Assembly: GCA_016794025.1 (NCBI GenBank)
Contig: JAEUKX010000014.1
Location: 1-64,000, forward strand
From: Rhodospirillales bacterium
Lineage (GTDB): Bacteria > Pseudomonadota > Alphaproteobacteria > CACIAM-22H2
Length of the DNA stretch: 64,000 bases
Reading direction: 5' to 3'
Shown here: piece after piece, positions 1-64,000 of the stretch
How positions within the stretch are numbered: the first letter of the stretch is position 1
How the letters are laid out: each line of letters begins with the position of its first letter
Notes under the pieces: generated by a model
What the model was told of the DNA's origin: nothing
Databases searched by the model: none
Seen by the model: only the letters and a program-made list of their open reading frames with translations
Translations under genes and position numbers: made by a program

Positions 1-1313
1 CGCGCGGCCTCGCGCTCGCCCTGCTGGACCTGGCTGACCGTCTTCTTGAACTCGCCCGTCGGCAGGCCCGAACGCTCGGAAATTTCCGAGACGTCCTTGC
101 GGAGCTGCTGGATCTCGTTCTTGTACTTGGTCGTGAACTTCTTCCAGCCCTTGCCGGCGAGCCGGCTGACGCGGCCGAACCAGCGCGGATCGACTTCCTT
201 GCCGGAATATTTCGACAGGAACTCGTCGCGCTTGACGCCGCATTCCTCGGCATAGCGCAGCAGACGGCCCTCCGCCGTGATGAGCTTGCGGTTCAGGTCG
301 TAGAGCTGACCCATCAGCTGCTCGATGCGGGTGTTGTTGAGATGCACCTCGCCGAGCTGCTCGATCAGGTCCTGCTTGAGCTTCTGATAGTGCTTTTCCG
401 AGACGGGGCTGAACTGCTTGCCGGCCAGAAGCGCTTCCATGCGCTTTTCCTGCATGCGATAGAGCCGCTTGTAGACACCGGCCAGCTTCTCGAGGCGCTC
501 GAGCACCTCGGGCTTGAGCTGCTGTTCGAGCGCCGAGAGCGAGACGTTCTCTTCCTGCCCGTCGTTCTCCGCGGCCGGCTGACCTTCCGCCCCTTCGGCG
601 CCTTCCGTCGCTTCGGCCTCGGCCTCCTCGGGTTCGGCCTCGGCCGCCTCGGGGCTGGGCATGGCGCCATTTCCGCCGGGCCCGCCGCCGTTCGTCGCGT
701 CGAGATCGATCACGTCGCGCAGCAGCATCTTTCCTTCCACCAGCGCGTCGCGCCAGTGAACGACCGCGCGCATGGTGAGCGGGCTCTCGCAGAGCGCCGA
801 GATCATCTTCTCCCGGCCGGCCTCGATCCGCTTGGCGATGGCGATTTCGCCTTCGCGCGACAGAAGCTCGATCGAGCCCATCTCGCGCAGATACATGCGC
901 ACCGGATCGTCGGTACGGCCGATCGAATCGGCATCGATGTTGCCGCGCTTGCCCTCTTCTTCCTCTTCCTCGGAATCGTCGGCGCCCACGCGCGCGGGCA
1001 CCGGCGCCTTGGGCGCTGCAGCCTCGGGCGAGGCTTCCGCGCCGTTGGCGGCGCCTTCCTCGTCCTCGCCTTCCTCGCTTTCGACGACGTTGACGCCCTG
1101 CTCGCTCAACAGGGCGAGCGTGTCCTCGATCTGCTCGGAGGAAACCTGATCGGGGGGCAGGACAGCGTTGATCTCGTCGTACGTGACGTAGCCGCGCTCG
1201 CGACCGCGCGCGATCATCTTCTTCACGGCGGCAGCGGTGGCGTCCATCAGGGGTCCGTCGGGGGCTTCCTCGCGCGGGGCGGCGGCGGGGACGGGCTTGA
1301 CCTTGGACGTCAT
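1..1313 (-). CDS. rpoD: RNA polymerase primary sigma factor RpoD (sigma-70), partial
   Basis: Housekeeping sigma factor that directs RNA polymerase to vegetative promoters. Reading starts at an ATG at 1313 (MTSKVKPVPAAA) and runs off the left edge after about 437 residues, so regions 2-4 are not in the window. Visible are the N-terminal region 1.1 (including residues ATAAAVKKMIARG), a long acidic stretch, region 1.2 around residues 115-150 (DPVRMYLREMG followed by ELLSREGEIAIAKRIE), and the large non-conserved insert with a Glu/Ala-rich segment. The order dnaG-rpoD with only 82 bases between the genes is the alphaproteobacterial form of the macromolecular-synthesis operon, here without rpsU. 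Confidence 0.95.
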   Translation of the reverse strand, partial: MTSKVKPVPAAAPREEAPDGPLMDATAAAVKKMIARGRERGYVTYDEINAVLPPDQVSSEQIEDTLALLSEQGVNVVESEEGEDEEGAANGAEASPEAAAPKAPVPARVGADDSEEEEEEGKRGNIDADSIGRTDDPVRMYLREMGSIELLSREGEIAIAKRIEAGREKMISALCESPLTMRAVVHWRDALVEGKMLLRDVIDLDATNGGGPGGNGAMPSPEAAEAEPEEAEAEATEGAEGAEGQPAAENDGQEENVSLSALEQQLKPEVLERLEKLAGVYKRLYRMQEKRMEALLAGKQFSPVSEKHYQKLKQDLIEQLGEVHLNNTRIEQLMGQLYDLNRKLITAEGRLLRYAEECGVKRDEFLSKYSGKEVDPRWFGRVSRLAGKGWKKFTTKYKNEIQQLRKDVSEISERSGLPTGEFKKTVSQVQQGEREAA

Positions 1314-1395
1314 CTTTTATGCCTCGCGGACGAGAAAAATTCTGATCGACGGCTCGACGCGCTGATCGAAGGGCGCGCGTCCCTGCCCTGGTGTC

Positions 1396-3252
1396 CTACC
1401 CGTCGTCCTCAGGCGCCAGTTCGGCAACCTGGGCCCGCAGATGGGCCGCCTGGCCCTCGACACGGGCCAGGTTCTCCGCCGTCGCCTCGCGGGCCAGCGC
1501 CTGCTGGCTTTCGCGCAGTTCATCTTCCATCCGGCGGCGGGACAGAAGCGCCAAAAGGTGGCCAAAGCCCACCCGCGCCGCTTCGTCCGAAGCGGTCGGG
1601 TCGGCAAAAGCCCCGTGTTCGTAAAGGGTTGGCTTTGTCAGCAGGTCCGCTTCCTCGGCCAATCCCACGCGGGATAAGTGGGCAATCAGGCTCCCGGTGT
1701 CAAGCAGAGTCTCGCCGCCGGCTGCCGCGTGGGCGCAATCCACCAATGCCGTCCGCACAAGTGCCAGCCGGCGGTCGGTCAGGTCGGCATGGGCCAGCGC
1801 CTCCGCCTCGGCCATCAGCAGGCCCGGATGGGCAATGGCCGTCGCCAGCAGGACTTGCTCCTGCCGGATTCGCAGCAAGCCCACGTCGCCCGGCGCCCGG
1901 AACGTGCCAAGGACCGGCCCCGCCCCCGGCCGCTGCGGCCAGGGGCGCGCAGCCGCCTGCCGGGCGCGGGGGGCATAGGAGGGCCTGCCCAAGGCCCGTA
2001 GGCGCGTGTAGATCCACTCGCCCTCGTAGGCGCGCCGGACGGTCGGATCGGCAATGCGCGCCAGATGCTCGCGCAACTTCCCTTCCAGCGCCGCGCGCCG
2101 GTCGGGGCTGTCGAAGGTCCGGCCGTCGGTTTCCGACGCCCAGAGGACGTCGGCAAGGCTGCGTGACTGGCCGAGGACGGACTGCATGGCCGCGGCCCCG
2201 TCCCGTTTGATGAGGCTGTCCGGGTCCTCGCCAGCGGGCAGGGTCGCGAACCGGAGCGCATAGCCCGGCTTCAGCAGCGGCAGCGCCACATCGGCGGCCT
2301 TCAGGGCCGCGCGCTGCCCGGCAGCGTCGCCATCAAGGCAGACCACGGGCTCCGGGTGGATTTTCCACAGCGCCTGGATCTGCCCTTCCGTCAGGGCCGT
2401 GCCGAGCGGGGCGACCGCACCGGCATATCCGGCCTGATGGAGCGCGATCACGTCCATGTAGCCTTCGGACACGATCGCCTGGGCCTTGCGTTCGCCAACA
2501 GCCACGCGCGCCTTGTCGAGCGCATAGAGATTCTCGCGCTTGTGGAAGAGCGGCGTGTCACGGCTATTGAGGTACTTCGGCTTGGAATCGTCCATCACCC
2601 GGCCGCCGAACGCGATCACGCGTCCGCGCCTGTCGGTGATCGGGAAAATCACGCGGTTGCGGAAGAAGTCGAATGGCTCGCGCCCGTCGTCGGGCCGGCC
2701 CACCAGCCCTGCTTCGACAAGCTGGCCGATCTCATGGCCTTCGGCCTTGAGTGCCGCCTGCAGATGGGCACGGCCGTCGGGTGCAAAGCCCAGACGGAAG
2801 CGGCCAATCGTCTCGTCGTCCAGTCCGCGGCCGCGGAGATAGGCAAGCGCCGCGCGCCCCTCGGGCTGCCGCAGCTTCGCCTCGAACCATTTGCACGCTG
2901 CCTCGACGGCATCCGCCAGCGTCTTGGCGCGCTCGGCCTGCTGACGCGCTTGCGCAGAGAGCCGGGGAACTTCAAGCCCGGCCTCGCCCGCGAGTTTCTC
3001 GACCGTTTCGAGGAAGCCGAGATTGTCGATCTTCATCGTGAAGCCGATGACGTCGCCGTGCGCGCCACAGCCGAAGCAATGGAAGAAGTTCTTGTCGTCG
3101 TTGACGTAGAAGCTGGGGCTCTTCTCGTTGTGGAACGGGCAGCAGGCCTTGTACTCGCGCCCGGCGCGCGTGAGTTTCACGCGCCGGCCGATGACGGATG
3201 ACAGCGTCAGCCGGCTCCGGAGTTCTTCGAGAAAGGAAGGCGGAAATGCCAT
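1396..3252 (-). CDS. dnaG: DNA primase DnaG
   Basis: Makes RNA primers for chromosome replication. 618 residues. An N-terminal CHC2 zinc-ribbon is seen at residues 38-62 (CPFH, then CFGC). It is followed by the primase core and a TOPRIM domain with the acidic motifs SEGYMDVIAL (near residue 265) and LDGDAAGQ (near 315). The C-terminal DnaB-interaction region is present. The ATG at 3252 is the first start before the conserved N-terminus. It is co-directional with rpoD downstream and with a glutathione transferase and YqeY-like gene upstream. Confidence 0.97.
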   Translation of the reverse strand: MAFPPSFLEELRSRLTLSSVIGRRVKLTRAGREYKACCPFHNEKSPSFYVNDDKNFFHCFGCGAHGDVIGFTMKIDNLGFLETVEKLAGEAGLEVPRLSAQARQQAERAKTLADAVEAACKWFEAKLRQPEGRAALAYLRGRGLDDETIGRFRLGFAPDGRAHLQAALKAEGHEIGQLVEAGLVGRPDDGREPFDFFRNRVIFPITDRRGRVIAFGGRVMDDSKPKYLNSRDTPLFHKRENLYALDKARVAVGERKAQAIVSEGYMDVIALHQAGYAGAVAPLGTALTEGQIQALWKIHPEPVVCLDGDAAGQRAALKAADVALPLLKPGYALRFATLPAGEDPDSLIKRDGAAAMQSVLGQSRSLADVLWASETDGRTFDSPDRRAALEGKLREHLARIADPTVRRAYEGEWIYTRLRALGRPSYAPRARQAAARPWPQRPGAGPVLGTFRAPGDVGLLRIRQEQVLLATAIAHPGLLMAEAEALAHADLTDRRLALVRTALVDCAHAAAGGETLLDTGSLIAHLSRVGLAEEADLLTKPTLYEHGAFADPTASDEAARVGFGHLLALLSRRRMEDELRESQQALAREATAENLARVEGQAAHLRAQVAELAPEDDG

Positions 3253-3361
3253 GCCGGGCGCGCCGATTCCCTCATGAAAGCCAACAACTTATCCCCATAA
3301 CTCACAGGCCGCTTGTCGGCCCCGGGGGAGCCGGGGAAATTAGGCTCCGCCCCAAGGCGGG
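3253..3361 (-). promoter_or_regulatory. dnaG upstream spacer with a DnaA-box-like 9-mer
   Basis: 109 bases between the glutathione transferase stop and the dnaG start. It contains TTATCCCCA at 3289-3297, one mismatch from the DnaA box TTATCCACA. No convincing -35/-10 pair was found. A promoter for dnaG-rpoD here is inferred from position only. Confidence 0.25.
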
Positions 3362-4003
3362 TCAAGGCGCGGGCAGGCCGGTGCCTTCCGCAGCCAGCGC
3401 GCGGCGGATCGCCGGGCGCAACGCCGCACGCTGACGATGGTCACGGACCTTCGGGAAACGGGCCGGGTCAACGCCGTCGGCCTCCATCCACTGCGCAAGG
3501 GTGAAGAGATACGGATCGCAGATCGTATAGGTCTCGCCCATCACCCATGGCCCCTTGAGCAGATGCGCCTCGACCAGCGCCCAGCCTTCGCCGACCGACT
3601 GGGGAACCCGGCGCTGCATGGCCGCGATGGCGGCCGTGTCGGTCGGATCGACCCAGCGATGGCCACGCATGCGGTGCGCATGGGCAACGTGCAACGTGGA
3701 ACACAGGAAGCTGTTGAACGACTGGACCTGCGCGAACGCAAACGGATCGCCGATCGGAGCGAGGTTTGCCGCCGGGAAGAGCTGGGCGACATAGACAAGC
3801 ATCGCCGGCGTTTCGGTAAGAATGCCCTGCGGGGTCGCCAGCGCGGGCACCCGCGCCTTGGGATTGATCTTGAGATAGTCGGGACCGCGCTGCTCGCCTC
3901 TGGCGAAATCCACGTGCTTCAGCGCGTAGGCCGCCCCCGCCTCCTCCAACGCCGCATGGGTCGCAAGGGCGCAGGTGTCGGGCGTGTAATAGAGCGTCAG
4001 CAC
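3362..4003 (-). CDS. Glutathione S-transferase family protein (beta-class-like)
   Basis: Probable cytosolic glutathione transferase, 213 residues. The N-terminal thioredoxin-like half begins LTLYYTPDTCALATH; the Cys at position 11 sits where beta-class enzymes carry their catalytic Cys. NPKARVPAL and LTETPAMLVYV are the glutathione-binding loop and helix seen in the family. The C-terminal half is all-helical. It starts at a GTG (4003), one base after the stop of the YqeY-like gene, so the two are almost certainly co-transcribed. Substrate unknown. A GST between the YqeY-like gene and dnaG is not the usual arrangement. Confidence 0.85.
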   Translation of the reverse strand: MLTLYYTPDTCALATHAALEEAGAAYALKHVDFARGEQRGPDYLKINPKARVPALATPQGILTETPAMLVYVAQLFPAANLAPIGDPFAFAQVQSFNSFLCSTLHVAHAHRMRGHRWVDPTDTAAIAAMQRRVPQSVGEGWALVEAHLLKGPWVMGETYTICDPYLFTLAQWMEADGVDPARFPKVRDHRQRAALRPAIRRALAAEGTGLPAP

Positions 4004-4004
4004 C

Positions 4005-4466
4005 CTAGCCTCCGAGTAGCCTCTTCACCGCGGCCGACGCCGCCGCCATATCCATCTGGCCTGTGTACTTGGCCTTCATCGCGCCCATGACCTTTCCCAT
4101 GTCGCGGATCGAAGCGGCCCCGGCGGCAGCGATCTCGGCCTTGGCGGCGGCCTCGACCTCGTCAGCCGACATCTGCTTGGGCAGGAAACCCTCGATCACC
4201 GCAATCTCGGCCTGCTCCTTCGCGGCAAGTTCGGGGCGCCCGCCCTTTTCGTAGAGGGCGATCGAATCCCGGCGCGAGGCCACCATCTTCTGCAGCATGG
4301 ACTGGATCTCGGCATCGCCGATTCCCGCACTGTTGCCGGTCGTTCGCGCCTCGATGTCGCGCTTCTTCATCTCGGCGATTGCCATGCGCACCGTCTCGAC
4401 GCGCAAGGTATCGCGGGCCTTCATGGCTTCCTTCAGCGTCTCGTTGAATTTCTCGCGCAGCGACAT
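4005..4466 (-). CDS. GatB/YqeY domain protein
   Basis: 153-residue protein of the YqeY family, related to the tail domain of the amidotransferase subunit GatB and thought to bind tRNA; exact role unknown. Visible features are the N-terminal helix (REKFNETLKEAMKARD), the VRMAIAEMKKRDIEAR segment, and the C-terminal MGKVMGAMKAKYTGQ plus AAASAAVKRLL that mark the family. Its usual position next to dnaG-rpoD in alphaproteobacteria supports the call. The ATG at 4466 matches the family length. Confidence 0.93.
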   Translation of the reverse strand: MSLREKFNETLKEAMKARDTLRVETVRMAIAEMKKRDIEARTTGNSAGIGDAEIQSMLQKMVASRRDSIALYEKGGRPELAAKEQAEIAVIEGFLPKQMSADEVEAAAKAEIAAAGAASIRDMGKVMGAMKAKYTGQMDMAAASAAVKRLLGG

Positions 4467-4490
4467 GGGCAGACCTCCGGTCCGGAACTA

Positions 4491-5576
4491 TCAGGAACGC
4501 GCGAGACCGAAAGCGGTCTTGCGCAGCACTTCCTCGGCACGGGTCCAGACGGACTGGCGCCATGCCGGATCGTTGGGCGCAAAGGCGTCACGCATCTGGG
4601 TCTTGATCCGGCGCGAATCGTCGCTCGCCAGATCGCCGTAGAGATGCAGCCAGTTGTCGGCACGCACAGCGTCGAGCACGTCGTCGAGCGGCAGGGTTCC
4701 GTACTCGAGGGCGACGGCCGTGAGTTGGGCGTTGGGCAGGAAGCGCACGAAGCCGTCCCCGTTGGTGCCCACGAGAGGGGCCGACGTGGACGTGCCCATC
4801 TCGGTCGAGGTGAGGTCTGCCCCGTACCAGTCGAGTGCCCGCGCAAACCCCGGATGCTTGTCCGGCAACGCGAAGATGATCTCGCCGTAACCGCGCGGAC
4901 CGAGCCCGGTGTGGAAATCGACGATCGCCACGTGCTTGGCGCGCGACAGCAGGTCGCGGAACAGGCCCGAAATGACCCGATGTGACCATGTCGGCGCGTG
5001 GCCGCCGAAGAAGATGCCTTCCGGATGCGTGTACTGGCCACCCGAAACCGCGGTCTGGAACGCGGCTGGACCGAACCGCTTCGCGTAATCGTCCATGACT
5101 GTCCTGGAGGCCGTCTGCGCTGCCTTGGTCCATTCCGCGGGAGCAAGCGCCGCCGCCAGCTTCTCGTAACCGGGGTTCTCGGGATAGGGCCCGATATGCG
5201 TCACGAAATTGCGGTTCAGATCGACGTTGTCCTCGTTGACGCGCCGCAGCCACGCGAAGCCATGCGGGTTGACGGCATGAAGGTGAAGCTGCGCCACGCC
5301 GGGCGGAAGCTCTCGGAACGCGCCCGTCGCAAACCACGCCGTCTGGCAGCCGGACCCGCAGAAACCCTCGACGCCATGGGTCGCGGAAACCGTCACCAGG
5401 ACGCGTTCCGCGTCCGCGGGCCCGACCCAGACGGCATCGCAGAAGAGGCGCTCGCCACGCGGCCCGCGCAGGGGGTTCTGCACGGCTCTCGACCGCCCGG
5501 CATGAGGCCGGGTCGCCTCCATGAATTTCTCGCGCGCGCCCGCATAGTCGCGGGCGAAATGCTCGTGGATGCTCAT
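4491..5576 (-). CDS. DUF2817 (M14-like) metallopeptidase family protein
   Basis: 361 residues, predicted zinc-dependent hydrolase of the DUF2817 group in the carboxypeptidase-A (M14) clan. The zinc-site motif THGVEGF is near residue 68 and the conserved block NPHGFAWLRRVNEDNVDLNRNF is near residues 104-125. IVDFHTGLG (near 218) supplies the third ligand. No signal peptide is evident, so it is probably cytoplasmic. It lies 24 bases upstream of the YqeY-like gene on the same strand. Natural substrate is unknown. Confidence 0.85.
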   Translation of the reverse strand: MSIHEHFARDYAGAREKFMEATRPHAGRSRAVQNPLRGPRGERLFCDAVWVGPADAERVLVTVSATHGVEGFCGSGCQTAWFATGAFRELPPGVAQLHLHAVNPHGFAWLRRVNEDNVDLNRNFVTHIGPYPENPGYEKLAAALAPAEWTKAAQTASRTVMDDYAKRFGPAAFQTAVSGGQYTHPEGIFFGGHAPTWSHRVISGLFRDLLSRAKHVAIVDFHTGLGPRGYGEIIFALPDKHPGFARALDWYGADLTSTEMGTSTSAPLVGTNGDGFVRFLPNAQLTAVALEYGTLPLDDVLDAVRADNWLHLYGDLASDDSRRIKTQMRDAFAPNDPAWRQSVWTRAEEVLRKTAFGLARS

Positions 5577-5677
5577 CTCGAATCGGGCGGCAAATGTCGT
5601 TGAAGGACCGTAACCTTGGCCCGGCGCCCGTCGAATTGTAAAGCGGCCACACCTTTACAGGCGCTCTGATCGGTCGC

Positions 5678-6313
5678 ATGCTGATGTCCATGGTCCGCCC
5701 CGCACGCAGCATCGCGAGGATTGCCATTGCGGCCTCATTGGCGGCCGGCTTGGCGGCTGGCCCGGCGGCGGGCGTTCGTGCCCAGCCGTCGGCCGATGCA
5801 CCCGTCCGCGAGGCACCGCGTCCTGCGACCGCGGCCGGCAAGCTCGACGCCCTGTTCGACAAGCTCCAGAACACGCGCGATCCGGCCGAGGCGCAGCGCA
5901 CGGAGGCCGCCATCTGGCAGATCTGGGTGGAGCCGGGCGAGCCGGCGGCGGGCTCGATGATGCAGCTTGCCCTCGACGCGCAGCAGCGCGGCGACCTCTT
6001 CGGCGCCTTCGCGCTGTTCGACGCGATCATCCATCTGAAGCCCGATTTCGCCGAAGGCTGGAACCGGCGCGCCACGATCCTTTACCAGCTCGGCCGGTTC
6101 GAGGACTCGCGCAAGGATGCCGAGAAGACCGTGGAGCTCGAGCCGCGGCATTTCGGCGCCTTGGCGGGACTGGGTCTCATCGCGGCGGCAAAGGACGACG
6201 ACGAGACCGCACTCGACGCGTTCGGCCGCGCGCTTTCGTTCAATCCCCACATGGCGCAGGTTCGCGCCAGTTTCGATGCCTTGCGCAAGAAACGGCGCAA
6301 CGGCGCGATCTAG
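5678..6313 (+). CDS. Exported tetratricopeptide-repeat protein
   Basis: 211 residues. An N-terminal signal-like segment (IARIAIAASLAAGLAAGPAAG, cut near VRAQ) suggests export to the periplasm. At least two TPR units lie at about residues 95-200 (GDLFGAFALFDAIIHLKPDFAEGWNRR, then a unit with RFEDSRKDAEKTVELEP). TPRs mediate protein-protein contact; the partner is unknown. It is 12 bases upstream of msrP and divergent from the DUF2817 gene. Several in-frame ATGs crowd the start (5678, 5684, 5690); the first is used. Confidence 0.8.
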   Translation: MLMSMVRPARSIARIAIAASLAAGLAAGPAAGVRAQPSADAPVREAPRPATAAGKLDALFDKLQNTRDPAEAQRTEAAIWQIWVEPGEPAAGSMMQLALDAQQRGDLFGAFALFDAIIHLKPDFAEGWNRRATILYQLGRFEDSRKDAEKTVELEPRHFGALAGLGLIAAAKDDDETALDAFGRALSFNPHMAQVRASFDALRKKRRNGAI

Positions 6314-6325
6314 GAGCACGATACC

Positions 6326-7279
6326 ATGCTGATCAAGCGCATCCGCGGCTGGGAAATTCCCGAGCGCGATGTCACCCCCGAGAGCGTCTATAGCCGGCGG
6401 CATCTGCTTGCCGCCGGAGCGGGCCTTGCCGCGGCGTCGTTCGTCGGGCCGGCGGGCGCGCAATCGCCCGACCCTTCGGCCGGGCTCTATCCGGCCATGC
6501 GCAACATGCGCTACCGGGTCGACCGCGACATCACGGAGGAGCGCTTCGGCTCCAACTACAACAACTATTACGAGTTCGGATATTCGAAATCGGTTGCGCA
6601 GGCCGCAAAGGCGCTGCCGGTCCGGCCGTGGCAGATCAAGATCGACGGCATGGTTGAAAGTCCGCGTACCGTCGATATCGACGATCTGTTCAAGGCAATG
6701 ACTTTCGAGGAACGAGTCTATCGGATGCGGTGCGTCGAAGGGTGGTCGATGGTGCTGCCCTGGACCGGTTTCCCGATGGCGGCGTTCGTCGACTGGTGCA
6801 AGCCCACGTCGGGCGCAAAGTACGTCGAAATGCAGACCTTCATGAACCCGGACGTGGCGGGCAACCAGCGTTCGCGCGGTTATCCCTGGCCTTACATCGA
6901 AGGTTTGACCATCGAGGAGGCGCGCAACGAACTCGCCTTCCTCGTGACCGGCATCTACGGCCATCCCCTGCCCGGCCAGCACGGCGCGCCGCTGCGGGTG
7001 ATGGCACCGTGGAAATACGGCTTCAAGGCGGGCAAGTCGCTCGTGCGCTTCACCTTCACCGACAAGCGGCCCAAGACGTTCTGGGAGACGATGGCGGCAA
7101 ACGAGTACGGCTTCTGGGCGAACGTGAACCCGAAGGTGCCGCATCCCCGCTGGAGCCAGGCGAACGAGGAAGTGATCGGGACCGGCGGAAAGCGGGTTCC
7201 CACGCAGATTTTCAACGGCTATGGCGACTTCGTGGCCGGTCTCTACACGAATCTCCAGAGCGAGCGCCTCTGGGCCTGA
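6326..7279 (+). CDS. msrP: MsrP, periplasmic methionine-sulfoxide reductase catalytic subunit (YedY-like)
   Basis: 317-residue molybdopterin oxidoreductase that repairs oxidised methionine in periplasmic proteins. A twin-arginine signal (SRRHLLAAGAGLAAASF) lies near residues 27-45, followed by the sulfite-oxidase-type fold. The molybdenum-ligating Cys is in RMRCVEGWSMVLPWTG near residue 137. The C-terminus (ANVNPKVPHPRWSQA, then ERLWA) matches the family. A good ribosome site (AGGAG) precedes the ATG. The usual haem membrane partner MsrQ is not adjacent and not in this window. Confidence 0.93.
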   Translation: MLIKRIRGWEIPERDVTPESVYSRRHLLAAGAGLAAASFVGPAGAQSPDPSAGLYPAMRNMRYRVDRDITEERFGSNYNNYYEFGYSKSVAQAAKALPVRPWQIKIDGMVESPRTVDIDDLFKAMTFEERVYRMRCVEGWSMVLPWTGFPMAAFVDWCKPTSGAKYVEMQTFMNPDVAGNQRSRGYPWPYIEGLTIEEARNELAFLVTGIYGHPLPGQHGAPLRVMAPWKYGFKAGKSLVRFTFTDKRPKTFWETMAANEYGFWANVNPKVPHPRWSQANEEVIGTGGKRVPTQIFNGYGDFVAGLYTNLQSERLWA

Positions 7280-7320
7280 ACGGGCTTCCCGTGCGCGCGG
7301 CCCCCGCGTAAAAGACGGGG

Positions 7321-9249
7321 ATGCCCGACTCCGTTCCTGCCGGCGCGCAGAGCCGCCGCCGCGCGCTTCCGATCGACACTTTCGACAACCGCACCGGCGG
7401 CGACGCCCTCTTCCGTGCGGTCGGCCATCCTCTGGCATGCGAACCCGCGAGGGCGCTTGCGACGCGTCTGCGATCGGCTGGCCGGGTCGCCGTCTACGAT
7501 CCTTTCGGCGCATTCGCGACGCTGACAGCCCTTCAGGACTTTTCCGGCGTCCGGTTCGCCGGACTCTACGGACGTGACGCCCGGCACCTCGGCCGGCGCG
7601 TCGGCGAATGGTCAGTCGAGCCTGTCTCTTCGATTGCCGCGAGCAGGGCCACCTGCGTGTTCGTGACGGCGTTCGATGCCGATCCCCTCGTCGCGCAGGT
7701 GCGGCACTGGCTTCCGGACGGCGCTGAAGTCATCACGCTCGATGCGATGCGCATTCCCGAGGCGATGCTGACCGACAAGAAGCGCTATCTGTCGACCTAC
7801 AATTTCGTGACCAACCTCGTGCTCTTCTGCGAAGGACCGGACCGGCATACGCGCATGGTGAGCGCGAACTATTGGGCAGGTTACGGCGCCAGAAACGTGC
7901 GCGCCTGGTTCCGGCTCTTTTCGGCCGGCGGCGAAGCGCTTGCGAGCTGGGACGAGGCGCTCGCCGAAGGCGTCTGCGGGTTCACCGTCGACAGTCGCGA
8001 TGTCGCCGCACGCTTCGGCCTCGGTGCTTTCGAGGGACAGCTCTTCGTCCACATGATCGACGTCAGCGGCCACGACGTCCTCAAGTACGCGCTCGATTTC
8101 TGGAGCGACAGCGAGTTGACCTGCACGCACGACGCCAACCCCTGGCCGTCAGATTTCTATGCCGGCATCCCGGCGCCTGACTCCGGCGAGAAGGTTCGGG
8201 TCTGGGTCCAGAACTGCCATTCCTGCGCGATCCCGGCCGACGGCGTGCGGTTTGCGCCGATGGGGACCGAAGCATGGGTTCCGATGAAGGCCGAGATTCC
8301 GGCCTTCGGCATGCGCGCGGTCGAGATGGGAGAACTTCTGCCCAATGTCGTCTGGCCCAAACAGATCGAGATGGACGCCGGCAAGTACGTGGTTCGACCG
8401 CGCTACGAGGTCGAACGCGGCGGCAAGCGGCACGTCGCGCACGCAAATGTCGAGCGAAGCGACCTTGCGGCCGATCCGGATATCGCGACGCTGGGTCCAC
8501 GGTTCGGCAAAGGCTTTATCCTCTCCGCGCCGATCCTGCCGCTGTCGGAATACCAGAGCGTGGCACTGCCCACGCCGATGGCGCGCGGCCAGGCGACCCT
8601 GCCGCTCGTTGCGCGGTTTTACGACGCGGCCGGGACTCCGGCCGGCGAACGATTCCTCGGCAACCTGCCGCGCACGCACGAACTTTGCGTGACCGCGGAC
8701 GGGCTGGACCTGCCGTCCGGCTACGGGCACATGGAACTCAGCTACGATTTCCGGGACGGGGGCGGTGGCGACGGCTGGATCCACGCGCTCTTCCGGTATC
8801 GCCGCCGCGGCGGCTTCGCACATGGCGCCGACACAAGCTTCGGCAGTCACATCTTCAATACGGCGCTCGTTTTCAAGAACGAACCGCAATCCTATATCGG
8901 CCGGCCGCCCGGCCTGACGACGCGCCTGTTCCTGCGACTGGGCAACGACGGCGTCGACGCGATGTGCCATCTGATCTACCCGGCCTCGACGCCCTGGCAT
9001 GCGGCATCCGACACAGCGCTCGAACTGCATGATTCGCGCGGCCAGAAGATCGCGGAGGCGAAGATCGCCATTCCCTGTTCGGGCTCGCGCCTGTGGCGGG
9101 CGAGCGAGATCTTCTCGGCCAACGATCTGTCAGGCGCCGGAAACGGCGGCTATGTCCTCATCCGCGACCGCACGTGCCGGCTGTTCGGCTATCACGGGCT
9201 CAGCGCTCCGGACGGCCGCTTCAGCCTCGACCACATGTTCGGCTTCTAG
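7321..9249 (+). CDS. Conserved hypothetical protein, 642 residues
   Basis: I do not recognise the family. No signal peptide or membrane segment is seen. Residues 45-150 alternate short strands and helices (RVAVYDPFGAFATLTAL; VEPVSSIAASRATCVFVTAFDADP), suggesting a Rossmann-like N-terminal part. A middle part carries a CxxC (QNCHSC, near 300). The C-terminal 300 residues are beta-rich with aromatic and glycine-rich turns, suggesting beta-sandwich domains. It starts 41 bases after msrP, and its stop overlaps the stop of the facing oxygenase gene on CTAG. Codon use looks like its neighbours, so it is a real gene of unknown role. Confidence 0.8.
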   Translation: MPDSVPAGAQSRRRALPIDTFDNRTGGDALFRAVGHPLACEPARALATRLRSAGRVAVYDPFGAFATLTALQDFSGVRFAGLYGRDARHLGRRVGEWSVEPVSSIAASRATCVFVTAFDADPLVAQVRHWLPDGAEVITLDAMRIPEAMLTDKKRYLSTYNFVTNLVLFCEGPDRHTRMVSANYWAGYGARNVRAWFRLFSAGGEALASWDEALAEGVCGFTVDSRDVAARFGLGAFEGQLFVHMIDVSGHDVLKYALDFWSDSELTCTHDANPWPSDFYAGIPAPDSGEKVRVWVQNCHSCAIPADGVRFAPMGTEAWVPMKAEIPAFGMRAVEMGELLPNVVWPKQIEMDAGKYVVRPRYEVERGGKRHVAHANVERSDLAADPDIATLGPRFGKGFILSAPILPLSEYQSVALPTPMARGQATLPLVARFYDAAGTPAGERFLGNLPRTHELCVTADGLDLPSGYGHMELSYDFRDGGGGDGWIHALFRYRRRGGFAHGADTSFGSHIFNTALVFKNEPQSYIGRPPGLTTRLFLRLGNDGVDAMCHLIYPASTPWHAASDTALELHDSRGQKIAEAKIAIPCSGSRLWRASEIFSANDLSGAGNGGYVLIRDRTCRLFGYHGLSAPDGRFSLDHMFGF

Positions 9250-9899
9250 CCGTAGGCGACCGGGCTTTCGGGGAAGGCGAGTTCGTGGCGGGCGCGCCAC
9301 TCGTCCTTCACATAGTTCACGATAATCGATTTGCGCACACCGTCGATTTTCCGGCGCCTGAAACCGTGCCACGTATCGGTGCCCGGCACGAAGATCAGGC
9401 CGTTGTTGAATGCGCCCGACGCGGCGCCGAGATGCCTTTCGGGCGTCTCGTAGACGTCCGTGCCCCAGTCCTGCGCCTGCGGCACATCCGAGAGATAGAA
9501 CAGCATCGTATAGAGCTTTGCGCCGATGTCGGTGTGCGGCTCGAGCCAGAACCCGTCCGTGTCTTGGCAATATTCGATGCGCAGATAGCTTCCGGCGAGG
9601 GGGGCACCGGTTGCTCGCGCAAGCGCGGCAACATTTGCGGGCGCCTGGAGCGCCGCCGCGAAGCCCTCGGTGATCGGATGTTCGCGGCGGAAGTCCGGCG
9701 AGAAGAACACGCGCGTCGAGTTGTTCGTCTCCCGTCGCCCTTTCGTATCGTCGACATGCGCGACGGGGACCGGCAGCGTCGATAGCGCCGCCGCCATCGG
9801 GCCAGGCAGGGCATCTTTCAACAGCCAATGCCGATAGGGCTGCGTGCGCAGATCCGCGCGGGCGATGAGGTCGGCAATCCAGTCGGATCGGGTGGGCAT
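9246..9899 (-). CDS. 2-oxoglutarate/Fe(II)-dependent oxygenase family protein
   Basis: 217 residues with a jelly-roll dioxygenase signature. The HxD pair is in EPHTDIGAKLYTMLFYLSD near residue 120, the distal His in GTDTWHGF near 175, and the 2OG-binding Arg in VRKSIIVNY near 190. Such enzymes hydroxylate amino acids or small molecules; the substrate here is unknown. It is transcribed toward the 642-residue unknown protein. The ATG is at 9899, with 161 bases of non-coding DNA before the MarR-GNAT gene. Confidence 0.82.
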   Translation of the reverse strand: MPTRSDWIADLIARADLRTQPYRHWLLKDALPGPMAAALSTLPVPVAHVDDTKGRRETNNSTRVFFSPDFRREHPITEGFAAALQAPANVAALARATGAPLAGSYLRIEYCQDTDGFWLEPHTDIGAKLYTMLFYLSDVPQAQDWGTDVYETPERHLGAASGAFNNGLIFVPGTDTWHGFRRRKIDGVRKSIIVNYVKDEWRARHELAFPESPVAYG

Positions 9900-10023
9900 T
9901 GGCTCGGATTCCTTTGGACAGTCAGCGGCTTGAAGGCGTCCGCGCGGACGCGCCTCTATGCCATCCCGCAGACCTGCCGGAATTGATGCGGATCAAAAGC
10001 CGGCAATTCAGATCGATAATTAT

Positions 10024-10036
10024 TTGACTATGTCAA
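10024..10036. promoter_or_regulatory. Palindromic operator candidate for the MarR-GNAT regulator
   Basis: TTGACTATGTCAA is a perfect inverted repeat (TTGAC, 3-base spacer, GTCAA) centred about 31 bases upstream of the marR-gnat ATG. Autoregulation through such a site is typical for MarR proteins; that this protein binds it is inferred. The 3-base spacer differs from the 4-base spacer of FNR/FixK boxes. Confidence 0.5.
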
Positions 10037-10060
10037 GTATCAGTCTCACGATCGCGACCC

Positions 10061-11005
10061 ATGACAGCCCCGACCACCGCCGACAGCCGGACCATCGCAG
10101 CCGTTCGCCATTTCACGCGGTTCTTCACGCGGCGCATCGGCGTCCTGCGCCGCCGGCTCTACGCGAGCCCCTTCTCGCTCGTCGAAGCCCGGGTCCTCTA
10201 TGAAATCGCGAATCGCCCCGGCACGTCGGCCGGCGAAGTCGCACGGGATCTGGGGCTCGACCCCGGACAGCTCAGCCGCACACTCGAAGGTCTCGTGCGA
10301 CGGGGTCTCGTCCGTCGCCGCAGGGCTGCCGCCGATGCCCGCCGCCATGCCCTGACTGCGACACCGCGCGGGGTCGCCGCATTCGCCGCACTGGATCGCG
10401 CCTCGCGCGAGGAGGTGGCCGCACTTCTCGCATCGCTGGATGCGGACGGCCGCGACCGGCTGGCCGCCTCGCTTGCGGCTGCGGAGCGCCTGCTGGAGCC
10501 GGCAAGACTGTCAGCGGGAGAATTCGTCCTTCGTCCCCACGCGATCGGCGACATGGGCATGATCACCGCCGCGCAGGCGCGGCTCTATGCGCGGGAATAT
10601 GGCTGGAACGGCGAATTCGAAGCGCTGGTTGCCGAGATTGCCGCGAAGTTCATCCGTGAATTCGATCCGGCCCGCGAACATTGCTGGATCGTCGAGCGTC
10701 GGGGCGAAATCGCCGGTTCGATCTTTCTCGTGAAGGAGTCGGAAAGCGTCGCCAAGATCCGCCTCGTCTATCTGGAATCCTGGGCACGTGGCGCGGGGCT
10801 CGGGCGGCGCATGCTCGATGAATGCCTCGCCTTCGCGCACGACAAGGGCTACGCGAAGGTCGTTCTCTGGACGAACGATTGCCTTGTCGACGCGCGCCGG
10901 CTTTACGAGCGCGCCGGATTCGTGCTCGTCAGGAGCGAGGCGCACCACAGCTTCGGCAAGGATCTCGTCGGCCAGTACTGGTCGCTCGACCTAGCGGCGC
11001 GCTAG
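10061..11005 (+). CDS. MarR-family regulator fused to a GNAT acetyltransferase
   Basis: 314 residues. Residues 1-150 form a MarR winged helix (VLYEIANRPGTSAGEVARDL, GLDPGQLSRTLEGLVRRGLV, then the wing RRRAAADARRH). Residues 160-314 form a GNAT N-acetyltransferase with the acetyl-CoA loop ARGAGLGRRMLDE and the C-terminal ARRLYERAGF. Known fusions of this type couple a small-molecule-modifying enzyme to transcription control. The substrate and target genes are unknown. A TTGAC/GTCAA palindrome lies just upstream. The stop shares CTAG with the facing YHS gene. Confidence 0.9.
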   Translation: MTAPTTADSRTIAAVRHFTRFFTRRIGVLRRRLYASPFSLVEARVLYEIANRPGTSAGEVARDLGLDPGQLSRTLEGLVRRGLVRRRRAAADARRHALTATPRGVAAFAALDRASREEVAALLASLDADGRDRLAASLAAAERLLEPARLSAGEFVLRPHAIGDMGMITAAQARLYAREYGWNGEFEALVAEIAAKFIREFDPAREHCWIVERRGEIAGSIFLVKESESVAKIRLVYLESWARGAGLGRRMLDECLAFAHDKGYAKVVLWTNDCLVDARRLYERAGFVLVRSEAHHSFGKDLVGQYWSLDLAAR

Positions 11006-11439
11006 CGTTCGGCCGACACGGTCGGCCAATTGGCTGCCGCACGCGCGATGAAGGCATCGCGGTCGGCCAGCCATTGGGTGCGGACCGACTTGCTGTAGTT
11101 GAGATAGAGGACGCCTTCGACGATCGTCCAGGCGTCCGGATCGATCGGCGCCTTGTAGCCGTGCGCCATGCCATAGGCGCAGTAGCCGCCGAATCGCGGC
11201 GCATAGCGCGCGGGTTCGGCAAGAAACGTGTCGCGGTTCGCGCGCGAGACGAACAGCCACCGCGCACCATCCCAGTCCGCATAGTGGGCCGTCGAACCGC
11301 GCCGCGCCCGGCTTTCGCTGAAGTAGGCGACCGGATCGTATCCTCCGATCGCAAGCCCGCCCCGCGCATTGAACGGGGCCGCGCAGGCCGGTGTGGCGAC
11401 AAGGATGGCGAGACCGGCAAGAACGCTGCGACGATGCAT
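11002..11439 (-). CDS. YHS-domain exported protein
   Basis: 145 residues with a signal peptide (HRRSVLAGLAILVATPACA). The mature part has the YHS pattern GGYDPVAYF, then GARWLFVSRANRDTFLAEPARYAPRFGGYCAYG, often found near metal-handling functions. The paired HH/Cys ligands of metal-binding YHS proteins are only partly visible (one Cys), so metal binding is uncertain. It is separated from the LysR/trxB genes by an sRNA locus with a strong terminator, so it probably has its own promoter. Confidence 0.82.
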   Translation of the reverse strand: MHRRSVLAGLAILVATPACAAPFNARGGLAIGGYDPVAYFSESRARRGSTAHYADWDGARWLFVSRANRDTFLAEPARYAPRFGGYCAYGMAHGYKAPIDPDAWTIVEGVLYLNYSKSVRTQWLADRDAFIARAAANWPTVSAER

Positions 11440-11474
11440 GTCCTGTTGTTCGCACGGCCGGTGGCCGGCGTTAC

Positions 11475-11506
11475 AAAAAAAACGCCCGGTGCTTGCGCAC
11501 CGGGCG
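11475..11506 (-). terminator. Intrinsic terminator of the small RNA
   Basis: Ten-base perfect stem CGCCCGGTGC/GCACCGGGCG with a 4-base loop (11506-11483), followed on the minus strand by eight T (11482-11475). The strand is fixed by the T-run. It stops minus-strand transcription before the YHS gene. Confidence 0.9.
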
Positions 11507-11610
11507 AGTTGAACAGGGAGGCTTCACGTCTGGGAGACGCAGGGTCCGGAGGGGACCCCGTCCGGGCTGCGAAGCCCGGACCCGCCGAAATCAGGTCTTT
11601 CGGCTGACCA
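11475..11610 (-). ncRNA. Probable trans-acting small RNA with anti-Shine-Dalgarno loop
   Basis: Read on the minus strand, a run of five hairpins ends in an intrinsic terminator. The arms are GCCGAAA/TTTCGGC (11604-11584), GTCCGGGC/GCCCGGAC (11581-11560), GGGTCC/GGACCC with loop exactly CCTCC (11558-11542), CGTCT/AGACG with loop CCC (11539-11527), a single-stranded stretch holding GCCTCCC, and the terminator. CCUCC in loops is the hallmark of several alphaproteobacterial sRNAs that bind ribosome sites. The 5' end is not fixed; an AT-rich zone at 11640-11690 could hold the promoter. I cannot match it to a named family. Confidence 0.6.
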
Positions 11611-11735
11611 GCGTCGCCAAAGCACGTTTGTGCAACGCGACACCAATACTCACCTAGATAATCTAAAGAATGCCTTAAAAAATGGCATTAATCGCATGCG
11701 AGACATGAGTCGTTCGCATACCTACGAATTTACCG
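11611..11735. other. AT-rich spacer with two inverted repeats between the small RNA and the LysR gene
   Basis: Contains AATGCC...GGCATT (11669-11689) and ATGCGA...TCGCAT (11696-11719). No T-run follows either on the minus strand, so they are not clear terminators for the LysR gene. The region may carry the sRNA promoter. No coding sequence seen. Confidence 0.4.
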
Positions 11736-12635
11736 TTAAAATTGCGTTTCGCCCACCTTTTGAACGAGATAGTCGCGGAACACGGCAATACGCTTGGAGC
11801 TGCGCAGTTCCTCCGGGTAGACAAAATAGGCCTCGTAGGTCGGCCCTTCGAGCTCCGGCAGGATCTGGACGATCTTCGAACTCTGCTGGGCGATGTAGTC
11901 CGGGAAGGCCGCAATGCCGATTCCGTTCTCCACGGCCCGAAGGATCGCCGACACGTTGTTGACCATCAGCGTCGGCACGCGCCGCCGACCGCCGGTGGTG
12001 CCCACCTCGAGCAGCCAGTTCACGTTGGGGAATGGCGGATTGGGATCGTCGCCGTAGACGATGAGGCGGTGGCTGTCCAGATCGCCCGCCGTCTTCGGCG
12101 TCCCGAATTTCTTCAGGTAATCCGGATTGGCGAAAACGTGGACATGGACCGACAGCAGGTGCCGCTGGATCAGATCGGCCTGCCTTGGCGGATGCATCCG
12201 GATCGCGCAATCGGCCTCCCGCATGCCGAGGTCGAGTTCGCGATCGTCGACCCGCATGCTGATCTGGACGTCCGGATAGGCCTCGGTGAACTCGCGCAGC
12301 CTCGGCGCCAGCCAGACCGACCCGAACGCCACGGTCGTCGTCACGCGCAGCAGGCCGGAAGGCCGTTCCTTCGTTTCGGCAAGCTGTGCCTCGACGAGCG
12401 CAAGCTTGTCGAACACGTCGCGCACGGTGTTGAACAGCAGCTCGCCCTGTTCGGTCAGGATGAGACCGCGGGCATGCCGGTGGAAAAGCGGCGCACGGAC
12501 GGATTCCTCGAGCGCCGATATCTGCCGGCTGACGGCCGACTGGCTGAGATTGAGCTTCTCGCCGGCATGCGTGAACGAGCCAGCGGCGGCGACCGCATGG
12601 AAGATGCGCAGCTTGTCCCAGTCCATGGCCGACAT
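11736..12635 (-). CDS. LysR-family transcriptional regulator
   Basis: 299 residues. The N-terminal winged helix is at residues 5-65 (LRIFHAVAAAGSFTHAGEKL, then LSQSAVSRQISALEE). A LysR substrate-binding domain follows (LRVTTTVAFGSVWLAPRL). It lies 36 bases downstream of trxB on the same strand, a pairing common in alphaproteobacteria, so co-transcription is likely. It lacks the paired redox cysteines of OxyR (one Cys, in EADCAIRM), so the effector is unknown. Confidence 0.9.
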   Translation of the reverse strand: MSAMDWDKLRIFHAVAAAGSFTHAGEKLNLSQSAVSRQISALEESVRAPLFHRHARGLILTEQGELLFNTVRDVFDKLALVEAQLAETKERPSGLLRVTTTVAFGSVWLAPRLREFTEAYPDVQISMRVDDRELDLGMREADCAIRMHPPRQADLIQRHLLSVHVHVFANPDYLKKFGTPKTAGDLDSHRLIVYGDDPNPPFPNVNWLLEVGTTGGRRRVPTLMVNNVSAILRAVENGIGIAAFPDYIAQQSSKIVQILPELEGPTYEAYFVYPEELRSSKRIAVFRDYLVQKVGETQF

Positions 12636-12671
12636 TTCGGCTCTCCCGTCCCCGTCGATGGCGCCGGCGTT

Positions 12672-13640
<969 letters not shown>

Positions 13641-13649
13641 CGGACTCGT

Positions 13650-13680
13650 CCTGCTATGCGTCGGATGCAAACCTAGCAGG
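13650..13680 (-). promoter_or_regulatory. Hairpin in the trxB leader, next to the ribosome site
   Basis: On the minus strand, CCTGCTA (13680-13674) pairs perfectly with TAGCAGG (13656-13650), and an inner TGC/GCA stacks on it. The 3' arm touches the purine-rich ribosome site, with the ATG ten bases further. Such a leader could modulate translation; this is inference. Confidence 0.35.
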
Positions 13681-13713
13681 CATACCCAAGCCGGGGAAGG
13701 CCACGTTCCGGGT

Positions 13714-14676
13714 TTATCCCCAACCGAATCGCGACCGGAGCACCGCTGCCGCTTGGGCCGTGTCGTCCGGCGGCGTGTAGCGCCATTCGGCGAATTCCCC
13801 TGCGAAGGGTCGGGTCAAGCCCCGGCGCTGCATCTCGGACTGGAACGCAGCGATCCGGCCGGATCGTCCCTCGAGTTCGGCAACGAAGACGGGCTTGCCG
13901 GTCGAGATGGCTTCGCTCGTCATCGACACCGAATCTTCCGTGACAACGACCGCGTCGGCGCATGCAAGCATGCCGAGGTAAGGGTTCTCGCCCGTTCCGT
14001 CCCATGCATAGCCACCGACCGCCGTGACAGCGGCACGCAGCGAAGCTGCCGCATGCGCGTCGGTCCGCCGCGAAGGAGTCAATGCGATGCCGCACCCGGA
14101 CTGCGACAGCCGGTTGAGATCGGCGGCAAGGCGGGCGACCGCCGCCCGGGTCATGCGGAACCGGCGCCAGCCGTTCGAGCCGCCGAGCATGACGGCAACC
14201 AGCGGCCGCTTCAGGCCCGAAAACACGGACGCCCATTGGCTGCGCGCCGCTTCAAGCTTGGCCGACGTCACATGATGCAGCGCCGCCACCGTCTCGATGA
14301 CATTGGCCCCCTTGAGGCCGTCGTGCCACGGCGCAACGACGGCGTCGAGCCACGCCGCCGGAACGCCGGGGCTCTGCACATGGATTGCGGTGACGCGACC
14401 CGCACTCCGCCTCTTCATCGCAACGCCTATCGGCGCGCAGCGAGAGCCCAGCGTGATGGCGACGTCCGGCCACGGCTCGGCAAGGCTCGGCCCATCATGC
14501 ACGAGCTTCGAGAACGGGTCGGCCGCCAGCATCGGCTCGGGCAGCCATGTCCAGGGGAAGCGGAAGCGAACGTCCTTGAACGAATAGTCGAGGCCGAGGG
14601 CCTCGGCGAGGCCGCGGCACTGCGCCTTCATGCCCACCTGTCCGGGGCTGATGATCCAGGCTGTACGGGGAGTCAT
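13714..14676 (-). CDS. ELM1/GtrOC1-family (mitochondrial-fission ELM1-like) protein
   Basis: 320 residues of the family named after plant ELM1, widespread in alphaproteobacteria. Typical features are the N-terminal WIISPGQVGMKAQCRGLAEALG, VQSPGVPAAWLDAVVAPWHDG and MLGGSNGWRRF, and the glycosyltransferase-like C-terminal motif ADAVVVTEDSVSMTSEAI. The fold looks like GT-B, suggesting a role in envelope sugar transfer, but bacterial function is not established. It is upstream of trxB (73-base gap) and divergent from the Lrp gene. Confidence 0.85.
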   Translation of the reverse strand: MTPRTAWIISPGQVGMKAQCRGLAEALGLDYSFKDVRFRFPWTWLPEPMLAADPFSKLVHDGPSLAEPWPDVAITLGSRCAPIGVAMKRRSAGRVTAIHVQSPGVPAAWLDAVVAPWHDGLKGANVIETVAALHHVTSAKLEAARSQWASVFSGLKRPLVAVMLGGSNGWRRFRMTRAAVARLAADLNRLSQSGCGIALTPSRRTDAHAAASLRAAVTAVGGYAWDGTGENPYLGMLACADAVVVTEDSVSMTSEAISTGKPVFVAELEGRSGRIAAFQSEMQRRGLTRPFAGEFAEWRYTPPDDTAQAAAVLRSRFGWG

Positions 14677-14794
14677 TCGGGGGTCTTTTGGCCCGGCGAC
14701 CGGCCGCGCGCAATTTCTTTAACCGATCGCCTTGGCACCCGGCACGCCAATTGCTAATAATATTTCAAATTCCAGACGGGACGAACAAAGAAAA
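14677..14794. promoter_or_regulatory. Divergent promoter region, ELM1 gene / Lrp gene
   Basis: 118 bases between two outward-facing genes. AT-rich directly before the Lrp start (AATTGCTAATAATATTTCAA, 14748-14767), typical of Lrp autoregulatory sites, but no exact palindrome could be fixed. Confidence 0.35.
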
Positions 14795-15277
14795 ATGCGC
14801 GGCCACAAGCTAGACGACGTCGATCGGCAGATCCTGCACGACCTCCAGAACGACGGAAGAATGACGAATGTCGAACTCGCCCGGCGGGCCGGCGTTTCGG
14901 CGCCGCCGTGCCTGCGCCGCGTCCGCGTGCTCGAAGAGGCGCGGATTGTCCGGGGCTATCATGCCGATATCGACCCCCTGGCGCTGGGCTATGGCGTGAC
15001 GGTGTTCGCAAGCGTCAGCCTGAAGAGTCAGGCCGAGGCGGATTTGCGCGCCTTCCAGGAACTGGTCAACGCATGGCCGATGGTCCGCGAATGCCACATG
15101 CTGACCGGAGAGACCGATTTCCTCATCAAGGTCGTGGCGCATGACTGGGACAGCTACGAAAAATTCCTGACAAGCCAGCTGACGGCCGCTCCGAATGTCG
15201 CAACGGTGAAGTCGGCACTCACCATCCGCACGACGAAGAACCTTCCCGGCGTGCCGATCGAGGCAAAGCGCCCGTGA
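14795..15277 (+). CDS. Lrp/AsnC-family transcriptional regulator
   Basis: 160 residues. The N-terminal helix-turn-helix is at residues 5-60 (LDDVDRQILHDLQNDGRMTN, then GVSAPPCLRRVRVLEEAR) and the C-terminal RAM ligand domain includes GYGVTVFASVSLKSQAE and MLTGETDFLIKVVAHD. The ATG at 14795 is chosen; an upstream in-frame TTG at 14732 would add an unconserved tail. The stop overlaps the GTG of the next gene (GTGA), so it may control that gene as well as itself. Confidence 0.93.
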   Translation: MRGHKLDDVDRQILHDLQNDGRMTNVELARRAGVSAPPCLRRVRVLEEARIVRGYHADIDPLALGYGVTVFASVSLKSQAEADLRAFQELVNAWPMVRECHMLTGETDFLIKVVAHDWDSYEKFLTSQLTAAPNVATVKSALTIRTTKNLPGVPIEAKRP

Positions 15278-16335
15278 CAGACAAAGGCCGTACGGAATTC
15301 GCCCCGGATCGGAAGCATACGATCCGTGATTTCCGCCTCGTTTCCGGCGAAACCCTGCCCGAAGCGACGATCGCCTATGTCGCGTACGGGAGACTCGCCC
15401 CCGGTGGCGACAACGCGATCCTCGTCACGCATGGCTTCACGTCGAGCCACCGGTTCACCGACACGCACGGACCGTCGGGTGAAGGATCGTGGGGACCTCT
15501 GGTGGGACCCGGCAAGGCGATCGACACCGACCGCCATTTCGTCGTCAGTTCGAACATGCTTGGTTCCTCGTACGGGTCGACCTGCCCGCGCTCGCGCGAT
15601 CCGCGGACAGGCAGGGCTTACGGGCCCAACTTCCCGGCGCTCGACGTCCGCGACATCGTCAACGCGCAGCGCGCGATGCTGGAATCGATCGGCGTCCGGC
15701 GCCTGCTCGCGGTTGTCGGTCCATCGTATGGCGGATTTCAGGCCTTCGTCTGGGGGATGACCCATCCGGATTTCGTCGATGGCATTGCGCCGATCATCTC
15801 CGGGCTGCGGGCACCGCGTGATCCCGGTGCGGACGGGCGCCTCGTCGAACGCTTTGCCGCGCACGCCAACTGGAACGGCGGGAACTACTACGAGAACGGC
15901 GGCATCTTCGAAGCGATGCGCGATCTGCGTGTGGAGACGCTTCTGAAATACGGCGCGATGGAGGAACTGGCGACCGCCTTTCCGGACCCGTCGGCGCGGC
16001 GCGCGGAGATCGAGCGGCGCGCTGCCCAATGGGCGAACGAGTTCGACGGAAATTCGCTTCTGACTCTCATGCGGGCCTCGCAAGGCTACGACGCGACGCG
16101 CGAGTTGAATCGCATCCGCGCGCGCGTGCTCTACGTGCTGTCGCGGACCGACAAGCTGTTTCCGCCGGCGCTGCGCGACGAGGTCATGCCGGCTCTGGCC
16201 GCCGCAGGTGTGGACGCCCGCTATTTCGAAATCGACAGCATCTTCGGCCACCAGGCCTCCGGGGCCGACTGGTCGAAATGGGGGCCTGAATTGAGAAAAT
16301 TTCTTGATGCACTTTGGACGAATCGTCGCATCTAA
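15274..16335 (+). CDS. Alpha/beta-hydrolase of the homoserine O-acetyltransferase-like family
   Basis: 353 residues. The nucleophile elbow GPSYGG is near residue 151, the acid in LSRTDKLFPP near 290 and the catalytic His in IFGHQASG near 328. The overall pattern (THGFTSSHRF, SSNMLGSSYGSTCPRS) is that of MetX-like acyltransferases. Its true acyl donor/acceptor is unproven; many such paralogues are plain hydrolases. It begins at a GTG overlapping the Lrp stop. Confidence 0.8.
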   Translation: MTDKGRTEFAPDRKHTIRDFRLVSGETLPEATIAYVAYGRLAPGGDNAILVTHGFTSSHRFTDTHGPSGEGSWGPLVGPGKAIDTDRHFVVSSNMLGSSYGSTCPRSRDPRTGRAYGPNFPALDVRDIVNAQRAMLESIGVRRLLAVVGPSYGGFQAFVWGMTHPDFVDGIAPIISGLRAPRDPGADGRLVERFAAHANWNGGNYYENGGIFEAMRDLRVETLLKYGAMEELATAFPDPSARRAEIERRAAQWANEFDGNSLLTLMRASQGYDATRELNRIRARVLYVLSRTDKLFPPALRDEVMPALAAAGVDARYFEIDSIFGHQASGADWSKWGPELRKFLDALWTNRRI

Positions 16336-16482
16336 GAAATATAGCTTAATTACAATGCATTAGCGTTGTCGTCGTGTGGTATTCCCGCTTCGGCTTCACC
16401 AACAATTAATGTGTCTTTCCTATTTTCCTGACAACCATTGGCATCACTCGCCGACCAGCGCATCGCACGGAAGGGTCCGCAA
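16336..16482. promoter_or_regulatory. Spacer upstream of the Cache-MCP-PilZ gene
   Basis: 147 bases, noticeably AT-rich at 16336-16365 and 16400-16430. It probably holds the chemoreceptor promoter; no clear hexamers were fixed. The ribosome-site-like AAGGG lies about 8 bases before the ATG at 16483. Confidence 0.3.
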
Positions 16483-18456
16483 ATGAAAATCTCGACAAAG
16501 CTTTCGATCATTCCGGCGATCGCCGCGATCGGACTTGTCGTCCTGACGGCCGTCTCGCTTTACGTCGAGTACAGCCAGATGCGCTCAGATGCCGGACGGC
16601 GCAGTGCTGCGATTGTCGACGCGGCCACGACGATCATCGCCTACTACGAAGGACAATCGCGCGCCGGCCGCATGGATGTCGAGACGGCGAAGGCGGCGGC
16701 GCTCACCGCGGTCAAGGCGATGCGCTATGGCGATGGCGACTATGTATGGATTCAGGACTCCGTACCGAACGTCATCATGCATCCGATCCGCCCGGATCTC
16801 GACGGCAAGAACGTCGGAGAGGTCAAGGATCCGAACGGAAATTTCCTGTTCCGCAACTTCGTCGAGACCGTCAAGCGCAGCGGATCGGGGTTCGTCGCCT
16901 ATCTCTGGCCGAAGCCCGGAAAGGAAAAGCCGGTCGAGAAGATCTCCTTCGTGCGCGAGTTCGACGCGTGGGGATGGATCGTCGGATCGGGCGTGTATAT
17001 CGACGACGTCAACGACGAGATCATGAAGGATGCCGGACGATTCCTCGCGATCGTCGTCGTGCTCGGCGGGATCGTCTTTGCGGCGAGTCTCGCGCTCGCC
17101 CGCTCGATATCGAGGCCGCTGGGCGAGATGATCGGCCTCGTGAAGGAGGTCGCCGGCGGCAACCTCGACGTCAAGATCGCCGGTGCCGACCGCAAGGACG
17201 AGATCGGCTCGCTCGGCCAGGCTCTTGGCGTCTTCGTCCAGACCGGCCACGAACAGCGTCGCCTTCAGGCAGCAGCCGATGCCGAGCATGCCTCGCGCGA
17301 GCGCCGCGCAAAGGCGGTCGAGAACGTCACGACGGAATTCAACGCGGCTGTCTCGGGCGTCCTGCAAACCCTTTCGACATCCGCCGAGGAAATGCAGGCA
17401 TCCGCCCGGACGATGACCAACACGGCCGAAACGACCCGCCGCCAGGCCGAGCACGTGACCCAGTCGGCCACGCAGAGCTCGACCAATCTCTCGACTGTCG
17501 CCGGCGCTACGGAGGAGATGCTCGCGACTGTTCGCGAGATCGGTCGACAGGTCGAGGAGGCGACGCGCATCGCCGCGGACGCCGTCGCCGAGACAGGGCG
17601 GACCGACTCGATCGTTGCAAGTCTCATCGAGGCCGCAAACCAGATCGGGGATGTCGTGAAACTGATCAACGACATCGCCGGCCAGACCAATCTGCTGGCG
17701 CTCAACGCGACAATCGAAGCCGCACGTGCGGGCGAGGCCGGCAAGGGCTTCGCCGTCGTCGCTTCGGAAGTGAAGAGCCTCGCAAACCAGACGAGCCGGG
17801 CAACCGAAGAAATCGCCGCAAAGATCAAGGCGGTTCAGGCCGCGACCGGGGAAGCCGGCGATTCTCTGGCCAAGGTTTCGCAGATCATTTCCAGCGTCAG
17901 CCAGATATCCTCGACGATCGCCGCCGCGGTCGAGCAGCAGGGTGCGTCGACCCAGGAAATCGTCCGCAACGTGCAGGACGCCAACAACATGACGAGCGAA
18001 GTGACGCGCGCCATCGGCGACGTGTCGCAGGCCGCCGTCGAAACAGGTGCAGCAGCCAAGGAGGTGCTGACCGCATCGGGCAATCTTGCCCAGCAGGCCG
18101 GCGAGCTGCGCGAAGAGGTCGAGTCGTTCCTGTCGGCGATGCGGACAGCCGGCGAACGGCGCATGTTCGAGCGCAGGCCGTGCGACATCGCGGCCCGCGT
18201 GGAAGCAGGCGGCCGCAGTTTCGAGGGCCGGATCGTCGATATCTCCGGTGCCGGCTGCCGGTTCATCGGGGATGTCGATCTTTTGCCCGGTGCGGCCGTC
18301 CGGATTGCCTTGACGGGATTCGGCGAGCCGCTGGCGGGCCGCCTTGCCCGGCGCGAATCGGGAGAGGCTGGAATCAGTCTTTCCCAAGGCGAGGCCGTCC
18401 AACGCGTGGTCCAGGCCGTCATCGCGACGCAAAAGGGTGCCGCGACAGCGGCCTAG
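16483..18456 (+). CDS. Methyl-accepting chemotaxis protein: single Cache, HAMP, signalling domain, C-terminal PilZ
   Basis: 657 residues. TM1 is at residues 7-28, then a periplasmic sCache sensor ([13 protein letters not shown] to [10 protein letters not shown], about 45-175), TM2 near 185-207 and HAMP. A full MCP signalling hairpin follows ([20 protein letters not shown], then [18 protein letters not shown]). The last 95 residues form a PilZ domain with the c-di-GMP motifs RMFER (RxxxR) and DISGAG (D-x-S-x-x-G). Membrane chemoreceptor whose output is probably modified by cyclic-di-GMP. An upstream in-frame ATG at 16438 has no clear ribosome site. Confidence 0.93.
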
Positions 18457-18785
18457 GCCGTCTCGGCGAGATTTCGCCAATTCGGGTTCGTCCGCGCGAT
18501 CATCTGAATCCTCCACGCATGTGGCCAGGTCTCGATGCGCGCGGCGAGCGAACGCGCCGCCGGGATATCGTCGAGCCGCTCGAGCCAGTAGATCGAGAGC
18601 GGGGCGAGTCCGGCAAGGTTTCCCGTCGCGCCGACTGTGAGCTCGCCCTGTGGATCGGCGCCCGCGATATAGACAAAAAACGCGGTCCCGTGGGTCGGCG
18701 ACAGCAAATTCGCATCGCCCGACGCTCTCTGGCCGGCACGCCCACTTTTCTTTTTCGCGCGACCGTCAATTTGCCGCGTCGACAT
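18453..18785 (-). CDS. Degenerate GIY-YIG-fold protein
   Basis: 110 residues from the ATG at 18785 (another ATG at 18803). The C-terminal half, with [20 protein letters not shown] and [20 protein letters not shown], matches the tail of small UvrC-type GIY-YIG nucleases (usual form AxxREKQIKxWxR, NPxWxDL). The N-terminal strand pair [19 protein letters not shown] stands for the GIY/YIG strands. The following segment with the catalytic Arg/His (RRxxEH) is missing and the catalytic Glu helix lacks Glu at its usual place, so it is probably not a nuclease. Its stop shares CTAG with the chemoreceptor gene. Confidence 0.65.
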
Positions 18786-18870
18786 GCCGGGACCATCCTC
18801 CATTTACGATGGTAAGACGTGTTGCGCACGGCTTGCAATGCCCGAAACCACCGCCATACTCGTCCGCTGC

Positions 18871-20301
18871 ATGCCCCCCACAAGAAATACAATCAGCCGC
18901 GCCGTCGTGTTTGCAGCATTTTTGTATGCTCTGGCCGGGTTGCAACCGGCCGTCGCGGCAACAGACGGACTCCATATCGATGGTGCCGCGATCGGGCCGA
19001 TTTGGCTGGTTCCGTTCGCGGCGATTCTGGCGGGGATCGCACTTGGTCCGCTTGTAGCGCCGCACGTGTGGCACAGGCACTACGGTAAGTATGCCTTTGC
19101 CTGTGCGCTGGCGTTCCTTGTCCCGTGCGCCGCGGCGTTCGGAAGCGCGATCGCGGTCTACGAGTTTATACATACATTCACTGTCGAATATGTGCCGTTC
19201 GTCGTCCTGCTTCTTGCCCTCTACGTGACCGCCGGCGGCATCCGCCTGCGTGGCGCGCTTGGCGGGACGCCCGCGGGAAATACCGGCCTGCTTGCGCTTG
19301 GCACCTTGCTGGCAAGCATCATGGGGACCACAGGTGCCTGCATGCTGCTGATCCAGCCGCTCCTGCGGTCAAACGCCGGGCGCGCCCGGAACGCGCACGT
19401 GTTCGTCTTCTTCATCATTCTCGTCGGAAACGTCGGCGGCGCCCTCACTCCGCTTGGCGATCCGCCGCTTTTCATCGGCTTTCTCGAGGGTGTCGATTTC
19501 TTCTGGGTCACCCGCGCGATGTTGCTGCCGATGCTGTTTCTCGCCATTCCGCTGCTAGCGATATTCTATGCGCTCGACCGGCGCATTGCCGTGAGCGAGC
19601 CTCCGCAGGCACCGGCTCCCTCCGAGCCCTTCGCGATCGAGGGCAAGCGCAACATTGCGCTCCTTGCGGCCGTCGTCGGCGCGGTTCTCGTGTCCGGCAT
19701 TTGGCGGGCAGACTGGACAATCGAGATTTTCCATACGGTCATTCCCGGCGAGAATGTCGTGAGGACGCTCGTACTGCTCGCGGTCGCCGCACTGTCGCTC
19801 GCGATCACGCCGCCGGCAATCCGCGAGGCGAACGGGTTCGACTGGGGTCCGATGGCGGAGGTCGCCAAGCTCTTCATCGGAATTTTCATCACGATCATCC
19901 CGGCGATCGCGATCGTGCGCGCCGGGAGCGATGGCGCGCTTGCGTCGCTCGTTGGATTTCTCGATGCCGGCGGGCATCCGAACGACATGGTCTATTTCTG
20001 GGCGACCGGCGTGCTTTCGGCCTTTCTCGACAACGCGCCCACCTATCTGCTGTTCTTCAATCTTGCAGGCGGCGATGCCGCCACGCTTATGACGACGCTT
20101 GCGCGCACGCTGCTGGCCATATCGGCCGGCGCCGTGTTCATGGGTGCGCTTACGTATATCGGGAACGCCCCGAACTTCATGGTGAAGGCGATGGCCGAGG
20201 CGAAGGGCGTGCGAATGCCGTCCTTCTTCGGCTACATGGGATGGTCGTTGGCCGTCCTGCTCCCGCTGCTCGTCCTGCAAGCGATGGTCTTCTTTACTTG
20301 A
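18871..20301 (+). CDS. Sodium:proton antiporter/CitMHS-type transporter (copy 1)
   Basis: About 476 residues from the ATG at 18871 (an alternative at 18838). An N-terminal cleavable-type signal (VVFAAFLYALAGLQPAVAAT) is followed by about twelve hydrophobic segments. Conserved blocks are HRHYGKYAF, NVGGALTPLGDPPLF, LEGVDFFW, FLDNAPTYLLFFNLAGG and TYIGNAPNFMVKAMAEA. They place it in the ion transporter superfamily (NhaD/CitMHS-like, often named sodium:proton antiporter). Substrate unproven. It is followed 61 bases later by a paralogue of nearly equal length. The start is uncertain because no good ribosome site is visible. Confidence 0.85.
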   Translation: MPPTRNTISRAVVFAAFLYALAGLQPAVAATDGLHIDGAAIGPIWLVPFAAILAGIALGPLVAPHVWHRHYGKYAFACALAFLVPCAAAFGSAIAVYEFIHTFTVEYVPFVVLLLALYVTAGGIRLRGALGGTPAGNTGLLALGTLLASIMGTTGACMLLIQPLLRSNAGRARNAHVFVFFIILVGNVGGALTPLGDPPLFIGFLEGVDFFWVTRAMLLPMLFLAIPLLAIFYALDRRIAVSEPPQAPAPSEPFAIEGKRNIALLAAVVGAVLVSGIWRADWTIEIFHTVIPGENVVRTLVLLAVAALSLAITPPAIREANGFDWGPMAEVAKLFIGIFITIIPAIAIVRAGSDGALASLVGFLDAGGHPNDMVYFWATGVLSAFLDNAPTYLLFFNLAGGDAATLMTTLARTLLAISAGAVFMGALTYIGNAPNFMVKAMAEAKGVRMPSFFGYMGWSLAVLLPLLVLQAMVFFT

Positions 20302-20362
20302 CGCGGGCGCCGGACCCCGGCGAGTGTCGGCGGTACGGAAAGCAAGCAAGAAAAGGCAGGGC

Positions 20363-21790
20363 ATGGAAACGTTGCGTCGCAGATTCGGACTTGTCGCCTT
20401 CGTGCTCGGGGCGGCTGCCCTTGCCAGCCCCGCACATGCGGCCGAAGCTCTCGATGGCGCATCGCTTTCGGCATGGTGGGCGGTTCCGTTCGTCGGCGTC
20501 CTTCTCTCGATCGCCATCCTGCCACTTGCCGCACCCGCGCTCTGGCACCACCACTACGGAAAGATCGCGCTCGGGTGGGCGATTGCCTTCGTCGTCCCCT
20601 TCCTTGCCACGCAGCCGGCCGGGCTTGTGGTCGAGACGATGGCGCATGTCATGCTGGCGGAATACCTCCCGTTCCTGATCCTCATCGGGACACTCTTCAC
20701 GATTGCCGGCGGCGTTCTCGTGCGCGGAAACATCCATGGCTCGCCGGGCATGAATGTCCGCCTGCTCGCGATCGGCACTCTCATCGCCAGCATCACGGGC
20801 ACGACGGGTGCCGCGATGCTGATGATCCGGCCGGTTCTCCGTGCCAACGACGAGCGACGGCACAATGCGCATGTCGTCGTGTTTTTCATCTTCCTCGTCG
20901 CGAATGTCGGCGGCAGCCTCACGCCACTCGGCGATCCGCCGCTCTTCCTCGGCTTCCTCAAGGGTGTCGACTTCTTCTGGCCGACGGTACACATGGCGGC
21001 ACCGATGGTGCTCGTCTGCGCCATCCTGCTCTGCGCGTTCTACGTGCTCGACGTCTGGTTTTACCGGTTCGACACGCATCTGCCACCGCGCCCGGACCCG
21101 ACGCCCGATACGCGCGTGCGTCTGGACGGGCAGATCAACCTGGTCCTGCTCGGTGGAGTCGTGGCGGCAGTCCTCATGTCCGGCGTATGGAAGCCCGGCA
21201 TAGAGATCGTCGTCCTCGGAACGCACATGCCGCTGGAAGGTCTGGCCCGCGATGCGATCCTGCTGGCGCTCGCCGCGATCTCGCTGAAACTCACGCCGGC
21301 CGGCGTACGCGAGGGAAATGACTTCACCTGGGGCCCGATCCTGGAGGTCGCGAAGCTGTTCTTCGGCATCTTCGCGACGATCGTGCCGGTCATCGCGATG
21401 CTGCGGGCAGGCCCCGGAGGCGCATTCGCGTCGGTCGTGGCGCTTGTCACCGGGCCCGACGGAAAGCCGAATGACACCATGTATTTCTGGATGTCCGGCG
21501 GCCTGTCGAGCTTCCTCGACAATGCGCCGACCTATCTGGTGTTCTTCAATCTTGCGAGCGGCGACGCCCAAGAGATGATGGGCCCGCTTGCCTCGACGCT
21601 GCTTGCCATCTCCGCGGGGTCGGTCTTCATGGGGGCGAATACGTATATCGGAAATGCGCCCAACTTCATGGTCAAGTCGATCGCGGAGGCCGGCGGCGTC
21701 AAAATGCCGAGCTTCGTGGGCTACATGGCATGGTCGTGCGCGTTCCTGATCCCCTGCTTCGCGATCGTCACGTTCTTCTTCTTCCGCTAG
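20363..21790 (+). CDS. Sodium:proton antiporter/CitMHS-type transporter (copy 2)
   Basis: 475 residues, paralogue of the preceding gene with the same block order (HHHYGKIAL, NVGGSLTPLGDPPLFLGFL, LKGVDFFW, SFLDNAPTYLVFFNLA, TYIGNAPNFMVKSIAEAGG). It has an N-terminal signal ending near SPAHAAE and about twelve membrane segments. The ATG at 20363 has GGCAGGG upstream. The 3' end overlaps the facing RNHCP gene by 23 bases. The two tandem copies may form a hetero-pair or have diverged in ion or substrate; nothing in the sequence decides. Confidence 0.88.
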   Translation: METLRRRFGLVAFVLGAAALASPAHAAEALDGASLSAWWAVPFVGVLLSIAILPLAAPALWHHHYGKIALGWAIAFVVPFLATQPAGLVVETMAHVMLAEYLPFLILIGTLFTIAGGVLVRGNIHGSPGMNVRLLAIGTLIASITGTTGAAMLMIRPVLRANDERRHNAHVVVFFIFLVANVGGSLTPLGDPPLFLGFLKGVDFFWPTVHMAAPMVLVCAILLCAFYVLDVWFYRFDTHLPPRPDPTPDTRVRLDGQINLVLLGGVVAAVLMSGVWKPGIEIVVLGTHMPLEGLARDAILLALAAISLKLTPAGVREGNDFTWGPILEVAKLFFGIFATIVPVIAMLRAGPGGAFASVVALVTGPDGKPNDTMYFWMSGGLSSFLDNAPTYLVFFNLASGDAQEMMGPLASTLLAISAGSVFMGANTYIGNAPNFMVKSIAEAGGVKMPSFVGYMAWSCAFLIPCFAIVTFFFFR

Positions 21791-22097
21791 CCGCCTCGGC
21801 GGCCTTTCGCGCGACGGACTGCAGCGCCTCGCGCGAATCCGCCGGTACCGTCCGGCATCTGCGCTTCGCGCCGCAGACCGTACACGCGTGAACGAGCGAC
21901 CAGTCTCCGCCCTTCGTCTCGACCGAGACCGGGCGCATCAGGCCGCCGCAGGTCTCGGCACGATCGCCGGGGTTCACGTCGACATGCGCGGACCAGAGGC
22001 AGTGCGGGCAATGGTTCGTATAGCCGTCTCCCGACACGCTGCGGCCGCAATTCGCGCAGACGAAATTTTCGACCTTGCGCTGGAATTTCCGGCTCAC
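21768..22097 (-). CDS. RNHCP-domain zinc-ribbon protein
   Basis: 109 residues. Four CxxC-type pairs are visible: FVCANCGRSV, TNHCPHCLWSAHVD (the family's RNHCP box, here TNHCP), TCGG and HACTVCGAKRRC. The set suggests one or two zinc sites, possibly nucleic-acid binding; function unknown. It starts at a GTG (22097) that overlaps the ChrA stop (GTGA), so it is the last gene of the SOD-rhodanese/chrA operon. Confidence 0.82.
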   Translation of the reverse strand: MSRKFQRKVENFVCANCGRSVSGDGYTNHCPHCLWSAHVDVNPGDRAETCGGLMRPVSVETKGGDWSLVHACTVCGAKRRCRTVPADSREALQSVARKAAEAASGRRRT

Positions 22098-23437
22098 AGC
22101 CCGATGATCCAGCGCGCAAGTCCGTAGGCCGCCCCCGCGAACACGAGCCAATGGATTGCCGTGCCAAAGCGGACCAGAGCAAAAAGCGCCACGGCGGCGA
22201 CGGCGACAGCCGCAAGATCGATCCTCCCGGACGATCCCATGAAGACCGCCGTGCCGAGGAAGACCGCGAGATTGAGAACGACGCCGACGACCGCCGCCGT
22301 TATCGCCCCGAGCGCCGCCGACGCCGCCCGGTTCTCGTGCAATCCTTCGATATAGGGGGCCGCGGCAAGGATGAAGAAGAAGCTCGGCAGGAAGGTGACG
22401 TAGCTTGCAAGGAGCGCCCCCATCGCGGCCGGCAATAGCGGATCGGAAGCGGCCGTATTCCAGCCGGCGAAGAAGCCGACATACTGAAGCACGAGGATGA
22501 GCGGCCCCGGCGTGGTTTCGGCAAGCGCCAGCCCGTTCAGCATTTCCGCGGGCGACAGCCATGCGTAGACGCGCACGGCGGCATCGGCAACATACGGCAG
22601 GACCGCATAGGCGCCCCCGAAGGTGACAAAGGCGGCCTTCGTGAAAAGGTCGGCAATATCGAGAAACGGCCGCGTTCCCATCGCCCAGAGAACGGCACCG
22701 ACCGGGATCGCCCACAGTACGGCGAAGACGATCGACAGCCCGGCAAACCGGCGCGATGCATTCGGCGGAAGTGCGGCGAAATGCGGCACCTCGTCACCGT
22801 CGACGGCTGCGCCGTGGGCCCCGCCGGCGAACGGGGATTCCCGGCCGCCAAGCGTGGAAAGCCAGCCGATTCCCGCGGCCGCCACGACAACCCAAGGGAA
22901 CCCGACACCGAGCAGGTGGATGGCGACGAACGCAGCGGCAGCCAAAGCCGCAGGCGGCCAGCCGCCCAGGGCCTTGCGCCCGATCCGCCAGACAGCGTGC
23001 CCGACGATGGCGACGACGACGGGCTTCAATCCATCGAAGATCGCGCCGACAAACCCGGTCTCGCCGTGCGCCGCCGCAAGCCAGGAAAGCGCCAGCATGC
23101 ATGCCATGCCGGGAAGCACGAAGAGCGCGCCGGCCGCGATCCCTCCGGCCGTCCCGTGCAACCGCCACCCGATATAGATTGCCAGCTGGGTTGCTTCGGG
23201 GCCCGGCAGCAATGTCGCGAAGGACAGTCCTCGCAGAAAGGCACGTTGACCGATCCATCGCCGGCCATCGACAAGATCGTGCTGCATCATGGCGATCTGC
23301 CCGGCCGGGCCGCCAAACGACAGGCACCCCAGCCGGAACCAGTAGGCGAGCGCCGTGGCAAAGCCGGGCCGATCCGGAATGGCGGGTGCGGAAGCGTCGG
23401 GCATCGCGTTTCCTCTGCTCTTGAGGTCCTCACTCAT
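22094..23437 (-). CDS. chrA: Chromate transporter ChrA (two CHR domains)
   Basis: 447-residue inner-membrane transporter that extrudes chromate. The N-terminal CHR domain has FRLGCLSFGGPAGQIAMM and LLPGPEATQLAIYIG. The C-terminal CHR domain (from about residue 265) repeats the pattern with FVTFGGAYAVLPYV and ETTPGPLILVLQYVG. About ten to twelve hydrophobic segments. The ATG at 23437 overlaps the stop of the SOD-rhodanese gene (ATGA). The GTG-started RNHCP gene overlaps its own stop, so all three are one transcript. Confidence 0.93.
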   Translation of the reverse strand: MSEDLKSRGNAMPDASAPAIPDRPGFATALAYWFRLGCLSFGGPAGQIAMMQHDLVDGRRWIGQRAFLRGLSFATLLPGPEATQLAIYIGWRLHGTAGGIAAGALFVLPGMACMLALSWLAAAHGETGFVGAIFDGLKPVVVAIVGHAVWRIGRKALGGWPPAALAAAAFVAIHLLGVGFPWVVVAAAGIGWLSTLGGRESPFAGGAHGAAVDGDEVPHFAALPPNASRRFAGLSIVFAVLWAIPVGAVLWAMGTRPFLDIADLFTKAAFVTFGGAYAVLPYVADAAVRVYAWLSPAEMLNGLALAETTPGPLILVLQYVGFFAGWNTAASDPLLPAAMGALLASYVTFLPSFFFILAAAPYIEGLHENRAASAALGAITAAVVGVVLNLAVFLGTAVFMGSSGRIDLAAVAVAAVALFALVRFGTAIHWLVFAGAAYGLARWIIGL

Positions 23438-24357
23438 ACGCTGCCCCTGCCCTTGGCGTCGAGGCTTCCGCCGGACGCGCGCCAGCCGACAATACCGACA
23501 TCGAGATGACGCGCGCGAAAGCCCTGCGCGCGAAGGGCAGCCGCAGTATCCCGGCTGAACGAAAAGCCGTAGACGCAGTAGACGACGATCTCCCGGTCCT
23601 TCGGAAGGCCCGCCGCAAAGCCGTCGGGCGCCGCCGGATCGACGCGCAACGCGCCGGGAAGCACCGTCTCCGCCGCGGCATAGGTCGGCCCGCGCCGCGC
23701 ATCGACGAACACGCCGCCGAAATCGCCGAGCTCGGCGATGGACGTCGCGTAAGGAACCTGCGGCGGGGGCGCGCCGCGCCAGCGTGCGGCCGCCGCAGTC
23801 CAGTCGATCGCGCCGAGCCAGGCGTCGACATAGGCGGTCGCGTTGGCGCCGTAGTCGAGATGGTAGGCGTGCTCGTACATGTCGAGCGCCACGAGCGGCA
23901 CCGCACCCGCGAAACCCATCGTGTGATCGGCACACCACTGGATCGCGAGACGGCCCGAGCGCATCTCGCGCACGAGCACGACCCAGCCGGACCCGCCGGC
24001 AAGCGCCCGGCCACAGGCCGCAAAGCGCGCGCGCCAGGCCTCGTAGGACCCGAAGTCGCGGTCGATCGCCGCCGCAAGATCGGGCGGCGGCGGCATTGCC
24101 GGTCCGAGCGCTTCGAAATGGATCTCGTGCAACAGCATCGAGTTGTAGGCAACCAGCTCCTCGCGCTTGAGCGCGTTCCAGTCGAAGCCTGGCGCTGTCG
24201 CGGGATCAAGTGCTGCCAGCCGCGCCGTGATCGCGTCGAGCCGGCGCACGGCACCCGCGTAGTTGTTCTCGTAGTGGCTGGCGACGAGCCGCTCGCTGAA
24301 CCCCGGATAGGATTCGGGCTTGGCACCGAGTGGCTTCAAGGTCTTCAAATACGACAT
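23434..24357 (-). CDS. Iron/manganese superoxide dismutase fused to a rhodanese domain
   Basis: 307 residues. Residues 1-195 are an Fe/Mn superoxide dismutase with metal ligands His28 (ASHYENNYAGAV), a His in MLLHEIHFEALG, and Asp/His in DMYEHAYHLDYG. Residues 215-300 are a rhodanese domain with the active-site Cys in YCVYGFSFSRDTAAAL. The two domains are joined by a linker containing GAPPPQVPYATSIAELG. It is translationally coupled to chrA. Known chromate operons contain a ChrC superoxide dismutase and rhodanese-containing ChrB proteins, so a role against chromate or its reactive-oxygen products is inferred. Probably cytoplasmic. Confidence 0.9.
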   Translation of the reverse strand: MSYLKTLKPLGAKPESYPGFSERLVASHYENNYAGAVRRLDAITARLAALDPATAPGFDWNALKREELVAYNSMLLHEIHFEALGPAMPPPPDLAAAIDRDFGSYEAWRARFAACGRALAGGSGWVVLVREMRSGRLAIQWCADHTMGFAGAVPLVALDMYEHAYHLDYGANATAYVDAWLGAIDWTAAAARWRGAPPPQVPYATSIAELGDFGGVFVDARRGPTYAAAETVLPGALRVDPAAPDGFAAGLPKDREIVVYCVYGFSFSRDTAAALRAQGFRARHLDVGIVGWRASGGSLDAKGRGSV

Positions 24358-24457
24358 CGTCCGCAATCCTCCCGCAAAAGCCCACAATTCGGGCTTCCGG
24401 AAGGCAGTGCTTGGACGACGGATCGTCTGGGGAAATTGCGGGGCGACTGCCGTTAGC

Positions 24458-24487
24458 CCCGCGCGGGTTTCTATATTCCCGCGCGGG
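24458..24487 (-). promoter_or_regulatory. Twin CCCGCGCGGG palindromes flanking an AT-rich decamer
   Basis: Two copies of the self-complementary decamer CCCGCGCGGG (24458-24467, 24478-24487) are separated by TTTCTATATT. On the minus strand the centre reads AATATAGAAA and contains the -10-like TATAGA. The SOD-rhodanese start lies about 100 bases downstream and the acid-phosphatase stop 24 bases upstream. It could be an operator pair over the operon promoter, or a terminator-like hairpin for the phosphatase gene (no T-run). Confidence 0.4.
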
Positions 24488-24510
24488 TCGCCGATCAAGA
24501 GCCTTTCGCG

Positions 24511-25377
24511 CTAAGGCTTGGGACCGCTCCACGGCTGAAGCGCGGCGCGCTTCGCCGCACGCTGTTCGTCCGGCGACTTCTTGTAGTCGTGGCCGAACGG
24601 CGCGCTCTCGAACGAGCCGTAGGTGGGGTTGGGCAGCACGATCCATTCGCGCCCCCAGCGCTCCTTGTTCGCCTCGAACACCTTGAGCCGTTCGGCCTCG
24701 GAGGTACGGTATTCGTCGACGAAATCGCCGAAATTGTCGCCGATGTTCAGGAGAACACGATAATCCTTGGCGATGAAGGCACGCCGCGTGCCCTTCTGGG
24801 AGGTCCAGTCGGGCTTCTCGCGCGAGGCGAGCACCGTGTCGACATTGCCGCCCATCGGAAATCCCAAGGCCTCGAGATTCTTGACTGTCGACGGCTTCTC
24901 TTCGGCCGTCCGGTTCGTGACGTAGAAAACCTTCACGCCCTTGGACTGGGCGTATTTCGCGAAATCGAGCGCTCCGGGAATGGCAAGCGATGTCTGGCTG
25001 TTGACGAACTGGGTCCAGGTCTTCGGATTGAAGGAAGTGCCTGCAATCACCATCCACGCCTGATAGCCGGAATTGTCCATGAGCGTCTCGTCGGCATCGA
25101 TCACGACCGCCGGCGGCTTGTCCGCGAAAGGCTGGGTCTGCTCGGCCGGCGCGCCGGTCCAGCTCCGGTCGGCGAGCGCCTGATCGAGCCGCATGCGTGC
25201 CAGGGCGAACGCACTGGCAGCAGCGCCTTTGTATTCCACCGAGCGTTGCATCCATAGCACGGCATTGAGATTGTCGTCGGCCGGTACGGGATCCGCGGCA
25301 AAGGCCGGGGCCGCAAAGAGAACGAACAAGAGCGCGCCGGCGGCTACGCCGCGACGGAAATCGAATTTGGCGGGCAC
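24511..25377 (-). CDS. HAD-family acid phosphatase (5'-nucleotidase, lipoprotein e(P4)-like)
   Basis: 288 residues, exported. It starts at a GTG (25377) preceded by GAGGAGG, followed by a signal peptide (RRGVAAGALLFVLFAAPAFA). The catalytic HAD motif I is VVIDADETLMDNSGYQA near residue 80, motif II is VFYVTNRTAEEK and motif IV is LLNIGDNFGDFVDEY. There is no lipobox Cys at the cleavage site, so it is likely a soluble periplasmic form. It removes phosphate from nucleotides or similar esters in the periplasm. Confidence 0.9.
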   Translation of the reverse strand: MPAKFDFRRGVAAGALLFVLFAAPAFAADPVPADDNLNAVLWMQRSVEYKGAAASAFALARMRLDQALADRSWTGAPAEQTQPFADKPPAVVIDADETLMDNSGYQAWMVIAGTSFNPKTWTQFVNSQTSLAIPGALDFAKYAQSKGVKVFYVTNRTAEEKPSTVKNLEALGFPMGGNVDTVLASREKPDWTSQKGTRRAFIAKDYRVLLNIGDNFGDFVDEYRTSEAERLKVFEANKERWGREWIVLPNPTYGSFESAPFGHDYKKSPDEQRAAKRAALQPWSGPKP

Positions 25378-25486
25378 GGGTACACCTCCTCGGGATGCGG
25401 GATGGCCGCAGGGATGGTGTCGCAGGCGCGACGGGCCGCGCAATCGAATTGTCGCAATTCGGGTAACAGCCCGGCGTGGCGGGCCA

Positions 25487-25960
25487 CTACTTGAAGCGGA
25501 CCTTGATGATTTCGTATGCCTTGTGTCCGCGCGGCGTGGCGACTTCGACGGTATCGCCGGCCTGCTTGTTGATCAGGGCGCGCGCAAGCGGCGACGTGAT
25601 CGAAATACGGCCCTTTTCGACATCGGCTTCGTCCGCGCCGACGATCTGATAGGTCGCTTCCTCGTCGGTATCCTCGTCGGCGAGTGTGACCTTCGCACCG
25701 AATTTCACCTGCTTGCCGGTGAGCGAAGCCACATCGATGACCTCGCCACGGCTGACCTTGTCCTCGAGTTCGGCGATCCGGCCCTCGATGAACGACTGGC
25801 GCTCGCGCGCGGCGTGATACTCGGCGTTCTCCGAAAGGTCCCCGTGGTCGCGTGCCTCGGCGATCGCTCGGATAACTGCCGGCCGCTCGACCGTCTTCAG
25901 GTTCTTGAGCTCCGCTTCGAGGCGATCGAAGCCCTCGCGCGTCATCGGAATCTTGTCCAT
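25487..25960 (-). CDS. greA: Transcription elongation factor GreA
   Basis: 157 residues, rescues stalled RNA polymerase by stimulating transcript cleavage. The N-terminal coiled coil contains the conserved tip [15 protein letters not shown] with the acidic residues needed for activity. The C-terminal FKBP-like domain contains [18 protein letters not shown] and ends EIIKVRF. The ATG at 25960 ([11 protein letters not shown]) gives the standard length. It follows carB on the same strand (132 bases), the usual alphaproteobacterial order. Confidence 0.97.
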
Positions 25961-26092
25961 CTCAGACCGTACCCGAACTCCGTTTCTCCCGGCTGCGGCC
26001 CGGCGGAAAATGCCGTTTCGCAATGCCTTCCAGCCTCGGCGACCCGCAACGGATCGGCCGTCCTGCAGTCCCGCATACTCGGGGGTTTGCCG

Positions 26093-29344
<3,252 letters not shown>

Positions 29345-29347
29345 GGG

Positions 29348-30529
29348 TCAGGCCGCCTTCGGGTTAGCCATCAGCGCGGTGAAGCGCTCGAACAGGTAAT
29401 GTGCGTCCTGCGGACCGGGGCTCGCCTCGGGGTGATACTGGACGGAAAATGCGGGCCGGTCGGTGCAACGCAGCCCCTCGTTCGTCTTGTCGAAGAGCGA
29501 GATGTGGGTGACGACCGCGGTCTTCGGCAGCGTCTCGGGAATCACGGCGAAGCCGTGGTTCTGCGACGTGATCTCGACCTTGCCGGTCTCGAGGTCCTGC
29601 ACCGGATGGTTGGCGCCGCGATGGCCGAGATGGAGCTTTTTGGTCTGTGCGCCAAGAGCGAGCGCCAGAAGCTGGTGGCCAAGGCAGATGCCGAAGATCG
29701 GGACACGCTTTTCCAGTAGCGCCCTGATGACCGGGACCGCGTAGATGCCTGTCGCCGCCGGATCGCCGGGGCCGTTGGACAGGAAGACGCCGTCCGGCTT
29801 GTGGCGCAGGATGTCCTCGGCCGAGGCCGAGGCCGGCACGACCGTCACCTTGCAGCCGGCCTGTGCCAGGCAGCGCAGGATGTTGCGCTTGGCGCCGTAG
29901 TCGACCGCAACGACGTTGAACCTTGGCTTGGCAAGCTTGCCGTATCCCCTTCCGAGCTGCCAGGCCGTCTCGTCCCACGAATAGCTCTGGCGAGTCGTCA
30001 CGTCCTTGGCGAGGTCCATGCCCTCGAGGCCGGGCCATGCCTTCGCTTCGGCAACCAGCGCCTCGGCGTCCAGCTTTCCGTCGGGCGCATGGACGATCGT
30101 GCCGCTCGGCGCGCCGGTGTCGCGGATGTGCCGGGTCAGCGCACGCGTATCGACGCCGCAGATGCCCGGAAGGCCGTTTGCCTTCAACCACGCGTCGAGA
30201 TGGCGCGTGGCACGGAAATTCGACGGCTCGGTGATGTCGGCGCGCAGCACGAGGCCGCGCGCGGCCGGCGTCACCGTCTCGATGTCTTCCTCGTTCGTGC
30301 CGACATTGCCGACATGCGGGAAGGTGAAGGTGATGATCTGCCCGGCATAGGACGGATCGGTGAGGATCTCCTGATAGCCGGTGATCGAGGTGTTGAAGCA
30401 CACCTCTCCGGTCTTCTTCGCCGCGGCACCGATGCCCCTGCCCCAGAAGATGGCGCCGTCGGAAAGCGCCAGGGCGGCTGTCGTACCGGCTGGCGGCGTG
30501 GCGGTTGCAGAACGTTTGCGCGCGGTCAT
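29348..30529 (-). CDS. carA: Carbamoyl-phosphate synthase small subunit CarA
   Basis: 393 residues, the glutaminase subunit. The N-terminal small-subunit domain includes GEVCFNTSITGYQEILTDPS. The class I amidotransferase domain has the catalytic Cys in FGICLGHQLLALALG and the His/Glu pair near the C-terminus (QYHPEASPGP). The ATG at 30529 is the first start. The spacer upstream is shared with the divergent TetR gene. Confidence 0.97.
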   Translation of the reverse strand: MTARKRSATATPPAGTTAALALSDGAIFWGRGIGAAAKKTGEVCFNTSITGYQEILTDPSYAGQIITFTFPHVGNVGTNEEDIETVTPAARGLVLRADITEPSNFRATRHLDAWLKANGLPGICGVDTRALTRHIRDTGAPSGTIVHAPDGKLDAEALVAEAKAWPGLEGMDLAKDVTTRQSYSWDETAWQLGRGYGKLAKPRFNVVAVDYGAKRNILRCLAQAGCKVTVVPASASAEDILRHKPDGVFLSNGPGDPAATGIYAVPVIRALLEKRVPIFGICLGHQLLALALGAQTKKLHLGHRGANHPVQDLETGKVEITSQNHGFAVIPETLPKTAVVTHISLFDKTNEGLRCTDRPAFSVQYHPEASPGPQDAHYLFERFTALMANPKAA

Positions 30530-30701
30530 CTTTGCCCCCGTCGGATCGCTCGGCGTCGAAATCGGCGAGCGGTCTAGAGACGGAGGCCGATCCGGTCAAC
30601 CCCGTGTTTTTTCGATATAATCATATGATTTATATATGTTTTTCATGCACCGTGCGCCGGTCAATGCGAATCGATTGGCGATTCCGTCTCGAATTTATTA
30701 T
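30530..30701. promoter_or_regulatory. carA/tetR divergent spacer with an AT-rich core
   Basis: 172 bases. The core 30610-30640 is very AT-rich and contains the perfect palindrome AATCATATGATT (30619-30630) and a TATAAT at 30616-30621. A minus-strand TTGACC (30662-30657) lies upstream of it for carA, but spacing to a -10 is not ideal. Promoters for both genes are likely here. Confidence 0.4.
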
Positions 30702-30728
30702 CCATTCGGTACAGACTTTACCGAATGG
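30702..30728. promoter_or_regulatory. TetR operator candidate (10-bp inverted repeat)
   Basis: Perfect arms CCATTCGGTA (30702-30711) and TACCGAATGG (30719-30728) with a 7-base spacer, ending 23 bases before the tetR ATG. Size and position are those of a TetR autoregulatory operator. Confidence 0.65.
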
Positions 30729-30751
30729 TCCATACAATTGAGGATGCCGCC

Positions 30752-31309
30752 ATGCCCCGCCAGGTCGCCGAGCGCACCGACCTCCTGCCCAAGCTTGCCG
30801 ATGTCTTCCGGACGCACGGATACGAGGGATCGACCCTCGGCGAGATCGGCCGCGTGACCGGACTGGGCAAAGGCAGCCTCTACCACTTCTTCCCGCGCGG
30901 GAAAGCCGAGATGGCCGAAGCCGTCCTGGCGGATATCGAGAGCTGGTTCGAAGTGAACGTGCTGGGGCCGCTGCGGCATCCCGGCGACCCGCGCCGTTCC
31001 ATCCGCGAGATGTGCCATGCCATCGACGCGCACCACCGCGGCGGCAGGCGCGTGTGCCCCTTTGCGCTCTTCGCACTTGGCGGTGCGCGCGAACCGTTTG
31101 CGCCGGCGCTCCGCCGCCATTTCCAGCAATGGTCGGAGGCGCTCGCCCGTGTCCTTGTACTGGCCGGCCGGGGACCGGCGCCGGCGAGGACGGAAGCGGC
31201 CGACGCGATTGCGGCGATTCAGGGGGCGATGGTGCTGGCCCGCGCGGCCGACGATCCGCGCGTGTTCGCCGGTGCGGTCGCGCGAGTCGAAGCCCGGCTG
31301 CTCGCCTAG
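30752..31309 (+). CDS. TetR-family regulator (LmrA/YxaF-like)
   Basis: 185 residues. The N-terminal helix-turn-helix is LADVFRTHGYEGSTLGEIGR followed by GLGKGSLYHFFPRGKAEMAEAV. The ligand domain resembles the LmrA/YxaF subgroup (conserved Cys in RRVCPFALFALG). It starts at the ATG at 30752 behind a strong inverted repeat. The gene converges on glcF and shares CTAG as stop with it. Ligand and other targets unknown; control of the glycolate genes is possible but not shown. Confidence 0.9.
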   Translation: MPRQVAERTDLLPKLADVFRTHGYEGSTLGEIGRVTGLGKGSLYHFFPRGKAEMAEAVLADIESWFEVNVLGPLRHPGDPRRSIREMCHAIDAHHRGGRRVCPFALFALGGAREPFAPALRRHFQQWSEALARVLVLAGRGPAPARTEAADAIAAIQGAMVLARAADDPRVFAGAVARVEARLLA

Positions 31310-32604
31310 CCGAGCGCGGCAGGCCTCGGCCCGCCTGTCGCCCAGTCGATGAGTTCGACCGTGTGGACGACCGGCAATTCGGCCGCCGACGCGATTTGCG
31401 CCATGCAGCCGATATTTCCCGCGGCGACGGCAGCCGCGCCGGTCGCCTTCAGGTTCGCGACCTTGCGGGCCTGCAGGGCGTTCGCGATGTCCGGCTGCAT
31501 CAGGTTGTAGGTGCCGGCCGATCCGCAGCACAGGTGACCCTCGGCGGGATCGCGCACGTCGAAGCCTGCGTCAGCAAGCAGCTTGCGCGGCAAAGCGCCC
31601 AACTTCTGGCCGTGCTGCAGCGAACACGCGGAATGGTAAGCGACGACGAGCCTCTCGGGCGCCTTCGCGCTCGGCGCAAGCTCCGCAACGAGTTCGCTCA
31701 CGTCGCGCGTGCGCTTCGAAATCTCTGCGGCGGCATCCTTCAGCTCCGCGTCCTCGCGGAACATGAAGCCGTAGTCCTTCACGGTCGTGCCGCAACCCGA
31801 TGCATTCACAACCACGGTGTCGGGCCCCTTTCCGCCCCACAGGCGCATCCAGGCTCGGATATTCGCCGCCGCTGCGACGTGGCTCGCGTCGGTCTTGCCC
31901 ATGTGGTGGACGAGTGCGCCGCAGCAGCCTGCCCCTTCGGCGACGGCAACCTCGCAGCCCAGGCGCGTCAGCAGCCGGATCGTCGCCTCGTTGATCTGCG
32001 GCGCCAGCACCTGCTGCGCACAGCCGGCGAGGATCGCCACGCGCTTCCGGACGGGCCCCTGCGCCGCGAAGATCTGCGGCCGGTCGACCGGCGAGGGCGA
32101 CGGGATCGCGCGGGGCGCCATGCGCAGCATCGCCCGCAGCCGCGCGAACGGCCCCGTCTTCGGCAGCACGCCGGCCAGCGGCCGGGCCAGCAGCGCGCCC
32201 ACAAGCGCCAGACGGAATCGCGCCGGGCTCGGCAGCACGAATTCTAGGACCGACCGCAGCAGCCGTTCGTGCCACGGTCGCACGAATGTCGTCTCGATAT
32301 GCGCACGTGCATGATCGACGAGATGCATGTAGTTCACGCCCGACGGGCAGGTTGTCATGCACGACAGGCACGACAGGCAGCGATCGACGTGCCGGACCGT
32401 CCGCTCGTCGGCGGCGCGCCCTTTTTCCAGCATGTCCTTGATCAGGTAGATCCGCCCGCGCGGACTGTCGAGCTCGTCACCGAGAAGCACATAAGTCGGA
32501 CATGTCGCCGTACAGAAGCCGCAATGCACGCACTTGCGCAGGATCGTCTCGGATTCGCGGACGGCAGGATCGGCAAGCTGGGCCAACGTGAAGGTGGTCT
32601 GCAT
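31306..32604 (-). CDS. glcF: Glycolate oxidase iron-sulfur subunit GlcF
   Basis: 432 residues. Two N-terminal 4Fe-4S motifs (CVHCGFCTATCPT near residue 24 and CLSCLSCMTTCPS near 75) are followed by two CCG domains (ILAGCAQQV with GAGCCGALVHHMG; HSACSLQHGQK with HLCCGSAGTY). It passes electrons from GlcD/GlcE oxidation of glycolate to the respiratory chain at the membrane. The ATG at 32604 (MQTTFTLAQ) fits the family. It sits eight bases after the glcE stop. Confidence 0.95.
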   Translation of the reverse strand: MQTTFTLAQLADPAVRESETILRKCVHCGFCTATCPTYVLLGDELDSPRGRIYLIKDMLEKGRAADERTVRHVDRCLSCLSCMTTCPSGVNYMHLVDHARAHIETTFVRPWHERLLRSVLEFVLPSPARFRLALVGALLARPLAGVLPKTGPFARLRAMLRMAPRAIPSPSPVDRPQIFAAQGPVRKRVAILAGCAQQVLAPQINEATIRLLTRLGCEVAVAEGAGCCGALVHHMGKTDASHVAAAANIRAWMRLWGGKGPDTVVVNASGCGTTVKDYGFMFREDAELKDAAAEISKRTRDVSELVAELAPSAKAPERLVVAYHSACSLQHGQKLGALPRKLLADAGFDVRDPAEGHLCCGSAGTYNLMQPDIANALQARKVANLKATGAAAVAAGNIGCMAQIASAAELPVVHTVELIDWATGGPRPAALG

Positions 32605-32611
32605 GAGCCGG

Positions 32612-33817
32612 TCAGATCCCTTCGTACATGCGGCCGGGATTGAGAATGCCGCGCGGGTCGAACTGCGCCTTGACGCCGCGATTGAGCGCGGCGACAGCCA
32701 CTGCGGGTGGCTCGAACACCGACAGGCGCGTACGCGTGCCGGCCGATGCACGCATCAGCGTCGCGTGGCCTTCGCCGAATGAAGCGCGGATCGCGGTGGC
32801 GGACGCATCGCCCATGTCGGGAACGGACAGCCAGACGAGCCCGCCACCCCAGTCGAGGAACCAATCCGCATCCGGCACCACGGCGGCAACCGTGGGCCCC
32901 TGCGTGGGCGCGACCGACACCCGCCATAGGGCCGTATCGGCGGCCGGCAGCAGGGTGGCCACATCGCGCACCTCCCGCCAGAGAAGGACCGAGCGCATCG
33001 AGTGCAGCTCCTCGACCGGCCCAAGCGCACCCAGGCTGCCGCGCAGCGCCTCGCAGCGTGCGGCAACCGAGACAGCCGTCCCCTCGACGCGGATCGCCGT
33101 CACGCTTGTTCCGGCGCCGGCCACATGGTCGACACCCGAACGCTTCGCGGCAATGGCCGGCAGGTAAGCCGCACCCGATACCTCCCATGGACTGTTGAGC
33201 GCGTCGGCCATCGCGGTGACGGCCTTCGCGGGCGCGAGGCCAAACACGAGGACGGTGCGCGTCTTGGACGCGGCCGGCATCACCTTGACCGTCACGCGGT
33301 CGACGACTGCCAGCGTGCCCATCGAACCGGCGACAAGCTTGGGCAGGTCGTAGCCCGTGACGTTCTTGACCACACGGCCGCCCGCCTTGAATTCCTCCCC
33401 GCGGCCCGACACGCCGGAGAAACCGAGAAAATGGTCGCGTGCCGACCCCATCTTGATTCGGCGCGGTCCAGCCAGATTCGCGGCCAGCGATCCGCCGATC
33501 GTGCCGCCACCGGGCGCAAGGCCGTAGAGCGCACCGAAATCGGGCGGCTCGAACGCGAGCATCTGCGCGCGCTGCTCGAGGAGCAAAAGGATATCCCGCA
33601 TCGGCGTCGCGGCGCCGCATGTCAGGACGAGTTCCTCCGGCTCGTACTCGATGCCGCCGGAAAGCCCGGACACATCGAGCTTGCGTGCCGGTCGCTGGGG
33701 CCGGCCAAGTCCGGACTTCGTGCCGCCAGCAACGATCTCGAGCGGCACGGACTCGGCGGCCGCCCAGGCAAGGACGTCGCGCAGCTGTTTGGCGTCGGAA
33801 GGCTTCAGGTCGCTCAC
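32612..33817 (-). CDS. glcE: Glycolate oxidase FAD-binding subunit GlcE
   Basis: 401 residues of the FAD_binding_4 fold (VETCGA-type start seen as LVLTCGAATPMRDIL, then GGGTIGGSLAANLAGPRRIK and FKAGGRVVKNVTGYDLPKL). Paired with GlcD in the glycolate oxidase. It starts at a GTG (33817), three bases after the glcD stop, so translation is coupled. It ends in the conserved RGILNPGRMYEG. Confidence 0.95.
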   Translation of the reverse strand: MSDLKPSDAKQLRDVLAWAAAESVPLEIVAGGTKSGLGRPQRPARKLDVSGLSGGIEYEPEELVLTCGAATPMRDILLLLEQRAQMLAFEPPDFGALYGLAPGGGTIGGSLAANLAGPRRIKMGSARDHFLGFSGVSGRGEEFKAGGRVVKNVTGYDLPKLVAGSMGTLAVVDRVTVKVMPAASKTRTVLVFGLAPAKAVTAMADALNSPWEVSGAAYLPAIAAKRSGVDHVAGAGTSVTAIRVEGTAVSVAARCEALRGSLGALGPVEELHSMRSVLLWREVRDVATLLPAADTALWRVSVAPTQGPTVAAVVPDADWFLDWGGGLVWLSVPDMGDASATAIRASFGEGHATLMRASAGTRTRLSVFEPPAVAVAALNRGVKAQFDPRGILNPGRMYEGI

Positions 33818-33820
33818 GTT

Positions 33821-35311
33821 TCAGAACCGCGGCAGGTCGGGGAACGGCACCTGCCCCTTGTGAACGCGCATCCGGCCCATCTCGGCGCAGCGATGAAGCT
33901 GCGGAAAGACCTTTCCGGGATTGAGGAGTGCGTCGGGATCAAAGGCGCATTTGAGCCGCATCTGCGTCGCGAGATCGTCCTCGTCGAACATCGCCGGCAT
34001 CAGGTCGCGCTTTTCGATGCCGACTCCGTGCTCGCCGGTCAGCACGCCGCCCACTTCCACGCAAAGGCGAAGGATGTCCGCGCCGCATTTCTCCGCAGCC
34101 AGCAGGTCGCCGTCCTTGTTGGCGTCGAACAGGATCAGCGGATGCAGGTTGCCGTCGCCCGCATGGAACACGTTGGCCACGCCAACACCATGGCGCGCGG
34201 CAATTTCGGAAATGCCGCGCAGGACCTCGGCCAGCTTCTTTCGCGGGATTGTGCCATCCATGCACATATAGTCGGGACTGATGCGCCCCACGGCCGGAAA
34301 GGCCGACTTGCGCCCTGCCCAGAAGCGCAGCCGCTCGTCCTCGCTTTCCGAAATGCGGCTGTAGACCGCCTTGTTCTCGCGCGCAATTCGATCCACCGCG
34401 GCGATGAGGTCGTCGACTTCCGCCCTGGGACCGTCGAGTTCGACGATCAGCAGGCTTTCCACATCCAGCGGATAGCCCGCGTTCACGAAAGCTTCGGCGG
34501 CATGGATCGCGGGCTTGTCCATCATCTCGATGCCGCCGGGGATGATGCCTTCGGCAATGATCTGGGCGACGCAGTTGCCGCCGTCCTCGAGCGTGGGAAA
34601 GCCGACAAGCACCGCGCGCGCCGTCTCGGGCCGGCGCAGCAGGCGCACTGTCACCTCGGTCACGACGCCCAGCAGGCCCTCGGAGCCGACCACGACGCCG
34701 AGAAGGTCGTAGCCGCCGGCATCGAGATGCTTGCCGCCCAGACGGACGACCTCGCCCGCCATCGTCACGAGTTCGACCCCGAGCACGTTGTTGGTCGTAA
34801 GGCCGTATTTGAGGCAGTGGACGCCGCCCGAGTTCTCCGCGACGTTTCCGCCGATCGTGCAGGCGATCTGCGAGGACGGATCGGGCGCATAGTAGAAGCC
34901 CGCGTGCTGCACGGCCTGCGTGATGCCGAGATTCGTCACGCCCGGCTGCACGCGCGCGCATCGGTTCGTGTAGTCGACCTCGAGCACCTTGTTGAACTTC
35001 GCCATGCCGAGAAGAACGCCATCCTCGAGCGGAAGGGCGCCGCCCGAAAGCCCCGTGCCCGCGCCGCGCGGCACGACGCGGATGTTGCCTTCGCGGCAGT
35101 AGCGCAGAACCGCGGCAACCTGCTCGACAGTCGATGGCAGCACCACGACCATCGGGACAGCACGGTAGATCGCGAGCCCGTCGCTTTCGAAGGCGCGGCG
35201 CTCTTCGAGCGCGTCAATGACACCCTCGCCCGGAACGATCGCGCGCAGGTCGGCGACGATCCGTTCGCGGCGGGAAAGCACGGCCTGATCGGGGGCCGGC
35301 ATCGTCAGCAT
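33821..35311 (-). CDS. glcD: Glycolate oxidase catalytic subunit GlcD (FAD-linked oxidase)
   Basis: 496 residues. FAD-binding block VVPRGAGTGLSGGALPL and IGGNVAENSGGVHCLKYG in the N-terminal half; the substrate half holds FHAGDGNLHPLILFD and TGEHGVGIEKRDLM, ending in LNPGKVFP. Oxidises glycolate (or a related 2-hydroxy acid) to glyoxylate. The start at 35311 is chosen for its GGGGAG ribosome site; an in-frame ATG at 35302 is nearly as good. First gene of glcDEF. Confidence 0.95.
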   Translation of the reverse strand: MLTMPAPDQAVLSRRERIVADLRAIVPGEGVIDALEERRAFESDGLAIYRAVPMVVVLPSTVEQVAAVLRYCREGNIRVVPRGAGTGLSGGALPLEDGVLLGMAKFNKVLEVDYTNRCARVQPGVTNLGITQAVQHAGFYYAPDPSSQIACTIGGNVAENSGGVHCLKYGLTTNNVLGVELVTMAGEVVRLGGKHLDAGGYDLLGVVVGSEGLLGVVTEVTVRLLRRPETARAVLVGFPTLEDGGNCVAQIIAEGIIPGGIEMMDKPAIHAAEAFVNAGYPLDVESLLIVELDGPRAEVDDLIAAVDRIARENKAVYSRISESEDERLRFWAGRKSAFPAVGRISPDYMCMDGTIPRKKLAEVLRGISEIAARHGVGVANVFHAGDGNLHPLILFDANKDGDLLAAEKCGADILRLCVEVGGVLTGEHGVGIEKRDLMPAMFDEDDLATQMRLKCAFDPDALLNPGKVFPQLHRCAEMGRMRVHKGQVPFPDLPRF

Positions 35312-35373
35312 GGCTTTTCGCTCCCCACGAATTGCATGAACGAATTTAGGGGGAGCCCGCCGGTCGCCCAAAG

Positions 35374-35406
35374 AAAAAACCGCGCCGATTGCCCGGCGCG
35401 GTTTTT
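35374..35406. terminator. Bidirectional intrinsic terminator
   Basis: Seven-base stem CCGCGCC (35380-35386)/GGCGCGG (35395-35401) with an A-run on the left (35374-35379) and a T-run on the right (35402-35406). It works on the minus strand to end rpmJ before glcD. Confidence 0.88.
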
Positions 35407-35444
35407 CGGATGAGAAGAACGGTCGGCCGCGAGGCCGGCCTGCT

Positions 35445-35570
35445 TCAGCCCTGACGGGCCTTGAAACGGGGGTTCTTCTTGTTGATGACGTAGACGCGGC
35501 CCTTGCGACGGACGATCTTGCAGTCCTTGTCGCGCTTCTTGGCCGACTTCAGCGAATTCACGACCTTCAT
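35445..35570 (-). CDS. rpmJ: 50S ribosomal protein L36
   Basis: 41 residues, beginning [16 protein letters not shown] and ending [12 protein letters not shown]. This is the alphaproteobacterial L36 form that lacks the zinc-binding Cys/His set (a single Cys, in DCKIVRRKG). It is a component of the large ribosomal subunit. Monocistronic, ended by the terminator 39 bases downstream. Confidence 0.96.
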
Positions 35571-35974
35571 GATCGACGTCCCGGTGTCTCGAATGGCGCG
35601 ACGGCCAAGGCGATGCCCCGGCCGAAAGAGGCGCGACCATACGGATGGGCCGCAGCCGTGTCAACCCGTCCGGAACTGTCTGAAACAGCATACATTTGAG
35701 TTCATCGGGACGCTGCCGTGTCATGTACACAGACCCAATGCCGCGCACCATCGAGGCCAGTCCAGCCCCCCAGAACCACGTCAATTCCATATGACAGGCC
35801 GCACGGCGGCGTCCAAACACCGCTAAGCGATAGAAATTATTACCAAGTTTTTAACCTTATATTTGTAGCCCGATTTACTTCGGCCTTTGATTTGTAAGCA
35901 TTTTTTGTCGCCAAATTTGATCTAGCGCAGCGCGCTTTCGGATCCTCACAGATAATTTTGCGTCTAAGATCTCG
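35571..35974. other. Non-coding spacer, rpmJ / HD-GYP gene
   Basis: 404 bases. The left half is GC-rich and should carry the rpmJ promoter (minus strand); short overlapping reading frames there show no protein pattern. The right part (35825-35960) is AT-rich and should carry the promoter of the HD-GYP/PAS/MCP genes. No RNA gene, repeat or clear operator was recognised. Confidence 0.4.
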
Positions 35975-37297
35975 ATGCGGATTTCACGCCCTACGTTCGA
36001 CGCGAGAAGCACGACGGAGCCCCCCTTGGAAATTCGCGCCTACCCCGCCCTTTTCGTTCCGCCGTCGCCGCCACCATTGGTCGTTCCGAAGGTCGAACTC
36101 GTCCTGGCTCTCGGGCGCGCCATCGAACTCCTCGACTCCTCGCTCGGAAGACATCAGAAGCGCGTCGCCCTGATCGCGGCGAATCTTGTCGACGGGATCG
36201 GACTTCGGTCGACTGACGTTTCGCGGACCGTGATGGCGGCACTCCTTCACGGAGTCGGCGCGCTCGCACGGCAAGAGCATACGCGAAATCCGGAAGTCGG
36301 CGCGCGGTTTCTGGAGATTTCACCCCTGACGCGCGACCTGTCGCCGATCGTTGCGGCTTCGCGCGACAGCTTCCGCGCGCTGAAAATGCGGCTTGGCCTC
36401 ACCCTCGACAATGCGCTCATCGCCCAGGCACTGCATCTTGCGAGCCGGATCGATGACGCGATCGAGCCGGACGTCTTTGTGCTCGCGCAGGCGGCCCGCC
36501 TGCGCGACGAGGCACTCGCCTTCGCGCGCACGGAGCTCGATCCGCGTATTGCCGACGCCTTCGAGCGCCTGAGCCACACGGATTCGTTCTGGCTCGACGC
36601 GGCCGACTTCGACATCGATGCGCGGGTCCGCCTGAGACTGTCGCACATGTCGTCGGTACAGGCCGATCTGGACGCGCTGCAGGATTTCGGGCGGCTCTAT
36701 TCGGTTCTGGTCGACTCGCGCTCGCCGTACACCGCAACCCATTCCTGGGGCGTTGCGGCCGTCGCCAACTGCCTTGCGGCCTGGAGCGGCTTCGACGGCG
36801 AGACGGTCCAGCAGATCGAGATTGCGGCACAGCTCCACGACATCGGCAAGATCGTCGTGCCGAGCGACATCATCGAGAAGCCTGCGGGCCTTTCGCCGGC
36901 CGAGTTCGGGACCGTCCGGGGGCACGCCTATTTCACGGGATGCCTGCTCGGCACTGTGCCTGGCCTCCATCGAATCGCCGAATGGGCACGCAGCCACCAC
37001 GAGCGGCTCGACGGCACGGGTTATCCGATGGGCCTTGCAGGCGCCCGCGTCACGAGCGAGGCGCGTGTCATCGCCGTCGCCGACCAGTTCGTGGCGCTGA
37101 CCGAGGATCGGCCCTATCGCAAGGGCATATCGGGGCAGCGCGCCCTCGAGATGCTGTCGGAATCGGCGGAGCGCGGCGCGATAGATCGGCAGATCGTCGC
37201 CATCGTCCGCGACCAGTTCGCGACCGTCGACGCCATCCGCCGGCACGCGCAGGGCGTCGAACGGGACGAGATCAAGACCATTCTGCGTGCGGGCTGA
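35975..37297 (+). CDS. HD-GYP-domain protein with a degenerate N-terminal HD domain
   Basis: 440 residues. The C-terminal half has the full HD-GYP signature: THSWGVA (first His, near 252), LHDIGKIVVP near 289, and HHERLDGTGYP near 345. Such domains hydrolyse cyclic-di-GMP. The N-terminal half repeats the HD fold in decayed form (GRHQKRVALIAANLV, then ALLHGVGALA where HDxGK is expected), so it may be regulatory. No signal peptide or membrane segment. It precedes the PAS and MCP genes by 31 bases, suggesting shared transcription and signalling. Confidence 0.9.
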   Translation: MRISRPTFDARSTTEPPLEIRAYPALFVPPSPPPLVVPKVELVLALGRAIELLDSSLGRHQKRVALIAANLVDGIGLRSTDVSRTVMAALLHGVGALARQEHTRNPEVGARFLEISPLTRDLSPIVAASRDSFRALKMRLGLTLDNALIAQALHLASRIDDAIEPDVFVLAQAARLRDEALAFARTELDPRIADAFERLSHTDSFWLDAADFDIDARVRLRLSHMSSVQADLDALQDFGRLYSVLVDSRSPYTATHSWGVAAVANCLAAWSGFDGETVQQIEIAAQLHDIGKIVVPSDIIEKPAGLSPAEFGTVRGHAYFTGCLLGTVPGLHRIAEWARSHHERLDGTGYPMGLAGARVTSEARVIAVADQFVALTEDRPYRKGISGQRALEMLSESAERGAIDRQIVAIVRDQFATVDAIRRHAQGVERDEIKTILRAG

Positions 37298-37328
37298 AAC
37301 ACCGGACGCGACCGAAGGAGAAGGCGCA

Positions 37329-37853
37329 ATGGCGAAATACGACTTCAAGCCCACCGGCAAGGAGCGAACGTTCGGGGAGGACGAGGTCATCGTCAGCAAG
37401 ACCGACACCAAGGGAAAGATCACCTACGGAAACGAGGTGTTCCTGCGGATCGCCGGTTACCCGGAATCCGAGATCGTCGGAGCGCCCCACAGCATCCTCC
37501 GGCATCCGTGGATGCCGCGGTGCGTCTTCAAGCTGCTGTGGAACAAGATCGAGGCCGGCGACGAGATCTTCGCCTACGTCGTCAACATGGCGAACGGCGG
37601 CGACCACTACTGGGTCTTCGCCCACGTCACGCCGACATTCGACGAAGCGGGCAAGATCGTCGGCTATCACTCGAACCGCAGGAAGCCGAAGCCGGAGCAG
37701 ATCCAGGCGGCCTCCGCCCTCTACAAGCAGCTGCTTGACATCGAGGAGCGGGAATCCGACCGGAAGGCCGGCATGGAAAAAGCCTACGAACACCTGAACG
37801 CTCTGCTGAAGTCGAAGGGGATCAGCTATGACGAATTCGTCTTCTCTATCTAA
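37329..37853 (+). CDS. Aer-type PAS-domain protein (free-standing)
   Basis: 174 residues. Residues 20-120 are a PAS domain closest to the FAD-binding PAS of the aerotaxis receptor Aer: [21 protein letters not shown], then [16 protein letters not shown] and [14 protein letters not shown]. The Arg-His of the Aer FAD site is kept; the nearby Asp is Trp here. The C-terminal 50 residues are helical ([20 protein letters not shown]). There is no membrane segment or signalling domain; the next gene supplies those and overlaps by 26 bases. The ribosome site GGAGAAGG is strong. Confidence 0.9.
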
Positions 37854-39426
37854 GGCGCTCGTCGCGTCGGCGCTTTCGGCCGTTGCGGCCGTCGCGACGT
37901 TCGTGTTCGTCGCCACCGGGGCGAATGTCCCCGCGCTTGCGGGTGCCGGCACCAGCCTGGTCCTCTGCCTGCTTGCGCTGTTCTTCCTGCTCGCGGCAAG
38001 GCGCTGCATCCTGGGCATCAGCGCCATCGCGCGCGCGACGGCCAAGGGCGATCTTGAGCCGCGGCTGATCGGCATCCGCGAAGGCGGCGAACTCGGCGAG
38101 ATCTCCAACGCGATCAACTCGCTCATCGACGCGACCGACGCATTCGTGCGCGAGGCGGGCGCGGCGATGGACCATGCCAGACAGGGCAAGTTCTACCGGC
38201 GCGTACTCGAGCGCGGCATGCTGGGCTCGTTCCGGCGGGCGGCGACGATCATCAATACGGCGAATACGTCGATGCAGGAAAAGCTCGTCGACAACCGGAA
38301 GCTGGCGATCGGCTTCCAGGACGAGGTCAGCAACGTCGTCAAGGCCGTCGCGGAGTCGGCCGTTTCGATGCGCTCGAATGCCGAATCGCTCGTCAAGATC
38401 GCGGAAGACACCCAGCAGCGCTCGATAGCCGTCTCCGCCGCTTCCGAACAGGCGACGACGAACGTCCAGACCGTGGCTTCGGCCGCGGAGGAACTGTCCG
38501 CCTCGATCCGGGAAATCTCGGCGCGGGTCGGAGAAGCGGCCGCCATCGCGACCAAGGCGGCCGGCGAGGCAAAGGCCGTCGATACGACCGTGACTTCGCT
38601 CGCGGCCGCGACCGCGCGGATCGGCGAGTTCGCAACGCTCATCCGCAAGATCGCCGAGCAGACGAACCTCCTGGCCCTCAATGCCACGATCGAAGCGGCC
38701 CGCGCCGGCGATGCCGGCAAGGGCTTCGCGGTTGTCGCCTCAGAGGTCAAGAACCTCGCGAACCAGACCGCGAAGGCAACCGAGGACATTTCCAACCAGA
38801 TCGACGCGATCACGCATTCGACCGGAGCCGCGGTCGACGCGATCCGGAGCATCGCCACGACGGTCGCGCAGGTCAATCAGGCGACGACGGCGATTGCCGG
38901 AGCCGTGGAGGAGCAGAATGCCGCGACGCAGGAGATCGCGCGCTCGGTTGCCGAAGCGTCATCGGGCACAAGCATGGTGACATCGAACATCACCGCAGTC
39001 TCTCAGTCGACCGAGAGCGTGCGCGAGTCGGCCCAGACGGTCCTCAAGGCCGCGGAAGGCCTCGACACGCAGTCCGACGACATGCGCAATGCCGTGGCGT
39101 CGTTCCTTGCGAAGACGAACCGCCGGCAGCACCCGCGCTTCGCCGTCGAGCTTGCGGTCAATGGCGCCGATTCGATGGGCAAGGCGCTGACCGGCCGCAC
39201 GGCGAATATCTCGGAAGGCGGTCTGGCGATCCGCACGGCTTTGCAGATGCGCGTGGGCGAAAAGGGCCGGCTGCGGGTCGAAGGCTGCGCCGACGAGCTG
39301 CCATTCGAGATGAAGCACCACGAGGGCAACACGCTCCATATCGAGTTCCTGTTCACCGGGGGAATGCCGGCCGGATTCGGATCGCTGCTCCGGCAGAAGA
39401 CGGCTGGGCTCCAGCCGCTGGACTGA
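37828..39426 (+). CDS. Methyl-accepting chemotaxis protein with N-terminal membrane hairpin and C-terminal PilZ
   Basis: 532 residues. Two membrane segments at about residues 10-30 and 36-58 with almost no periplasmic loop, as in Aer. A HAMP-like region follows ([20 protein letters not shown]), then a signalling hairpin ([20 protein letters not shown], then [18 protein letters not shown]), and a PilZ domain from about residue 428 with RQHPR (RxxxR) and NISEGG (N-x-S-x-x-G). It has no sensor of its own, so the overlapping PAS protein is the obvious sensor partner. Confidence 0.93.
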
Positions 39427-39434
39427 GCTCGGGG

Positions 39435-40445
39435 TCAGTCGGCGGGGCGCACGGCGGCGAGCTTCACGAACCGAAGTTCGCCGCCCGCCATCGCGGCGAT
39501 GCGGCGCGACCAGAGCTGCGCTTCCTCGACCAGGGCCGCGCCCTCTGCCGGCGCAAGTTGTCCGCGGGCGATGATCGCGTCGATCCGCGACCATCCCTCG
39601 AGGACGACGGCCCGGAAATCGGTGGTGATGTCGTCCCTCGCCTTGACCTCGAATCCGGCCTCGGCGAGCTGGGTGCCAAGGCGTTCGAGCGTCGAAAGGC
39701 GCGGCGCCGTCGCCTCGCCGAGCCGGTAGGCTTCGAGCGCCGGGCCCATCGCCTCGTCATTCGATACCGCCCAGTCGGCGATTATCAGGCGCGCACCGGG
39801 CTTCATCCCGTGCCGGATGCGGGTCAGAAGCTTCGGCTTTTCGGAGACGAGCGAGAAGACCCCCCGCACGACTACCCCTTCGTAGCGCTTCGGCTTGAAG
39901 CTGCCGTCGACGACATCGAGCAACCCGATCGGCGCCTTGCGTTCCATGTTGGCGGCACGTGATGCGGCATCCCCGGCGCGCGCCAGATCAAGCGACAGGT
40001 CGTAGCCCTCCATCCAGATGTCGAGGTCGCGTGCCATTGCGCGCGTGCCGCCGCCAAGGCCGCAGCCAAGGTCCATTGCCACCGCACCATTCGAGAGGGC
40101 CATCTCCTGGCCCAGAGAAAGTGCGAAACGCTCGCCGCCCGGAAAGGTGAACCCGTCGCCCCACACGAGCTGGGCCACCTTGATGCGCTCCGGCGGCCAG
40201 GCTTCCTTGACAACCACCTTGCCGTCCATCGGCGGACGGACCGGATCGGGATGCTCCGCCGCCTCGATGCGGGCCGGCGCCTGCGGCACCGGTTCGGGCT
40301 CGGGTTCGCGGCGACCGCCGGGGGCGGCCGCGGGCTTCGGGGGCGCGACGTATTCATACCCTTCCCACCACGCGTGGAGCCGGGCGCGCATCGTCGATCC
40401 GGCCGGCTTCGAACCTTCGGGCTTGCGTTCGTCTTCCTTTGCCAT
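39435..40445 (-). CDS. SAM-dependent methyltransferase (class I)
   Basis: 336 residues from the ATG at 40445 (MAKEDERKPEG). The N-terminal 90 residues are low-complexity and Pro/Glu-rich; the Rossmann methyltransferase core starts near residue 115 with motif I AMDLGCGLGGGTRAMA, then EGYDLS (acidic residue binding SAM). GAVSLV-type motif IV is seen as VRGVFSLV. Substrate unknown. It is last in a minus run behind the PepSY-like and azl genes, nine bases from the facing chemoreceptor stop. Confidence 0.8.
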   Translation of the reverse strand: MAKEDERKPEGSKPAGSTMRARLHAWWEGYEYVAPPKPAAAPGGRREPEPEPVPQAPARIEAAEHPDPVRPPMDGKVVVKEAWPPERIKVAQLVWGDGFTFPGGERFALSLGQEMALSNGAVAMDLGCGLGGGTRAMARDLDIWMEGYDLSLDLARAGDAASRAANMERKAPIGLLDVVDGSFKPKRYEGVVVRGVFSLVSEKPKLLTRIRHGMKPGARLIIADWAVSNDEAMGPALEAYRLGEATAPRLSTLERLGTQLAEAGFEVKARDDITTDFRAVVLEGWSRIDAIIARGQLAPAEGAALVEEAQLWSRRIAAMAGGELRFVKLAAVRPAD

Positions 40446-40464
40446 GCCGCCGCCGGTTCCGGCT

Positions 40465-40809
40465 TCAATCGACCGGCTGGATGCCGTCACGCGGCGGCGC
40501 AAAGCGGGGAGCCGTCCCGCCGCTGCCAAGGCCGAGACCGATCAGTTCGCCATAACTGTCGAATGTCAGCACGACCACGTCACCGGACGGATTCTTCGCG
40601 ACGACGCGGTAGCAGCCGTCGACGACCGTCATCTGCTCGAACCCGACAAACCCCATATCGAGGAGCGTATCCGTCATCTTCTGGCTGACATCCCGGCCGA
40701 AGCCTTCCGCACGGCATTCGGGAACCGGCACCGGGCGCGACTGTGCTTGCGCCAGCGCGGTAGCGGCCAGAACGACGCCGAACGCGACGACATGTGCGGT
40801 TCTGAGCAT
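40465..40809 (-). CDS. Small exported PepSY-like protein
   Basis: 114 residues with a signal peptide (RTAHVVAFGVVLAATALAQA). The mature part has one PepSY-like unit (MTVVDGCYRVVAKNPSGDVV, LTFDSYGELIG). Probably a small periplasmic protein; function unknown. Two Cys residues could form a disulfide. It is 20 bases upstream of the methyltransferase gene. Confidence 0.65.
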   Translation of the reverse strand: MLRTAHVVAFGVVLAATALAQAQSRPVPVPECRAEGFGRDVSQKMTDTLLDMGFVGFEQMTVVDGCYRVVAKNPSGDVVVLTFDSYGELIGLGLGSGGTAPRFAPPRDGIQPVD

Positions 40810-40832
40810 GCGTGAACTATACCATACCGCGC

Positions 40833-41174
40833 CTAATGCCAGATCGCCGCAAGCGCGATCACGCAAGCACCGACAAGACACCCCGCAAAGATGCTGCGCC
40901 GGCCAAGCGCGTAGGCGGCGAGCGCCAGCGCCGCCGCCCCGACCCGCACCGCCAGCGGAATATGCGCCAGTTCGCCGGACGGGAAGACGACAAGACGCAC
41001 GACAAGCGCGGCGAGCACGGCATAGGCCACGCTCGCGAACCATTCGAAGACCGGCCCCTTCAGGTCCAGCCGCGAACCGATCGCCACGCCGAATGCCCGC
41101 CAGAAATAGGTTGCCGCCGCCGCAACGCAGGCCGCGATGTACGCGCCGGCAGGGCTGAACTCGGGCAGCGTCAT
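40833..41174 (-). CDS. azlD: AzlD-family branched-chain amino-acid export subunit
   Basis: 113 residues with three to four hydrophobic segments (YIAACVAAAATYFWRAFGVA, VAYAVLAALVVRLVVF, VGAAALALAAYALG, FAGCLVGACVIALAAIW). This is the small partner of AzlC exporters. The start overlaps the azlC stop (ATGA). Confidence 0.88.
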   Translation of the reverse strand: MTLPEFSPAGAYIAACVAAAATYFWRAFGVAIGSRLDLKGPVFEWFASVAYAVLAALVVRLVVFPSGELAHIPLAVRVGAAALALAAYALGRRSIFAGCLVGACVIALAAIWH

Positions 41175-41920
41175 CCGGCGATCCTTCTCCTGCGGCGTGC
41201 CAGCGCGGCCGCCGCCGTGCCACCGGCGAGGCCCGCAAAGAGAAGACCCCATTCGGGCGTCAGAAGATGGAACGGCACCCCGAGCGCCGCACCCGACACA
41301 AGCGCGTATAGCCGCGCGCGATCGCGGAGATCCTGCAGGAACAGCAGCATGAAATAGAGCGGATTGAGGAAGACAAGCGCCAGCGTCAGCGGCCGTGGCA
41401 GGTACTCCGCCGCATAGAACCCCACGGCGGTGCCTGCGAGCGAGGCCGACCAGAGCGTGAGCGAACAGCCGATGAACCACGACAGCCGGTCGGCCCGCGC
41501 CAGTCGCGGAGCGGTCATCATCGTCATGGCCCAGCACGTAACCGCCACGAAGAACGCCGCCGCATAGCTTCGCCATGCCGCGCGCCCGGCAACATGGACA
41601 ACCGGCATCATGACAACCGTCATGGGGGCAAGGCGCATGTTTGCAAGGGCAACGGCAAGCGCCACTGCCAGCAGACCCGAACCGGCAAGATACAATTCGG
41701 TCGCGGCAAGCTGGCCCGGCAGTGCCCAGGCCGTGAACGTGTTGAAGAGGGCAAAGTCGAGGCCGAGCCCATGTGACCCGACATAGGATCCGAACCCGAC
41801 ATAAGACGCGCCAAGGACCAGTGCAGGCGCAAGGGCGGCAGCGTGCGCGCCGGCACGGATTGCGGCCGATACGCCCATGGCCGGAGGAAGCAGCTCGGAG
41901 GCCTGATCGTGTGCGTCCAT
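41171..41920 (-). CDS. azlC: AzlC-family amino-acid permease
   Basis: 249 residues, membrane protein with about eight hydrophobic segments. Typical AzlC features are PALVLGASYVGFGSYV, the TAWALPGQLAATEL motif near residue 65 and NMRLAPMTVVMMPV. With AzlD it exports branched-chain or similar amino acids. The ATG at 41920 is 49 bases after the LacI stop. Confidence 0.9.
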   Translation of the reverse strand: MDAHDQASELLPPAMGVSAAIRAGAHAAALAPALVLGASYVGFGSYVGSHGLGLDFALFNTFTAWALPGQLAATELYLAGSGLLAVALAVALANMRLAPMTVVMMPVVHVAGRAAWRSYAAAFFVAVTCWAMTMMTAPRLARADRLSWFIGCSLTLWSASLAGTAVGFYAAEYLPRPLTLALVFLNPLYFMLLFLQDLRDRARLYALVSGAALGVPFHLLTPEWGLLFAGLAGGTAAAALARRRRRIAG

Positions 41921-41969
41921 CAGACGGACGAGGTTGGCCGAAGATGCCGCTTCGATCAATCGCCGCGCG

Positions 41970-43019
41970 TCAGGCGCTTTCCCGCACCACAAGATCGCAT
42001 CCAAGGTCGACGACCGGGCGTTCGGGGGTCTGTCCGTCGATCCTGGAGAGCAGGAGGCGCGCCGTCTCGTTTCCAATCTGCTCGCGCGGCGGTCGCAACG
42101 TGGTGAGCGACGGTCGGCAATGGGCCGCGAAATCGAGGTCGCCGAATCCGACGATGGCGACATCGTCGGGTATGCGAACGCCGCGCTTCTGGCATTCGAA
42201 AATAGCGCCCAGCGCCAGCACGTCGTTCGAGAATGCGGCGGCGTCGATCCCGCCCGGGGCGGCCAGCGCCTCGGCGAACGCGGAGGCCCCGTCCCCCACA
42301 TTCGAGGCGCGCGGCAGGTCGATCGTCGCGACGGCGGGCCGGCCCGCACGCTCCAGTTCCTCGCGCACACCCGCACAGCGCGCGGATGCACGCGTGTCCT
42401 TTCCGAGCATCGCGCCGATGACCGCAACGCGACGCCTGCCGCGGGCGAGCAGATGACGGGCGACGCTACGTCCGGCGGCGTTATGGTCGAAACCCACGGC
42501 CATGTCGAAGGGCCGTCCGGCGACATCCCACATCTCGACAATCGGCACGCCGGCTCGCGCGACGATCGCTGCGGCACGCGGTCCGTGCGCGAATCCGGTG
42601 AGGACAAGTGCCGCGGGATTCCACGCAAGCATGGCTTCGATCAGCGTGTCTTCGCGCCTGAGATCGTAGTCCGAACTCGAATCGAGGACCGCATAGCCAC
42701 GTTCGCCGAAGCGGGCCGACAGCGCATCCACGCTTGCCGCGAAAAAGGCGTTGCGGATCGACGGAACGACCACGCCGACGATCCGGCTCTTCGCGGCTGC
42801 GAGGCCGCCGGCCATGAGGTTGGGAACGTAGCCAAGGCGCTCGATCGCATCACGAATGCGAACGGCAAGCGTTCCGGAGACCGACGCGGGATCGCGCAGC
42901 AGCCGGCTGACGGTGATCGCCGACACGCCGGCCAGACGGGCCACGTCGGACATCGTGGCCCGCCCGGCACGACGACGCGCGCGCGCCGGCTTGGGATCTT
43001 CCTGAGGGTTCCGCGCCAT
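41970..43019 (-). CDS. LacI-family transcriptional regulator of the sugar locus
   Basis: 349 residues. N-terminal helix-turn-helix (ATMSDVARLAGVSAITVSRL, hinge region IRDAIERLGYVPNLMAGGLA) and a periplasmic-binding-protein-like ligand domain (VVVPSIRNAFFAA onward). It lies 30 bases downstream of the dehydratase gene. Likely binds the two repeats in the divergent promoter 1.8 kb away and responds to a sugar or sugar acid. Confidence 0.92.
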   Translation of the reverse strand: MARNPQEDPKPARARRRAGRATMSDVARLAGVSAITVSRLLRDPASVSGTLAVRIRDAIERLGYVPNLMAGGLAAAKSRIVGVVVPSIRNAFFAASVDALSARFGERGYAVLDSSSDYDLRREDTLIEAMLAWNPAALVLTGFAHGPRAAAIVARAGVPIVEMWDVAGRPFDMAVGFDHNAAGRSVARHLLARGRRRVAVIGAMLGKDTRASARCAGVREELERAGRPAVATIDLPRASNVGDGASAFAEALAAPGGIDAAAFSNDVLALGAIFECQKRGVRIPDDVAIVGFGDLDFAAHCRPSLTTLRPPREQIGNETARLLLSRIDGQTPERPVVDLGCDLVVRESA

Positions 43020-43049
43020 ACCGTGCTCCTAGCACGCTTTCCGCAGCCT

Positions 43050-44789
43050 TCAGTAGATATCCGGTTCCGGGATCGGGGCGCCCGCCGTCAGGAAGTCGAA
43101 ATCCGCCCCGAGATTTGCCTGCCCGATATGGCGTTCGACCAGCGATGCGTACCCTCTCGCGTAGCGCGGCGCAGGTGGCTTCCACGCTGCCCGACGTCGG
43201 GCGATCTCGTCGCCATCCACGTCGAGATGCAGCCGCCGCCGCTCGACATCCAGCTCGATGAAGTCGCCGTCCCGCACGAACGCAAGCGGACCGCCGACAT
43301 GGGACTCCGGCGCCACATGGAGGACGCAAGTGCCGTAGTGCGTGCCGCTCATCCGTGCGTCCGAAATGCGGACCATGTCCCGCACGCCCTGTGCCAGCAA
43401 CTTCTTCGGAATGGGCAGCGCGCCCCATTCCGGCATGCCAGGGCCACCGACAGGGCCAGCGTTCTGGAGGACAAGGATGCTGTCTGCGTCGACCGGCAGC
43501 GCCGGGTCGTCGATGCGCGCGGTCATGTCCGCATGGTCCCGGAAAACGACGGCGCGGCCGCGATGGCGCGCAAGCCTGGGATCGGCGGCAGACGCCTTGA
43601 TCACGGCACCATCGGGCGAGATATTTCCGCGCAGAATCGCGATCGGCGCGCCTGCGGACACCGGCCGGCCGAGCGGGCGGATGACATCCTCCTCCCAGAC
43701 CCTCGCGCCGGCGATGTTTTCGCCGAGCGTCCGGCCGTTGACGGTCGGGCAGGCGAGATCGAGCCGGTCGACGAGCCGGGACAGCAGCGCAGGCAGGCCA
43801 CCGGCAAAATAGAAATCCTCCATCAGATTGTCGCCGGCGGGGAAGATGTTGGCGAGGACCGGCGTACGCCGGCCCTCGCGGTCAAACGCGTCGAGATCGA
43901 GATCCAGGCCGGCCCTCCGGGCGATCGCGACAAGATGAATCACCGCATTCGTTGATCCGCCCATCGCCATCAGGGCCACAATCGCATTGGAAATCGCCGC
44001 GCGCGTGACAATCCGCGACGGCCGAAGATCCTCGAAGATCATGCCGACGATGCGTTCGCCGGCGTCCTGACACATCCGCGGATGACCGGAATCGCTCGCC
44101 GGAATCGACGATGCGCCCGGCAGCGTAAGCCCGATGACCTCGGCCAGCGCCGTCATCGTCGAGGCCGTACCCATCGTGTTGCAGGTTCCGATCGTGCGGG
44201 TCATCCGGCTTTCGAGCTCGACCCAGTCTTCCGGCGTGATCTTCCCGGCGCGCATCTCGTCCCAGAACTTCCGGGTATGCGTCCCTGCCCCGACCTTCTG
44301 GCCGCGCCAGCGCGCATTCGACATCGCACCCGCCGGCACATAGATCGCCGGCAGATCCATCGACAACGCCCCCATGATCAGGGCAGGTGTCGTCTTGTCG
44401 CAACCGCCCAGCAGGACGGCACCATCGACCGGATGCGAACGCAGCAGTTCCTCGGTCTCCATCGCAAGCATATTGCGGTACATCATCGTCGTCGGCTTGA
44501 CGATGACCTCGCCCAGCGAAAGGGCCGGCAGTTCGACCGGCATGCCACCGGCGGCCCAGACGCCGCGCTTCACCGCCTCCGCGCGATCGCGAAGATGAAT
44601 GTGGCAGGGGGACAGTTCACTCCACGTATTGACGACCGCCACGACCGGCCGCCCCATGAAGTCCTTCCGGCGAAATCCCATCTGCTGTGTGCGCTGACGG
44701 TGCGCAAATGCACGCATGTCATTTGCGAGGTACCAGCGCGCGCTTCGCAGCGTGTCGCGCGACTTTCGCGGCGAATCCGACTCGCTCAT
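43050..44789 (-). CDS. IlvD/Edd-family sugar-acid dehydratase (arabinonate/xylonate type)
   Basis: 579 residues, the size of pentonate dehydratases. The [2Fe-2S]-cluster cysteines stand at about 62 (SELSPCH), 130 (LGGCDKTTP) and 203 (GTCNTMGTAS). MAMGGSTNAVIHL and VRISDARMSGTHYG are family motifs. Removes water from a sugar acid (L-arabinonate, D-xylonate or similar) to give a 2-keto-3-deoxy acid. It is divergent from the importer operon and upstream of the LacI gene. The true substrate cannot be told from sequence alone. Confidence 0.92.
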   Translation of the reverse strand: MSESDSPRKSRDTLRSARWYLANDMRAFAHRQRTQQMGFRRKDFMGRPVVAVVNTWSELSPCHIHLRDRAEAVKRGVWAAGGMPVELPALSLGEVIVKPTTMMYRNMLAMETEELLRSHPVDGAVLLGGCDKTTPALIMGALSMDLPAIYVPAGAMSNARWRGQKVGAGTHTRKFWDEMRAGKITPEDWVELESRMTRTIGTCNTMGTASTMTALAEVIGLTLPGASSIPASDSGHPRMCQDAGERIVGMIFEDLRPSRIVTRAAISNAIVALMAMGGSTNAVIHLVAIARRAGLDLDLDAFDREGRRTPVLANIFPAGDNLMEDFYFAGGLPALLSRLVDRLDLACPTVNGRTLGENIAGARVWEEDVIRPLGRPVSAGAPIAILRGNISPDGAVIKASAADPRLARHRGRAVVFRDHADMTARIDDPALPVDADSILVLQNAGPVGGPGMPEWGALPIPKKLLAQGVRDMVRISDARMSGTHYGTCVLHVAPESHVGGPLAFVRDGDFIELDVERRRLHLDVDGDEIARRRAAWKPPAPRYARGYASLVERHIGQANLGADFDFLTAGAPIPEPDIY

Positions 44790-44851
44790 TTCCGCCCTCG
44801 CTTTGCCCTTGTGGCGTTCATGCTTTCGTGACGCCCGTTTTATGGCGCTCG

Positions 44852-44869
44852 AATGTTAGCGTTGTCATT
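44852..44869. promoter_or_regulatory. LacI-type operator candidate 1
   Basis: AATGTTAGCGTTGTCATT is an 18-base imperfect palindrome with the central CG typical of LacI-family sites. It shares AATGTTAGCG with a second copy 66 bases to the right. Confidence 0.6.
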
Positions 44870-44894
44870 TTTAAAAGCTAGTCATATTTCGCTA

Positions 44895-44920
44895 TTGACA
44901 GCATATTTTGGATATATAAT
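44895..44920 (+). promoter_or_regulatory. Promoter-like elements before the ABC importer operon
   Basis: TTGACA at 44895-44900 and TATAAT at 44915-44920. The 14-base spacing is short, so the exact pair may differ, but the AT-rich block is the best promoter candidate. The TATAAT overlaps LacI operator 2. Confidence 0.45.
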
Positions 44921-44935
44921 GTTAGCGATACCAAG
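44918..44935. promoter_or_regulatory. LacI-type operator candidate 2
   Basis: AATGTTAGCGATACCAAG repeats the left half of operator 1 and has a partly matching right half around a central CG. It covers the -10 region, so binding would block transcription of the importer genes. Confidence 0.6.
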
Positions 44936-44982
44936 TACCGCCACAAGAATAGCGGTGCACGTAGGGGAGGCTAGCCGGCGCC

Positions 44983-46083
44983 GTGTCCGACGTTGTCCTG
45001 AAAAACGTGGTCAAAGCCTACGGCACGACGCCTGTCATTCATGGCGTCGATCTTCACATCGCGTCGGGCGAATTCTGCGTCTTTGTCGGCCCGTCGGGAT
45101 GCGGGAAATCCACCTTGCTGCGGATGGTCGCCGGCCTCGAGGGCATAACCGACGGCGAGATCAGCATTGGCGGCGTGCGCGTCAACGATCTGCCGCCGCG
45201 CGAACGCGACATCGCGATGGTCTTCCAGGACTACGCGCTCTATCCGCACAAGACCGTATTCGAGAACATGGCTTTCGGCCTCCGCCTGCGAAAGCGGCCC
45301 GATGCCGAAATCCGCCGCAGCGTCGGCGATGCCGCCCAGATCCTCCAGATCGACCACCTTCTTGACCGCAAGCCCGGCCAGCTCTCCGGCGGCCAGCGCC
45401 AGCGCGTGGCCATGGGCCGCGCGATCGTGCGCAATCCGAGGGCGTTCCTGTTCGACGAACCGCTCTCGAATCTCGACGCGCAGCTCCGCTCGGAAATGCG
45501 CGTCGAGATCAACAAGCTCCACAAGCGGCTGCGCAATACCGTCATCTACGTGACCCACGACCAGGTCGAGGCGATGACCCTCGCCGACAAGATCGTGGTG
45601 CTGTCGGCAGGCCGGATCATGCAGGTCGGCACGCCGGACGAGATCTACAATCGCCCCGCCGCCAAATTCGTTGCGGGCTTTACAGGCTCCCCGCCGATGA
45701 ATTTCATGCCCTGCACGGTCGGCGAAGGCGGCGGCACAATCATCCTCGACGGCGATATCCGCCTGCCCGTGCCCGCCGCGCGGCGGGCGGTTTGCGCCGC
45801 ACATGCTGGCCGCCGCCTCGAGTTCGGCATCCGGCCCGAACATGTTTTCGCGGAGGCGGCAGGCAACGACGTCGCGGAAGTTCCCGCGCAGGTCCAACTC
45901 GTCGAGCCGCTCGGCTCCGACACACTTGGACTGCTTCGCATCGGGCCAGGCGAGATCACCGGCCGGTTCGCGCCCGAGGCCGCCCTCGCGACCGGTTCCG
46001 CGATACGCGCCGGAATCGCGATGAACAAGTTCCATCTGTTCGCCCCGGAGACGGGCGACGCAATCCGCGGCCCGGGCTGGTAG
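44983..46083 (+). CDS. ABC transporter ATP-binding protein (MalK/UgpC/MsmX-type)
   Basis: 366 residues. Walker A is GPSGCGKST near residue 38, the ABC signature LSGGQRQR, Walker [14 protein letters not shown] and the switch VTHDQ. A C-terminal TOBE-type regulatory extension follows, as in carbohydrate importers. It starts at a GTG (44983) behind AGGGGAGG. First gene of an operon with a binding protein and two permeases. Confidence 0.95.
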
Positions 46084-46120
46084 TCCGGGCGGGAATAATC
46101 AAACCGAGGGAGAAACGACC

Positions 46121-47392
46121 ATGTCCAAGCATCGCGCCCCATTCGCTGCGGCGGCCCTGGCCCTTCCACTTGCCTTCGCTGCCCTGCCGGCAGATGCGCA
46201 GCAGACGAACCTGCGCATCTTCGTCGGCGGCCAGCAGCGGCCGGACGTCATGCGCAAGATTCTCGACCTGTACGAAAGCCGTACGCCGGGCGTGCGCGTG
46301 GCGGTCGAGGTCGGCGGCGCGACTTCCGACCAGCAGCAGCAATACCTGAATACGGTGCTGACGAGCCGCGACGCGGCAATCGACGTCATGCTCATCGACG
46401 TGATCCGGCCCGCGCAGTTCGCCGCTGCCGGCTGGGCGGAGCCTCTCGACAGCTATCTCGGCAGCGAGCGCGACGCGGTCATGGCACGCTATCTGCCCGC
46501 CTATCGCGAGGCGAACATCGTCAACGGGAAAGTCATTGCCCTTCCCTATTTCGCGGACGCCCAGTTCCTCTATTTCCGGACCGACCTTCTCGAGAAGTAC
46601 AAGCTGCAGCCGCCGAAGACATGGGAAGAACTCGCGTCGGCGGCCCAGACGATCCTCAAGGGCGAAAACAATCCGAACCTGCGCGGCTTCTCTACCGCCG
46701 GCGCGCCGATCGAAGGAACGGTCTGCACGTTCCTCGTGCCGATGTGGGGTGCGGGCGGCCAGTTCCTGAACGCACAGGGCAAGCCCGATGTCGGCACGGC
46801 TGCCGGAAAGAAGGCGCTGCAGCTCTGGACCGACCTGAAGGCGTCCGGCGTGACCCCGGCCAATCTCGCCGAGATTGTCACCGACCGGATCCGCGTCGAC
46901 TTTCAGTCCGGCAATCTTCTGTTTGCCATGCAGTGGGGCTACGCATGGAACCGCTTCCAGAACGACGCCGACAGCGTCGTGAAGGGCAAGACGAATGTCG
47001 TGCCGCTGCCCGGATTTGCCGGCAACCAGCCGGCCACCTGCATCGGCGGCTGGCAGATTGCCGTTTCGGCCTTCTCGAAGAACAAGGCGGCGGCGGTAAA
47101 CCTCCTCAAGTTCCTGTCCTCGCCGGAAGTCTCGAAGATGCAGGCGATCCTCGCCTCGCATCTGCCGGTCTTCGCCGAGGTCTATCAGGATCCGGAGGTC
47201 CTGAAGGTGAATCCCTGGTTCCAGTTCGCGCGCAACGTGGTCGTGACCGGACGCTCCCGCCCGGTCAGCCCGGACTATCCCGAGGTCAGCGAAATCATCC
47301 GCACGAACATCAATGCGTTCCTGGCCGGCACCCGCAATGCCGATCAGGCGATCGCGGACATGAACACGCGCCTTGCGCGCGTCTACCGCTGA
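46121..47392 (+). CDS. Sugar ABC transporter substrate-binding protein
   Basis: 423 residues, periplasmic. The signal peptide (AAALALPLAFAALPADA) is cut near residue 26. The family-1 binding-protein fold shows in NLRIFVGGQQRPDVM, DVMLIDVIRPAQFAAAGWAEPL, YFRTDLLEKYKLQPPKTWEEL and the C-terminal FLSSPEVSKMQAI. Captures an oligosaccharide or sugar for the two permeases downstream. A 13-bp hairpin follows the gene. Confidence 0.94.
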   Translation: MSKHRAPFAAAALALPLAFAALPADAQQTNLRIFVGGQQRPDVMRKILDLYESRTPGVRVAVEVGGATSDQQQQYLNTVLTSRDAAIDVMLIDVIRPAQFAAAGWAEPLDSYLGSERDAVMARYLPAYREANIVNGKVIALPYFADAQFLYFRTDLLEKYKLQPPKTWEELASAAQTILKGENNPNLRGFSTAGAPIEGTVCTFLVPMWGAGGQFLNAQGKPDVGTAAGKKALQLWTDLKASGVTPANLAEIVTDRIRVDFQSGNLLFAMQWGYAWNRFQNDADSVVKGKTNVVPLPGFAGNQPATCIGGWQIAVSAFSKNKAAAVNLLKFLSSPEVSKMQAILASHLPVFAEVYQDPEVLKVNPWFQFARNVVVTGRSRPVSPDYPEVSEIIRTNINAFLAGTRNADQAIADMNTRLARVYR

Positions 47393-47401
47393 GGGATGAG
47401 G

Positions 47402-47431
47402 TTCCCCGCGCACGCTCGCGTGCGCGGGGAA
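47402..47431 (+). promoter_or_regulatory. Stable intercistronic hairpin after the binding-protein gene
   Basis: Perfect 13-base stem TTCCCCGCGCACG/CGTGCGCGGGGAA with a 4-base loop, placed between the binding-protein stop (47392) and the permease start (47446). No T-run, so it is not a full terminator. Such hairpins protect the upstream mRNA and let binding protein exceed permease. Confidence 0.75.
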
Positions 47432-47445
47432 CCGCCTTTCCGCGC

Positions 47446-48354
47446 ATGAAGGCGACAAAGAAATACCAGCTCAGCAAGCTCGAACGCGACGAACGGCGTT
47501 TGGGCTTCCTGCTGCTGGCACCCGCGGCCCTGCTGCTTGCCGCGGTCGTCGTCTATCCGATCGCCGAACTGCTCACGAACTCCCTCTACTCGTTTCGCCT
47601 GACGCGGCCTGGCTACCGCTTCATCGGACTTGAGAATTTCACTTTCGCGCTGTTCGAGGACGACCGCTTTCTCCACTCCGTCCTGAATACGGCAATCCTC
47701 ATCGGCGTCACCGTTCCCGGCGCGCTCGTTGTCGGACTCGGTCTTGCGCTCCTTGCCAACCAGCCCTTCACCGTCAAATGGCCCGTTCGCCTTGGACTCC
47801 TGCTCCCTTGGGCTCTCCCGCTTGTCTTCGCCGGCCTGATCTTCCGCTGGTTCTTCGACTACCGGCAGGGATTCGTGAACTGGCTGATCGAACTGGCCGG
47901 CCTGACGCCGCCGCAATGGCTGTCCGACCCGCGACTGGCCTTTGTCGCGCTCTGCGTGGCGATTGTCTGGAAGTCGTCGTCATTCATGGCCCTCATCCTG
48001 CTGGCGGGCCTGCAGACCATTCCGAAATCGCTATACGAAGCAGCCGAAGTGGACGGCGCAAGCCGGTTCCAGCAGTTCGTCGAGATCACCCTGCCGATGC
48101 TCAAGCCGGCCATCGTCGTGGCACTCATCTTCCGGACGATCACTGCAATCCAGACCTTCGACATCCCCTACGCGATGACCAATGGCGGTCCCGGAACCGC
48201 GACCGAGACGATGGCGATGTACATCCACAAGACGACGATCGACTTCCTCGACCTGGGTTACGGGTCCGCTCTCGCGACCCTGATGTTCCTCATCTCGATC
48301 GCCGCCACATCGATCTACCTGCGGCACACGCGGCGCGATACCGGACGGGGCTGA
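47446..48354 (+). CDS. Sugar ABC transporter permease 1 (MalF-type)
   Basis: 302 residues, six membrane segments. The EAA loop that docks on the ATPase is EAAEVDGASRFQQFVEITLP near residues 200-219. N-terminal segment LGFLLLAPAALLLAAVVVYP. No clear ribosome site precedes the ATG, which follows the hairpin closely; translation may be limited. Confidence 0.94.
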   Translation: MKATKKYQLSKLERDERRLGFLLLAPAALLLAAVVVYPIAELLTNSLYSFRLTRPGYRFIGLENFTFALFEDDRFLHSVLNTAILIGVTVPGALVVGLGLALLANQPFTVKWPVRLGLLLPWALPLVFAGLIFRWFFDYRQGFVNWLIELAGLTPPQWLSDPRLAFVALCVAIVWKSSSFMALILLAGLQTIPKSLYEAAEVDGASRFQQFVEITLPMLKPAIVVALIFRTITAIQTFDIPYAMTNGGPGTATETMAMYIHKTTIDFLDLGYGSALATLMFLISIAATSIYLRHTRRDTGRG

Positions 48355-48355
48355 G

Positions 48356-49186
48356 ATGAAACTCGCACCAAACCGCCGGAAGACGGTCTGGATCGCAGCG
48401 GCGATTGTCGCCGCAAACGGGTTCTTTCCGGCCCTGTGGATCCTGTTCACGTCGTTCAAGACCGAAGCCGAGCTCCTTCGCCATCCCATTACGATCGTCC
48501 CGCACGACCCGACACTGACGAACTACGTGCGGGTCTTCGTCGATCAGCCGATCCTGCTGTTCCTGTGGAACAGTCTCGTTGTCGCCGGCCTGTCGACCGC
48601 GCTGTGCGTGTTCGTGTCGGCACTTGCGGCCTACGCCATCGTTCGGCTGCGGATTCCCGGCCGCAATCTCGTGCTGTCGATCCTGCTTGCCGTATCGATG
48701 TTCCCGCTGATTTCGCTGATGGTGCCGCTTTTCCAGACGATGCGGACGCTGGGCTGGCTGAACACCTACCCGGCCCTCGTGTTCCCCTATGCCGTCCTGT
48801 CCATGCCGGTCTGCACGCTCGTGATGGCAAGTTTCTTCCAGGACATCCCGAACGACCTCGAAAATGCGGCAATGATCGACGGCTGCACGCGGATCGGCGC
48901 GCTGTGGCACGTGGTCGTGCCGCTCGCGGCACCGGGCGTCTTCACCGCCGCGATCCTGGCTTTCGTAAACGCCTGGGACGAGTTCCTGCTGGCATTGACC
49001 TTGTCCAGCCGCGTGACCAGCCGCACGCTGCCCGTCGGAATCACGCTCTATCAGGGCGAATTCGCTTTCCCGTGGCCGATCATCTCGGCTGCGCTTATCG
49101 TGGCGATCGTTCCGGTCTGCGTCCTGATCGCGATCTTCCAGGAGCGGGTCGTGTCGGGCCTGACCGCCGGCGGCGTCAAGGGTTGA
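48356..49186 (+). CDS. Sugar ABC transporter permease 2 (MalG-type)
   Basis: 276 residues with six membrane segments. The EAA loop is ENAAMIDGCTRIGALWHVVV near residues 167-186. It ends ERVVSGLTAGGVKG, the usual tail of MalG-type permeases. The ATG is one base after the stop of permease 1, so translation is coupled. Confidence 0.94.
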   Translation: MKLAPNRRKTVWIAAAIVAANGFFPALWILFTSFKTEAELLRHPITIVPHDPTLTNYVRVFVDQPILLFLWNSLVVAGLSTALCVFVSALAAYAIVRLRIPGRNLVLSILLAVSMFPLISLMVPLFQTMRTLGWLNTYPALVFPYAVLSMPVCTLVMASFFQDIPNDLENAAMIDGCTRIGALWHVVVPLAAPGVFTAAILAFVNAWDEFLLALTLSSRVTSRTLPVGITLYQGEFAFPWPIISAALIVAIVPVCVLIAIFQERVVSGLTAGGVKG

Positions 49187-49196
49187 GAGGCGTTAC

Positions 49197-51434
49197 GTGC
49201 AGATCGATTTCACGAAGTTCACGCGCGCAGAAACACTGACTCGCGCCGGCGACAATGCCGACGCGATCCTGTTCAAGACCGAAATCGGCATGCTTGCGGT
49301 CTCGCGGCGAGGCGGGGACTGGCGGCTGACCTTCGGCGTCTCGGATCTGCCGGACTACGCGCTCGTCGACACGCGGGGGTTTGCCGCACCGGAGGTCCGG
49401 GAAGTCGCACCGGGAATCATGCGGTTCGGCGACGACACCGACTGGCTTGAGATCGCAGCGCAGCCAATGCGCATACGACTGGGCCGTACCGGCTGGCTCG
49501 ACGATCCGCTCGCATCCATCACGGACGAGCATTTCCGCGGCTGGACGCGATTGCCGACATTCGGCCGTGGGCCCGAGGGCTGGGTTGCATCCTTCGCGCT
49601 CGATTCCGGCGAGCCGGTCTATGGTCTTGGCGAGAAGTTCGGTCCGCTCAACAAGCGTGGCCAGTTCGTCACGAACCGCATCGAAGATGCGCTGGGCGTC
49701 AATACCGAGCTTTCCTACAAGTCGATCCCCTTCGCCTGGGGACTGAAATCGGGCGGCGGCACTTGGGGCGCGCTGGTCAATACGCCCGCGCACGTCCATC
49801 ACGCGGTCGGGTACGGCCAATGGTCGAACCGGTCCTACGCGATCCTTTGCGAGGACGAACGTTTCGATCTGTTCCTGTTCGCCGGCCACGACCCGGCACA
49901 TGTCATCGGACGGTGCGCCGAGATCACCGGCAAGCCCGCTCTGCCGCCCTTCTGGTCGCTCGGGGTCTGGCTGAGCCGCGCCTACTACCGGACCGAAGAC
50001 GAAATCCTGGCGGCGGCGCGCGAGTGCCGCGAGAACGGCTTCGGGGCCGACGTGATCACGTTTGACGGCCGTGCCTGGATGGAAGTGAAGACGCGGGCCA
50101 CGCTCGATTTCGATCCGCAACGCTACCCGGACCCCAAGGCGACGATCGACAAGCTCAAGGCCCTCGATTTCAAGATCTGCTGCTGGGAATACCCGCTGAT
50201 CTCCGTCCACAATCCGCTCTATGCGGAGCTCGAGAAGCGCGGCTTCTTCCTGCGAGAACCCGACGGCACGCCGCACGTCTACCAGTGGGACACGACGCCC
50301 GGCACGTCTCCCTTCGGCAACGTGCTTACGCCCCTGCCGCCCTCCGGCATCCTCGACTTCACGAATCCCGAAGCGACGGCATGGTGGAAGGCACGGCACG
50401 ACCGCCTGTGGGCCGCGGGTGTCGATACGATGAAGACCGACTTCGGCGAGCAGGTCCACGACCATGTCGTGGCGCACAATGGCGAGCGCGGCAGGCGTCT
50501 GCACAATGTCTACCCGCGCCTCTACAACGAAGCCGTCTACGAGGCGACCGCGGCGGCAAAGGGGCAGGCCGATGCCTGCGTCTGGGGCCGTGACGGCTGG
50601 ACGGGCGCACAGCGCTTTCCCGTCCAATGGGGCGGCGACCCGCAGACCGACTGGGAAGGGCTCGCCGGATCGATCCGCGGCGGGCTGTCCTGGGGAATGT
50701 CCGGCGTGCCGTTCTACGCCACGGACGTCGGCGGATTTTACGGCTCAAGGCAGCCGGATCCTGAACTCTACCTGCGCTGGGTCGGAGCCAGCGTCTTCTC
50801 CTCGCATTACCGGTTCCACGGGATCGGCGTGCGCGAACCATGGGCGCTTGGCGACGATGTTGCGCGTCACGCGCGCGCCTGGATCGCGCTGCGCTACCGC
50901 CTCCTTCCCTATCTGTGGGGCTGCGTCGAGATCGCGGCACGGACCGGCCTGCCCGTCATGCGGGCCATGGCGCTTGCGTTTCCGCGCGACCGCGCGGCGC
51001 GCGCCTTCGAGGAGCAATTCATGTGCGGCCCGTCGATCCTGGTGGCTCCGATCGTCAAGCCCGGCGGCGCCGTCGACGTCTGGCTGCCGGCAGGCGATTG
51101 GCATGATTTCTGGACCGGTGAACCGGTGGCAGGGGGTCGGCAGTTGCGGGTCGAGAATGTGCCGCTCGATCGGCTTCCAGTCTATGTCCGGGCGGGCCAT
51201 GTGATTGCCATGGGGCGCGACGTGGCCCATACCGGCCAGATCGACCGGCGCGCGCCGTTCGACGAGATCGTGGCCTACGGATTGCCCTCGACCACGCCCG
51301 TGGCGGCCGACGGTCTCCTGACGTTGGAGGCGGAAGGCCTTGCGATGGCCGTGTCCGGCATAGGTCCGGTGCGCGTACGCACGTATGGGTGCCGTTCGCG
51401 TCGCGACGGAACCCGCGTCATCTTTGAGCGCTGA
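49197..51434 (+). CDS. GH31 alpha-glycosidase (alpha-xylosidase YicI-like)
   Basis: 745 residues, cytoplasmic (no signal). The catalytic nucleophile Asp is in TMKTDFGEQV near residue 412 and the acid/base Asp in QWGGDPQTDW near 480. PVYGLGEKFGPLNKRG and FWSLGVWLSRAYY are family motifs. Hydrolyses terminal alpha-glycosidic bonds; the KTDFGE form is that of alpha-xylosidases more than alpha-glucosidases, but the substrate is unproven. It starts at a GTG, ten bases after the permease 2 stop. It acts on the imported sugar. Confidence 0.92.
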   Translation: MQIDFTKFTRAETLTRAGDNADAILFKTEIGMLAVSRRGGDWRLTFGVSDLPDYALVDTRGFAAPEVREVAPGIMRFGDDTDWLEIAAQPMRIRLGRTGWLDDPLASITDEHFRGWTRLPTFGRGPEGWVASFALDSGEPVYGLGEKFGPLNKRGQFVTNRIEDALGVNTELSYKSIPFAWGLKSGGGTWGALVNTPAHVHHAVGYGQWSNRSYAILCEDERFDLFLFAGHDPAHVIGRCAEITGKPALPPFWSLGVWLSRAYYRTEDEILAAARECRENGFGADVITFDGRAWMEVKTRATLDFDPQRYPDPKATIDKLKALDFKICCWEYPLISVHNPLYAELEKRGFFLREPDGTPHVYQWDTTPGTSPFGNVLTPLPPSGILDFTNPEATAWWKARHDRLWAAGVDTMKTDFGEQVHDHVVAHNGERGRRLHNVYPRLYNEAVYEATAAAKGQADACVWGRDGWTGAQRFPVQWGGDPQTDWEGLAGSIRGGLSWGMSGVPFYATDVGGFYGSRQPDPELYLRWVGASVFSSHYRFHGIGVREPWALGDDVARHARAWIALRYRLLPYLWGCVEIAARTGLPVMRAMALAFPRDRAARAFEEQFMCGPSILVAPIVKPGGAVDVWLPAGDWHDFWTGEPVAGGRQLRVENVPLDRLPVYVRAGHVIAMGRDVAHTGQIDRRAPFDEIVAYGLPSTTPVAADGLLTLEAEGLAMAVSGIGPVRVRTYGCRSRRDGTRVIFER

Positions 51435-51444
51435 GGTATTCTCT

Positions 51445-51456
51445 CTACAATTGTAG
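51445..51456. promoter_or_regulatory. 12-bp palindrome upstream of the EamA gene
   Basis: CTACAATTGTAG is a perfect palindrome in the 58-base gap between the GH31 stop and the EamA start. It could be an operator for an unidentified regulator. Confidence 0.35.
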
Positions 51457-51492
51457 CTCACAAGAAGTTCGGCTTGTTGCGTATCGCACCAT

Positions 51493-52395
51493 ATGATTAG
51501 TGGCGCCATGCCGAACGACCGGAATTCTCTCGCCGTCGGGATCGCAGCCGGCATGGGTGCGGCCGCAATGGGGGCCGCCTGGCAGGTCGCGACGCGATTT
51601 GGCGTGACCGCGGTGCTGCCGCCACTCGATCTCGCAATCCTGCGCTATGGCGTGCCCGCGCTCGTGCTGCTGCCGTTGCTCGCACGCCGCGGCCTGTGGC
51701 CCACACAGGCACCTCGCTGGCTGGCCATTCCGATCGTGCTGGGCGCGGGTCTGCCGTTCGGGCTCGTCGCAATGATCGGCGCGAAGTTCGCGCCGGTCGC
51801 ACATATGGGCGCGCTGATCCCCGGCACAATGCCGGTTTTCACGGCACTCATGGCGGCCGTCTTCCTGGGGGAACCGGTGTCGCCGCGACGGGTGGCCGGA
51901 TTCGCTGCCATATTCGGTGGCGTTCTGGCGATCGCAGGCACATCGCTTGCCGATTTCGGCGCCGGGACCTGGCTGGGCGACCTGCTGTTTCTCGCTGCCG
52001 CTGCGATCTGGTCGATCTATACCGTCGCGTTCAGGCGCAGCGGCCTCGACCCTTGGCATTCGATCGCGCTGATCTCGCTTGCGTCGATCCTCGCGGCCAT
52101 TCCGGTACGGCTGTTCGTCGCAGGCACGGGCCTGCCCGACGTCCAGCCCGGAGCCGCCGCCGTCCAGTTCGTCGCGCAAGGCATCGTTGCAGGACTCGCC
52201 GGTACGTGGACATTCTCGCTTGCGGTCCGGCGTCTTGGCGCGGCGCGGGCGGCGCTCTCCGGGGCTTTCGTACCGGTTCTTGCCGCTCTCGGCGGGGCCG
52301 TGATTCTGGGCGAAATCCCCTCGCCCGTCGTGCTGGCGGGCATTGCGCTTACGATCGCCGGGACACTGGCCGCAGCCTGGCCTTCACGCAGCTAG
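51493..52395 (+). CDS. EamA/DMT-family transporter
   Basis: 300 residues, ten hydrophobic segments in two EamA repeats (first half with GAAWQVATRFGVTAVLPPLDL; second half with GDLLFLAAAAIWSIYTVAFRR). A drug/metabolite exporter of unknown substrate. The start at 51493 is used; an ATG at 51508 is possible. Its 3' end overlaps the facing amidohydrolase by 12 bases. Confidence 0.9.
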   Translation: MISGAMPNDRNSLAVGIAAGMGAAAMGAAWQVATRFGVTAVLPPLDLAILRYGVPALVLLPLLARRGLWPTQAPRWLAIPIVLGAGLPFGLVAMIGAKFAPVAHMGALIPGTMPVFTALMAAVFLGEPVSPRRVAGFAAIFGGVLAIAGTSLADFGAGTWLGDLLFLAAAAIWSIYTVAFRRSGLDPWHSIALISLASILAAIPVRLFVAGTGLPDVQPGAAAVQFVAQGIVAGLAGTWTFSLAVRRLGAARAALSGAFVPVLAALGGAVILGEIPSPVVLAGIALTIAGTLAAAWPSRS

Positions 52396-53163
52396 CGCGC
52401 GCGGCCGATAGAGAGCGACCGCGTTGCCATAGAAGGCCTTTCCCGCCAGTTCCCGGCCCAGAACACTCGCGACAAGAGTCATGTCGGCGGCCTCGAATGG
52501 CCGGGGGGCCCGTGTGGACGGCATATCCGTCCCGAACATCAGGGAATTCGGGTTCGCCGCGGCGATACGCTCCATTGCCGTCTCCGGGTCCAGCAGGACA
52601 CGGCCAAAGCCGGTCGCCTTGATCTTGGCGCCTGCCGCGGCGAGATCGACGACCCGTGCAAGCCCGCCCTCGCTGATTCCCAGATGATCGACGACGAGTT
52701 GCGGAAGCCCTGCGAGCAGGTCCACCTCGGAAGGCCGGAGGCGCGCAAGATCGGCATATAGCTCGACATGCCATCCGCAGAGACGGTGGATACGCCGCGC
52801 AAATCCGCCGATCGCAGAGAACGACTCCGATCCGCCCCGGTACACATTGAAGCGGACCGCCCGGACGCCGGCCGCGTCGAGCGCCATGATCTCGTGGTCA
52901 AGAATGCTTGCCGGAACCTGCGTCACGCCGACATATGCCGGGCCAAGCTCGGCGAGGGCGGCGAGCAGGTAATCCTGATCGAATGCCTGGAACGAGCCGG
53001 AAACAATCGCGCCCCCGACAATGCCGAGCGGCTCGGCCGCCGCGCGATACTCTCCCGCCCGAAACGGGGGCGGCAGATACCCCTCGTTGGCAACGAGCGG
53101 AAAACGCGGGTCCACGATATGCAGATGCGCGTCGAAAACCGGACCGATCGCCGGAGCTGTCAC
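52384..53163 (-). CDS. Amidohydrolase-2 family hydrolase (lactonase-like)
   Basis: 259 residues. TIM-barrel amidohydrolase with the HxH motif FDAHLHIVD at residue 10, VVDHLGI near 160 and the metal/acid Asp in MFGTDMP near 212. The family includes sugar-lactone hydrolases and decarboxylases. Its place beside an epimerase and the sugar-acid genes favours a lactonase role. It starts at a GTG overlapping the epimerase stop (GTGA). Confidence 0.82.
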   Translation of the reverse strand: MTAPAIGPVFDAHLHIVDPRFPLVANEGYLPPPFRAGEYRAAAEPLGIVGGAIVSGSFQAFDQDYLLAALAELGPAYVGVTQVPASILDHEIMALDAAGVRAVRFNVYRGGSESFSAIGGFARRIHRLCGWHVELYADLARLRPSEVDLLAGLPQLVVDHLGISEGGLARVVDLAAAGAKIKATGFGRVLLDPETAMERIAAANPNSLMFGTDMPSTRAPRPFEAADMTLVASVLGRELAGKAFYGNAVALYRPRALAA

Positions 53164-54107
53164 GCGGCCGGCCCGCCGGTCCGCGAGAACGCCATCAGGA
53201 CCCGCCCGGAAAGCACCTCGCCGGGCGCTAGCACGGCAACGCCCGTGTCCGTCCGCCCGCGCGCCATCAGGTTCATCCCGTCATTGCAGTTGCTGACGGG
53301 CTCGACGCAGAAATGCGACTTGCCCGGCGGAACGAAGACCACGAGGTGGCCAAACGCCGGATCCGCCGTCATTTCAAGCCGCACGCCCGCCTCGGGCCAA
53401 TCGATTGCGGCCGTGCCATCCCAGCCGGCAAAGCAATTGTCGACGGCGAGCGGTGCAACAAGGCGGCCCTCCTCGAAGTTCCACGCCGGCGGCACGGGAT
53501 CGAGCGCGACCGGCATCATCGCCTCGTCGTTGCGCCAGACCGACACCGTTCGTGCGGTCAGTCGGGTATTCGCGCCGCGTGGGAAGAAGGGATGCAAGCC
53601 CATTCCCGCAGGCATCGCCACGTTCCCGACATTTGCGATTTCAAGCGCGATCTCGAGACCGTCTGCCGAAAGCAGGAAGCGCTGCCGGGCACGGTAGGCA
53701 AACGGCCATTCGACGGCAGAGGCACCCTGCGCGTCATGATCCAGCACCAGCGTGGCGCTGCTCGCGTCGACCGCTTCCACACGCCAGGGTTTCTGCCACG
53801 CGTTTCCGTGGATCGAATGCGGATGCCCGCCGAAATTCGGCGCCAGCCGGTAGCGTCGCCCCGCAAAGCTGAGCGTGCATTCGCGCATCCGGTTCGAATA
53901 CGGCACGAGGGCATAGCTGCCCGCCATCCGGACGTCCCGCGCGGCAAGCGCCGCCTCGGGAGTCCTGCGCAGAAGCTCGACCCCGCCATTCCAGTCGGCG
54001 CTCAGTCCGACGACAGCCCCGCCCATTTCGGGGGCCAGATCGAGCGCAAACGGCCCTGCCTTCAAGGCAACAAGTGCGGGCATCACGGACATGAATGATG
54101 ACGGCAT
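53160..54107 (-). CDS. Aldose 1-epimerase family protein
   Basis: 315 residues of the galactose-mutarotase-like fold. SYALVPYSNRMRECTL and GGHPHSIHGNAWQKPW carry the substrate Arg and His residues, GMGLHPFF the second His, and KSHFCVEPVSNCNDG near 280 the catalytic Glu. Interconverts sugar anomers. It forms a two-gene unit with the amidohydrolase; a CRP-type site lies 89 bases upstream. Confidence 0.9.
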   Translation of the reverse strand: MPSSFMSVMPALVALKAGPFALDLAPEMGGAVVGLSADWNGGVELLRRTPEAALAARDVRMAGSYALVPYSNRMRECTLSFAGRRYRLAPNFGGHPHSIHGNAWQKPWRVEAVDASSATLVLDHDAQGASAVEWPFAYRARQRFLLSADGLEIALEIANVGNVAMPAGMGLHPFFPRGANTRLTARTVSVWRNDEAMMPVALDPVPPAWNFEEGRLVAPLAVDNCFAGWDGTAAIDWPEAGVRLEMTADPAFGHLVVFVPPGKSHFCVEPVSNCNDGMNLMARGRTDTGVAVLAPGEVLSGRVLMAFSRTGGPAA

Positions 54108-54195
54108 GGTTCCGCCCGGCTCCAGAAGCTGAATGGGTCCAAGCCGAGGCTACCCGAAACGCCCCGAGTCGCGCATGCCTCCTGGAAGAAGCAAT

Positions 54196-54211
54196 TGTGA
54201 CGCTCGTCACA
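54196..54211. promoter_or_regulatory. CRP/Crp-Fnr-type binding site TGTGA-N6-TCACA
   Basis: TGTGACGCTCGTCACA is a perfect 16-base palindrome matching the enteric CRP consensus. It is centred 96 bases upstream of the epimerase start and 42 bases upstream of the small ORF. Cyclic-AMP control of the sugar genes is inferred. Confidence 0.6.
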
Positions 54212-54245
54212 GCGCGGGCGCCAAGGCAAATGCGAGGCTCGGCTC

Positions 54246-54338
54246 ATGGACGAATTCCGTGAACTCATCCTTGTCTGGTCGATTGCAGCGGTCTTGATGC
54301 TTGCAGGCGTCGCCGTCGCGCAGATCGCGGCAATCTGA
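54246..54338 (+). CDS. Possible 30-residue single-span membrane peptide
   Basis: ATG GAC GAA ... TGA encodes a peptide starting MDEFRELILVW with a hydrophobic core (LILVWSIAAVLMLAGVAVAQ) long enough to span the membrane once. GAGG stands eight bases before the ATG. It sits 35 bases after a CRP-type palindrome. The acidic N-terminus and hydrophobic remainder are typical of small membrane proteins. No family recognised; it may be chance. Confidence 0.4.
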   Translation: MDEFRELILVWSIAAVLMLAGVAVAQIAAI

Positions 54339-54396
54339 CCGATCGCGCGACATTTGAGGGCACCGGGCGCGGAAAAACGGGCCCGGAATCTCACCA

Positions 54397-54425
54397 TTGC
54401 ACAATTTTACCCTGTCCAATACTTT
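54397..54425 (+). promoter_or_regulatory. Promoter of the 410-residue unknown gene
   Basis: TTGCAC (54397-54402) and TACTTT (54420-54425) with 17-base spacing. Transcription would start near 54432, about 30 bases before the TTG start at 54463. Confidence 0.5.
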
Positions 54426-54447
54426 GGGCGCCGCACAATTTTTGTCT

Positions 54448-54461
54448 ACGGAATGGTCCGT
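54448..54461. promoter_or_regulatory. Palindrome just before the TTG start
   Basis: ACGGAATGGTCCGT (arms ACGGA/TCCGT, 4-base centre). With the preceding T, TACGGAATGG matches the right arm of the TetR operator at 30719-30728 (TACCGAATGG) at nine of ten bases, and GAATGGTCC is common to both. Confidence 0.4.
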
Positions 54462-54462
54462 C

Positions 54463-55695
54463 TTGAACGACACCAAGAAAAAGAAGAAATCCCTCTCCCC
54501 GATCCTTGATCAGATCGTCCACGGCGGATCGTCGGTGGCGCTGAATCTGATCAAGGTCGCCGGGCAGGCTGGCGATCGCCAGATGTTCAGGCAGCCCAGT
54601 CTCAACAAGACGATCATCTTCAAATACCCGAACTTCGAACAGCAGATCGCGGAGGCCACGCCTGCTGCAGCACCGGCGGCCGGAAAGCCCGCGCCGGCGC
54701 CTGCTGCGAAGGCGGCACCCGCCCCGGCCGCAGCGGCCGCCGAACCCCCGAAGGCCGACCGGCCGATCGAGACGGCGATCTACGTGCCGCATGACGCCAA
54801 CGAGATCCCGGCGGGCGGGTACGGCATCTACCTGCGCCAGCGCGACTTCGTGAAGCTCCTCAAGCACCATGTCGGTGTCGACTTCGAGGAGGGCAATGCC
54901 GAATTCGAGCGCGACGTGGAGATCCTGCGGACGATCGACACGATTCCCTCGCTTGATCCGTTCCTGCTGAAGAGCGCTCTCCAGAAGTACCTCTCCGAGA
55001 TCCATCCGGCCTATTTCGCGATCTCCGAGGAAGAGGAAAGCGGGATCAAGGGGCTCATCGCCGAGAAGGTGAACCCGATCGTCGCGCGCGCGCTTGGCCT
55101 CAAGAATGCCGCCGACGTGAACGAGCGTTCGCAGCGCTTCCTCCAGGCGCTCTGGGACCCCACGATGCCCGAGGCAAAGCTGTTCGTGTCGGCCTTCGGC
55201 ATCTCGGGCGATCAAGCCCAGATGATTTTCGAAGGCTGGAAGGGCGTCACGTTCTACGAGCACACGTTCAACAAGAACCTGCAATCGGTCGCGTCTGTCC
55301 TGCGCTGGCTCAACGGCCCGGACGCCACGCCGCTCGATATCCGCGAGTACAAGCATTTCAAGGAACAGCAGGACATGTTCCGGCAGGCCGTGGTTCGCAA
55401 GCTGCGGAACCTGATCGCAAACGTGAACGGCATTTTCGGCGAATATACCGACTGCCACGGCAAATTCCTGAATGGCGGCGATCCGAAGCCGTTCCGGAAC
55501 TTCCTTGCCGGCGTCTACCGCCGTTACTGGATCCTGGGCTACTGCTCGATGGCCGTGCTCCACACAGTCAACATCCACGAGCGCTACATGCAGTCGGCGA
55601 TCAAGAACCGGCTGCAGTTCGAGCAGATCGAGGAGATGCTGAAGCGCATGGATGCCTCGCTCTCCAGCCAGGCGAACGTGCAGGGCGGGCTTTAG
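54463..55695 (+). CDS. Conserved-looking hypothetical protein, 410 residues, TTG start
   Basis: I do not recognise a family. No ATG occurs until about 40 codons in; the TTG at 54463 (then NDTKKKKKSL) is placed correctly after a promoter. Residues 1-55 are basic with KKKKK; residues 60-100 form an Ala/Pro linker; the remaining 310 residues are helical and rich in aromatic and charged residues (YLSEIHPAYFAISEEEESG, GVYRRYWILGYCSMAV). No signal or clear membrane segment. Monocistronic. Codon use is ordinary. Its stop overlaps the facing RidA stop by 4 bases (TTAG). Confidence 0.75.
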   Translation: MNDTKKKKKSLSPILDQIVHGGSSVALNLIKVAGQAGDRQMFRQPSLNKTIIFKYPNFEQQIAEATPAAAPAAGKPAPAPAAKAAPAPAAAAAEPPKADRPIETAIYVPHDANEIPAGGYGIYLRQRDFVKLLKHHVGVDFEEGNAEFERDVEILRTIDTIPSLDPFLLKSALQKYLSEIHPAYFAISEEEESGIKGLIAEKVNPIVARALGLKNAADVNERSQRFLQALWDPTMPEAKLFVSAFGISGDQAQMIFEGWKGVTFYEHTFNKNLQSVASVLRWLNGPDATPLDIREYKHFKEQQDMFRQAVVRKLRNLIANVNGIFGEYTDCHGKFLNGGDPKPFRNFLAGVYRRYWILGYCSMAVLHTVNIHERYMQSAIKNRLQFEQIEEMLKRMDASLSSQANVQGGL

Positions 55696-56087
55696 GCTGT
55701 CTGCTCGCTTGCGGCGACGATCTCGATTTCGACCTTGAATTCGGGGCGCGTGAACCCTGCCACCATCATCAGTGTCGACGCCGGGGGCTCGTACCCGGCA
55801 AACCACCGGTCACGCGCGGCCATGTAGGGCTTCAGGTCGTCGCGCTCGATCACGAAGGCATTCACGCGCACGACATCCGATCGTCCCATGCCCGCGGAGC
55901 GGAGTATCGCGTCGAGATTGGCGAAGATGAGATCGCACTGGGCATCGATCCCCGACGGAACCGCGCCGTCCTTGGCGACCGCCAGTTGCCCCGAGGCGAA
56001 CAGCATCCGTCCTGGCGTGGAAATCTCGACGGCATGGACGTAGCGCGCGAGGGGGGCGGCAAGTTCGGGCGGCAGATGGCGTTTCAT
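55692..56087 (-). CDS. RidA/YjgF-family enamine deaminase
   Basis: 131 residues from the ATG at 56087. RidA fold with FASGQLAVAKDG, a subunit-interface stretch, VVRVNAFVIERDDL and TRPEFKVEIEIVA; the conserved Arg that binds the substrate carboxylate is replaced near the C-terminus (PEFKVEIE), so it belongs to a divergent subfamily. Hydrolyses reactive enamines or related compounds. Divergent from the creatininase gene. Confidence 0.88.
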   Translation of the reverse strand: MKRHLPPELAAPLARYVHAVEISTPGRMLFASGQLAVAKDGAVPSGIDAQCDLIFANLDAILRSAGMGRSDVVRVNAFVIERDDLKPYMAARDRWFAGYEPPASTLMMVAGFTRPEFKVEIEIVAASEQTA

Positions 56088-56169
56088 GGGTCCGGATCCG
56101 GCAGCTTGTGGCATTGGCGGGGCGGCTCGACTATATAACCGGACAATAGCGGACGGGAGCGGCAGATCG

Positions 56170-56973
56170 ATGGACAAGGCATGGCGCTGGTGGCTCGACA
56201 TGACCACGGAGGATTTCCGCGGGCTCGACCCAGCGCGCACGGTCGCGCTCCTGCCGGTCGCGGCGGTCGAGCAGCACGGCCCGCACCTGCCGGTTGCCGT
56301 CGACGCTACGCTCGCGCGCGGCATTGTCGCTGAGGCAACGGCGCATTTTGCAGCCGATCTTCCGGTCTTCATCCTGCCCCAGTCGGATGTCGGCAAGTCA
56401 AACGAGCATCTCGCGTTCCCCGGCACATTGTCCTACTCGGCGGAGACGTTGATCCGGATGTGGACCGAGATCGGCGAATGCGTGCATCGGGCCGGAATCC
56501 GCAAGTTCGTGATGTTCAACAGCCACGGCGGCCAGCCACAGATCATGGACATCGTCGCGCGCGACCTGCGCGTTCGCCTCAAGATGGCCGCCGTTGCCGC
56601 GTCGTGGTGGGCCTACGGCCTTCCGGAAGGCCTCTGGAACGCGCAGGAAGCGAAGTTCGGAATTCACGCGGGCGGCGTCGAGACATCGATGATGCTTCAT
56701 CTCGCCCCCGACAGGGTCCGTCGCGACCGGATTGCCAATTTCCGGCCTGGCCAGCTTGAACTCGCCAAGGAATTCAAACTTCTCGCCTATACCGGAAACA
56801 GCGCGCTCGCCTGGCAGACGCAGGACATCCACCCGTCCGGAGCCGTCGGCGATGCGACGGATTCCGACAGCGAGCGCGGTCGCAAGGTTGTCGATCATGC
56901 CGCCCGCCGGCTCGCCGAACTTCTGGCAGAAGTGTCGCGGTTCCCGCTTGACCGGCTCCGGGACCATTCGTGA
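56170..56973 (+). CDS. Creatininase-family amidohydrolase
   Basis: 267 residues. Metal-binding motifs are AAVEQHGPHLPVAVDATLA near residue 36, KSNEHLAFPGTLS near 80, FNSHGGQPQ near 117 and GGVETSMML near 172. The family includes creatininase, formylaminopyrimidine and sugar-derived amide hydrolases; substrate unknown. The ATG at 56170 (MDKAWRWW) is used. The stop overlaps the GTG of the PadR-like gene (GTGA), so the two are one operon. Confidence 0.9.
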   Translation: MDKAWRWWLDMTTEDFRGLDPARTVALLPVAAVEQHGPHLPVAVDATLARGIVAEATAHFAADLPVFILPQSDVGKSNEHLAFPGTLSYSAETLIRMWTEIGECVHRAGIRKFVMFNSHGGQPQIMDIVARDLRVRLKMAAVAASWWAYGLPEGLWNAQEAKFGIHAGGVETSMMLHLAPDRVRRDRIANFRPGQLELAKEFKLLAYTGNSALAWQTQDIHPSGAVGDATDSDSERGRKVVDHAARRLAELLAEVSRFPLDRLRDHS

Positions 56974-57548
56974 CGATGCGACCGATGCCGCGGTTCCGCG
57001 ACCAGTCCCTCATCCCTGCCGAAGCCGTGCGCCTGACCGCGCTGGGCGAGCTTGCCCGCGGCGAGGCAAGCCTCGGCGTGCTGTCGGCATCTGTCCGAGG
57101 ATTCGTCTCGCGCCTGATGGGACCGTCGCTCGACGTTCTTGGCCTGTCGATCGAGCAACTGCGCTACGAAGGCCTGATCGAGCCGGTCGGCAGGCGCGCC
57201 GGTCCCGGCCAAAGCCTGACGGCCGACACGGTTCTGCGATTGACCGATCAGGGACGCGCGGCACTTGTCGATCTTCTCCGGAGTCCGGTCCGCGCGCCGA
57301 TGACCGACCTTTCGAAGATGGTCGTGGCCCTCAAGCTGCGCTTCCTCGATCTTCTGCCGCCCGAGGACAGGGTGATGCAGATCGAGCAGCTGGTCGAAAC
57401 CTCGGAGACCGAGATCGCGCGACTGACTGATCTGGCACGACGCAGCCACGAAGGCCTGCTTGGCGATTGGCTTGCCAACGACATCGCCGAGGCCGAGCGC
57501 TGGCGTGCGTGGTATCGCGAGAAGCTCTCGACGCTCCGCGCCGGCTAG
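56970..57548 (+). CDS. PadR-like transcriptional regulator
   Basis: 192 residues. An N-terminal winged helix (LTALGELARGEASLGVLSA to LTDQGRAALVDLLRSP) is followed by a helical C-terminal half (MVVALKLRFLDLLP, then VETSETEIARLTDLAR) as in PadR proteins. Probably regulates the creatininase/RidA pair. The start is a GTG (56970) or ATGs at 56976/56985. It shares CTAG with the facing SDR gene. Confidence 0.78.
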   Translation: MTMRPMPRFRDQSLIPAEAVRLTALGELARGEASLGVLSASVRGFVSRLMGPSLDVLGLSIEQLRYEGLIEPVGRRAGPGQSLTADTVLRLTDQGRAALVDLLRSPVRAPMTDLSKMVVALKLRFLDLLPPEDRVMQIEQLVETSETEIARLTDLARRSHEGLLGDWLANDIAEAERWRAWYREKLSTLRAG

Positions 57549-58282
57549 AGAAGCTGCTGCCCCCCGGTCACGAATATCTCGCTGCCGGTGACATAGCCGA
57601 AATCCACATCGCACAGCCGGTGAATGACCGACGCGACTTCGGCCGCGGTTCCCATCCGCTGCATCGGAATGCGCGTGATCAGCGGCTCGTAATCCGACGA
57701 GATCATCTCGGTCTCGATCTCTCCCGGTGCAACGGCATTGACGCGCACGCCCAGCGGGGCAAATTCGACTGCCATTTCGCGCGTCAGGCCCGACAGCGCC
57801 GCCTTCGACGTCGAATACGCAGATCCTGCAAATGGGTGGGCCCTATGGCCCGCGATCGACGTGATGTTCACGACCGCTCCCCGCGCACGCGTCAAAGCGC
57901 CCGCGAAGCCGCGGGCAAGCTCGAGCGGTGCGTAGAAATTCAGCTCGAAGACGCGATGCCACGCCTCGATCTCGCCATGGAGGATGCCCAGCCGCTCCTT
58001 GTAGGGCGTCTTGGGACTGATCCCGGCATTGTTCACCAACGCGTCAAGGGGACCGCCGTCGAGCCGCTCGTTGATCTCGTCCACGAACCGGGCACGGTCG
58101 GCCGGCACGGATAGGTCGCAAGGAACATGATGGGCCCAGTTCGGATCGGCCCGGCATTCCTTCGGGATATCCTCGCGCGAACAGGTGTAAAGCCGCCACC
58201 CGTGATCCGCGAAGCGCTTGACGGTCGCGTGGCCGATGCCACGCGACGCGCCGGTAAGAACGAGTGTCCGGGGGCGATCCAT
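57545..58282 (-). CDS. Short-chain dehydrogenase/reductase
   Basis: 245 residues. NAD(P)-binding TGASRGIG at residue 10, NNAG near 88, catalytic Ser in ITSIAG near 141 and YSTSK near 155. The C-terminal GSEIFVTGGQQLL is typical. Oxidoreductase of unknown substrate. Confidence 0.92.
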   Translation of the reverse strand: MDRPRTLVLTGASRGIGHATVKRFADHGWRLYTCSREDIPKECRADPNWAHHVPCDLSVPADRARFVDEINERLDGGPLDALVNNAGISPKTPYKERLGILHGEIEAWHRVFELNFYAPLELARGFAGALTRARGAVVNITSIAGHRAHPFAGSAYSTSKAALSGLTREMAVEFAPLGVRVNAVAPGEIETEMISSDYEPLITRIPMQRMGTAAEVASVIHRLCDVDFGYVTGSEIFVTGGQQLL

Positions 58283-58317
58283 GTCGCTGCAAGTCTAGCC
58301 CGCGCGGTGCGGGCCTG

Positions 58318-58674
58318 CTAGCGGACCGAAACGACCTTGAACGGCCGGGCCTGCCCGTCATGCTCGGTGATCGTCACGTACTCGCCCGGCACGAACGAAT
58401 GACGGTCGAACTTGAATATCGGCTCGTCGTCGGCGTCTCCCTTTGCGTAGGAAAACACCCAGCGACCGTGCGCGTGGATCAGCAGGCCACGCTCGTCGTC
58501 CGCACCGCGCCAGAAGCGGCGCACGGAGCAAAGCGCCTTGTCCTGCTTCCAGCCCTTCTCGTCGAAATGGCCGGCAGCGTCGAGCGGGGCCGCGAATTCA
58601 TATCCGCAGGCGGAGTCGCCTTCGGGTTTGTCCTTCGTGCGGGCGAGTTCGAGACGGATGTGCTTGAGCGGCAT
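58318..58674 (-). CDS. Conserved alphaproteobacterial hypothetical protein (118 residues)
   Basis: Starts MPLKHIRLELARTKDKPEG and contains CSVRRFWRGADDERGLLIHA and FDRHSFVPGEYVTITEHDG. It resembles a family of short cytoplasmic proteins often seen in alphaproteobacteria; no function known. Mostly beta-strand by eye. It lies 28 bases after the 91-residue gene and probably belongs to the universal-stress operon. Confidence 0.75.
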   Translation of the reverse strand: MPLKHIRLELARTKDKPEGDSACGYEFAAPLDAAGHFDEKGWKQDKALCSVRRFWRGADDERGLLIHAHGRWVFSYAKGDADDEPIFKFDRHSFVPGEYVTITEHDGQARPFKVVSVR

Positions 58675-58702
58675 GAGTACGGCGTCCTTCGGTCGTCAGG
58701 GA

Positions 58703-58978
58703 TCAATGTTTCCGGTCGGGATTTTCCGGATGCGTCTTGCAGAAATGCTGCATGGCCAGTTTCAGCCTTGCCGCGTGGACATGGTTGCCGTTCCGGACGG
58801 CCTTCTCGAGATCGTCGAGGATCATCCGCTTGATCATCTTGCGGCCGTCCGGCGTCACGATGAGCCAGTTGCCCAGCTCCATCGCCGCGATATCCGGAAT
58901 GTGCTCATGCTCCGCGATGGCGCGGACTTCATCGGCCGTAAGGTCGCAGAGCGACAGGCAGTCCACCCAGCTCAGCAT
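58703..58978 (-). CDS. Conserved alphaproteobacterial hypothetical protein (91 residues)
   Basis: Starts MLSWVDCLSLCDLTADEV, with AIAEHEHIPDIAAMELGNWL in the middle and a basic C-terminus with DRKH. A known small protein type of alphaproteobacteria without assigned function. His- and Cys-rich for its size, so metal binding is conceivable. It follows the universal stress gene by 36 bases. Confidence 0.75.
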   Translation of the reverse strand: MLSWVDCLSLCDLTADEVRAIAEHEHIPDIAAMELGNWLIVTPDGRKMIKRMILDDLEKAVRNGNHVHAARLKLAMQHFCKTHPENPDRKH

Positions 58979-59014
58979 GGCACGTTCCTCCCCGACGTGC
59001 CGGCGATGACGGCG

Positions 59015-59842
59015 TCAATGTGCCATCAGTACCGGCAGGTCGGCATTCTGAAGCATGAAGCGCGTGACGCCGCCAAAAACCAGCTGCCGGAGCCGGCTAT
59101 GCGTATAGGCGCCCATGACAAGCAGGCCGCATCCGGCCTTGCGTGCCTCGGCAAGCACGTGCGGACCCGCCTGGATCGTCGGGACGTCGGCGCGCGCCAG
59201 CTCGATCTTGATGCCGTGGCGCGCCATGTAGGCCTCCAGCGGCTTCGTATCGTCCTCGGCGACATTCTTGCCGGCGACAATGCACACGACGCGCGGCGCG
59301 CCTTTCATGAACGGCAACCCGGCGCCCAGCGCACGCGCCGCTTCGCGGCTGCCGTTCCACGCGAAAGCGACCGGCCGCGTGAAATCCATGTCGCCTGCAG
59401 GCGGCGCGATCAGCACCGGCCGGCCGGTCTCCAGAAGGGCGGTTTCAAAAGCCACGGTCGAGGCGATCGCCTCGTCGTCCGCGGGCCGGGGCAGGACGAT
59501 CAGATCCGCAAAGCGGCCGTGGCGCGCGATCGCATCCTCCTCGGAGCCGATCGGCTCGACCAGCGTGGCATCGACATTCGCGCCCTTCATCCATTCCTGG
59601 TAGTTCGTGCGCGCAGTCTCCGCACGGCGCTTGAGATCCTTTTCCGCCGCCGTGACGATCTGCTCGACCAGCGCGCCAGACGCGCCTTCGCCGACGAACG
59701 GGATCGAATCGCGGGGATCACCGGCCGCATGCAGCGCTTCCACGTGGCCACCGAAGCGGCGAACGACCGCCGCGGCAGCAGCAAGGGTGCGCAGATCCGA
59801 GGGGGCGCCCGCCATCGGGGCGAGTAGGACCTTGTAGCTCAT
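59015..59842 (-). CDS. Universal stress protein with two UspA units
   Basis: 275 residues from the ATG at 59842 (MSYKVLLAPMAG). Two Usp domains; the second carries the ATP-binding-type loop GCGLLVMGAYTHSRLRQLVF followed by GGVTRFML near the C-terminus. Helps survival in stress and low oxygen. An FNR/FixK-type box is placed correctly upstream for activation. Confidence 0.92.
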   Translation of the reverse strand: MSYKVLLAPMAGAPSDLRTLAAAAAVVRRFGGHVEALHAAGDPRDSIPFVGEGASGALVEQIVTAAEKDLKRRAETARTNYQEWMKGANVDATLVEPIGSEEDAIARHGRFADLIVLPRPADDEAIASTVAFETALLETGRPVLIAPPAGDMDFTRPVAFAWNGSREAARALGAGLPFMKGAPRVVCIVAGKNVAEDDTKPLEAYMARHGIKIELARADVPTIQAGPHVLAEARKAGCGLLVMGAYTHSRLRQLVFGGVTRFMLQNADLPVLMAH

Positions 59843-59910
59843 CGCAGCCTCCGTTCGATGTCGCGGCCGCTGTGGCCGCCAATCCGACAAGATATTGAAC
59901 TTCCAAAAAA

Positions 59911-59952
59911 ACGCTATGCCAATTGGCAGGCATCCACATTGACTTGGGTCAA
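59911..59952 (-). promoter_or_regulatory. FNR/FixK-type box and -10 before the universal stress gene
   Basis: TTGACTTGGGTCAA (59939-59952) is a TTGAC-N4-GTCAA palindrome matching the FNR/FixK/DNR consensus. A -10-like TAGCGT lies at 59916-59911 on the minus strand, which puts the box near -41.5, the class II activator position. It overlaps the end of the APH-AAA gene. Confidence 0.6.
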
Positions 59953-61439
59953 CCGCACCGAAGCCATGCGCGCGCGGCATCCAAAGTGTCCGACGGCATG
60001 CGGCTTGCGTCGATATTCTGCCACTCGCCAACCGTGCAGCCGCGCGCACTCTGCTCGCGAACAATATCTCGATCTGCGTCCGACGCATCGTCCGACCGCC
60101 CGGCCACGCGCGCAAGCCGGATTTCTTCCGGACACTCCAGCCACAAGCCGTCGAACCGCACCCCATTTGCCGCCGCGGCCACGGCCGCTCTCTCGGCCGG
60201 GTTCGCATAGACCGCGTCGACCACGACACTGTGCCCGGCTGCAAGCGCCGACGACGCCCGGGCGTGCAGGCTCGCATAGACCGCCCGGCTCGCATCGGGC
60301 GTGTAATGCGACCGTGCCAAGGGCATTTCGGGCGGCACGCCAGCCAATCGCTTGCGCTCGACGTCGCTGCGTAGAACCAGCGCACCAGGCGCCGCTCCAA
60401 GGTTTTCGGCAAGGGAGGCGCAAAGCGCCGTCTTTCCGGTTCCGGACAGACCGCCGACCGCAATTAGCCGGGCGGCCGACGGATGGAGGAAGTCGTCTGC
60501 CATGGCAAAGCAGGCATTCGCCTCGTCGCGCGCACCGGCGGCTGCCCGTGTCTTCGCCTTGATGGCGGCACGCAGACTGAGGAAGAGCGGCAGCAGGGCA
60601 AGCCCCGGCTCGTCCGGTCGCCGGCCCAGATAGCGTGAGAGCGTCAGGCAAGCGAAGTCCCTGCGGCCAATACGCATGAAGTCGACGATCAGGAACGCAA
60701 GATCGAAGAGCGTGTCGATGCAGGATATCCGGTCGTCGAACTCGATGGCGTCGAACGGCAGGGGCTTGCCGGCAACGGTTGCGATGTTGCGCAGATGCAG
60801 GTCGCCGTGACAGCGCCGCACCGAACCGCCTGCGACACGTCCGGCGATGTGCCCGGCCAGGCGCGATATCTCGGCACGCGTGTCGCGGTCGAGGGCCTCT
60901 ACAGCCGATGCGGGAAACAGCCGACCCAGATCAGCCCTGTTTCCTTCAACCGTCCAGAGCAGGTCGTCGACCGTTCCATGACCCTGAGCGATCTCCGCCG
61001 CGTCATGAAAGGATGCGATCAGATCGGCAAGCGCACGCACGTCGCCCGCCGAGATGGTCCCGGAAGCGGCACGCGCATCCCAGAGCCCTTCGTCCGGGAA
61101 ACGGCGCATTTCGACGACCCAATCGACCCCCTGCTCGCCCGACTCGCCAAGCTTCAGGGCCTCGCCGACGCGCACGATGGGTCGCACTGCCAGATAGAGA
61201 TCGGGTGCGGTCCGGCGATTGACGGCCAATTCCGCTTCGCAGGCCTGCCGCCGACGCTCCGGGGACGAGAAGTCGAGATATGGAAATTGAACCGCCCGCT
61301 TCAGCTTGTAGGCCCGGTCACCGGCAAGAAAGACGGAGGAGATGTGGGTATCGATCCGGCGCACGCCGCCCGCGGGGTATCCGAACGTCGCCGGATCGGC
61401 GAGCAGCGACAGGACCTGCGACTGATCGCCCGCCGTCAT
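59949..61439 (-). CDS. Bifunctional APH-like / AAA P-loop kinase-family protein
   Basis: 496 residues. Residues 1-310 form an aminoglycoside-phosphotransferase-like kinase fold (CHGDLHLRNI, FDAIEFDDRI catalytic loops near 215-240). Residues 320-496 contain a P-loop (GLSGTGKTAL) and an adenylate-kinase-like domain. Known as an AAA-family protein of unknown substrate, commonly near universal stress genes in hypoxia regulons. It is translationally coupled (ATGA) to the cation exporter. Confidence 0.88.
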   Translation of the reverse strand: MTAGDQSQVLSLLADPATFGYPAGGVRRIDTHISSVFLAGDRAYKLKRAVQFPYLDFSSPERRRQACEAELAVNRRTAPDLYLAVRPIVRVGEALKLGESGEQGVDWVVEMRRFPDEGLWDARAASGTISAGDVRALADLIASFHDAAEIAQGHGTVDDLLWTVEGNRADLGRLFPASAVEALDRDTRAEISRLAGHIAGRVAGGSVRRCHGDLHLRNIATVAGKPLPFDAIEFDDRISCIDTLFDLAFLIVDFMRIGRRDFACLTLSRYLGRRPDEPGLALLPLFLSLRAAIKAKTRAAAGARDEANACFAMADDFLHPSAARLIAVGGLSGTGKTALCASLAENLGAAPGALVLRSDVERKRLAGVPPEMPLARSHYTPDASRAVYASLHARASSALAAGHSVVVDAVYANPAERAAVAAAANGVRFDGLWLECPEEIRLARVAGRSDDASDADRDIVREQSARGCTVGEWQNIDASRMPSDTLDAARAWLRCG

Positions 61440-62356
61440 GCCGGCGTGCGGACGCGCTCGGCCACGCCGGACGGATCCATGTGCGCGATGACGTCGGCGC
61501 CCGGAAACGCGGCCTCGATCGCCGCCTCGACCGCGTCGGCAGCCGCATGCGCCCGCAGCAGGGACAGCGCGCCATCCATTTCAAGATGGAGTTGAACGTG
61601 GATGCTCGACCCGTTCGCACGCGTGCGCAGGTCGTGGACGCTGCGGATATCCGGATGGGCGCGGGCGATTTCGACGATCTGCGCGCGCGTCGCCTCGGGC
61701 AACTCGCGATCCATCAGGTGATCGAGCGCGTCGCGCCCGATTGTCCACGCACCGCGCAGGATCCAGGCGCCGATCGCAAGTCCGAATACGGGATCGATCG
61801 TCTCGATGCCGAACCACATCGACGCGACGAGCGATACCGCGACGCCCCCGTTGAGGAGGAAATCGGAAGCGTAGTGCAACCGATCCGCCCCGACGGCGAC
61901 CGACCCGGTTCGGCGGACAACATGCTTCTGGAAGACCACAAGCGCGAAGGTGAGCACCATTGAGAGTGCCATGACCGCAAGTCCGACGGCGCCATTGTCG
62001 ATCGGCACCGGCGAGGCAAGGCGGTGCGCCGCCTCGGACAACAGCAGCACGGCCGAACCTGCGATGAAGGCCGCCTGGACAAGACCGGCAACGGCCTCCG
62101 CCTTGCCATGGCCAAAGCGATGCTCGGCGTCGGCCGGAGCAAGCGCGTGGCGGACGGCGACAAGGTTGACGAGCGACGCTGCTGCATCGAGCAGCGAGTC
62201 CAGCAGGCTCGACAGGACCGAGACCGAATCCGTCAGGATCCAGGCAACAAGCTTCGCGGCAATGAGTATGCACGCGACCAGCACCGACGCGTACGTGGCC
62301 TGCCGCATCAGCCGGCCGCGCGTATCGGCATCCACCTTGATGTCAACAGGCGACAT
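61436..62356 (-). CDS. Cation diffusion facilitator (FieF-type)
   Basis: 306 residues with six membrane segments. The FieF metal site residues are present: DSLLD in TM2 and HYASD in TM5. The C-terminal cytoplasmic domain contains HDLRTRANGSSIHVQLHLEM. Exports Fe(II), Zn(II) or Cd(II) in exchange for protons. Located eight bases after the pdxH stop. Confidence 0.93.
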   Translation of the reverse strand: MSPVDIKVDADTRGRLMRQATYASVLVACILIAAKLVAWILTDSVSVLSSLLDSLLDAAASLVNLVAVRHALAPADAEHRFGHGKAEAVAGLVQAAFIAGSAVLLLSEAAHRLASPVPIDNGAVGLAVMALSMVLTFALVVFQKHVVRRTGSVAVGADRLHYASDFLLNGGVAVSLVASMWFGIETIDPVFGLAIGAWILRGAWTIGRDALDHLMDRELPEATRAQIVEIARAHPDIRSVHDLRTRANGSSIHVQLHLEMDGALSLLRAHAAADAVEAAIEAAFPGADVIAHMDPSGVAERVRTPA

Positions 62357-62364
62357 GGCGGGGC

Positions 62365-62979
62365 TCAGGGAAAGAGCCGCTGCGTCGACCAGCCGGCGCC
62401 AGCCCGCTCGTAGACCACACGCTCGTGAAGACGGAAGGGCCGGTCATGCCAGAACTCGATCGTCTGCGGCAGAACTCGGAAGCCCGACCAGTGCGGCGGG
62501 CGCGGGACAGCACCAATGGCATGCCGGAGACCGAACTCGGCCACGCGCTTCTCGAGTTCGAAGCGCCCGGCAAGCGGTCGCGACTGGATAGACGCCCATG
62601 CCCCGATCTGGCTTCCGCGCGGCCGAGATGCGAAATATTCGTCCGCCTCGGCATCGCTGACCGTCTCGACCGGGCCCTGGATGCGGACCTGTCGACGCAG
62701 GGACTTCCAGTGGAAGAGCAGCGCCGCCTTGGGATGCGCCTGCAACTCGCTCCCCTTTCGGCTGCCGAAGTTCGTGTAGAAGACGAAACCGCGCGTGTCG
62801 AACCCCTTCAGCAGGACCATCCGAAGCGACGGCATTCCGTCAGCGCCGACACTCGCAACGGCCATCGCATTGGGGTCGTTGGGCTCGCTCTTTCCGGCCT
62901 CGGCAAGCCATTCGCCGAACCGGGTGAACGGATCGATGGTCGGGTCGAGTTCGGGGATAGGCTTGGCAACGTCGTCCAT
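62365..62979 (-). CDS. pdxH: Pyridoxamine 5'-phosphate oxidase PdxH
   Basis: 204 residues. Oxidises pyridoxamine or pyridoxine 5'-phosphate to PLP using FMN. Shows [40 protein letters not shown] and the C-terminal WSTQRLFP that ends almost every PdxH. Divergent from the surface lipoprotein gene. Confidence 0.96.
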
Positions 62980-63118
62980 GGTGCCTAGATAGACTTTCGC
63001 AAGGAGCAGTCCAAGGGTCGCGTGCCCGACGGAATAGGCTGAAGACCTGCCACGTTGTCGAGTTGCGGGCGGTTCTCAGAAGCACGCCCGTGCGAATCGA
63101 TTGCAGAGGGTTCAAAAA

Positions 63119-63586
63119 ATGCGCGCTCTCAAGATTTTGTCCGTTGCGGGCCTCTCCCTGGCGCTTGTCGCCTGCCAGGACACAGGTACCAAAGAAGGGT
63201 TCGGGACCGTGCTGGGCGGAATCGGCGGCGCAGTTGCCGGCGCCCAGTTCGGCAAAGGCAACGGCCAGCTCGTCGGGACTGCCGTCGGCGCACTCGCGGG
63301 CGCTTTTCTGGGCCGGGAAGTCGGGAAATCCCTCGACCGGGCCGATCAGACGCAGATGCAGCGCGCCAGCCAGCGGGCCGAAACGGCGCCTGTCGGCCAG
63401 CAAATCACCTGGTCGAACCCCGACTCGGGCAATTCCGGCAGCGTGACGCCTGTGCGCGAGGGAAAAGACAATTCCGGTAATACTTGCCGTGAATACCAGT
63501 CGACAGTCACCGTCGGCGGCAAGACCGAGCAGGCCTATGGCACGGCATGCCGGCAGGCCGACGGAAGCTGGAAAATCGTGAACTGA
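63119..63586 (+). CDS. Glycine-zipper surface lipoprotein (RT0821/Lpp0805, 17 kDa antigen type)
   Basis: 155 residues. A lipoprotein signal with lipobox LVAC (Cys near residue 19) is followed by a Gly-zipper 2TM segment (VLGGIGGAVAGAQFGKGNGQ, then AVGALAGAFLGREVG). A C-terminal domain has ITWSNPDSGNSG and TCREYQSTVTVGGKTEQAYG with two Cys. Outer-membrane lipoprotein. The ATG at 63119 follows GAGGG. Confidence 0.92.
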   Translation: MRALKILSVAGLSLALVACQDTGTKEGFGTVLGGIGGAVAGAQFGKGNGQLVGTAVGALAGAFLGREVGKSLDRADQTQMQRASQRAETAPVGQQITWSNPDSGNSGSVTPVREGKDNSGNTCREYQSTVTVGGKTEQAYGTACRQADGSWKIVN

Positions 63587-63612
63587 CCGGCCGCAATCGC
63601 CGGAATTCGCGC

Positions 63613-63647
63613 AAGCCCCGCTCCCGCTGCCCGCGGGGGCGGGGCTT
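63613..63647 (+). terminator. Hairpin after the surface lipoprotein gene
   Basis: AAGCCCCGC (63613-63621) pairs with GCGGGGCTT (63639-63647), and inner CCCGC/GCGGG pairs close on a 5-base loop. About 15 pairs, no clear T-run, so it is either a weak terminator or an mRNA stabiliser before fabI. Confidence 0.5.
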
Positions 63648-63720
63648 CGTCGTTGAATGCGCAAGCGGTTCGTGTAGGATGCCCGCGAATTTCGCGAACG
63701 CTAACACGGACTTATCGCAG

Positions 63721-64000
63721 ATGAATCAATCTCACGGGCTGATGGCGGGCAAGCGCGGTCTGGTGATGGGTGTCGCCAATGACCGTTCGATCGCCTGGGG
63801 CATCGCCAAAGCGGTCGCGGCGCAAGGCGCTGAGTTGGCCTTCACGTATCAGGGTGAAGCGCTCGAGAAGCGCGTCCGGCCGCTGGCTGAGCAGATCGGT
63901 GCGAAAAAGGTCGTTGCCGCCGATGTCACGAACGCCGCCTCCCTCGACGCGGCCTTCGCCGAATTGGCGCGGGACTGGGGGTCGCTCGATTTCGTCGTCC
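63721..64000 (+). CDS. fabI: Enoyl-[acyl-carrier-protein] reductase FabI, partial
   Basis: First 93 residues of the NADH-dependent enoyl-ACP reductase that completes fatty-acid elongation. Shows the FabI form of the dinucleotide motif (KRGLVMGVANDRSIAWGIAK), LAFTYQGEALEKRV and VVAADVTNAASLD. Runs off the right edge. Confidence 0.95.
   Translation, partial: MNQSHGLMAGKRGLVMGVANDRSIAWGIAKAVAAQGAELAFTYQGEALEKRVRPLAEQIGAKKVVAADVTNAASLDAAFAELARDWGSLDFVV

Follow-up and report, generated by a model that had tools for sequence, protein, structure and literature searches.

A conserved alphaproteobacterial small RNA gene, missing from Rfam, follows an LsrB/VtlR ortholog and probably encodes an AbcR-type regulator

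A run of hairpins on the minus strand of a Rhodospirillales genome, at 11475-11610 of the 64,000-nt stretch of DNA analysed here (the window; contig JAEUKX010000014.1), raises the question of whether it forms a regulatory RNA in its own right or belongs to a neighbouring gene and, if the former, what it regulates. An initial annotation had proposed an independently transcribed small RNA (sRNA) distinguished by a CCUCC hairpin loop. Considering its fold, conservation, setting and predicted targets, we give a probability of roughly 0.77 to the reading that the locus encodes an uncatalogued, AbcR-type, trans-acting sRNA, which would be independently transcribed, activated by LsrB and able to repress the translation of transporter mRNAs. 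The features of the locus, in the direction of transcription, are:

12672..13670, minus strand: trxB, thioredoxin reductase, upstream of lysR (Pfam Pyr_redox_2; same order in relatives and in A. tumefaciens, PMC7486931)
11736..12635, minus strand: LysR regulator, LsrB/VtlR ortholog and presumed activator (PDB search and tree)
11702..11722, minus strand: candidate LysR-type box GGTATGCGAACGACTCATGTC, ATG-N9-CAT, its centre ~64 nt upstream of the inferred start
11655..11660, minus strand: -10-like TATCTA (from sequence; alike in near relatives; no good -35)
11475..11648, minus strand: predicted sRNA transcript, ~174 nt, its start placed from the TATCTA box to +/- 5 nt
11613..11641, minus strand: 5' hairpin GTCGC...GCGAC, the sixth, lineage-specific (from the fold of 11648-11475)
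11584..11604, minus strand: hairpin 1, GCCGAAA/TTTCGGC (sequence and fold)
11560..11581, minus strand: hairpin 2, GTCCGGGCT/AGCCCGGAC (sequence and fold)
11541..11559, minus strand: hairpin 3, GGGGTCC-CCTCC-GGACCCT, loop exactly CCTCC (11552-11548), closing pair G-U
11526..11540, minus strand: hairpin 4, GCGUCU-CCC-AGACGU, closing pair G-U, with a conserved CUCCCAG loop segment
11507..11525, minus strand: single-stranded GAAGCCTCCCTGTTCAACT / GAAGCCUCCCUGUUCAACU, between hairpin 4 and the terminator, presumed mRNA-pairing seed
11475..11506, minus strand: intrinsic terminator CGCCCGGTGC-GCAA-GCACCGGGCG, 10 bp and U8 (stem-loop 11506-11483, eight T 11482-11475)

Folding of 11648-11475 gave -91.5 kcal/mol (z = -5.78), a stability that none of 200 shuffled sequences equalled, and recovered all five hairpins together with the sixth, 5' hairpin (11641-11613). 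The five tandem hairpins, the 10-bp terminator with its eight U (11604-11475 in all) and the CCUCC that makes up the whole third loop were as originally described, and so was the C-rich single strand before the terminator, which holds CCUCCCUGUU within 11525-11507. This terminator was the sole one detected by a terminator scan of 11430-11760 (shuffles, 0.5). Since it stands between the RNA and the downstream YHS-domain gene, a role as leader of that gene was ruled out. A sigma-70 consensus scan found no minus-strand promoter and no -35 consensus; from the TATCTA box and the 5' hairpin, we place the probable transcription start near 11648, which would give an RNA of about 174 nt.

A DNA search matched the RNA, mainly over its 3' half, in 70 of 143 relatives. 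A covariance model built from 32 sequences (R1) was run on 387 alphaproteobacterial genomes and detected the RNA in 204 at E<=1e-3; about 150 still passed at E<=1e-10, and single genomes held as many as six copies. These counts and the z-score of the fold place the feature beyond chance. The window RNA scores 99 bits with R1 over 11566-11475, and neither the DNA search nor the covariance model found a second copy in the source genome. When 299 genomes were drawn from the phylum, four weak matches fell outside the class, all at the noise level of <=27.5 bits as compared with up to about 100 inside it, where the weakest matches were not relied on. By these scores, the RNA is confined to Alphaproteobacteria.

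What has been kept within the RNA was assessed in 115 distinct sequences, which were chosen by tolerant match to the conserved core, so that the conservation figures are biased upwards. The conserved parts are hairpin 4, with its CUCCCAG loop, and the single-stranded GAAGCCUCCCUGUU: CCTCCCTG is invariant (115/115), the next T is present in 112 and the following T in 110, and GTCTCCCAGACGT of hairpin 4 is exact in 93. The CUCCCAG segment contains CUCCCA, which is the M1 motif of AbcR. Compensatory base changes in related genomes, a check proposed with the initial annotation, do occur in the stems, as strong covariation in the terminator and as a few changes in hairpin 4. Hairpin 3 is absent from the consensus fold because the alignment slips there, and it was therefore measured sequence by sequence; a stem of at least 5 bp was present in 100 of 115, built from many different sequences, but support for it is only moderate since shuffled stretches also gave such a stem in 172 of 575 cases (about 30%). 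The exact CCUCC loop, which had been presented as the headline feature, occurs in three of the 115 sequences, those of the window and of the two relatives closest to it, and the commonest loop is UUCG (43/115), on a changing stem. The CCUCC loop is therefore lineage-specific and was rejected as a functional element; it is hairpin 4 and CCUCCCUGUU that are conserved instead.

The strong terminator and the several stable hairpins before it might suggest a structured element that serves the trxB-lysR operon as terminator or mRNA stabilizer, with no trans-acting function. However, the longest invariant stretch is the unpaired CCTCCCTG, which a terminator would not need, and copies without lysR exist, as do complementary sites enriched at start codons (see below), so that we consider such an element highly improbable.

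The sRNA gene comes after trxB and lysR on the same strand, which is the position of ar15/AbcR downstream of trxB-LsrB/VtlR; the order in A. tumefaciens is trxB-vtlR-abcR1-abcR2 (PMC7486931). This trxB-lsrB-sRNA setting, i.e., the abcR neighbourhood of Rhizobiales, had been overlooked in the initial annotation. The best PDB match of the window LysR was 9HH1, the LsrB of A. tumefaciens (E 2e-100; next structure, 1e-32), and in a tree it formed one clade with LsrB and the other LysR proteins of this setting (100/99), separate from two paralogs encoded in the source genome. Judged by this search and tree, the window LysR is orthologous to LsrB/VtlR. When 90 sRNA loci homologous to this one were compared, an ortholog of the window LysR preceded the sRNA on the same strand in 66 (at <=500 nt in 63), and the sRNA lay away from lysR in 24. 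When the gaps after 42 lysR relatives were inspected, nearly all Rhodospirillales-like loci with enough contig carried the RNA. At the same position, Nitratireductor has ar15/AbcR (45.3 and 41.9 bits, above the Rfam cut-off of 40), and six Rhodobacterales loci have SorY-like RNAs with CCUCCCUGUUGGACU directly after the lsrB ortholog (45-58 bits, below the SorY cut-off). No such RNA was found at the Paracoccus lsrB orthologs (L069, L070, and L071), where another gene closely follows lysR.

For LsrB a redox pair has been proposed, C144/C273, of which the window protein keeps the first (C143, its one cysteine) and lacks the equivalent of C273; redox sensing by this pair is therefore not to be assumed for the window LysR. 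Among the LsrB orthologs checked, a second cysteine at the C273 position occurs only in those of Rhizobiales, which suggests that redox sensing by the pair was a later addition. The window also encodes, at 10061-11005 on the plus strand, a MarR regulator domain fused to a GNAT acetyltransferase domain.

LysR-type activator sites are usually found about where the candidate box is centred, ~64 nt before the inferred start. The window box is an imperfect palindrome, with GGTATG as its left half and CATGTC as its right half. Among 81 non-redundant LysR-adjacent loci, a YATG-N9-CATR palindrome, mostly ATGC-N7-GCAT, was found upstream in 68 (shuffle mean 1.0, maximum 3), and it also stands upstream in 12 of 22 family loci without lysR nearby (shuffle mean 0.35). 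The published VtlR box is GCAT-N3-TG-N3-T (PMC7486931). Since there is no -35 consensus, activator-dependent transcription would be the natural reading. L076, L080, L092, L105, L106, and L120 lie away from lysR with the palindrome still upstream, and these could possibly be LsrB-controlled paralogs acting from other places.

These upstream sequences also bear on whether the RNA is derived from a 3' UTR, i.e., processed from, or the tail of, the trxB-lysR mRNA, without a promoter of its own, much as SorX of R. sphaeroides has been described as 3' UTR-derived. Such an origin would agree with the location close downstream of lysR on the same strand, with the lack of a sigma-70 consensus promoter, and with most members scoring best against the SorX model of Rfam, though below its cut-off. 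However, the palindrome lies within the gap between lysR and the sRNA, and it precedes copies that do not adjoin lysR; moreover, AbcR and SorY have promoters of their own (PMC8844928, PMC8307010). A 3' UTR origin thus appears unlikely, and, given the conserved upstream control region, the first claim that the RNA is not the tail of a neighbouring gene is probably right. Of the regulator originally envisaged, the sRNA gene itself, its anti-Shine-Dalgarno character, and a conserved control region of its own are upheld, while the CCUCC loop is not the key to it.

Candidate targets were sought by pattern searches of genomes. The complement of the seed, AACAGGGAG, occurs 12 times in the source genome, as compared with 3 for its reversed control; one of these sites is the sRNA gene itself, and seven others are found 6-9 nt ahead of a start codon. 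Of the genes concerned, two encode branched-chain-type binding proteins (Peripla_BP_6); the remaining five were assigned from their sequence alone, as genes for a TctC-like binding protein, a PhaB-like reductase, GcvH, an aldo/keto reductase, and an efflux adaptor. Across the family's 15 genomes, AACAGGGAGN{3,9}ATG was found 105 times vs. 40 for the permuted ACAAGGGAG control (2.6 times), with the excess in the same direction in all 15. The corresponding counts in four genomes without a detected sRNA copy were 2 and 8 (Fisher p = 0.0014, to be taken as a guide only, since the genomes are related and their site counts are not independent). The 84 target proteins with AACAGGGAGN-type sites are mostly periplasmic binding proteins, and Peripla_BP_6 or SBP_bac_5 domains are present in 30 of them vs. 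1 of 37 controls. Other binding-protein families are common among control sites as well, and because transport-protein genes are frequent there too, part of the apparent preference for transport genes comes from strong ribosome-binding sites.

An enrichment of merely 2.6-fold, in a setting of trxB and the redox-linked LsrB (PMC11975290), might also be expected of a titrating or decoy RNA, or of one with mainly a single redox-related target, as opposed to many transporter mRNAs. Since the complementary sites lie mainly before genes for substrate-binding proteins, like the targets of AbcR and SorY, we judge either to be very unlikely.

If the RNA is an AbcR-type repressor, the LsrB/VtlR ortholog would bind the ATG-N9-CAT palindrome before the start and activate transcription of the sRNA. 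Probably with Hfq, which is encoded in the source genome, the sRNA would expose CCUCCCUGUU between hairpin 4 and the terminator, along with a second element, the CUCCCA of the hairpin 4 loop. Both could base-pair with mRNAs at ribosome-binding sites of the AACAGGGAG type, mainly in messages for the periplasmic substrate-binding proteins of uptake systems of the ABC, TRAP, and related types. Such pairing would block their translation, and the most likely function is the silencing of nutrient-uptake genes through covering of ribosome-binding sites.

The RNA was also compared with known sRNA families. At gathering level, the Rfam covariance search proposed with the initial annotation found no family on the 11475-11610 feature and, in 20 homologous loci, none except an unrelated int-alpA RNA; all of the nearest models stayed below threshold. 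Sub-threshold matches to beta-proteobacterial toxic sRNA, NsiR1, and anti-hemB were rejected since the terminator and short C-rich runs account for them. Membership of ar15 (RF02345; cut-off 40 bits) was likewise ruled out, with no match in the source genome even at E<=10. Nevertheless, the RNA resembles AbcR1/AbcR2 in its place after trxB-lsrB/vtlR (PMC7486931), in its putative upstream LysR-type activation site and the CUCCCA (M1) in a hairpin loop, and in a second unpaired C-rich motif, the terminator, and its predicted transporter mRNA targets (PMC5461406, PMC8844928). It differs in that CCUCCCUGUU replaces GUUCCC/UUCCCCUC (M2), GUUCCC being absent, in that no extra hairpin separates the second motif from the terminator, and in having different hairpins ahead of these elements.

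SorX (RF02784), which is described as acting on a polyamine transporter mRNA (PMC7074977, PMC8307010), is the nearest model in most members (30-45 bits, relatives up to 44.8; window, 24.3) because CUCCCUGUU precedes the terminator in both, and its cut-off of 46.6 was reached nowhere among the sequences tested. Unlike the window RNA, SorX is described as 3' UTR-derived and lacks the conserved ACGUCUCCCAGACGU hairpin. SorY (RF02651) of Rhodobacter, which is described as acting on a malate transporter mRNA (PMC8307010), is a shorter RNA to which the window scores 19.9 bits; its gathering score of 111 was reached neither there nor by the Rhodobacterales loci, whose SorY-like RNAs share the place after lsrB. 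SmelC671, compared by its published description, likewise carries CUCCCUGU, flanked there by variable hairpins and a terminator, but it is described only in Rhizobiales (PMC3927594). MmgR/suhB (RF00519), also a small sRNA of Alphaproteobacteria, carries an anti-Shine-Dalgarno loop and gives weak matches on some members (30-37 bits), but the source genome has a separate, clear copy of it (55.8 bits; L166, G000:C112:28401-28485, plus strand). By Rfam's own cut-offs, the RNA is a member of none of AbcR, SorX, and SorY, and its exact seed string was not found in the literature searched. By analogy, it may work as AbcR and SorX/SorY do, through C-rich unpaired seeds, on transporter mRNAs, and under a stress- or nutrient-linked regulator.

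In sum, the locus holds a genuine sRNA gene of a familiar kind, widespread but missing from Rfam. Work on AbcR and its regulator LsrB/VtlR has treated them as a system of Rhizobiales linked to symbiosis and virulence, and LsrB was called unique to Rhizobiales in a 2025 paper (PMC11975290). Contrary to that statement, many further alphaproteobacterial families have LsrB orthologs preceded by trxB and followed by a C-rich sRNA. With such units outside Rhizobiales, the system would predate its host-linked roles and extend beyond them, and the LsrB/AbcR switch described in rhizobia, Agrobacterium, and Brucella may be common to the whole class. AbcR and the SorY-like RNAs are joined by one shared position, and we see about even odds that an LsrB-type regulator with an LsrB-activated CCUCCC sRNA silencing uptake systems was an ancestral alphaproteobacterial unit, of which AbcR (Rhizobiales), the SorY/SorX-like RNAs (Rhodobacterales), and the uncatalogued family described here would be descendants. 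The covariance model, the candidate regulator box, and the candidate target list are available for direct tests. Elsewhere in the window, 24404-24461 on the minus strand matches the chrB-b RNA motif (RF03086) at 53.7 bits (cut-off, 36.5).

Follow-up and report, generated by a model that had tools for sequence, protein, structure and literature searches.

A probable variant chromate-defence operon headed by a chrB-b RNA in an uncultured alphaproteobacterium

Three consecutive open reading frames on the minus strand of an uncultured alphaproteobacterium, confirmed as encoding a superoxide dismutase (SOD)-rhodanese protein, a ChrA transporter and an RNHCP-domain protein, probably constitute a variant chromate-defence operon. 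They lie within a stretch of 64,000 nucleotides, here called the window. In our best explanation, which we hold to be fairly likely, the locus is a reduced chromosomal chr operon, consisting of a chrB-b RNA leader, a ChrC-ChrE fusion, ChrA and RNHCP. That these four parts are present, in this order and conserved, can be read directly from the DNA, and the putative role in chromate defence is well supported by context. The features are:

24470-24498, minus strand: promoter-like pair, TTGATC (24498-24493) and TATAGA (24475-24470) with a 17-base spacer, read in the sequence
24404-24461, minus strand: chrB-b cis-regulatory RNA, Rfam RF03086, full length (cmscan, 53.7 bits; cut-off 36.5)
24368-24404, minus strand: predicted sequestor hairpin, formed by CCUUCCGG (24404-24397) and the ribosome-binding site, GGGAGG (24373-24368)
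23434-24357, minus strand: SOD-rhodanese (ChrC-ChrE) fusion, 307 aa, with SOD at about residues 18-195, rhodanese at about 215-294 and active Cys C261
22094-23404, minus strand: chrA, 436 aa (Pfam, NCBIfam), with a conserved start at 23404, shared by 7 of 9 relatives within the genus
21768-22097, minus strand: RNHCP-domain protein (PF12647), 109 aa with eight Cys, with a GTG start and a 4-base overlap with the chrA stop

The preliminary description had placed the SOD, the rhodanese and ChrA in a chromate determinant, and had named as the observation that would speak against this placement that such fusions rarely occur near chrA elsewhere. This objection fails because chrA lies within 3 kb of 77 of the 80 fetched relatives of the fusion; at the remaining three genome fusions, it was not found in the flanking stretch examined. 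In the flanking stretch, a ChrB-type ORF is present near 71 of the 80 and a ChrF-type ORF near 42. With these 80 relatives, a fusion restricted to this genome is ruled out. As a rough control, in which a shorter stretch of about 1.5 kb on each side was considered, chrA stood beside none of nine other SOD genes of the same order. Speaking against the chromate link, two plasmid fusions of Variovorax (L005 and L010) show no chr gene in the surrounding 5 kb.

The SOD-rhodanese protein can hence be explained as a widespread ChrC-ChrE fusion, which appears to join two genes known as separate neighbours. The chr determinant of C. metallidurans pMOL28 (chrI-B-A-C-E-F) encodes the same families of SOD (ChrC), rhodanese (ChrE) and ChrA. 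There, the SOD and ChrE are encoded one after the other by separate genes, which follow those for ChrB and a chromate transporter; unlike the window, this determinant thus has ChrC and ChrE unfused, contains ChrB and is plasmid-borne, and neither RNHCP nor chrB-b RNA was found in it. Plasmid chr loci of Rhizobium, Pseudomonas and Acidovorax also carry the fusion in full length, with 42-48% identity to that of the window. In five of seven intact plasmid fusions (L006-L009 and L012) chrA, chrB and chrF are located beside it, whereas the operon of the window lacks ChrB; the other two are the Variovorax fusions. RNHCP was not found at the plasmid fusion loci, nor chrB-b RNA in L005-L010. Judging from the protein families, ChrA would export chromate. 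The ChrC half belongs to the Fe/Mn-SOD family and would remove superoxide arising from Cr(VI) reduction, and the ChrE half with its rhodanese active Cys may process sulfur or a Cr-thiol product. The fusion would hold ChrC and ChrE in a fixed ratio and near each other.

Two features of the fusion speak against this explanation, namely an SOD half without two second-shell residues and a rhodanese half that scores below the ChrE cut-off. Pfam matches Sod_Fe_C at residues 92-191 (E 3e-24) and Rhodanese at residues 215-294 (E 3e-7); at E 0.001 it gives no match to the N-terminal SOD domain. An AlphaFold2 model of the fusion (mean pLDDT 88.7) has an SOD half that matches solved Fe-SODs. Over residues 4-186, this half shares 58.5% identity with the SOD of pMOL28; its identity to the other SOD of the genome is 30%. 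The domain had been described as a complete Fe/Mn-SOD. As regards its metal ligands (H28, H77, D159 and H163; three His, one Asp), all four invariant in 81/81 fusions, this is correct, but the N-terminal Pfam match is missing, and in the canonical second shell His30 is replaced by Asn and Tyr34 by Ala in all 81 fusions. The same Asn/Ala pair occurs in ChrC of pMOL28 and in TnOtchr-type ChrC, whereas control SODs of the same order retain His30 in 9/9 and Tyr34 in 7/9 cases. Two residues retained by most SODs are absent from the ChrC type, also from the kind that was reported as Fe-SODs. PMC10172142 gives as features of SodFM4 a C-terminal His and the absence of the final His in HXXXHH. On these residue features only, the window SOD resembles SodFM4 (C-terminal His H145, last HXXXHH His lost), yet the ChrC type differs by the additional loss of His30 and Tyr34.

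The ChrC of the TnOtchr element of Ochrobactrum tritici (chrB-A-C-F) was judged from a plasmid copy of its type of chrC, which exactly matches four of four published chrC/chrF primers. In contrast to the window, the element comprises the ChrB regulator and ChrF; it has no rhodanese fusion and no annotated RNHCP, and the locus examined for it (L180) gave no chrB-b match. According to PMC4779226, O. tritici ChrC and ChrF are SODs, ChrC is a tetramer, was produced in BL21(DE3) and was measured as an Fe-SOD containing 1.4 mol Fe per mol, and chrC and chrF are seemingly not crucial for chromate resistance. Based on the invariant Asn/Ala replacement, the SOD half could have ceased to be a true superoxide dismutase, its metal site serving instead, for example, to bind or handle Cr species in concert with the thiol of the rhodanese. 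Since BL21(DE3) has SODs of its own, some doubt falls on the SOD activity of O. tritici ChrC. Also in line with an altered function, Cr(III) alone among the metals tested inhibited that enzyme (PMC4779226). Nevertheless, we consider such a change of function unlikely, given that all four metal ligands are invariant and that SOD activity and iron were reported for the O. tritici protein.

As described before, the rhodanese carries its active-site Cys (C261), which is present in 80/81 fusions. The ChrE equivalog NF033833 is the best-scoring rhodanese model in NCBIfam for this half, with 51.9 bits (E 6e-14) against a cut-off of 120. The rhodanese half is ChrE-like by position, but is not ChrE by the NF033833 cut-off.

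ChrA matches Chromate_transp in two stretches (Pfam, E 5e-70) and passes the curated NCBIfam cut-off of TIGR00937 with 227.1 versus 171.7 bits. The preliminary description had the three genes joined by ATGA and GTGA overlaps. While the GTGA between chrA and the RNHCP gene is real and conserved, the ATGA at the SOD/ChrA junction is probably not the start of ChrA. The string is indeed present at 23437-23434, and a longer ChrA ORF would start at 23437; in seven of nine genus relatives, however, ChrA starts with ATGCC(C/T)GACGC, which corresponds to codon 12 of the window ORF, with its ATG at 23404 (G013 and G017 deviate). With the start conserved downstream and the SOD/ChrA overlap unconserved among the genus relatives, this overlap was rejected as a sign of coupling. 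Gene boundaries in the genus loci were taken from a second reading, as a first, simple gene picker had overlooked or misnamed some of the genes for ChrA, SOD and RNHCP; judged by their length, contigs L016, L017 and L021 are identical to those of G012, G013 and G022 and are to be counted once.

Across the genus the first gene is the variable part. It encodes the SOD-rhodanese in only five of the ten genus genomes with RNHCP; ChrC-ChrE or ChrE-ChrF fusions occupy the same position in front of chrA, and in G016 and G018 just ChrA-RNHCP is retained behind the chrB-b RNA. Hence, close relatives, in which the gene after the RNA varies and RNA, ChrA and RNHCP are constant, offer a natural experiment on the target of the RNA. 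The two genomes with ChrA-RNHCP alone would also suit a different reading, in which ChrA-RNHCP responds to a different oxyanion or to sulfur-redox stress, the physiological substrate is something other than chromate and the SOD-rhodanese helps against oxidative stress in general. Relatives keep the same chromosomal neighbours around the locus, unlike a metal-resistance plasmid, and in other alphaproteobacteria chrB-b also precedes genes for MFS transporters, ornithine cyclodeaminase-family and PntA-type proteins, which point in the same direction. We nonetheless judge this rather improbable, because ChrA scores above the chromate-efflux cut-off and the fusion is accompanied by ChrB and ChrF families across Pseudomonadota.

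The proposal that RNHCP is a new accessory member of chromate operons finds support inside one genus and not beyond it. PF12647 matches the protein with E 2.5e-28 and 98.3 bits against a curated Pfam cut-off of 24. In all ten genus genomes with RNHCP, its gene and the end of chrA share the four bases NTGA, with ATG as start codon in seven, GTG in one and TTG in two. Outside the genus, chrA was found within about 1.5 kb of RNHCP at none of 20 class-survey loci, three of which are weak matches with stops. RNHCP could therefore be a general, perhaps translation-related zinc-ribbon-type protein, co-transcribed with chrA since the ancestor of the genus and without a role in chromate defence, an option to which we assign a substantial chance, if somewhat below even. 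In favour of this option, it elsewhere adjoins hflX at 3/17 loci (all from one family) and alaS at 1/17, and is still present in genomes of close to 1 Mb. Such a history sits less easily with the chrA overlap, kept 10/10 although the gene before chrA changes or disappears, and with the family's other genera, where RNHCP was found in 0/12 genomes. Under the chr-operon reading, RNHCP would be made by translation coupled to ChrA and would probably serve the same stress. Comparison with PHROG and PDB yielded weak matches only, a literature search on RNHCP returned no relevant paper, and its predicted structure (mean pLDDT 54, from three sequences) was set aside.

ChrB had been noted as absent, which agrees with our data: none is encoded in the operon, and a ChrB_C family search that does match in relatives gave no match in the draft genome (86.6% complete). 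That the chrB-b RNA heads the operon is the likely answer to the question raised by this absence. The RNA is located directly upstream of the operon, and had been missed in the preliminary description. An RNA element thus stands in front of the operon where a protein regulator is more usual. It scores above cut-off at 10/10 genus chr loci, and over the 80 fusion loci chrB-b RNA and ChrB tend towards mutual exclusion (Fisher p 0.0004, with rows that are not independent). Across the class, chr-family genes follow chrB-b at 17 of 30 fetched sites, and at 13 no recognised chr gene was found in the downstream stretch examined. Three sites are at contig ends, of which L206 and L210 were re-read and L226 was left out.

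The pseudoknot of the RNA is formed by GCAGU (24450-24446) and ACUGC (24408-24404). Among 41 sequences, covariation is seen in both stems and in the pseudoknot; both sides change in 9 of 16 pairs, which 0 of 500 shuffles reach. A "chrB RNA" with a covariation-supported pseudoknot is noted in PMC7657543. The sequestor emerges from the minimum-energy fold (z -4.15), with a pairing probability of 0.83 in the window and 0.66-1.00 over ten leaders; one of the ten, that of G017, is indistinguishable from shuffles (42/200). Its strand CCUUCCGG overlaps the pseudoknot strand by only about two bases. Folding predictions thus make the leader a candidate on-switch and yield a testable model, in which the leader governs how the first gene is translated. 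In the unbound RNA the strand next to the pseudoknot would cover the ribosome-binding site, and a ligand-stabilised pseudoknot would weaken the sequestor pairing and switch translation on. New for chrB-b are its setting, in front of SOD-rhodanese, ChrA and RNHCP with no chrB, and the predicted sequestor overlapping the pseudoknot; the RNA structure itself shows no visible difference.

Tentatively, chrB-b could be a riboswitch that replaces ChrB as chromate-stress sensor in this lineage, the ligand closing the pseudoknot, freeing the ribosome-binding site and turning on an RNA-ChrA-RNHCP core to which ChrC-ChrE is optional. With a similarly modest chance, the leader binds a protein instead of a small molecule, e.g. 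ChrF or RNHCP, giving autoregulation. A literature search found no ligand for this catalogued RNA, and the genes after chrB-b often code for ChrB_C-domain (ChrF-type) proteins, as protein binding would have it. Yet five genus members (G000, G012, G013, G015 and G020, some of them incomplete drafts) gave no ChrB_C match, and four of these carry the RNA-led operon. Furthermore, a compact pseudoknot with an adjoining sequestor is a usual riboswitch architecture, which also argues against a protein ligand.

Upstream of the RNA, a stricter promoter scan (9/12 matches) found none. The promoter-like pair has 8/12 consensus matches, and 7-8/12 are reached in 7 of 10 genus leaders, which is weak evidence for a promoter. 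Its second hexamer, TATAGA, is flanked by two CCCGCGCGGG palindromes.

The locus is a chr determinant, a known kind of system, in a new arrangement, where a chrB-b RNA (Rfam cis-regulatory RNA RF03086) precedes genes for a superoxide dismutase (SOD)-rhodanese fusion, the chromate transporter ChrA and an RNHCP (PF12647) protein:

24357-23434, minus strand: SOD-rhodanese open reading frame, 307 aa; Pfam and NCBIfam support SOD and rhodanese
Conserved start ATG at 23404 (codon 12 of a longer open reading frame), minus strand: chrA; Pfam and NCBIfam
22097-21768, minus strand: RNHCP open reading frame, 109 aa; Pfam
8 bases upstream of the chrB-b RNA, minus strand: promoter-like pair, 8/12 consensus matches

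The preliminary description had joined the three genes by ATGA and GTGA overlaps, of which one half stands. The RNHCP start overlaps the chrA stop by 4 bases in all 10 genus genomes with RNHCP (ATG in seven, GTG in one, TTG in two), whereas the SOD/chrA overlap is put in doubt by the likely chrA start at 23404, the equivalent of the ATGCC(C/T)GACGC that begins chrA in 7/9 genus relatives. Tandem CitMHS_2 genes (putative citrate transport; 18784-20301 and 20324-21790, plus strand) converge on the RNHCP end, the second overlapping the last bases of the RNHCP gene.

On C. metallidurans CH34 plasmid pMOL28, ChrI lies on the opposite strand and is followed, in this order, by a ChrB protein, a chromate transporter, an Fe-Mn SOD, the rhodanese gene chrE and a second protein with a ChrB domain; chrB, chrC and chrF are the usual gene names here, the last ChrB-domain protein being presumably ChrF by position. 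The SOD half in the window is 58.5% identical to the pMOL28 SOD, and ChrE is the best-scoring rhodanese model for the other half (51.9 bits, under the equivalog cut-off of 120). Because of this gene order, the SOD identity and the rank of ChrE among rhodanese models, the protein is, judged by its sequence, a ChrC-ChrE fusion. Its AlphaFold2 model (40 sequences) has a mean pLDDT of 88.7, with a SOD half that matches solved Fe-SODs, the best by E-value being 8bhx (TM-score by target length 0.89, 29% identity). No description of an SOD-rhodanese fusion in chromate operons was found in the literature searched (mostly non-subscription, PMC3817168 included), which is not proof of absence.

All four metal ligands are kept in 81/81 fusions (two with an internal stop), and all 81 carry Asn at the place of His30 and Ala at that of Tyr34, as located by alignment to solved SODs and to nine further SODs from the order, with residue names in standard SOD numbering. 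The nine other SODs have His30 in 9/9 and Tyr34 in 7/9 cases. The same Asn/Ala pair occurs in pMOL28 ChrC and in a TnOtchr-type ChrC encoded on an Enterobacter plasmid; the chrC and chrF genes of this plasmid are an exact match to all four primers of PMC4779226. According to that paper, purified O. tritici ChrC is a tetrameric iron SOD, chrC and chrF mutants show raised reactive oxygen under chromate, and both genes are seemingly not crucial for chromate resistance (introduction). In residue features the fusion SOD resembles SodFM4 as characterized in PMC10172142: it lacks the last His of HXXXHH and has a C-terminal His.

The genome collection holds at least 571 confirmed stretches related to the fusion. 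Among the best 80 of these, all near full length and with neighbours named by best phmmer match, a chrA frame lies within 3 kb in 77 (within 200 bases of the match in 48), a context that supports the chromate response proposed earlier; L024, L027 and L072 are without chrA in the stretch examined. The same best 80 have a ChrB-type frame in 71, a ChrF-type frame in 42 and RNHCP in two. Near nine other SOD genes of the order no chrA was found, a rough comparison with stretches reaching only ~1.5 kb each side. Nine plasmid records contain a match that spans 80% or more of the fusion query; SOD and rhodanese are separate genes on the C. metallidurans Ni-2 plasmid, and their frames appear broken on that of Cupriavidus USMAA2-4. 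Five of the seven intact plasmid fusions (L006-L009, L012) adjoin chrA, chrB and chrF, and the two on Variovorax plasmids (L005, L010) have no chr genes within 5 kb.

We sampled the order with 23 genomes from one family and seven genera. RNHCP is present in 10/11 genus genomes vs 0/12 others. The gene preceding chrA is SOD-rhodanese in 5/10 (G000, G012, G013, G019, G020), a rhodanese-ChrF fusion in 3/10 (G011, G014, G017) and absent in 2/10 (G016, G018). The fusion partner of the rhodanese thus differs between species, being either SOD or ChrF; what stays constant is the ChrA-RNHCP pair. The proposed role of RNHCP as an accessory chr member is borne out within this genus, where it overlaps chrA in 10/10, but not outside: RNHCP matches occur in 22/385 class genomes, two from this genus, and no chrA was found near it in the other 20 in the stretches examined (~1.5 kb). 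An HflX-type GTPase gene lies beside RNHCP in 3/17 loci outside the genus (L192, L196, L197; all from a single family), which hints weakly at translation. The operon stands behind carB and greA (both named by eye from protein starts) in genus members with that contig side visible, and also in G001 and G022. It follows greA directly in several members, e.g. G016 and G018-G020, unlike in the window, where a P4-type acid phosphatase-like gene (24511-25443, minus strand) intervenes.

The absence of ChrB was confirmed in that a ChrB_C family search gave no match in the window's draft genome (86.6% complete); the search works, since it finds matches in 16/23 genomes of the order. The missing regulator is probably the chrB-b RNA. 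This leader is conserved in each of the 10 genus operons. It scores 53.7 bits in the window (Rfam cut-off 36.5) and exceeds the cut-off in 13/14 chr loci that were searched; the exception is L176, a contig that starts with the fusion gene. Our own RNA model R1 was run on 92 sources, of which 80 were fusion loci. Its matches lie ahead of the fusion in L016, L017, L021, L072 and the window, and at another position in L022; Rfam confirmed chrB-b in L072 and L022 but gave no match in another 13 loci. A ChrB frame is missing in 4/5 fusion loci with chrB-b vs 5/75 without (Fisher p 0.0004; best 80 of at least 571). This inverse occurrence is a pattern and not proof, because rows are related and some contigs short. 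A separate Rfam match, to PYLIS_3, lies on a Mesorhizobium contig (L053:2304-2403, plus strand, 52.5 bits, cut-off 38).

Across the class, chrB-b matches at E <=0.001 in 24/289 genomes, 18 over the cut-off. Members of the chrA, chrC, chrE or chrF families follow 17/30 fetched sites (window included), and full-length ChrB is the best downstream match at 0/30. Other sites are followed by:

L202, L205, L210, L211 (by eye), L220: MFS transporter
L200, L201 (RNA near 1501): ornithine cyclodeaminase-family protein
L206 (RNA 1501-1554, minus strand, near contig end), L216 (RNA near 1501): PntA-type protein (transhydrogenase)
L207 (below Pfam cut-off), L209 (by eye, similar to L207's protein): weakly lectin-like protein
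L224: protein without Pfam match
L226: contig end

The ornithine cyclodeaminase-family and PntA-type genes may hint at the ligand, of which we found no description in the literature searched (mostly non-subscription; not proof of absence).

Both stems and the pseudoknot covary: 9/16 pairs change on both sides, with 95.9% of cells paired, in 41 sequences (40 distinct, 13 used for model building) fitted to the stems and not to the pseudoknot. None of 500 shuffles reaches either value, and sliding by 1-3 columns abolishes the signal. PMC7657543 mentions a pseudoknot of 'chrB RNA'. In minimum-energy folds, a CCUU strand just behind the pseudoknot is predicted to pair with the ribosome-binding site, with probability 0.66-1.00 over ten (related) leaders. 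The window leader fold beats 200/200 shuffles (z -4.15); 1 to 42 of 200 anti-site shuffles reach the observed pairing value over the ten leaders, G017 being the weak case. As the pseudoknot and the predicted site-hiding pairing share ~2 bases, the two would compete, and the natural reading of the leader is an on-switch, whose direction and ligand we infer.

A strict scan found no promoter in the window. The palindrome CCCGCGCGGG occurs twice at a distance of 20 bases (24459-24488, minus strand), once on each side of the -10-like site, and is conserved in relatives only in part. In G016 and G019, a second chrB-b copy (L179:6024-6070 and L178:4234-4280) precedes a separate rhodanese-ChrF fusion gene.

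Follow-up and report, generated by a model that had tools for sequence, protein, structure and literature searches.

Three co-directional genes in the window, a 64,000-nucleotide stretch of a Rhodospirillales genome (contig JAEUKX010000014.1, positions 1 to 64,000), raise the question of how components of cyclic-di-GMP (c-di-GMP) signalling came to be joined to a redox chemoreceptor, and whether the two work together. The first gene encodes an HD-GYP protein, the second a small PAS protein, and the third a chemoreceptor (MCP) ending in a PilZ domain. The original prediction, made from the sequence, was of a redox or oxygen sensor split into two proteins, with a c-di-GMP hydrolase and receptor beside it. 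As discussed below, the locus probably encodes a CetB/CetA receptor whose CetA has gained a PilZ domain, together with an HD-GYP cyclic-dinucleotide phosphodiesterase.

The host, which is motile, is taken to belong to the genus Tagaea (Rhodospirillales) and is represented by a draft assembly in 115 contigs, 86.6% complete, with 17 MCP-domain matches. All three reading frames were found at the predicted positions and in the predicted orientation, including the 26-base overlap between the PAS and MCP genes (Table 1). The PAS gene starts at an ATG preceded by GAAGGAG, and a GTG at 37287 represents an upstream extension. Its product shares 66-94% identity with its counterparts in genomes of the same genus, and since the cluster is kept in relatives, the three frames are not chance reading frames. 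In the window and in two further species (G007 and G008), the locus lies between rpmJ/glcD and a methyltransferase gene.

Table 1. Features of the cetBA locus and its HD-GYP neighbour, in window coordinates
Feature	Position	Strand	Basis or remark
TTGATCTAGCGCA, 13-bp FNR/FixK-like element, putative regulatory site	35917..35929	+	45 bp upstream of HD-GYP start
Tandem HD/HD-GYP phosphodiesterase (predicted)	35975..37297	+	440 aa; Pfam HD_5 2.9e-34
Degenerate N-terminal HD (LLHGVG)	about 36092-36664	+	motif
Intact HD-GYP	about 36704-37195	+	LHDIGK, HHERLDGTGYP motifs
CetB-type free-standing FAD-PAS protein (FAD predicted)	37329..37853	+	174 aa; Aer PAS 8dik 1.4e-26
cetB/cetA reading-frame overlap, 26 bases	37828..37853	+	sequence
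CetA-type chemoreceptor with C-terminal PilZ	37828..39426	+	532 aa; Pfam MCPsignal 7.6e-29, PilZ 2.4e-9
Membrane hairpin of CetA	about 37849-37998	+	hydropathy
HAMP of CetA	about 38017-38133	+	weak Pfam match
MCP signalling domain of CetA	about 38320-39108	+	Pfam MCPsignal 7.6e-29
Junction where PilZ was appended	39103..39138	+	comparison with CetA termini of relatives
PilZ of CetA	about 39118-39426	+	Pfam PilZ 2.4e-9

The PAS protein is a CetB by its sequence, its structure model and its FAD-contact residues, with FAD binding predicted. It possesses a Pfam PAS_3 domain (3.3e-10), and its best match among solved structures is the PAS domain of E. coli Aer (PDB 8dik). The Arg-His pair that had been assigned to the Aer FAD site is R58-H59, within RHPWMP, which aligns with RHPDMP of E. 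coli Aer, the position of Aer D60 being occupied by Trp; the Aer contacts His53, Asn85 and Arg115 are also kept. The FAD contacts listed for CetB2 of Magnetospirillum gryphiswaldense are H54, N55, R58, F67, W71, N86, V100 and R117 (PMC12442639), and seven of these eight are identical in the window protein under the same numbering, with the exception of N55, which is replaced by Ser. This replacement and the Trp at the position of Aer D60 count against the overall assignment. An AlphaFold model built from 29 sequences (pLDDT 93.9) returned Aer, NifL and MmoS as top Foldseek matches, all of them redox PAS domains, with the Aer PAS domain at rank 1 (TM 0.94 by target). The protein is therefore of the free-standing Aer type of FAD-PAS found in the CetB/CetA family.

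The MCP encoded by the overlapping gene begins with two hydrophobic segments (about residues 8-29 and 37-57) joined by a loop of about 8 residues, and possesses no periplasmic domain by hydropathy, in agreement with the Aer-like hairpin foreseen for it. A HAMP domain follows at 18.4 bits, below the family cut-off of 25 bits. Membrane segments, this weak HAMP and the lack of a sensory domain of its own are those of a partner MCP encoded next to its PAS protein; a single-polypeptide Aer is not encoded here, as the PAS frame stops at 37853 and the MCP begins at 37828 in a different frame. Judged on these features, the split receptor belongs to the CetB/CetA type of bipartite energy-taxis receptor, already known from Campylobacter and Magnetospirillum. 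CetA/CetB of Campylobacter jejuni is described as such a receptor (PMC2628428), and in M. gryphiswaldense the cetB and cetA genes of CetBA2 overlap, CetB2 binds FAD, CetB interacts with CetA, and an oxygen-repellent response is reported (PMC12442639). As in both of these systems, a small free PAS gene lies just upstream of, and overlaps, a sensorless hairpin MCP; unlike them, the window CetA has a PilZ tail, an HD-GYP gene lies upstream, and residue N55 is Ser.

Pairing of the two genes was surveyed across 174 unique CetB loci, drawn from Alphaproteobacteria together with a small number of other phyla, and at 167 of them the downstream sequence is long enough for this purpose; the class search sample was a draw of 385 genomes, and many genomes are drafts. 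An MCP gene lies directly downstream of cetB at 155 of the 167 loci and directly upstream at 3 more, so that a PAS gene lacking its MCP is not the rule among relatives. The arrangement is thus common by locus count and belongs to a described family (PMC12442639; PMC2628428), and the split receptor was rejected as a novelty. What stood of the original prediction is that a redox-type PAS and an MCP are separate proteins, with a predicted hydrolase and a PilZ domain in one cluster; its newness did not, CetB/CetA and PilZ-bearing Aer both being known. Other architectures were also encountered. In Skermanella stibiiresistens (L144:4971-6899) a CetB-type PAS is fused to an MCP in one frame of 643 amino acids, a fused counterpart of the pair, and another alphaproteobacterium (G091, L066:6945-9728) shows the reversed and duplicated order cetA-cetB-cetB.

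On the evidence of the sequences compared, what is unusual in the window is the PilZ domain on CetA and the HD-GYP gene beside cetBA. The PilZ domain, expected at the end of the MCP with RxxxR and NxSxxG, was recovered above the Pfam cut-off and carries both motifs (RRQHPR and NISEGG), the signature of PilZ receptor domains for c-di-GMP; against PDB, phmmer gave no match to it at E<1. Only 3 of the 174 loci have PilZ on CetA, those of the window, G007 and G008, all Tagaea. The CetA proteins of four other Tagaea genomes (G002, G003, G004 and G009) end at SFLEKTK, SFLAKTK, SFLEKTR and SFLAKTGAKVD, and the PilZ domain of the window protein begins right there. In the MCP-domain tree the window protein falls inside the CetA clade (support 95/91), while in the PilZ tree its PilZ clusters with that of other Tagaea MCPs (100/98), which indicates that the domain was added at the C-terminus of CetA from a chemoreceptor paralogue. 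By these comparisons, PilZ is appended exactly at the ancestral CetA terminus and its source is the PilZ clade of other Tagaea MCPs. No record of the plasmid collection covers 80% of CetA-PilZ, and among the matches there that extend as far as the PilZ end are Azospirillum proteins whose annotation gives a Cache domain and which are not CetA. A planctomycete CetA (L121:545-2728) has a truncated globin (Bac_globin 3e-25) at its C-terminus, added at the same end as the PilZ of the window protein.

PilZ tails are prevalent on the chemoreceptors of this genus. In 11 Tagaea genomes, 28 of the 30 PilZ loci examined (L153-L182; 35 PilZ domains were found in all) are C-terminal MCP tails, and all four PilZ domains of the window genome are located on MCPs; the c-di-GMP output through PilZ seems to be directed mainly at chemoreceptors in Tagaea. 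The window itself contains a second such protein (16438-18456, + strand; sCache_2-HAMP-MCP-PilZ), whose gene immediately precedes two CitMHS_2 citrate-transporter genes (18784-20301 and 20324-21790) and which is possibly a citrate receptor with c-di-GMP input. A close described counterpart by domains is Aer of Azospirillum brasilense (AZOBR_p280026), which combines a PAS input of the FAD type with a membrane hairpin, HAMP, MCP and C-terminal PilZ, the PilZ being needed for normal aerotaxis (PMC6406031); its PAS and MCP form one polypeptide, whereas in the window they are two proteins with a phosphodiesterase gene adjacent. Tlp1 of A. brasilense and Cbp1 of Azorhizobium likewise carry C-terminal PilZ domains, which bind c-di-GMP via RxxxR (PMC6454048), as is predicted here; unlike the window CetA, Tlp1 has a periplasmic input domain and Cbp1 is a soluble MCP. 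Extra modules such as PilZ are stated to be present on several of the receptors studied in M. gryphiswaldense, the text not saying which ones (PMC12442639), and a PilZ-tailed CetA could conceivably exist in that species. In the open-licence literature neither a CetA with a PilZ tail nor a linkage of HD-GYP to cetBA was found described, which is not proof of absence.

The first gene had been described as carrying an intact HD-GYP. This is accurate for the second domain, which is complete and contains both the HD and the HHExxDGxGYP motifs of HD-GYP phosphodiesterases, but the protein as a whole is a tandem of HD and HD-GYP in which the first HD is degenerate. Its best PDB match is the 3'3'-cGAMP phosphodiesterase of Vibrio cholerae V-cGAP3 (5z7c, 3.3e-32), and the name of this relative makes the substrate uncertain. 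V-cGAP3 and VCA0681 of V. cholerae share the HD-GYP catalytic domain with the window protein, and VCA0681 shares the tandem structure as well; unlike the window protein, neither has a described linkage to CetBA, and substrate preference may differ. The tandem type cannot be considered a generally chemotaxis-linked family, and this candidate was rejected, as an MCP is adjacent at only 2 of 29 loci of the phylum besides the window. In a genome of another alphaproteobacterial family (G057; L288 and L296), tandem HD-GYP genes adjoin a PAS-MCP and, elsewhere, a protoglobin-MCP of the HemAT type.

Linkage of HD-GYP to cetBA recurs in Tagaea. An HD-GYP gene lies within 1 kb of cetBA at 9 of 12 Tagaea loci versus 2 of 162 other loci (Fisher 3.6e-11, with relatedness ignored and the loci not independent), and with 22 HD-GYP domains over the Pfam cut-off in the 11 Tagaea genomes, about 0.045 neighbouring pairs would be expected by chance, versus 9 seen, if loci are treated as independent. 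In the tree these neighbours fall into three subfamilies: the tandem type (window, G007, G001 and G006), a short single type (G002, G003, G009 and G010) and a third type (G005). They are located upstream and co-directional in the window, G007, G010 and G005, downstream and co-directional in G009 and, with one small membrane-protein gene in between, in G002 and G003, and divergent in G001 and G006. About six genomic contexts with differing flanking genes are represented, and all the neighbours keep HHExxDGxGYP. The subfamilies and contexts form a stronger argument than the significance figures and, as read from gene trees and neighbourhoods, argue against a single event; the repeated placing of different HD-GYP versions beside the same receptor suggests that the two work together.

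The two HD-GYP neighbours outside Tagaea are found in Thalassobaculum (L138) and in G363 (L278). The latter had appeared to be a frame-fused PAS-HD-GYP, which was rejected: the reading frame shifts within the C-terminal part of HD-GYP, and the locus is read as two neighbouring genes and a break in frame. Its HD-GYP homologue (L278:4023-5783, - strand) has a broken frame and a degenerate YHEKLSGQGAP, and lies directly upstream of a CetB with no CetA nearby.

Three Tagaea cetBA loci have no HD-GYP neighbour, which is read as loss: those of G008, where a DedA-like gene (named by eye from sequence) occupies the site, of G004, and the second locus of G009, from which 1.1 kb has been cleanly deleted in comparison with G006; HD-GYP is therefore dispensable. 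All three genes with PilZ were found, in the search of other genomes, only in the window and G007, G008 having CetB and CetA-PilZ without HD-GYP. Conversely, HD-GYP is present where CetA has no PilZ, so the link between enzyme and receptor predates the PilZ tail or extends beyond it. The presence of HD-GYP and PilZ together in only two genomes, the non-independence of genomes from one genus, and the position of the tandem type mostly away from MCPs in the phylum count against the overall assignment.

Several accounts of the linkage may be weighed. A bolder and less likely reading than the one given at the outset is that CetBA and HD-GYP in Tagaea are a functional pair rebuilt several times with unrelated enzymes, in which the receptor would set c-di-GMP as well as steer the cell, one lineage having closed the loop by fusing PilZ onto the receptor. 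It is rather doubtful that the locus is an ordinary CetBA, its HD-GYP neighbour a hitchhiker with no functional tie to it and its PilZ tail a fusion particular to the lineage and of minor importance. The loci lacking HD-GYP, its rarity beside cetBA outside Tagaea and the distance of the tandem family from MCPs are as a hitchhiker would have them, whereas three subfamilies on both sides and in both orientations, the excess of pairs over chance, and the fact that in G001, G005 and G006 the neighbour is the sole HD-GYP above the Pfam cut-off are not. For loci without PilZ on CetA two readings of the enzyme remain: it may serve the array via other PilZ receptors or may itself be under the control of the receptor. 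Direct control, in which CetBA or CetB alone binds and regulates HD-GYP so that redox state sets c-di-GMP and chemotaxis is a second output, is unlikely. The persistence of the linkage without PilZ, the CetB adjoining HD-GYP without CetA in G363, and the interaction by two-hybrid of the Pseudomonas aeruginosa MCP PA2573 with the neighbouring HD-GYP variant PA2572 (PMC3411652) all speak for it; the three Tagaea subfamilies, however, have no evident common docking domain, and PA2572, an inactive YN-GYP protein, interacts via a REC domain absent from the Tagaea HD-GYPs, no CetB-type PAS partner being described for that pair. Quite improbable is an enzyme acting on 3'3'-cGAMP or a linear dinucleotide and so not feeding PilZ, as the best PDB relative might imply, given that the tandem VCA0681 is reported to be a functional c-di-GMP phosphodiesterase (PMC4212101) and that the window genome encodes 6 GGDEF and up to 6 EAL proteins.

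Upstream of the HD-GYP gene lies TTGATCTAGCGCA, the only exact copy in the genome, which is identical in G007 and G008 amid poorly alignable upstream DNA; in G008, where HD-GYP is missing, it is located directly upstream of cetB. TTGA-N6-TCAA boxes, FNR/FixK-like palindromes, are found upstream of cetB in G001, G006 and G010. These elements suggest control of the FNR/FixK type at low oxygen.

In the proposed working of the locus, CetB, held at the membrane by CetA, would read the respiratory redox state through FAD and pass the signal to the HAMP and signalling domains of CetA and then to CheA, a route that has been demonstrated for Magnetospirillum CetBA2 as far as the CetB-CetA interaction and a taxis phenotype (PMC12442639). 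Binding of c-di-GMP to the PilZ tail would adjust the gain or threshold of the receptor, as with Tlp1 and the Azospirillum Aer, while HD-GYP would lower c-di-GMP, so that with co-expression the receptor would operate in a motile state of low c-di-GMP. In Tagaea species without PilZ on CetA, the neighbouring HD-GYP may act via the several other PilZ-tailed MCPs of the cell or the general motility pool. The binding of FAD and of c-di-GMP and the specificity of the enzyme are all predicted properties.

Crosstalk between c-di-GMP and chemoreceptor arrays has usually been studied one PilZ receptor at a time. Tagaea offers a natural series in which one redox receptor occurs with HD-GYP alone, with PilZ alone, with both or with neither. 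Such a series would allow a direct test of whether aerotaxis involves a local feedback loop between phosphodiesterase and receptor tail, and the locus described here shows precisely how a c-di-GMP module joined a bipartite receptor.
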